Shown one piece after another: positions 1 through 22,339 of a stretch of DNA of 22,339 nucleotides. Each line of letters begins with the position of its first letter. Position 1 is the stretch's first letter. Made by a program: the position numbers and the translations under genes. This stretch comes from a virus. The notes under the pieces are model-generated. The model worked only from the letters and a program-made list of their open reading frames with translations. It made no database searches and had not been told where the DNA came from. The stretch spans positions 1 to 22,339 of the IMG/VR virus record IMGVR_UViG_3300020468_000085; one strand, given 5' to 3'.

Positions 1-19
1 TCAATTCTCGGTAGTCCTA
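1..19 (+). tRNA. 3' end of a tRNA cut by the window edge (isotype unknown)
   Basis: The first 19 bases fit the 3' end of a tRNA. Bases 1-6 (TCAATT) match the T-loop after its first T, 7-11 (CTCGG) the 3' half of the T-stem, 12-18 (TAGTCCT) the 3' acceptor strand, and A19 the discriminator. The C directly after the loop is the conserved C61. A complete tRNA begins four bases later, which suits a tight tRNA cluster. The 5' part and anticodon lie outside the window, so the pairing partners cannot be checked and no amino acid can be assigned. No CCA is encoded. Confidence 0.55.
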
Positions 20-23
20 TATT

Positions 24-98
24 GACTCAATAGCTCAGTTGGAGTAGAGCAACTGCCTTCTAAGCAGTCGGTCGTAGGTTCGAGTCCTACTTGAGTCG
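24..98 (+). tRNA. tRNA-Arg (anticodon UCU)
   Basis: A full cloverleaf folds by eye. The acceptor GACTCAA (24-30) pairs with TTGAGTC (91-97). The D-arm has GCTC/GAGC (33-36, 47-50). The anticodon stem ACTGC/GCAGT (52-56, 64-68) encloses loop CTTCTAA with anticodon TCT at 59-61. The T-arm is GTAGG/CCTAC around TTCGAGT (74-90). The discriminator is G98 and CCA is not encoded, so the 3' end must be completed by a nucleotidyltransferase. It reads AGA (and possibly AGG), a codon used often in the AT-rich genes downstream. It lies 3 bases before the next tRNA. Confidence 0.95.
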
Positions 99-101
99 TT
101 C

Positions 102-174
102 GGGAGTGTAGTCCAACGGCAGAGACAGGAGACTTAAAATCTCTACAGTGTGGGTTCAAATCCCACCACTCCTA
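102..174 (+). tRNA. tRNA-Leu (anticodon UAA), class I-sized, short variable loop
   Basis: The acceptor GGGAGTG (102-108) pairs with CACTCCT (167-173), including one G-U pair, and the discriminator is A174. The anticodon stem GGAGA/TCTCT (128-132, 140-144) encloses CTTAAAA with anticodon TAA at 135-137, reading the Leu codon UUA. The T-arm is GTGGG/CCCAC around TTCAAAT (150-166). The D-arm has a three-pair stem (GTC 111-113, GAC 124-126) with a large GG-containing loop, and the discriminator is A; both are usual in bacterial tRNA-Leu. The oddity is the variable region, only five bases (145-149) where bacterial tRNA-Leu has a long arm. It also lacks the group I intron common in cyanobacterial tRNA-Leu(UAA). 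Isotype is inferred from the anticodon and D-arm; aminoacylation is not shown by sequence. Confidence 0.85.
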
Positions 175-287
175 TTTTTTTGTCTAGGTTAAAATCACAT
201 AGATGTGAATTCCTTAGAACCCAAGCGTAATCAAGGTTTTACTTGTATAAATAATCTGAGCACCAACAATATTAAGCTGGATCAGAT
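175..287 (+). other. Intergenic leader between the tRNA cluster and the giant gene
   Basis: A run of seven T (175-181) follows the last tRNA. A short perfect inverted repeat, TCACA (195-199) and TGTGA (204-208) around TAGA, could form a five-pair hairpin. It is not followed by a T-run, so it is not a convincing intrinsic terminator. The late promoter word at 246-253 lies downstream. The only ribosome-binding candidate before the ATG at 288 is a weak GGA at 279-281, six bases upstream. No small ORF is convincing here. Confidence 0.5.
246..253 (+). promoter_or_regulatory. T4-type late promoter, TATAAATA
   Basis: The octamer is an exact match to the T4 late-promoter consensus, which is recognised by the phage late sigma factor gp55 with its co-activators. 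By analogy with T4, transcription would start about six bases downstream, near 259, giving a leader of about 29 bases before the ATG at 288. Its location in the only sizeable gap between the tRNAs and the long run of structural genes supports a real function. I found no other exact copy in the window. Confidence 0.85.
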
Positions 288-3200
288 ATGGCTTTGACAA
301 GACTGGATAATCTTATTAGTTCGAAGACTGGTAAGTATTTGTACGTCTCTCCTGACGACTTTAACGCAACAGATGAAATTAATAATAGAGGTAATTCCCC
401 TATTAGACCGTTTAGGTCAATTCAGAGAGCATTTCTAGAGATTTCGAGATTCTCTTATCAACCTGGACCAGATAACGACAGGTTTGACCAGTTTACTGTC
501 ATGGTTATGCCAGGTAAACACTATGTTGATAACAGACCAGGTCTTGCCACTGCTGACGGAATTGATGCTTTCCAGTTTGATCAAGCACTTAATGAATGGA
601 TTGACAACTCCAATTTAGATATTGGTGATCCTAACAACTGTCTTTATAAGTTTAACAACACTGAGGGTGGTGCTATTATCCCTCGTGGTTCTTCGATTAT
701 TGGTTATGACTTACGTAGAACATCAGTTCATCCACTGTTTGTTCCTGATCCTGCTGATAGGTTAGAACCAAGATCTGCTATATTCAATGTTACTGGTGGT
801 TGTTACTTCTGGCAGTTCACTATCAGAGATGGTGATTTAGAGCCTGCGTCACCATTGTATGACAATACTGACGGAATTGGTAAAGTTTATTATCAAAATG
901 GTGATTGGACTGCAAAAGCTGTACCAAACTTCTCTCACCACAAACTGACTGTTTTTGAGTATGCAGACAAAGAAGAATTAGGTCTGTACTACCAGAAAGT
1001 CGCTAAAGCATTTTCACAATATCAACCAACAATTGATGATCCAGGTGAATTCGGTGATAGAATTCAGGAGACTAGAATTGTTGGACCTCTCTCAGACATT
1101 CGTTCTGTTGAGACTATTAAACTTACAGATTCCTCACCAGCAGGAACTATTAATGTTGAAGTAACATCCAAAGTTAATCATGGATACTTCAAGAACCAGT
1201 TTGTTGCTATTGAAAACAACGGTCTGGATGAGCAACTTAACGGTGTATTCACTATTTCTGAGATTGATTTAGTTGATCAACGTAAGTTCTCCTATAATAT
1301 ACCAGGAACTGTTGCTGCTCTTGGTACTAGTGCATCTTTAATAAGTGGCACAACTTACACTACATCAAATGGTTTAGATTCTAATGCTGTAGTTAAGGCA
1401 GAGGTTGACTCTGTTGAATCTGCATCACCATACGTATTCAACTGCTCCATCAGATCTACATGGGGTATTTGTGGTATCTGGGCAAATGGTTTGAAAGCCA
1501 CTGGTTTCAAATCAATGGTTATCGCTCAGTATACTGGTGTATCTCTACAGAAAGACGATAGAGCATTCATCAGATACGATGAGTTTACAAACACATTCAA
1601 CCAAGCATCATTAAAAGATGCGTTTGCTACAACACCTTACCACACTAAGGGTGATGCATTCTTCAAAGATGATTGGAGAAACTTCCACGTTCGTGCTTCA
1701 GAAGATTCATTCATTCAGTGTGTTAGTATCTTCGCTGTTGGTTTCGCTGATCACTTCCTAATGGAAAGTGGTGGTGACATGTCTATCACCAACTCTAATA
1801 GTAACTTCGGTAATACATCATTACATGCTATTGGTCATAAAGGATTTGCATTCAACCAAGATAAGGGTGGATACATTGATGCTATTATACCACCAAAAGT
1901 TGTTGCTGAAATAGGAAATACTAAGAGACAGTCTTACTATACTATTGATGTTCAAGCATCTAACGATCAAGCAAACCATACCAAAATATATCTTGGTGAT
2001 GATAATGCTTATATTCCAACTGAAAGACCTGCTGCTACTATAGGTGGTTATCGTATTGGTGCAAAGTCTGACGAAAAATTATATGTAAAATTAGCACCAA
2101 GAACTACAGGTGGTAATAGTGAATTTAATGCAACACTTTCACCTAATGGATTCCAGAAGTTTGTTGCTGCTCCAGATATTTTAAATCCTTCTGCTGCTCA
2201 AGTTAATAATAAATCACAAGATGCTGCTAATTTAATTGAAGCAAACAAAGAATTTATTGCATTTGAAGCATATGGTTACATTACTGCAAAGTATCCAGCA
2301 TTACTTGTCAAACAAAGCATTGAAATTGTTAAGTGTCGCCGTGATATTGGTTACTTACTTGATGCTACTATTCAAGACTTACGACTTGGTGGAAATATTA
2401 ATACTATTCAGGCAGCTGAATCCTATTATGTAAAATCTGGTGGTGTTGAAAATCTAACTTACATTAATAATGAACTTAATGAAACACTAGAAGGTTACTT
2501 CTATGCAAGAGATCTAGCAATTGCTGCATTACGCAACTACTCATATAAACGTACTGGTGTAGAAACAACTGCTGGTAATTCTATCATCAAGGTTGGTGAT
2601 AGCAGTGGTATCGTACCAGGTATGACTGTTGCTGACTATGCACCTAGTGAGTTTGAGAATGCACAAGGAACTCAAACAAATGATCTTAAGACTGGTGCTA
2701 CTAGACCAGCACAACCTGTCATTCCTGACAATACATTTGTTAAGCGTATTGTTGATGCTACAACAGTTGAACTTGGTCAAGTAGCAACAACAAGTGTTAA
2801 GCAAGTAGTAGCAGATCGTAATGGTGATGCTCGTAACTTGATTCTTGCTAATAAGACATTCATTGCTACTGAAGCATATGAAAGAATGCTTCTTGATTAT
2901 CCTAACTATACACCTTCTACTGGTTACAATGCAACTACAGGTAAAGCAAAGTGCATTGATGATTTAGAGAAAGCAATTGTTGCAGTCTCTGAAAACACTG
3001 CTTATGGTGGTAATGCTGATACATGGGATGCTGCATACTATTATGATAGTGGTGCTGTACAAGATCTAGCAGCGAAGAAAGATGAAACTATTACAGCATT
3101 CAACTACTGTAAAGACATGGCTATTCAAGTCATGCGTAAAGAGAATGTATTCATCTATGGTACACATGGTTTAACACAGTCTAGTGTTACTTCTAATGAT

Positions 3201-6200
3201 CCTGTTACATCAGAGTCAGCAGAATTAGTAAATGATAGGAATGGTGATGCTCGTAACTTAATTCTTGCTAACAAAGAATTGATTGCACAGGAAGCTGTTC
3301 AAAGAATGATTCTGCATTCATCTACAGAACAGTTCACACCTACTGGTGCAGTATATGATCCTACTAGTGGTGATTTAACTCTTACCATATCACAGCATGG
3401 TTTAACTGGTGCTGATTCTTATACTGTAGCAGATGCAGATTATATACCTACTACTGGTGTTCTAACACTTACTATTGCTAATCATAACTTTGGTAATGGT
3501 GAGAGAGTTAAGATTGATGATGGATCATTAGTCTTTACATGCACTCAAGGTGCTGGTGAACATGCTTACCCAAGAGCAACTGACCCTGTAAGTAATAAGT
3601 GGTTGGTAATTTCTAATGTAACTACTAATACATTTGATGTTCATGTTGGTGATACTATTGATGGTAACTATGTACATACATTTGTATCAGCATCTTCTGG
3701 AACAAATAATCTTAAGAGAGCAGCAGATAGCGTAAGATTTGACTATAATTCATTTAAATTTACTTGTGCTATGGATGCTTCTGAAGAGAAGTCATATCCT
3801 CGTGTTGGTGATCCTGCTGGTGGTACAGTTCTACCTGTTGGTACAACAACTGCTGATAGTATAACACTTAGTGTTGGTAAGTCTTTAATTGTCAATTATG
3901 ATGTTAGCACTGCTGATTATAATCCAAATACAGGTGACTTAACACTTGACATTGGTGCTCACAATCTTAATGTAGGAACAAGCATCAAGATTCCTAATGA
4001 TTCGTTATCATTCAAATGTGCTAAGGATAATTTCGTTGCAACTAAAACATATCCTCGTGCTGGTGTTGATCCTTATGCTGACAAAGCAATTAAGATTACT
4101 AAGGTTGGATCTTCTTTCCACACAGCATCTGATGCAGATTACGATCCTGCAACTGGTAACCTTGACATAACAATTAACTCTCATGGATTCACTAATGGTC
4201 AGAGAGTTAGACTTGCAGACGATGCACTAACATTTACATGTGCAATGGATAACTATGCTACAGAGCATTCTTATCCAAGAAAAGGTGATCCTGCAAGTGG
4301 TGAGTTCTTAACTGTTTCTAATGTAACTACTAATCAGTTTAGAGTTAATGTTGGAATCGCTGGTGCTGCACAACAGTTTACACCTACCAATGGTACATAT
4401 GATTCTGCTAGTGGAGAGTTAACTCTTACTATTGCTGGTCATGGTTTGAATGTTGGTGAAGGTGTCGTTATTGAAGATAACTCATTGGCATTTACTTGTA
4501 CAATGGATGGTAATGATACTGCCAAGACATATCCTCGTACTAATAAGGATAATGCTTCTTCCAGATCTCTTTCTGTTGTTTCAAAAACAACTGATACCAT
4601 TACAGTTAATGTTGGTAATGCTGGAGATAATAAGTATTTCCAACCTTCTACTGGTACTTACAATGCAGCAACAGGTGCTTTAGAACTTAACATTGGACAG
4701 CATGGTCTTGCTACTGGTTCTAACATCGTACTGAAAGATAATTCAATCAGATTTACATGTGATAAAGACGGTGGTAATCAGATAGAAAGTTATCCTCGTC
4801 CAGGTGTTGACCCATTCGCAGGTAAGTCTATTGAAATTACTGACGTAGCATATTCAGAACAAACTGCTACTGATGCAACATATAATCCTCACAATGGTGA
4901 TTTAGAAATTACTGTTGCAAGTCATGGATTTACAGGACCACAAGAGTTTACACCTTTAGTCTCAGCATTAACTACATATGATCCTGCAACTGGTGTTCTA
5001 ACACTTAACATTCCTAACCACGGACTAACAGATGGTGAGTACATCAGAATTAAGGATGGTGCAATATCATTTACATGTACTAAGGATAGTGATACTCAAG
5101 CATATGCATATCCAAGAGCAACTGACCCTGCAAGTGGTAAGAACCTAGTTATTAGTAACGCACAACAGAGTACATTTGATGTCAATGTTGGTGTTGCTAC
5201 TGGTCTTGGACAATATGTACACACAGTCACAGATGTTGTAACTGGTGGTGTAACTTCTGGTGGTGATTATATACAAATAGCAGATAATTCTTTAAGTTTC
5301 ACATGCGATCTAGATCCTAGTGCTTCTGCTAAATCATATCCTCGTACTGGATTTGATCTTCCAAGTGGAAGATGGTTGCAGATCAGATCTATGACTGCAA
5401 ATACATTTGTAGTTAACGTTGGTAAGTCTTCTAATCTATCAACACATACAGCAAATACTGCTGGTTTTGTTGCTAATGGTATTAGAAAGCAGACAGGTGT
5501 AATTACAGTTAATGTTGGTTTTGATAGCAATGCTGCTAATCAATACACACATACATGGAGTAGTGCTCTTGCTGATGCTGTTGAGTTTGTACCACAGTCT
5601 ACACATACATGGGCTGCTTCACAACCTAATATAACAAACGCAGTCAAGCATACTCCTAACGCAGCTCATACATTCAAGAGATGTGCAACTGGTGGTATCG
5701 CTAGACAAAATGGTACTATCACAGTTAACGTTGGTGTTGGAGCTCCAGCAGATCGTTACACACATACATGGACAGGTGGCACTGCAACTGGTGCTGTAGT
5801 CAGTGGTGGTAACTATACTCATGCATGGGTATCAAGTGAACCTAACTCTGTACATAAAGTATTCTCTATTGCTGGCAATAGAAACTATCATGATCAAGAT
5901 TGTGTAGATGATACAGTAGATGTATTGGAAGCAATCGCAGATAACGTAGCATACGGTGGTAACGATAAGACATGGGATGCTGCTTATTCGTATAAGACTG
6001 GTGCTCACGTTGCTGGTGAGGAGACTGAAACTAATGAAGTCTTCCGTCATGCTAAGGAGATGGCTGGTCAGGTTATTAAGAACCAAAAGATTTTAAGAAT
6101 AGCATCTCATATTGATCAGGTATATGATACCACAATCACTGAGGATAATCCAACATCTGTTGATAATAAATCTGGTGATGCATACAATCTATTGATTGCA

Positions 6201-9200
6201 AACGCACAACTCATTGCTCATGAAGCATATGACAGAATGATCTTTGAGTTCCCAGACTTTACACCTCCAACTGGTAACCCACAAGATTGTAAGGATGACA
6301 TTAAAGATTTCGTTGTTGAACTTGCTCATAACGTAGGGTTTGGTGGTAATGATAGAACATGGGACATGTCAAACTTATATGTCTCAGGTGCTCATGTTGT
6401 TGGTGAAGAACCACAAACACTCAAGGCATTTGAAGATGCTAAGGAGTTGATGGTTCAGGTAGCAAGGAATGAGAAAGTTCTTATCAGTGGATCACATGGT
6501 AAGACTCAAACATTCTATACTGGTACTACTGATCCTTCAATTCCAGTTAACAATAAGGTAATTGATGCAAGCAATTTGGCAATTGCCAATAAAAATTTCG
6601 TGGCAGAAATTGCTCTAGGAAGGATGCTTGCACAGTATTCTAACTATATCTCACCACAAGGTTACACTACTGCTGATTGTCTTGATGATCTTAAGGATGT
6701 AGTAGATGTTGTAGCACATAACTTAGCATACGGTGGTAATGATCGTGTATGGGATGCTGCACTATTATACAACGCTGGTGCTCATGCTGCTGGATCAGAA
6801 AATGAAACGATCTATGCATTCAATCAAGTTCGTGACATTCTTAGACAAGTAATTATTAATGAAGCGGTTACAGTTGGTGGTCATACATCATTAACTCAAT
6901 CAACAGATACATCAATTACAAATGGTGTTGCTAATGGTGATTGTGATGATGCAAAGGCAACTATTACTACACTCGTTGGTATTTTAACTAATACTATCAA
7001 TACACCATCTTCACTTTATAGTATTACTCGTACTGAGTCTTCAACTAAGTGTGTCGCTGTTGTATCTACAATCAATACATTATACACAATAGTTAAGAAT
7101 TCTATTACAACTCCTGAGAGTCTTAAGAGTGTAACTAGAACAGTATCAGGTGGTAAGTGTGATAACATCAAGTCTACCATTGATACACTGTTTACTATTC
7201 TTACTAACACTGTTGCTAATGGATCTTCTCTTGATTCTGTATCAAGAAATATCTCTAATGGTCCTTGTCAGGAAGTTGCTTCAACAATTACTACATTGTT
7301 TAGTATTCTTACCAATACAATTAATACTACTGGATACTTAGATACAATTGATAAGACAGATATTCCTCTTGGATTAACATTAGGTCAGTCTGTTAATGCT
7401 AATTCAACAACTAGTGATTCTTATCTATGGTTTGAATGGCCAACATCAGGTGGAATTGCTGACACAGGTATCTACACAGATAAGAAACCAGTTATTGATG
7501 CATTCTTCAATAATGATCCTGCTAACATTTCTAATCAAGATACAAGTTATCCTGAGTGTGCTAACGAAGCAACTGCTGTACGCCAATACTTTACTAATAT
7601 TGCTACAATTATACAGTCTGGTTTAGGAACTGTTACTAGAAACGAACCTGTATCTTCTTCTGCATTATCCAGAAGAGCAACTATCTTTACACTTACAGAT
7701 CCATCTAAAGCACCAGCAAATCAATCTGATCCACATAAGTTAGAGACAGGAACACCAGTAAGACTTGTTCCTCGTCCTAAGTCAGGTGTAACAGTTGATA
7801 AGAGAAATGTTAGACTTCCAAATGGATTTAAAACTAACGAAGAATACTATGTAATTGCACCAGGTAGAGAAACAAATCCACAAGATTTCTCTGCTACAAC
7901 ATCATTTAATGGATTACAACAAGATGTATTAATGCTTGCAAGCAGTAAGGAAAATGCTGCTGCTGGTATCTATCTACACTCACAAGAAGTAAGTGGTATC
8001 CATCCAGATGTAGAAATTGATTTGTATCAATTTACTATTGATGATAGTTATGATCTACATCAATATGCTTGTACATTAGTAAGCAATGGTATACAAACTG
8101 ATGTATCTCACATCTTTGATTTACCAAAAGCAAATGTACCTGAAGGTCATCCAATATTCTTCAGAGCAGAGATTGGTAAAGACATGCCTACTGTTGGTGG
8201 TACTGATGCTAATGACCCTGCTGTTACAGTACAAAGTGGTACTGATATTGGTAAACTAAGAGGAGACAAAGAATTCTTTGCAAGGTATATTACACCTAAA
8301 GTATTTAAAATTTATAGAACACATGCTGATGCTATCAATGATGTAAATTCTATTGATCTTACTACTTCTACTAATATTGGTTTTAATGTATTTGCTAACA
8401 AGCGTACATCACCAATGCGTTTTGATCCTAGTTACACCAACTCACAAGTATCAGATAAAGGTAAGTGGTTCGTACAAGTAGAACCTAATTCTAGTGGAGC
8501 ACCTGCATCATCACAAGAGATTCTTGCAAGACTTCATGATGTTGAGTATAACGATGCATCTGGTAATACTAAGACTAATGATACTTGGTATACTCGTCTG
8601 AAGGATGATAGAACTGCTGATGATCGTATCTATCGTTTACGTTATGTAATTCCTAGCTACCTTAAATCAGTTCGTGATCCTCTAAATGGATTTACGATCA
8701 AGATGAGGAAGGATGAAACAAGAAAACTTCTTCCACAAAGAATTGTTCTTAAACCTGCTTCAGGTAATGCAGTAACTAAAGCAATCTTTAACAATACTAC
8801 TGATAGTGGTCAGGCTAATGAAATCATTGGTATGACATCTGCTCAGTTTGCTAATCCTGGTGGTAATCAAAATGCTCTTGATGTATCTAAGAGATATGAT
8901 CCATACAAGAAAGATTTAACTGGTGGTGGTAAAGAATATCAGGCATATATTAGAACTGATTCTAAGATCCAAGCAACTATTCAATCTGGTAGATATTTTG
9001 TTGATGCTGTAAGTGGTGATGAACTACTTGAATTGACAGTATTTGATCCTGAAATTGATTCTCAAGTACCTGCATTAAAGAATGAAACATTAACTACAGT
9101 TAAGATAACTGCACCTCAAGGAGGCACATTTATTTCTAATACTGCCAACCCTGTAACAGGTTACTTCCAGAATACAAAAGTAGAATGGGATGGTAATGAT

Positions 9201-12200
9201 AAGGGTACTGGTTATATTCATGCTGCTCTCAATGTTCCTGGAACTACAGAATGGCATTTGATTCTAAAAGGTATTACAGGAACATTAGATTATAGTTCTA
9301 CTGAAGACAATAGATTTACACAGACACAAACTAATGCAGTTGTATTTGCAGATCAACTTGCTGATCCTGATGATGGTAAATCATTAGAACTCAAAGAACT
9401 TATCCGTAAGGGTTACCCTGAGTACTACTATAAAGAGAAGTCATCTAATGTTTATACATTGACTGCTGGTGATACTATTACAGACCAAGCAGGTAATCAA
9501 TACTATATTGCATCTGTAAATGATTCTGGTGAAATTGATGACACATTCTATATCTTTGATGTGGAAGAGATACAAAGACGTATCTTTGAACAGCAAGATG
9601 GTATCTTCTATCTAACTGCTATCCGTGGTAATGTTTCACCATTCCCAACTGGTGCTGGTAACTTAGGTAACTTTAGAAACTTTAAGTTCTCTCAACCAAT
9701 CAGTAAACTATATCCATTAAACTATAAGAACGATCCAGTATGGTTCAAACAGTTAGATCCTAACCTTGTTGATCCACCAGCAACATACTCTGCTGCTGAT
9801 AACTACGTTCATGGTTTGGTTACTGTTAACGACTTCAAGAATTCAATTACTAAAGAAGGTATTATTGATTTCTTACAAACACCATCACTTAATCTTAACA
9901 CTTATACTGGTGACAATTTAATACAGGCACAGACTGGCAATGCTGCATCAGGATCTGAAGATCGTAAGATTCCTATCGCTGGTGACAACACAGTTGTTGT
10001 TGATCAGAGACTGTATGTTGAACTTCGTAGACCATCTATTGCACGTGCTGGTAACCATACGTTTGAATACCTTGGTTTTGGTCCAGGTAACTACTCAACT
10101 GGTTTACCTGCAAGACAAGAAGTCATACTAACTGTAGAGCAAGACTTCTATGCACAGTCTAAGAAACAGGATGGTGGTTTAGTATTCTACACTGGTCTTA
10201 ACTCTAATGGTGACCTATACATTGGTAACCGTAAGATTGATGCTATCACTGGTGAGGAAGTATTCCTAGAGTCTGCAACATTAGTTGACTCTGAAGATCC
10301 AGACGATATCATTGATAGTCTTGTTACTACATTTGACACCCCTGTAACATTCAACCAAAATATTACAGTTAATGGTGGTGATGATGGTAAGTTAGTTAAT
10401 ACATTCAACTCACCAGTAACTGTAAACGTTGCTAGTGGTTTAGGATTAACTTCATTCAGAGTTCTCTCTACTGTAAATCCAAACGCCACACCTGTGGGTG
10501 ATGATGAGACACTTGATAGATCGTCACAGCAAGGTAATTCAGTAACTAATGGTGACATTGTTCTTAATAAGAACATGATTGCTGCTTCTGTATTCCAGTT
10601 CAACCCACGTGGTTCTAATGGATTTGCACAAGGTTATAAGATTCAAAACCATGTTGTAGGAACCGAAGGTTCAAATGCAACTCCTTCACAGAGTGCAACT
10701 GCTAAAGATTACTTTGATTCAGCACAGGTAGTACGTTATGGTACTAATGGTGCTCTACCTATACCTGGCGATATTCTTCTTAAGGGTGATAGTGTTGGTG
10801 CATCTGGTTCTATCGGTTGGATCTATGCTAACTCTTATTACACATTAGGAGATCAAACTGCATCTAATCCAGATCAAGTATTCAATGTAGAATTTGACGG
10901 TAGTAGTCTAGTTAAGATTAACTGGAAAAATTCTAAACAGAATGGTAGTTTTGCACCTAAGATTACATCTGCAACTAAGATTAGAATCAAGAATTGTAGT
11001 CAACCAGCATTAAATGGTGTTCATGACATTGATCCTAACACATATAATGAAACCAATTCTTATATAAAAATTGTTATCGGTGCTAGTATTGTTTCAGGTC
11101 CACTTCTTTGGAACTCTGAAGTTAATGCTTCTATGGAATATTCTGACACTGCATGGAAAGAATGGGGTGTACTTGGTGGTGAAGCAATTAGAACAGAGAC
11201 TTCAGAACTAACAAATTATAAGGTTGGTATCAACACAGTTGCAAGAACTGGTGGAGTTAGTAGCACAGCATGGCAGTCGTCATTCGTTACTGATTCAACT
11301 ACACCAAAAGCAAACTTAGATGTTGATGGTAATGGTATCATCACTGGTTATAGCATTGTATATGGAACTGGAACGTTTATTGGTTTAGAGAATGCATTCT
11401 TGGTAGGTACAATGACACCTGGATTGCCAAATTCTTCTGCTATCTTACGTGTAAATGCTAAGACTAATCGTGTTGGTATTAATGTTTCTGATGATCAGAC
11501 AGCATCAACACAATTAGACAGAACACTTACCGTTAACGGTACTGGTAGATTTGCTGGTGATGTTGAGTTTGAACAGGACATTGATGTAAATGGTGGTGGT
11601 GCTGGAGTTAACAACACTGCTGAAATTAGAACAGCAATTACTGATGGAACATTTGAGTTCTTAATGAACAATGGATTTGAAGGTCAACATGACGCTTATC
11701 AAACATCTATTGGTGGTAGTAATGGATTCAAGATGGCTGGTTATGCCAAGAATATTGAATTTGGTAATGAGCAAACACTCATTCAAGAATTTGAAATTGG
11801 CAACAAATCAGCTAAGAGTTTTGTTGATCTAGGTGCTACTCCTGAAGGAGACGGTACAAATGCACATATCTCTAGGGTATCCATTGGTGGTGCATTCCTA
11901 AGCACAGAGACAGATTCTTACACACAAATTAATAACAAAGAGTTTAAGATTGCTGGTGATATTTTACTTGGTCAAGTCAAAGACAAGACTAATGGATCTA
12001 ATATTACTAGACGAGGTGCTGGTGATACATCATTCATTAGATCTACTGCTGAGAAAGTATCTTTCTTGGGAGACAACAGTGCAACAACTATAGTTGATTT
12101 TGCTACTAACGCATCGCAGTTAACAATTGCTGGTCAGGGTGGTACTACTACAATTAGAAACAATACTGTTATTGATTCTACATTAAGAGTCAATAGTGAC

Positions 12201-14837
12201 ATTACTTTATGTGGTGGATTAAATAACTTCTCATTCACTGCTGACAGACAACAAGCAGGTTCTGTTTCTGCTATAGCACATACTAATGGAATTCTCGGCA
12301 ATAATGTTTACAACAAGAATGTAGATATTGTTGATGTACTGAGAATTGCTGCAACAACACCAACTGGAAGTAAATCTGATTATAACAGAATTGATACTGG
12401 TGGTAGTGGTGCATGGGGTGATTCTACATGGAGTCAAGCAATTCCACAAGCAAATCTACCTGCTCTACCTACTGGACAATATTACTTACCACTTAAGTAT
12501 AGTCCATATAATAACATTTCTGTTGCTAATCCTAATGGTGATCAGTATTTCAATGAGAATGACATTCTCTTGATTGATAGTGCTGAAACTGCCACAGGTC
12601 ATGCAGAATTTGTTAAGATCGTTTCTCTTCCAAGAATCGTTGCAAGTAATAGTCCATATTATATTGTTGTAAGTAGACAACCATTTGGTTCATATACCAC
12701 AATATCTTCAACACATTTAGATACAACTGATATATTCAAGTGTACCGTACAGTTTGATTCTACATGGATTACATCTGATGTAGATCAAAATGCAGGTAAT
12801 AAGACAATCAATCTATCACAGTTTGGTGGTAACCTTGACGTTGATGATTATGTAATCATATCACGTGAAGATGGTACACCTTCTAATGATGGTGTTGATG
12901 ATCAAGGTGAAATCTTCAAATTAACAACTGTAATTAATGCAGTTTCTAAAAAATTATCCGTCAAAAAAGGATGTGACACTGCTTCTGAAGAGACAGTATT
13001 TGAAGTTGATTCTATAACTGGTAGTGTTACTATTGGTAATGGAAGTGAAAATACAAACACAATTATCAATGGTTCAGTAAGTCTTAAAGGTCTATGTGGT
13101 AGTGCTCTTGAAGTATATCCACCTGTTGATCCTTCACTGAATGATAAGTTTACTCTTAGCAATTCTGAGGCTAATGTATTCTCTGTTGACATGTGTAATG
13201 GAGATACAGTCATTGGTCACACAGTTGGTACTGTATTTGCTATTGGACAATATTATGGATCCACTGCTATTGCTCATGATAGCACGACAGTGGTAACATC
13301 ATACATGTATGATCCTCTCACTGAACAGACAAATGGTCCTACTACATCACTAGCAAGTGCTATTACTACGTCAACATTTGATATTCCTATTGCTTCAAAT
13401 GTAGATGCATTTACGAAAGGAGATTTAGTTGCTATTATTGATGGTACTAGTAATATAGAGATCATTCTTATTACTGATGATCCAACAACTGATGCATCTG
13501 GAAATGCAACATTACCTACAATTTACAATGCTGCTTATCCTGCTGGACAATACCCCAATGGTGGTAGAGGTCAGGAAGATACATCAGTTGCATCTTTCGG
13601 TGCTGGAGCAGTTGTTGTTAAACTTAAGAAGTTTACTGAAACAACATCATTAATTGATCCTATTGGTGCAACTGGTAGAACTGCTGTTGAGTCACCTAAT
13701 GCAAATGCAAACAAAATTAGAGTTAGACTTCATAATTCTAATATTGTTTCTGATAAGTTAGATTATATACAGTTCCTTAAGTTTAAAACTGGTACTGATT
13801 TTGAGTGGTTCTACCCTGATAGTATTGATGGCAACGCTGACAACTTATTTGGTGTAAGATTGTCTAAGTCAACTAGACTTGATGCTAATGGTAACTTCCT
13901 TGCAAATGGAACCCAAACCAGATACTTTGGTGGTGGTGAACTCAAGGTTCATGATAATGTTGAGATGATTGGTAGTAACCTCAGAATGTATGGTTCTGAC
14001 GGCGAAACTTTAGTCTTTGCCGTAGCTAACGATGATGACCACCTAGGTGATGGTTCAGTTCTTGATGAAAAAACTGGCACAGGGGGAATGTATGTCAATG
14101 GTGGAGCAACGGTTGGTGGTGATCTTAGAGTCATCTACGAAAGTTGTCAAACTAATGGCACATGCAGTAACGAGACCCAATTCCAAGCATTTGGTATTGA
14201 TGGTTCTGTTAACATGGGTGCGAAACTTTACATCAAGGGTCAAGTTTCTTCTGGTGGTAACTCACAAGAGGCAATTGTTCATGTTGATAATCTTGGTAGT
14301 GCTGGTAATGCAGCAATAGGACCAAGAGACTTCAAGATTTATCAAGATTGTTCAATTGATGCATTTGGTATTTCTCGTTACTTCACTAGAAATGGTGGTC
14401 GCAGATATACATATGTTGAGCAGTCACTTACTGGAATCGGTCAAACACAGGCAAGTCCATTACAACCTAATAACAACTACTTGATTAATACAAGTAGTGG
14501 TAATACTGTTGTGATGTATTTACCTGAATATGCAGAGACAGGTGACATGATAAGATTTGTTGAAGTTAGTGGAAATCTAACATATAATACAAGTCTAGTA
14601 TTAAGAGCACTTAAAGTCAACAATGTACCAACCGCTATTCAAGGTGACACAACTGGTACTAAGATTCAGGCAGGTGCTGGACAATTAGTTACTGCTTGGG
14701 ATAGTGGTGAACTTGTTGTTCAAACAAGAAACGCATCATTTGGTTTAATATATGTTGGTGCAACAGATGCTGCTGGTGATCCAAACGCATCTACAGTTCC
14801 ATCCAATTTACGTGGATGGTGGTTAACAGAACTCTAA
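288..14837 (+). CDS. Giant multidomain virion structural protein, likely tail-fibre or baseplate-associated adhesin
   Basis: This 4849-residue protein has no signal peptide or obvious membrane segment. Residues 1 to about 640 resemble a pectin-lyase-like right-handed beta-helix: PFRSIQRAF at 41-49 and a strand-plus-PG motif (MVMPG) at 72-76 match the usual entry of that fold. Residues about 640-2210 hold five helical A modules, one split by a beta-rich B array (about 1015-1866). Residues about 2217-2360 are four 36-residue C modules, with a diverged fifth near Cys2424. From about residue 3346 onward the sequence is fibre-like, with repeated short strands such as TVNGG and GDVEF. The C-terminus (after about 4728) contains VVMYLPEYAETGDMIRF and ends RGWWLTEL, a closing motif I associate with giant cyanophage structural proteins. 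I see no peptidase S74 chaperone motif. Neighbouring collar-type genes follow immediately, pointing to a role in host contact. It could be a long fibre or a baseplate appendage; sequence alone does not decide. The start is chosen at the ATG 35 bases after the late promoter. The N-terminus MALTRLDNL is also familiar to me from this family. Confidence 0.95.
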   Translation: MALTRLDNLISSKTGKYLYVSPDDFNATDEINNRGNSPIRPFRSIQRAFLEISRFSYQPGPDNDRFDQFTVMVMPGKHYVDNRPGLATADGIDAFQFDQALNEWIDNSNLDIGDPNNCLYKFNNTEGGAIIPRGSSIIGYDLRRTSVHPLFVPDPADRLEPRSAIFNVTGGCYFWQFTIRDGDLEPASPLYDNTDGIGKVYYQNGDWTAKAVPNFSHHKLTVFEYADKEELGLYYQKVAKAFSQYQPTIDDPGEFGDRIQETRIVGPLSDIRSVETIKLTDSSPAGTINVEVTSKVNHGYFKNQFVAIENNGLDEQLNGVFTISEIDLVDQRKFSYNIPGTVAALGTSASLISGTTYTTSNGLDSNAVVKAEVDSVESASPYVFNCSIRSTWGICGIWANGLKATGFKSMVIAQYTGVSLQKDDRAFIRYDEFTNTFNQASLKDAFATTPYHTKGDAFFKDDWRNFHVRASEDSFIQCVSIFAVGFADHFLMESGGDMSITNSNSNFGNTSLHAIGHKGFAFNQDKGGYIDAIIPPKVVAEIGNTKRQSYYTIDVQASNDQANHTKIYLGDDNAYIPTERPAATIGGYRIGAKSDEKLYVKLAPRTTGGNSEFNATLSPNGFQKFVAAPDILNPSAAQVNNKSQDAANLIEANKEFIAFEAYGYITAKYPALLVKQSIEIVKCRRDIGYLLDATIQDLRLGGNINTIQAAESYYVKSGGVENLTYINNELNETLEGYFYARDLAIAALRNYSYKRTGVETTAGNSIIKVGDSSGIVPGMTVADYAPSEFENAQGTQTNDLKTGATRPAQPVIPDNTFVKRIVDATTVELGQVATTSVKQVVADRNGDARNLILANKTFIATEAYERMLLDYPNYTPSTGYNATTGKAKCIDDLEKAIVAVSENTAYGGNADTWDAAYYYDSGAVQDLAAKKDETITAFNYCKDMAIQVMRKENVFIYGTHGLTQSSVTSNDPVTSESAELVNDRNGDARNLILANKELIAQEAVQRMILHSSTEQFTPTGAVYDPTSGDLTLTISQHGLTGADSYTVADADYIPTTGVLTLTIANHNFGNGERVKIDDGSLVFTCTQGAGEHAYPRATDPVSNKWLVISNVTTNTFDVHVGDTIDGNYVHTFVSASSGTNNLKRAADSVRFDYNSFKFTCAMDASEEKSYPRVGDPAGGTVLPVGTTTADSITLSVGKSLIVNYDVSTADYNPNTGDLTLDIGAHNLNVGTSIKIPNDSLSFKCAKDNFVATKTYPRAGVDPYADKAIKITKVGSSFHTASDADYDPATGNLDITINSHGFTNGQRVRLADDALTFTCAMDNYATEHSYPRKGDPASGEFLTVSNVTTNQFRVNVGIAGAAQQFTPTNGTYDSASGELTLTIAGHGLNVGEGVVIEDNSLAFTCTMDGNDTAKTYPRTNKDNASSRSLSVVSKTTDTITVNVGNAGDNKYFQPSTGTYNAATGALELNIGQHGLATGSNIVLKDNSIRFTCDKDGGNQIESYPRPGVDPFAGKSIEITDVAYSEQTATDATYNPHNGDLEITVASHGFTGPQEFTPLVSALTTYDPATGVLTLNIPNHGLTDGEYIRIKDGAISFTCTKDSDTQAYAYPRATDPASGKNLVISNAQQSTFDVNVGVATGLGQYVHTVTDVVTGGVTSGGDYIQIADNSLSFTCDLDPSASAKSYPRTGFDLPSGRWLQIRSMTANTFVVNVGKSSNLSTHTANTAGFVANGIRKQTGVITVNVGFDSNAANQYTHTWSSALADAVEFVPQSTHTWAASQPNITNAVKHTPNAAHTFKRCATGGIARQNGTITVNVGVGAPADRYTHTWTGGTATGAVVSGGNYTHAWVSSEPNSVHKVFSIAGNRNYHDQDCVDDTVDVLEAIADNVAYGGNDKTWDAAYSYKTGAHVAGEETETNEVFRHAKEMAGQVIKNQKILRIASHIDQVYDTTITEDNPTSVDNKSGDAYNLLIANAQLIAHEAYDRMIFEFPDFTPPTGNPQDCKDDIKDFVVELAHNVGFGGNDRTWDMSNLYVSGAHVVGEEPQTLKAFEDAKELMVQVARNEKVLISGSHGKTQTFYTGTTDPSIPVNNKVIDASNLAIANKNFVAEIALGRMLAQYSNYISPQGYTTADCLDDLKDVVDVVAHNLAYGGNDRVWDAALLYNAGAHAAGSENETIYAFNQVRDILRQVIINEAVTVGGHTSLTQSTDTSITNGVANGDCDDAKATITTLVGILTNTINTPSSLYSITRTESSTKCVAVVSTINTLYTIVKNSITTPESLKSVTRTVSGGKCDNIKSTIDTLFTILTNTVANGSSLDSVSRNISNGPCQEVASTITTLFSILTNTINTTGYLDTIDKTDIPLGLTLGQSVNANSTTSDSYLWFEWPTSGGIADTGIYTDKKPVIDAFFNNDPANISNQDTSYPECANEATAVRQYFTNIATIIQSGLGTVTRNEPVSSSALSRRATIFTLTDPSKAPANQSDPHKLETGTPVRLVPRPKSGVTVDKRNVRLPNGFKTNEEYYVIAPGRETNPQDFSATTSFNGLQQDVLMLASSKENAAAGIYLHSQEVSGIHPDVEIDLYQFTIDDSYDLHQYACTLVSNGIQTDVSHIFDLPKANVPEGHPIFFRAEIGKDMPTVGGTDANDPAVTVQSGTDIGKLRGDKEFFARYITPKVFKIYRTHADAINDVNSIDLTTSTNIGFNVFANKRTSPMRFDPSYTNSQVSDKGKWFVQVEPNSSGAPASSQEILARLHDVEYNDASGNTKTNDTWYTRLKDDRTADDRIYRLRYVIPSYLKSVRDPLNGFTIKMRKDETRKLLPQRIVLKPASGNAVTKAIFNNTTDSGQANEIIGMTSAQFANPGGNQNALDVSKRYDPYKKDLTGGGKEYQAYIRTDSKIQATIQSGRYFVDAVSGDELLELTVFDPEIDSQVPALKNETLTTVKITAPQGGTFISNTANPVTGYFQNTKVEWDGNDKGTGYIHAALNVPGTTEWHLILKGITGTLDYSSTEDNRFTQTQTNAVVFADQLADPDDGKSLELKELIRKGYPEYYYKEKSSNVYTLTAGDTITDQAGNQYYIASVNDSGEIDDTFYIFDVEEIQRRIFEQQDGIFYLTAIRGNVSPFPTGAGNLGNFRNFKFSQPISKLYPLNYKNDPVWFKQLDPNLVDPPATYSAADNYVHGLVTVNDFKNSITKEGIIDFLQTPSLNLNTYTGDNLIQAQTGNAASGSEDRKIPIAGDNTVVVDQRLYVELRRPSIARAGNHTFEYLGFGPGNYSTGLPARQEVILTVEQDFYAQSKKQDGGLVFYTGLNSNGDLYIGNRKIDAITGEEVFLESATLVDSEDPDDIIDSLVTTFDTPVTFNQNITVNGGDDGKLVNTFNSPVTVNVASGLGLTSFRVLSTVNPNATPVGDDETLDRSSQQGNSVTNGDIVLNKNMIAASVFQFNPRGSNGFAQGYKIQNHVVGTEGSNATPSQSATAKDYFDSAQVVRYGTNGALPIPGDILLKGDSVGASGSIGWIYANSYYTLGDQTASNPDQVFNVEFDGSSLVKINWKNSKQNGSFAPKITSATKIRIKNCSQPALNGVHDIDPNTYNETNSYIKIVIGASIVSGPLLWNSEVNASMEYSDTAWKEWGVLGGEAIRTETSELTNYKVGINTVARTGGVSSTAWQSSFVTDSTTPKANLDVDGNGIITGYSIVYGTGTFIGLENAFLVGTMTPGLPNSSAILRVNAKTNRVGINVSDDQTASTQLDRTLTVNGTGRFAGDVEFEQDIDVNGGGAGVNNTAEIRTAITDGTFEFLMNNGFEGQHDAYQTSIGGSNGFKMAGYAKNIEFGNEQTLIQEFEIGNKSAKSFVDLGATPEGDGTNAHISRVSIGGAFLSTETDSYTQINNKEFKIAGDILLGQVKDKTNGSNITRRGAGDTSFIRSTAEKVSFLGDNSATTIVDFATNASQLTIAGQGGTTTIRNNTVIDSTLRVNSDITLCGGLNNFSFTADRQQAGSVSAIAHTNGILGNNVYNKNVDIVDVLRIAATTPTGSKSDYNRIDTGGSGAWGDSTWSQAIPQANLPALPTGQYYLPLKYSPYNNISVANPNGDQYFNENDILLIDSAETATGHAEFVKIVSLPRIVASNSPYYIVVSRQPFGSYTTISSTHLDTTDIFKCTVQFDSTWITSDVDQNAGNKTINLSQFGGNLDVDDYVIISREDGTPSNDGVDDQGEIFKLTTVINAVSKKLSVKKGCDTASEETVFEVDSITGSVTIGNGSENTNTIINGSVSLKGLCGSALEVYPPVDPSLNDKFTLSNSEANVFSVDMCNGDTVIGHTVGTVFAIGQYYGSTAIAHDSTTVVTSYMYDPLTEQTNGPTTSLASAITTSTFDIPIASNVDAFTKGDLVAIIDGTSNIEIILITDDPTTDASGNATLPTIYNAAYPAGQYPNGGRGQEDTSVASFGAGAVVVKLKKFTETTSLIDPIGATGRTAVESPNANANKIRVRLHNSNIVSDKLDYIQFLKFKTGTDFEWFYPDSIDGNADNLFGVRLSKSTRLDANGNFLANGTQTRYFGGGELKVHDNVEMIGSNLRMYGSDGETLVFAVANDDDHLGDGSVLDEKTGTGGMYVNGGATVGGDLRVIYESCQTNGTCSNETQFQAFGIDGSVNMGAKLYIKGQVSSGGNSQEAIVHVDNLGSAGNAAIGPRDFKIYQDCSIDAFGISRYFTRNGGRRYTYVEQSLTGIGQTQASPLQPNNNYLINTSSGNTVVMYLPEYAETGDMIRFVEVSGNLTYNTSLVLRALKVNNVPTAIQGDTTGTKIQAGAGQLVTAWDSGELVVQTRNASFGLIYVGATDAAGDPNASTVPSNLRGWWLTEL
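2205..6906 (+). repeat. A modules: five repeated helical units inside the giant protein
   Basis: Units begin near 2205, 2814, 3234, 6159 and 6546. The shared pattern is an N-terminal helix of the kind NLILANKxFIAxEA, then a Cys-Asp-Asp motif, then AYGGNDxTWDAA, then an acidic GAHxxGEExET stretch, a long helix and a HGxTQ end. The first copy is diverged (CRRDIGYLLDA in place of CxDD). The third is split: its N-terminal helix is at 3234-3323 and its Cys-Asp-Asp part resumes at 5886, with the B array between. Copies 2 and 3 share an exact 20-base stretch (2820-2839 and 3240-3259, 420 bases apart). The units look like a stacked helical stalk, but no function is known to me. Confidence 0.88.
3330..5885 (+). 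repeat. B modules: array of beta-rich units inserted within an A module
   Basis: About eight full or partial units of roughly 80-90 residues follow the pattern Y(D/N)PxTGxLxLxIxxHGL, then an acidic xIxDxSLxFTC strand, then YPRxxxDP, then a VxTNTFxVNVG strand. Partial copies occur: one near 3350-3430 stops after HGLTG, one near 3715-3890 lacks the first half, and the last third (about 5430-5850) degenerates into THTW and TVNVG fragments. Exact DNA matches link distant units: 3610-3629 with 4315-4334, and 3570-3588 with 5112-5130. The Cys of FTC (once FKC) is conserved in nearly every unit. The fold could be Ig-like or another beta-sandwich; I cannot tell. Confidence 0.85.
6936..7367 (+). repeat. 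C modules: four exact 36-residue repeats, one Cys per unit
   Basis: Four tandem units carry a Cys codon at 6942, 7050, 7158 and 7266, each exactly 108 bases (36 residues) after the previous one. The pattern is Cys, then STIxTLFxILxNTI, a short turn, then SLxSVxR. The spacing of hydrophobic residues suggests an amphipathic helix followed by a turn and a short second segment. A diverged fifth unit appears after a spacer of about 60 residues, with Cys at 7557, followed by YFTNIATIIQ and TVTRNEP. Codons differ between units, so the periodicity is kept at protein level. Confidence 0.85.
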
Positions 14838-14844
14838 GAATAAC

Positions 14845-16521
14845 ATGGCACAATTTTATAGTTCAATTAAAACAATGAAATCTGCCCGTATCGGAACAAT
14901 AATTCCGTGGGCAGGTGATGGCAATGAAGGTTTTACTGTCTCCAATTTACCGAAAGGTTGGATTGTATGTGATGGTAGGTTAAAAGATGCAGATGAATTC
15001 CCTCTGCTTGCATCTGAACTTGGCAAAACTTATGGAGGAGATATACAAGGAGTGTTTCCTAATTATTCAGGACAATTTAAACTCCCTAGTATTGGAAACA
15101 AAGTTTTGATTGATTTAGAGAATAGTATGCTCAATGATCCAAAATATCAAAATGGTCAATCTGATGCATTCACTGTAGTGGGAAGTATAGTTGGTGATGG
15201 TACTGGTGATGACATAGCAAATGATTTTGGTCCAGATGCTACTCCAATAACATATAACGCATTTGCTGATATTGATTTTACTTTCAATGATCCAAACATT
15301 TTATTAGCTGGTAGATTTACTGGACAAACAATTAGTGATCCAGACTTTTTTACTAGTATTACTACGATCAATAGAAAATTAAATATTAATCACACACCAG
15401 CACACCAACACTCAGATACTTTTGATAGTGCTATTGCTGGATTTGGTGGACCTCAAATTTTTGATACTGCTATGGTTAGTATTGGTGGATCATATAATCA
15501 TCCTAATAGTACATGTTCTTCTTCTATTGTTTCCGTAAATAACGAATGTCAAATTTCAACTGGTAATACAACAGCACCAAGTTGGCAAGGTGGTATTACT
15601 TTTACATCGTATTATGGTAGTGACCAGTATGAACATACGTTACCACTAGCAAGTAAATTTCATTTGTTTCAAAATGATACTAATACAGATTATTGGTCAA
15701 CAGTACCAGCACCATCTTGGCATAGTGGTACTCCAACAAGAGTTAGTCCTAAAGCAGCAACACAAACTGTAAATAGACCATCTATAGGACAGTTCACACC
15801 TGCATTTACATATGAACCATTTGATAATGATCCTTTAACAACTACTAAACCAGTTCATTATCATCCTGCATGGACAGGATTACATCCTAGACCACAAATT
15901 AATAGTAATTACAAAAATTATTTTGGTGATGGATCTGGATCTACATATGCTGGTCTTGATGAGAATCCAGAGGATCCATCATCTCAGTTTGTTGTTAGTA
16001 ATGTTCAACTTAGTGCTAGCTCAGACGAAATTGTATTACCAACAGGTACAGATATTAGAACTACAAAAGTTGAAGGTGCTGAAACATATTACATTGAAGA
16101 TAAAATTCGTCCATATAAAGTGGTAGATGGTGAAGGTATTGCACCTGGTACCTATATTACTAAAATATCTAGAACAGGTAATGATGTTGCTAGTTATGTT
16201 TACACAATTGAATTGAGTGAAGATACACTTGATGTGGTTCCTACGAGTGGTACTACTTTAACATTTATGGAAGGAACATTTCCATCTACAATTAATAATA
16301 TTGGTTCTATGGATCCTGATGATTCAACATTTCAATCACATAATCATGGAACAGTTGATGTACAAATGTCTGTTGGATCATTAAAACCACCCCCATCATT
16401 TGCATTAAGTAATGTTGGATTGGGAAATGTTGTTCCTCAGAGCGAGGATAATGCACTAAATATTACAGTAACTGTATCACAACCAGCAATGGCAGCAGTA
16501 TACATTATCAAGGCATACTAG
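14845..16521 (+). CDS. Phage tail-collar-domain protein, short tail fibre-like (first of three)
   Basis: This 558-residue protein is close in length to T4 gp12. An N-terminal phage tail-collar domain covers about residues 17-95: GTIIPWAGD, then GWIVCDG with Cys42, then KTYGG and FKLPSIGNKVLIDLE. His-X-His motifs occur at residues 187-189 (HQH) and 499-501 (HNH); in T4 gp12 and gp37 such motifs coordinate metal ions inside trimeric tips. Residues about 390-480 hold a beta module with an IAPGTYITKI turn, similar to one in the giant protein. The C-terminus ends YIIKAY, like its two neighbours. It starts 7 bases after the giant gene with only a weak AAGAA upstream, so it is probably translated from the same transcript. 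The likely role is host-surface binding at the baseplate; the receptor is unknown. Confidence 0.9.
   Translation: MAQFYSSIKTMKSARIGTIIPWAGDGNEGFTVSNLPKGWIVCDGRLKDADEFPLLASELGKTYGGDIQGVFPNYSGQFKLPSIGNKVLIDLENSMLNDPKYQNGQSDAFTVVGSIVGDGTGDDIANDFGPDATPITYNAFADIDFTFNDPNILLAGRFTGQTISDPDFFTSITTINRKLNINHTPAHQHSDTFDSAIAGFGGPQIFDTAMVSIGGSYNHPNSTCSSSIVSVNNECQISTGNTTAPSWQGGITFTSYYGSDQYEHTLPLASKFHLFQNDTNTDYWSTVPAPSWHSGTPTRVSPKAATQTVNRPSIGQFTPAFTYEPFDNDPLTTTKPVHYHPAWTGLHPRPQINSNYKNYFGDGSGSTYAGLDENPEDPSSQFVVSNVQLSASSDEIVLPTGTDIRTTKVEGAETYYIEDKIRPYKVVDGEGIAPGTYITKISRTGNDVASYVYTIELSEDTLDVVPTSGTTLTFMEGTFPSTINNIGSMDPDDSTFQSHNHGTVDVQMSVGSLKPPPSFALSNVGLGNVVPQSEDNALNITVTVSQPAMAAVYIIKAY
16510..16513 (+). promoter_or_regulatory. 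Shine-Dalgarno-like AAGG before the second collar gene
   Basis: AAGG lies inside the last codons of the preceding gene, nine bases before the ATG at 16523. The genes are separated by one base, so initiation probably depends on this site and on translational coupling. It supports the ATG at 16523 as the start. Confidence 0.4.
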
Positions 16522-16522
16522 T

Positions 16523-18058
16523 ATGGCAACAATATACTCAAAAGAAAGAGGAAAGTATGGTAATATATCTGGTCAAATAATTATATGGCCTGTTGAAATT
16601 GATGGTGATATTAATTCTACTACTTCCAAAAGAGATTTACCAGCAGGTTATTTAAGATGTGATGGTACTGTATACAATGCTCTTGACTACCCCCAACTTG
16701 CTGCTATATGTGGCACAGGAACTAATGGTAAATTTGTTAGAAAGGATATTGCTGGTGTTGCATTGCAATCAGTGAGTGATCTACAATTTGTAGTGCCAGA
16801 TTTAGGATCTAAATATCCAAAACCAACTGGTAGTGCTGGTGGTGGTGGAGTATATCAGAATGTTAGAGTTACTACAGCAAATAATGTTGAAAAAAGTCGT
16901 TCTGGTATTGGTATTGAAGCACAAGCAATTGCTGCCACAAATGGTGTAATTGATGTTTCATACACTGGTAATTTTGTTGTTCCATCTGTTGAAATGTCAA
17001 TGAGGGGAAGACCAACATGGACTGTTGGTACATCTGGTGGTAAAAGAACTGAAATAGAAGCAGTTGATGGATTTGCAATGCATGGACATATGCACTTTCA
17101 TAGTGGTACTAGAACTAGATTAAAATCTAGGGCAGAAGTAGATGAATCTTCTCCATCCACTGTTTTAGATCCGTCACCAGTAAGTCCTGTTGGACTATAT
17201 AATTCTTCAACAATTCCTTTACATAAATGGATTGTTGCTACTTCAGACCCTAGTTCAAATTTATGGCCAGGTAATGCTCAACAACCATGTAAAGCAATTG
17301 CATCTAACTTGAGAACATCCAAAGCACATGGTGGTGAGGGAAGGATTGGTTATACTAATATTAACATAACTCCCCTTGCTTGGAGTAATGCATGTATTAA
17401 TGGTAACCAATCTATTGTAGATTCGTGGAAATATTATTGTTTATTACCACCAGAAGCATATTTATATTCTAATGGTGTAACTACACAAGGTGCTGGAGTG
17501 CCTGTAGTTGGTGGATCTCCACCGTCTGCAAGTGCAACTAGAGCATGGGACGATTATCCAATTACCGATCCCCCATATACAGTAACAACTGATTCTACAT
17601 CCCAACTTTCTTTGAAGGTAGGATTCAATGGAGGATTTCTCTTAGGTTGTGTAATAACTACACAACCTACTTACCAATCTAAGCAGGTAGATTTTAATGC
17701 TGCATATGTAGCAGGTGGTTCTGGTGTTCCAGTTGATTGGAAAGATACTACTTGGTCAGATTCAATGCCACTTCAAATGAATGATTTGGAACCAACGGCA
17801 GGTAATGATATATCTCCAGCTACAACTAATAACTTTACTCAAACTAATCCATTATATTCAGGTGGAGATGATCCAACAGAACATTTTCATAAAATTGACA
17901 TAGAAAAAGAAGAACATACATATGTTTTAAAAACAAATTCTACTGAAATTTCAGCAGATTTATTGGAGACTAAGTTGCAACTATCTACTGATGATGCAAG
18001 ATCTGTAGATAATGTAGTACAACCTTTTATTATTTTAGAATACCTAATTAAGATCTGA
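16523..18058 (+). CDS. Phage tail-collar-like protein, putative tail fibre or adhesin (second of three)
   Basis: This 511-residue protein has a collar-type N-terminus: GQIIIWPVEIDGD at about 16-28, AGYLRCDG with Cys46, YPQLAAI, and FVVPDLGSKYP at about 89-99. The usual YGG after the second strand is replaced by GTGTNGKF, so the domain is more diverged than in the preceding gene. A striking His cluster, HGHMHFH, lies at residues 187-193 (17081-17101), and HFH lies at 454-456. The C-terminus ends EYLIKI, matching the short closing motif of its neighbours. Several Cys residues (such as CKAIAS and YYCLL) lie in the central part, which I cannot assign to a family. The close similarity in layout to the preceding gene suggests an old duplication. 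The likely role is a tail fibre or receptor-binding component; partner and receptor are not visible. Confidence 0.88.
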   Translation: MATIYSKERGKYGNISGQIIIWPVEIDGDINSTTSKRDLPAGYLRCDGTVYNALDYPQLAAICGTGTNGKFVRKDIAGVALQSVSDLQFVVPDLGSKYPKPTGSAGGGGVYQNVRVTTANNVEKSRSGIGIEAQAIAATNGVIDVSYTGNFVVPSVEMSMRGRPTWTVGTSGGKRTEIEAVDGFAMHGHMHFHSGTRTRLKSRAEVDESSPSTVLDPSPVSPVGLYNSSTIPLHKWIVATSDPSSNLWPGNAQQPCKAIASNLRTSKAHGGEGRIGYTNINITPLAWSNACINGNQSIVDSWKYYCLLPPEAYLYSNGVTTQGAGVPVVGGSPPSASATRAWDDYPITDPPYTVTTDSTSQLSLKVGFNGGFLLGCVITTQPTYQSKQVDFNAAYVAGGSGVPVDWKDTTWSDSMPLQMNDLEPTAGNDISPATTNNFTQTNPLYSGGDDPTEHFHKIDIEKEEHTYVLKTNSTEISADLLETKLQLSTDDARSVDNVVQPFIILEYLIKI

Positions 18059-18061
18059 TCA

Positions 18062-21000
18062 ATGACAGTATCATCACCACCAACCTATAGAAATATTAGA
18101 CCAAACTATTATACAGATAAAGCATCTGATAACAGTCCTGTTGGTGCTATTATTAATACTTTTAAGGCAACTACTGATGTTTATGATAATCAATACACAC
18201 CAATAAGTGCTTATGCAGTTACCACTGGTAATGCTAACACACAAACTAATCCAGAACATCAATATCCTGGCTATTTGTATTGTGATGGTGCTGAGTATGA
18301 AATTAATGATTTTCCAGCATTATATTCTATTATTGGTAATGATTATGGTGGTTCTCCAAGACAAGGAATAGAAATTACTAATGGTGGTAGTGGGTACGCT
18401 GCTGGTACTACAATATCGTTTGATCCTCCACCTCCTGGTGGTACTAATATGACAGCAACTTTAGTTATTGTCAATGGTGTAATTACAGGTATCACTCTTA
18501 CTGATGTAGGAGCAGGGTATGTACAAGAACCTTCATTCACTGTTGCTAGTGCAGGTGGTGGTAGTGGTCTTCAATTAGAACTTAATTTTGGTAATGGTGG
18601 AGAAATACAAACAATTTCACCAGAAAATGTATATGATCATTGGGGATCTACGAGAACTTTAGGAACATTTAAAGTACCCGATCTTAAAACAAGAAAGGTT
18701 GTTGGATATGGTAATGTTTATGGACAGGGATCACCCAGTATTGGTTTACTTACACTCGGTGCTGGTGGAAATAATGGTGTCATAAAGCAAGGTGGATCGT
18801 GGTATTTTGACAAAGGATCTCAAGCAGGATATTTTTCTCTTGGTTCTATAACTACAACTGGTTATACTAATATAACAGATGACGTATCAACTAGCATAAT
18901 TGGTAGTCAAAAAGTTCATGTTACAATGCAAGAAAGAAGATTGCAAAGAGTACCTGATCATTCACATTTCATTTATAGTACAGCAGCTGACGATACCTTT
19001 ACATTTCGTAGTAGTATAGGTGGTGATAGATATTTGGTAAATTATACAAATTCAAATGCACGTTTATATGGTTGGCAACCCATAGGTGGATTGCATTTCC
19101 AACATAAACATGGTTTGTCTAAATCACCACTTGCATCAAGAGAAGCAGCAACATATGATGTATTTGACTGGAGAGCTGGTGCTGAAGGAACTGGTAGTAT
19201 TAAATACACATCACCTGATTTTTATTTTGCATCAGGTGGTTCTGATTCTGGTACGTTTGAGGAAGTAACAGAAACTGCACCATCTATGTTCAGAACATTT
19301 ACTGGTAATCCACCACCAAATGCAGGTTCTGTGATTGGTGGTAGACAGATCAGAACTGGTGGTAAGGATATTATCACATATACTCAAGACGTTACATATA
19401 GTGGTACTTCCTCTATCTCATTTCCACCAGCATGGACTGTCATGGAGGTGGAGATGCATGGTGGTGGTGGATCAGGTAGTAGTGGTGAAGCAGCAGGTAA
19501 TGATGGAGAAGATGTAAACTTGACAGTTGTAGCAGGTGGTACATTACTTGATATAACTGCTGGAGGTGGACAAGGAGGAGGAAAATCAAATAATTATACA
19601 AGTGGTGGTACTGGTGGTGTTACTACAAGTTCAGGTAGTGCATTAACTGATGGATCCTTCACTGCTGATCTTAGTCAAGATGGTACTGCTGGTCAGACAG
19701 GTACTGGACAAAATGGAGTATTTCCTGGAGTAACAAATCCAACTAATCCTAACGTAGCAGGTACTGGTGGTATAGGTTTAGTAGAAAATGTTGCAGTTGG
19801 TGCTGGTAGTGATGGTATTCATACACAAATTGGTGGATCACCTGTAACCACAACAGAACAATACACTTCAACAAGTTTGGGAACTGTAAATTTATCAACA
19901 ACTTCAGAATTTACTGATATTACATTTACTATTCGTGGTGGACAGGGTGCTGACTCACAACGAGGACCGAATAGTGGTAATCCAATTGGCGGTGCAGGAT
20001 CTAAAGGAACAGTAATGATACTTGAATGGCTCAATCCTGAACAAAACACATCATATTCATTTCAGTTACAGGCAGGTGGTGCTGGAAGTAGTTATAGTGG
20101 TGCTAATCGTGATGGCACTGGTGGTGCTGGTGGTGCTGGATATGGAAACTCAGCTGGAAAACGTGGTGGTGATGGTGCTACTGATGATGGCGGTGGTGGT
20201 GGCGGTGCGTCTGTTGTTCTTTTTGGCAATCAAATAATCGCTGGTTCTGGCGGTGGTGGCGGTGGTGGCGGTGCTCAAACCAGTACGACTTTATATAATG
20301 GAAGAAATGGTTATAATGCTACCACATTATATGAACCTAATAGTGGTCAAACTGCAAATGTCCTTTACACAGGTGGTGGAACACCTGGTGGTAACTTCGG
20401 TTGCGTAGGTGGAGGAGGAGGCGGTGGAGGTGGTGGTATCTCCATATCCTCTAGTGGTGGAGGTGGACAAGGTGGTGTAGGTGGTGATCCATCTGGTACT
20501 GGTGGTGTAGGTGATCATGATGGTGGAGAAGGTGGATATGCTGGAAAATCTGCATATCTTCCATCTTGGTTTAATTTTGTTAATGCTTCTGCAAGTAATA
20601 GTGGTGCTGGATCAATAACTATAGAGTATACACAAAGCAATCTTGCATGGTCACCTGGCGGTGGCGGTGGAGGTGGTGGTAGATATGTAAAATATAAAAT
20701 TGACAAAGATAAATTACCTGGTGCATCGGGTGCTCAAATAACATTTAATAATATTGCTGCTGCTGGAGTTGGTGGTACAAGTAATGGAGAATTACCATTT
20801 GCAAGAGTTGGATTTGGTGAAATTACTGGATATGAAGGTGGTGAGGTTAATACATCAATAGGAGATATTGTTGTTGGTGCAAATGAAAGTACAAATATAT
20901 TTGCATCTGGTGCAGGTAACGGTGCTGGTGGTGGATTTAAACTACCAACTACACAGGTTCCTGAAGTTGAATTTGTAGGTGGTGGTGGTAATGGTGCTGC

Positions 21001-21883
21001 TGCTACTGCTGTTGTATCTAACGAGAAAGTTACATCTATCACATTGGACAGTGGAGGATCTAATTATACATCCGCACCAGTAGTTCGTATTAAACATGGT
21101 GCTGGTACTCGTGCATTTGCTACTGCTACTGTAGATGAAACTACTAAAATAATTACTTCTGTTGCTCTGTCACCATTGAGTACACCTGAAGCATATAATA
21201 GTGGATGGGGATATGTCAAGTTAAGTGGCACTGATCTAGTAAGATATATTACTGTAAAAGCAGCAGACACAACCAATGTAAAACGTTTTAATATTAAAGT
21301 AGCACGTGGTAATGGTGTAAATGGTGGTAACTTGCCTGAAAATGGTGGTGATGAGTTAAAATTATATTATAATACTGATGGAAGTGATAATTTTTCTAAT
21401 TTCTTAGGTGTTATAGTTCCAATTCCATCATCAGCAGAAATTAATAGTCAATATGATGGTACTGGTAGTGGTAGTAATCCTACTAATTGGTATTGGTATG
21501 GTATGGATTTACCATCTGCTGCACAAAAACCAAATGTGCAATTTAAAATTGTACAGGACAGGAATCCATCTGGTGCAACAAATGATAATTCATCTGATTC
21601 AGACCATTATGGTATATGTGATTTCATATATGAATATAAGGAGACAACTGAATTAAAATTCATTGCTGCTGGTGGTAAAATGTCAACAAATATTGATAGA
21701 TTATCATATGAAGTTGAAGGTGCTGTTGATGGATTTTATACTACAGGTGCTACTGGTAATGATGCTACATTCACAATGACATCACAAGTACAACTTGTAC
21801 CAGATGCTGCGATTGACCCAGATGAAAACATACCACTCATTGAACCATATCATTTGTGTAAGTACCTTATCAAAGCATTCTAA
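18062..21883 (+). CDS. Large collar-domain protein with glycine-rich region, putative adhesin (third of three)
   Basis: This 1273-residue protein starts 3 bases after the preceding gene. Its collar domain is split: the first half has YPGYLYCDG (Cys74) and IGNDYGG near 91-97, and the second half resumes at about 201 with GTFKVPDLKTRKVVGYG. Residues about 98-200 are an inserted beta domain with a GGSGYAAG motif. His motifs occur at 300-302 (HSH) and 348-350 (HKH). Residues about 467-873 are glycine-rich, with runs of 6, 8, 10 and 8 Gly; this recalls the glycine-rich domains of phage adhesins such as T-even gp38, whose polyglycine helices pack beside receptor-binding loops. A second GSGY-like module lies at about residues 969-1053. 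The C-terminus ends KYLIKAF. The role is inferred to be a host-recognition adhesin; homology to gp38 is not established. Confidence 0.9.
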   Translation: MTVSSPPTYRNIRPNYYTDKASDNSPVGAIINTFKATTDVYDNQYTPISAYAVTTGNANTQTNPEHQYPGYLYCDGAEYEINDFPALYSIIGNDYGGSPRQGIEITNGGSGYAAGTTISFDPPPPGGTNMTATLVIVNGVITGITLTDVGAGYVQEPSFTVASAGGGSGLQLELNFGNGGEIQTISPENVYDHWGSTRTLGTFKVPDLKTRKVVGYGNVYGQGSPSIGLLTLGAGGNNGVIKQGGSWYFDKGSQAGYFSLGSITTTGYTNITDDVSTSIIGSQKVHVTMQERRLQRVPDHSHFIYSTAADDTFTFRSSIGGDRYLVNYTNSNARLYGWQPIGGLHFQHKHGLSKSPLASREAATYDVFDWRAGAEGTGSIKYTSPDFYFASGGSDSGTFEEVTETAPSMFRTFTGNPPPNAGSVIGGRQIRTGGKDIITYTQDVTYSGTSSISFPPAWTVMEVEMHGGGGSGSSGEAAGNDGEDVNLTVVAGGTLLDITAGGGQGGGKSNNYTSGGTGGVTTSSGSALTDGSFTADLSQDGTAGQTGTGQNGVFPGVTNPTNPNVAGTGGIGLVENVAVGAGSDGIHTQIGGSPVTTTEQYTSTSLGTVNLSTTSEFTDITFTIRGGQGADSQRGPNSGNPIGGAGSKGTVMILEWLNPEQNTSYSFQLQAGGAGSSYSGANRDGTGGAGGAGYGNSAGKRGGDGATDDGGGGGGASVVLFGNQIIAGSGGGGGGGGAQTSTTLYNGRNGYNATTLYEPNSGQTANVLYTGGGTPGGNFGCVGGGGGGGGGGISISSSGGGGQGGVGGDPSGTGGVGDHDGGEGGYAGKSAYLPSWFNFVNASASNSGAGSITIEYTQSNLAWSPGGGGGGGGRYVKYKIDKDKLPGASGAQITFNNIAAAGVGGTSNGELPFARVGFGEITGYEGGEVNTSIGDIVVGANESTNIFASGAGNGAGGGFKLPTTQVPEVEFVGGGGNGAAATAVVSNEKVTSITLDSGGSNYTSAPVVRIKHGAGTRAFATATVDETTKIITSVALSPLSTPEAYNSGWGYVKLSGTDLVRYITVKAADTTNVKRFNIKVARGNGVNGGNLPENGGDELKLYYNTDGSDNFSNFLGVIVPIPSSAEINSQYDGTGSGSNPTNWYWYGMDLPSAAQKPNVQFKIVQDRNPSGATNDNSSDSDHYGICDFIYEYKETTELKFIAAGGKMSTNIDRLSYEVEGAVDGFYTTGATGNDATFTMTSQVQLVPDAAIDPDENIPLIEPYHLCKYLIKAF
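18353..18661 (+). other. Beta domain inserted into the collar fold (GSGY type)
   Basis: About 103 residues separate IGNDYGG from GTFKVPDLK, which are adjacent within a few residues in ordinary collar domains. The insert reads GGSGYAAGTTISF, then a PPPPGG turn, TATLVIVNG, VITGITLTDVGAGY and PSFTVASAGGGSG, a pattern of alternating strands and Gly-Tyr turns. A related segment (GGSNYTSAPVVRI) recurs near 21054-21084 in the same protein. The reading frame is intact across both junctions. Confidence 0.7.
19460..20680 (+). repeat. Glycine-rich region with four polyglycine runs
   Basis: Gly runs are encoded at 20189-20206 (6 codons), 20249-20272 (8), 20408-20437 (10) and 20657-20680 (8), within a longer segment rich in Gly, Ser, Asn and Thr. 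The runs mix GGT, GGC and GGA rather than one codon, although GGT dominates elsewhere. The region begins after WTVMEVEMHGGGG, the usual lead-in of phage glycine-rich domains. Non-glycine stretches between runs, such as GNQIIA and TTLYNGRNGYNATTLYEPN, could be exposed loops. Confidence 0.8.
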
Positions 21884-21886
21884 ATA
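21879..21886 (+). promoter_or_regulatory. Possible weak late promoter, TCTAAATA
   Basis: One mismatch from the T4 late octamer, overlapping the stop codon of the glycine-rich gene and 22 bases before the next ATG. The implied start near 21892 would leave a very short leader and place the AGGGA at 21891-21895 at the transcript end. It may be chance in AT-rich DNA. Confidence 0.25.
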
Positions 21887-21908
21887 AACAAGGGAACATC
21901 TATCTAAC

Positions 21909-22339
21909 ATGGCAACACCAGAATTAATATTGCAAGTAGATGCAATACAAAAAACAGTCACTTATAAAAGTGTGACTAAGAATATTACTGACACTTACTG
22001 GACTAGTGACATTGTTCCTGTATTGTATCCTTTGTGGGATAGTGATAAGGATAAGTTAGTGTTGTTTGCATGGTATGCAAATGATATTTACATGGCACAG
22101 AAACGTAAGTACACCAAGAACTTCAAGACTGATACATTCTATTGGAATGATTATGAGATGGAGGATGTTGGTGGTACTGAAGGTAAGAAAGTATTTGATA
22201 AGTTTAAGGAAGCATTCTTCATTGCTGATTCCCTAGAAGAAACTGAATACCAATCAACATTCAGTAAAATATATGTCAAAACTTCTGCTGTTAGTTGGTT
22301 GTCTGTTAGATTATCACGTAACTTCTTACTTAGTGAAAC
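21909..22339 (+). CDS. Unrecognised protein, 5' part only (runs off the window)
   Basis: An open frame of 143 codons begins at ATG 21909 and is still open at the window end. A Shine-Dalgarno-like AGGGA (21891-21895) lies 13 bases upstream, rather far but the best candidate. The protein begins MATPELILQVDAIQKTV and contains TYWTSDIVPVLYPLWDSDKD and an aromatic, charged stretch with LFAWYANDIYMAQKRKY. Composition is mixed and soluble, with no signal peptide, repeats or glycine bias, unlike the genes before it. The gap to the previous gene is 25 bases. By position it is probably a late gene, possibly structural, but I recognise no family. Confidence 0.85.
   Translation, partial: MATPELILQVDAIQKTVTYKSVTKNITDTYWTSDIVPVLYPLWDSDKDKLVLFAWYANDIYMAQKRKYTKNFKTDTFYWNDYEMEDVGGTEGKKVFDKFKEAFFIADSLEETEYQSTFSKIYVKTSAVSWLSVRLSRNFLLSE

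Follow-up and report, generated by a model that had tools for sequence, protein, structure and literature searches.

Nested insertion of protein domains over many levels is rare. The closest described system is SI3 of the RNA polymerase beta' subunit, where six-level recursive insertion was reported for Prochlorococcus rpoC2 (A2C6T1); in the accessible part of that survey, the six levels in RNA polymerase stand as its complex case (PMC13114784). Here we describe an architecture of the same kind in an unrelated setting, a phage fibre, where it is deeper and occurs in natural variants. Common to both are small beta domains (predicted in our case) in each other's loops, a chain that runs out and back, a long arm on a core, and the cyanobacterial host group. 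The two differ in that a single domain, B, is both host and guest here, at four sites, and in that relatives differ by single insertions. Depth is 7 below the module that carries the insertion (9 in a relative, L013) as against six, although, going by the accessible text on SI3, counting conventions may differ by one. In the literature searched, in which subscription journals are thinly covered and which included the accessible parts of PMC13114784, PMC10665884, PMC3037559 and PMC10452541, no publication turned up that described phage fibres with nested domains or with modules resembling phycobiliproteins.

The window, i.e. the whole analyzed stretch of 22,339 nucleotides (IMG/VR record IMGVR_UViG_3300020468_000085), contains the following gene:

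288..14837, plus strand: giant fibre protein P0001, 4849 aa (ORF call; phrog_4527 match)

The cyanophage that encodes P0001, a giant fibre protein, is marine and T4-like. In a profile search, phrog_4527 ('short tail fiber protein') matched aa 2087-4849 with 3646.6 bits, and the protein also falls into phrog_5342, a cluster of cyanophage fibre proteins; the names of these clusters are silent on nesting. Genes with tail collar domains come after P0001 in the window, a layout shared with named phages, and profile match and genome context both place the protein in the T4-like cyanophage fibre family phrog_4527. All of the 321 phage records that matched the module A4 (see below) were named Synechococcus, Prochlorococcus or cyanophage, and a BFVD search had cyanophage proteins among its best matches (first row E 1.6e-80). 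Two observations on fibre genes are added here. The fourth fibre gene of the window has a 9-base tandem repeat (20248-20273) in a glycine-rich part with raised GC content and GC skew, and the S-PM2 record (L150 10678-15505) has a tRNA gene cluster annotated within the open frame of the fibre gene, perhaps an annotation fault.

P0001 contains a repeated module, A. HMMs for the two halves of A, trained on A1, A2, A4 and A5 only and thus excluding A3, found five N-halves and five C-halves:

2196..2543, plus strand: A1 module, uninterrupted, aa 637-752 (HMM)
2802..3146, plus strand: A2 module, uninterrupted, aa 839-953 (HMM; best PF00502 stretch 847-953)
3228..3323, plus strand: A3 N-half, helix, aa 981-1012 (47.7 bits, HMM built without A3)
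5898..6089, plus strand: A3 C-half, Cys-x-Asp-Asp helix onward, aa 1871-1934 (74.7 bits, HMM built without A3)
6150..6476, plus strand: A4 module, uninterrupted, aa 1955-2063 (HMM)
6537..6866, plus strand: A5 module, uninterrupted, aa 2084-2193 (HMM)

The third N-half match itself covered aa 981-1009 (3228-3314), and its spacing from the third C-half was 861 aa, versus 9-13 aa in the other four pairs. When joined, the A3 halves aligned end to end with A4 (54/110 identical residues, 49%), A2 (53/112, 47%), A5 (48/115) and A1 (38/113), with Z between 10 and 26 against 300 shuffles each. The four uninterrupted modules share 29-47% identity with each other, so that the joined A3 is comparably close. 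An earlier sequence-only reading had proposed that the third A unit is split by some 850 residues of B units and had suggested aligning the joined halves to A2, A4 and A5. The halves detected without A3 bear out the split, the alignments run the full length, and the A3 coordinates given at the time were correct to within a few residues; the splitting and nesting of the B units themselves had gone unnoticed. The interruption lies in loop 1 of A, the stretch just before the conserved Cys, and the interior, aa 1016-1857 (3333-5858), consists of about 850 residues of B material. The same split was present in 16 other parsed loci, so that it is no artefact of assembly. Right after A5, aa 2217-2360 (window 6936-7400) comprise four helical repeats with one Cys each (CDDAKATITTLVGILTNTI and similar).

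Early hits of a B profile in this interior were complementary rather than randomly truncated (profile positions 1-28, whole B, 26-81; or 1-70, 2-25, whole B, 25-92). In many units the final strands were missing, as was a tail element, HTFxxAxxNAI, and the missing parts reappeared past the innermost unit. The final profile had 104 positions and was built from 55 contiguous units, so that split units did not enter it. It was used with a stack parser, a dynamic programming procedure that allows a complete unit at any point within another. The window was then parsed, for aa 1016-1857 (842 residues), as one single top B unit with eight units in total and a depth of 7, with no residue left unassigned, scoring 965 bits with nesting versus 674 bits without. 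Inserted domains here host further insertions, level after level, and the pieces opened going out close in reverse order coming back: A3( Ba( Bb )Ba( Bc( Bd( Be( Bf( Bg( Bh ))))))). Four insertion loops of B were found, at profile positions about 26-29, 56, 72 and 86, of which the second is used in relatives and not in the window. B had no match in Pfam. The pieces are listed below; all come from the stack parse, and limits from structural alignments of the predicted model (VIA rows, discussed below) are given in model numbering.

3333..3419, plus strand: Ba first piece (profile 1-29), aa 1016-1044
3420..3725, plus strand: Bb whole unit in Ba at the alpha site, aa 1045-1146; VIA rows 68..171
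3726..3896, plus strand: Ba second piece (profile 30-85), aa 1147-1203
3897..4118, plus strand: Bc first piece (1-72) in Ba at the delta site, aa 1204-1277; VIA rows 226/227..866/867 versus predicted 230-303 + 835-866
4119..4376, plus strand: Bd first piece (1-86) in Bc at the gamma site, aa 1278-1363; VIA rows 300-303..833-835 versus predicted 304-389 + 817-834
4377..4637, plus strand: Be first piece (1-86) in Bd at the delta site, aa 1364-1450
4638..4859, plus strand: Bf first piece (1-73) in Be at the delta site, aa 1451-1524; VIA rows 474..794/795 versus predicted 477-550 + 763-795
4860..4952, plus strand: Bg first piece (1-26) in Bf at the gamma site, aa 1525-1555; VIA rows 549/550..752-761 versus predicted 551-581 + 685-762
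4953..5261, plus strand: Bh whole innermost unit in Bg at the alpha site, aa 1556-1658 (also a MAFFT gap); VIA rows 576/577..684
5262..5495, plus strand: Bg second piece (27-104), aa 1659-1736
5496..5594, plus strand: Bf closing piece (74-104), aa 1737-1769
5595..5657, plus strand: Be closing piece (87-104), aa 1770-1790
5658..5711, plus strand: Bd closing piece (87-104), aa 1791-1808
5712..5807, plus strand: Bc closing piece (73-104), aa 1809-1840
5808..5858, plus strand: Ba closing piece (86-102), aa 1841-1857

We put the probability that the B units are nested in each other, last in and first out, and not arranged in tandem, at roughly 0.88. The most obvious alternative is a tandem array of partly degenerate B beads followed by a separate tail of short beta repeats (HTFxxAxxNAI), in which A3 would be the only domain that is truly interrupted. 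Several B hits in the window are indeed nearly complete and lie in a row, and un-nested units alone account for 674 of the 965 bits. However, in 17/17 regions (see below) the ends of truncated units complement each other and follow in the correct order, and the tail pieces match the units left open in number and kind.

The order of the pieces speaks against a tandem array as well. When the five return pieces of aa 1204-1840 were placed in all 120 orders, the top four were the native order and its three piece-type equivalents (one class of 30). The next class scored 18 bits below native, and the first-in-first-out order ranked 115th of 120. Two of the equivalents, in which the closing pieces of Bc and Bf are swapped, outscored the native order by 1.3 bits, and the tails of Bd and Be were interchangeable in score, so that within the class the assignment of tails is decided by order only. 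As many as 95 of the 120 orders still parsed as a single unit of depth 6 or more; depth by itself therefore proves nothing, and it is the score that separates the orders. When all 15 pieces of the window were permuted, the native order beat 75/75 permutations (0/75 reached its score), and for the four-unit array of S-RIM44 the native score was reached in 9/150.

Parsing was extended to a total of 17 A3 regions (window, L007, L008, L010-L021, L029 and L031, with L018 and L019 nearly alike). Left unparsed were L009 and L023 (cut contigs), L022 (same architecture as L021), and L024-L028 and L030 (on contigs already represented by other loci); for L047-L146, annotation was by HMM alone. Every one of the 17 regions parsed as a single top unit, with 8-13 units, depth 6-9 and 17-22 residues outside the top unit per region, the deepest being L013 with 13 units and depth 9. 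Another fibre, in named phages (L002-L005) and in the contigs L034 and L046, carried 4-5 units at depth 4, with 35-113 residues unparsed. Nested B was also present in named phages, namely Syn1, S-RIM44, ACG-2014j, Sf-CH1b and P-RSM6, the last with several B clusters of up to 5 units and depth 5, and 6 of the 13 named-phage loci examined had A modules without any B.

A MAFFT alignment of 13 A3 regions (without L019), made blind to the parse, had long gaps at four positions, each corresponding to one complete B of 104-108 aa, tail included. The first gap lies between c and t of Bb and is empty in the window, L007 and L008. The second is the alpha loop of Bg, occupied by Bh in the window and empty in 7/13 regions (L012, L014-L018, L020). 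The third, between c and t of Bf, is occupied in L010, L011, L013 and L016, and the fourth, in the second loop of A3, in L010 and L011. A fifth indel (Bc of L012, L014 and L015) was split in two by MAFFT, and the edges of a sixth (L013, L017) were indistinct. The gaps comprise a whole B together with its tail, so that gain or loss concerns entire B units, at B loops as well as A loops. Judging from these alignments, the arrays grew by insertion of whole B units into loops of B. A tandem array does not predict that a whole unit and its tail piece are gained or lost together between c and t of a host, nor that distant pieces are joined in a three-dimensional model (see below). We give that reading little credence, and it was dropped on account of the parse, the order controls and the indels.

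Nesting being preferred, the proposal of the sequence-only reading that a B unit entered a loop of an A module and then expanded in place is to be revised in part. Insertion into the A3 loop agrees with the whole A modules found next to A3 and in relatives, but the expansion was apparently by nesting and not in tandem. Relatives were also compared for versions lacking the insert. Loop 1 of A is empty in L077 and carries nested B in L066, and at loop 2, L047-L050 differ from L051/L052, which are empty, by a single B. Empty A modules do exist, but none of the relatives examined had an empty A3 in the gene type of the window, the empties being paralogous or in other fibres. Some further arrangements were noted in passing. 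B units that look circularly permuted, with the tail or C-terminal part ahead of the N-terminal part, were seen within A in L080 (aa 1600-1845), L145 (aa 1885-2000) and, by eye, L002 (aa 1243-1329). Still larger arrays of split B lie 5' of the A3 C-half in L134, L136, L138, L140, L142 and L143, starting beyond the stretch examined. Only two loci with B come from cellular genome bins (L155 and L156; one Nonlabens contig of 188 kb and one contig from a Euryarchaeota MAG), and both are probably phage contigs.

An AlphaFold model of aa 975-1942 was calculated for a single chain from an alignment of 13 sequences, and the parse was not given; a 17-row alignment that misplaced Bg was left out of folding. 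Mean pLDDT was 76.9, mostly 70-90 in the B part, and pTM was 0.47. Structure-alignment rows were read by their first and last aligned residue only and were used for limits, not for family assignment. Among 50 such rows, 17 had the outer limits of predicted discontinuous units (Bc 4, Bd 5, Bf 3, Bg 5), with Z 2.3-5.4 and 52-87 residues aligned across spans of 204-642. Be appeared in rows without its tail only (387..473, 394..469), and eight or so further rows covered several units or matched no unit. The DSSP patterns of the eight joined B units superpose. At the gamma sites the model has long strands, outward at 294-304 and 540-551 and returning at 830-840 and 758-768, as if each guest were seated on an extended hairpin of its host. 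B is predicted to be a small beta barrel of about 104 aa with adjacent chain ends. Bb gave its best structural rows with an E1 domain (4p22_B) at Z 8.0 and with phage tail tubes at Z 7.5; among the rows listed for the window model, none was named as the sandwich-barrel hybrid motif of SI3, a fold that B may nonetheless have. A Foldseek search of PDB with the 968-aa model gave no meaningful match (first row probability 0.35, TM 0.07).

The C-half of A3 had pLDDT below 50 in this model, so that closure of A3 itself is argued from sequence and from a proxy. As a stand-in for the A fold we used L082, a natural A with one B at loop 1. In its model, the A helices had pLDDT mostly 80-95 on both sides of B, and B was low, due to the few B sequences available for it. 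Phycobiliproteins accounted for 48 of the 50 listed rows, with Z 8.1-11.2, and the rows after them fell to Z 3.0. The best row (Z 11.2) aligned 117 residues over model positions 6..237, a span that places both A halves in one fold. A split host domain with its halves in a single fold, as expected for recursive insertion, is accordingly indicated by sequence and, for A, by the predicted fold of L082, as well as, for B, by the unit limits in the window model. Closure of A around nested B is very likely in relatives, as modelled, and is supported less directly for A3 itself.

Phage fibres are usually homotrimers, and the closing pieces could in principle complete B units of a neighbouring chain by domain swapping, so that nesting would be between chains; the AlphaFold model was of a single chain. 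Against this, the monomer model already builds the units within one chain. The indels of unit plus tail are compatible with nesting within a chain or with swapping. Swapping would alter only the pairing partner and leave the sequence grammar the same. We regard it as improbable, about as much so as the tandem array. Chimeric metagenome assembly is a negligible concern and was dropped: repeats assemble poorly, and most of the loci, like the window, come from metagenome contigs, but P0001 is one open frame of 4849 aa, 16 further loci share split and nesting, nested B also occurs in the five named phages, and complete phage genomes contradict such an origin.

Intra-chain nesting thus being retained for B, we turn to A. 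An alignment mixing in B-only rows put A rows on B columns and was set aside. A profile of 43 A units matched 166 PDB sequences at E up to 10 (best 1.1e-7), and the best 60 of the 166 were all phycobiliproteins. PF00502 matched P0001 with 32.7 bits, above the curated cut-off of 22.2, and, at E<=1, 30/43 single A units, the best of them at 4.2e-6; taken by itself, the first member scored 16.4 bits, under the cut-off. C49 is conserved in at least 90% and D52 in 43/43 of the A units, and both align with the chromophore Cys and Asp of phycoerythrin (Cys84 and Asp87). The phycobiliprotein fold was also recovered in the predicted L082 model, and A is predicted to be a shortened, phycobiliprotein-like helical fold. 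The likeness to phycobiliproteins (PF00502; phycocyanin, phycoerythrin) therefore comprises the profile, the Cys/Asp motif and the predicted fold, whereas A differs in being shorter, in its tandem arrangement in a phage fibre, in often having CxDD instead of CxRD, and in taking up B at two loops.

The Cys raises the question of a bilin. In 6 of the 7 named loci that were looked at, a gene for a CpeT-like bilin lyase precedes the A-module fibre gene by 0.7-1.8 kb; in L147 none was annotated:

L005, 8227-8751: CpeT-like gene
L006, 5963-6487: CpeT-like gene
L148, 5083-5616: CpeT-like gene
L149, 6163-6702: CpeT-like gene
L150, 6074-6601: CpeT-like gene
L151, 5267-5791: CpeT-like gene

The window begins 287 bases before the fibre gene. 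As far as the accessible text goes, the role of phage bilin genes has been described as unsettled (PMC3037559), and T-type lyases as serving Cys153 of beta subunits (PMC10452541). A direct link between CpeT and the A modules is disfavoured, since Cys153 is not the Cys kept in A. It is very doubtful that the stalk consists of phycobiliprotein descendants still bearing a putative bilin on the conserved Cys, loaded by the phage lyase; if it did, the shaft bearing the nested B arms would be coloured or bilin-sensing.

Sequence together with natural variation establishes the split A, the B unit, the nesting order and the insertion sites; the folds of B and A and the three-dimensional domain limits have the support of prediction. 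Five A modules make up the middle of P0001, and B sits in the A3 loop that precedes the conserved Cys. We propose that repeated self-insertion of B into B loops created one recursive object within A3. The chain would run outward via the outgoing pieces to Bh at the tip and then back, closing each B in reverse order. Both ends of the 842 residues would therefore meet at A3, leaving the stalk unbroken, and the arm would be branched, because Ba hosts two guests. Gain or loss of whole B units between strains would alter the length and branching of the arm with the stalk intact; new B units might enter by recombination between B copies, which is a guess. The out-and-back path of the chain suggests that nested B probably projects from the fibre as a side arm, as the sequence-only reading had proposed. 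Given the fibre family, this arm may serve adsorption, by changing the reach, number or spacing of cell-surface contacts, a suggestion that we make tentatively.

Together, the above observations place this fibre among the deepest nested protein architectures described, with a depth that varies between related viruses. With B acting as host as well as guest, and with extant variants that are one insertion apart, comparison can reveal the rules by which recursive growth proceeds. Annotation of such regions as a 'repeat array' must change, as cutting them in tandem splits most domains. For the phages, the nested arm may be a means of making a fibre longer and branched while its stalk stays unbroken, and A places a phycobiliprotein-like domain in the virus particle of viruses of cyanobacteria.
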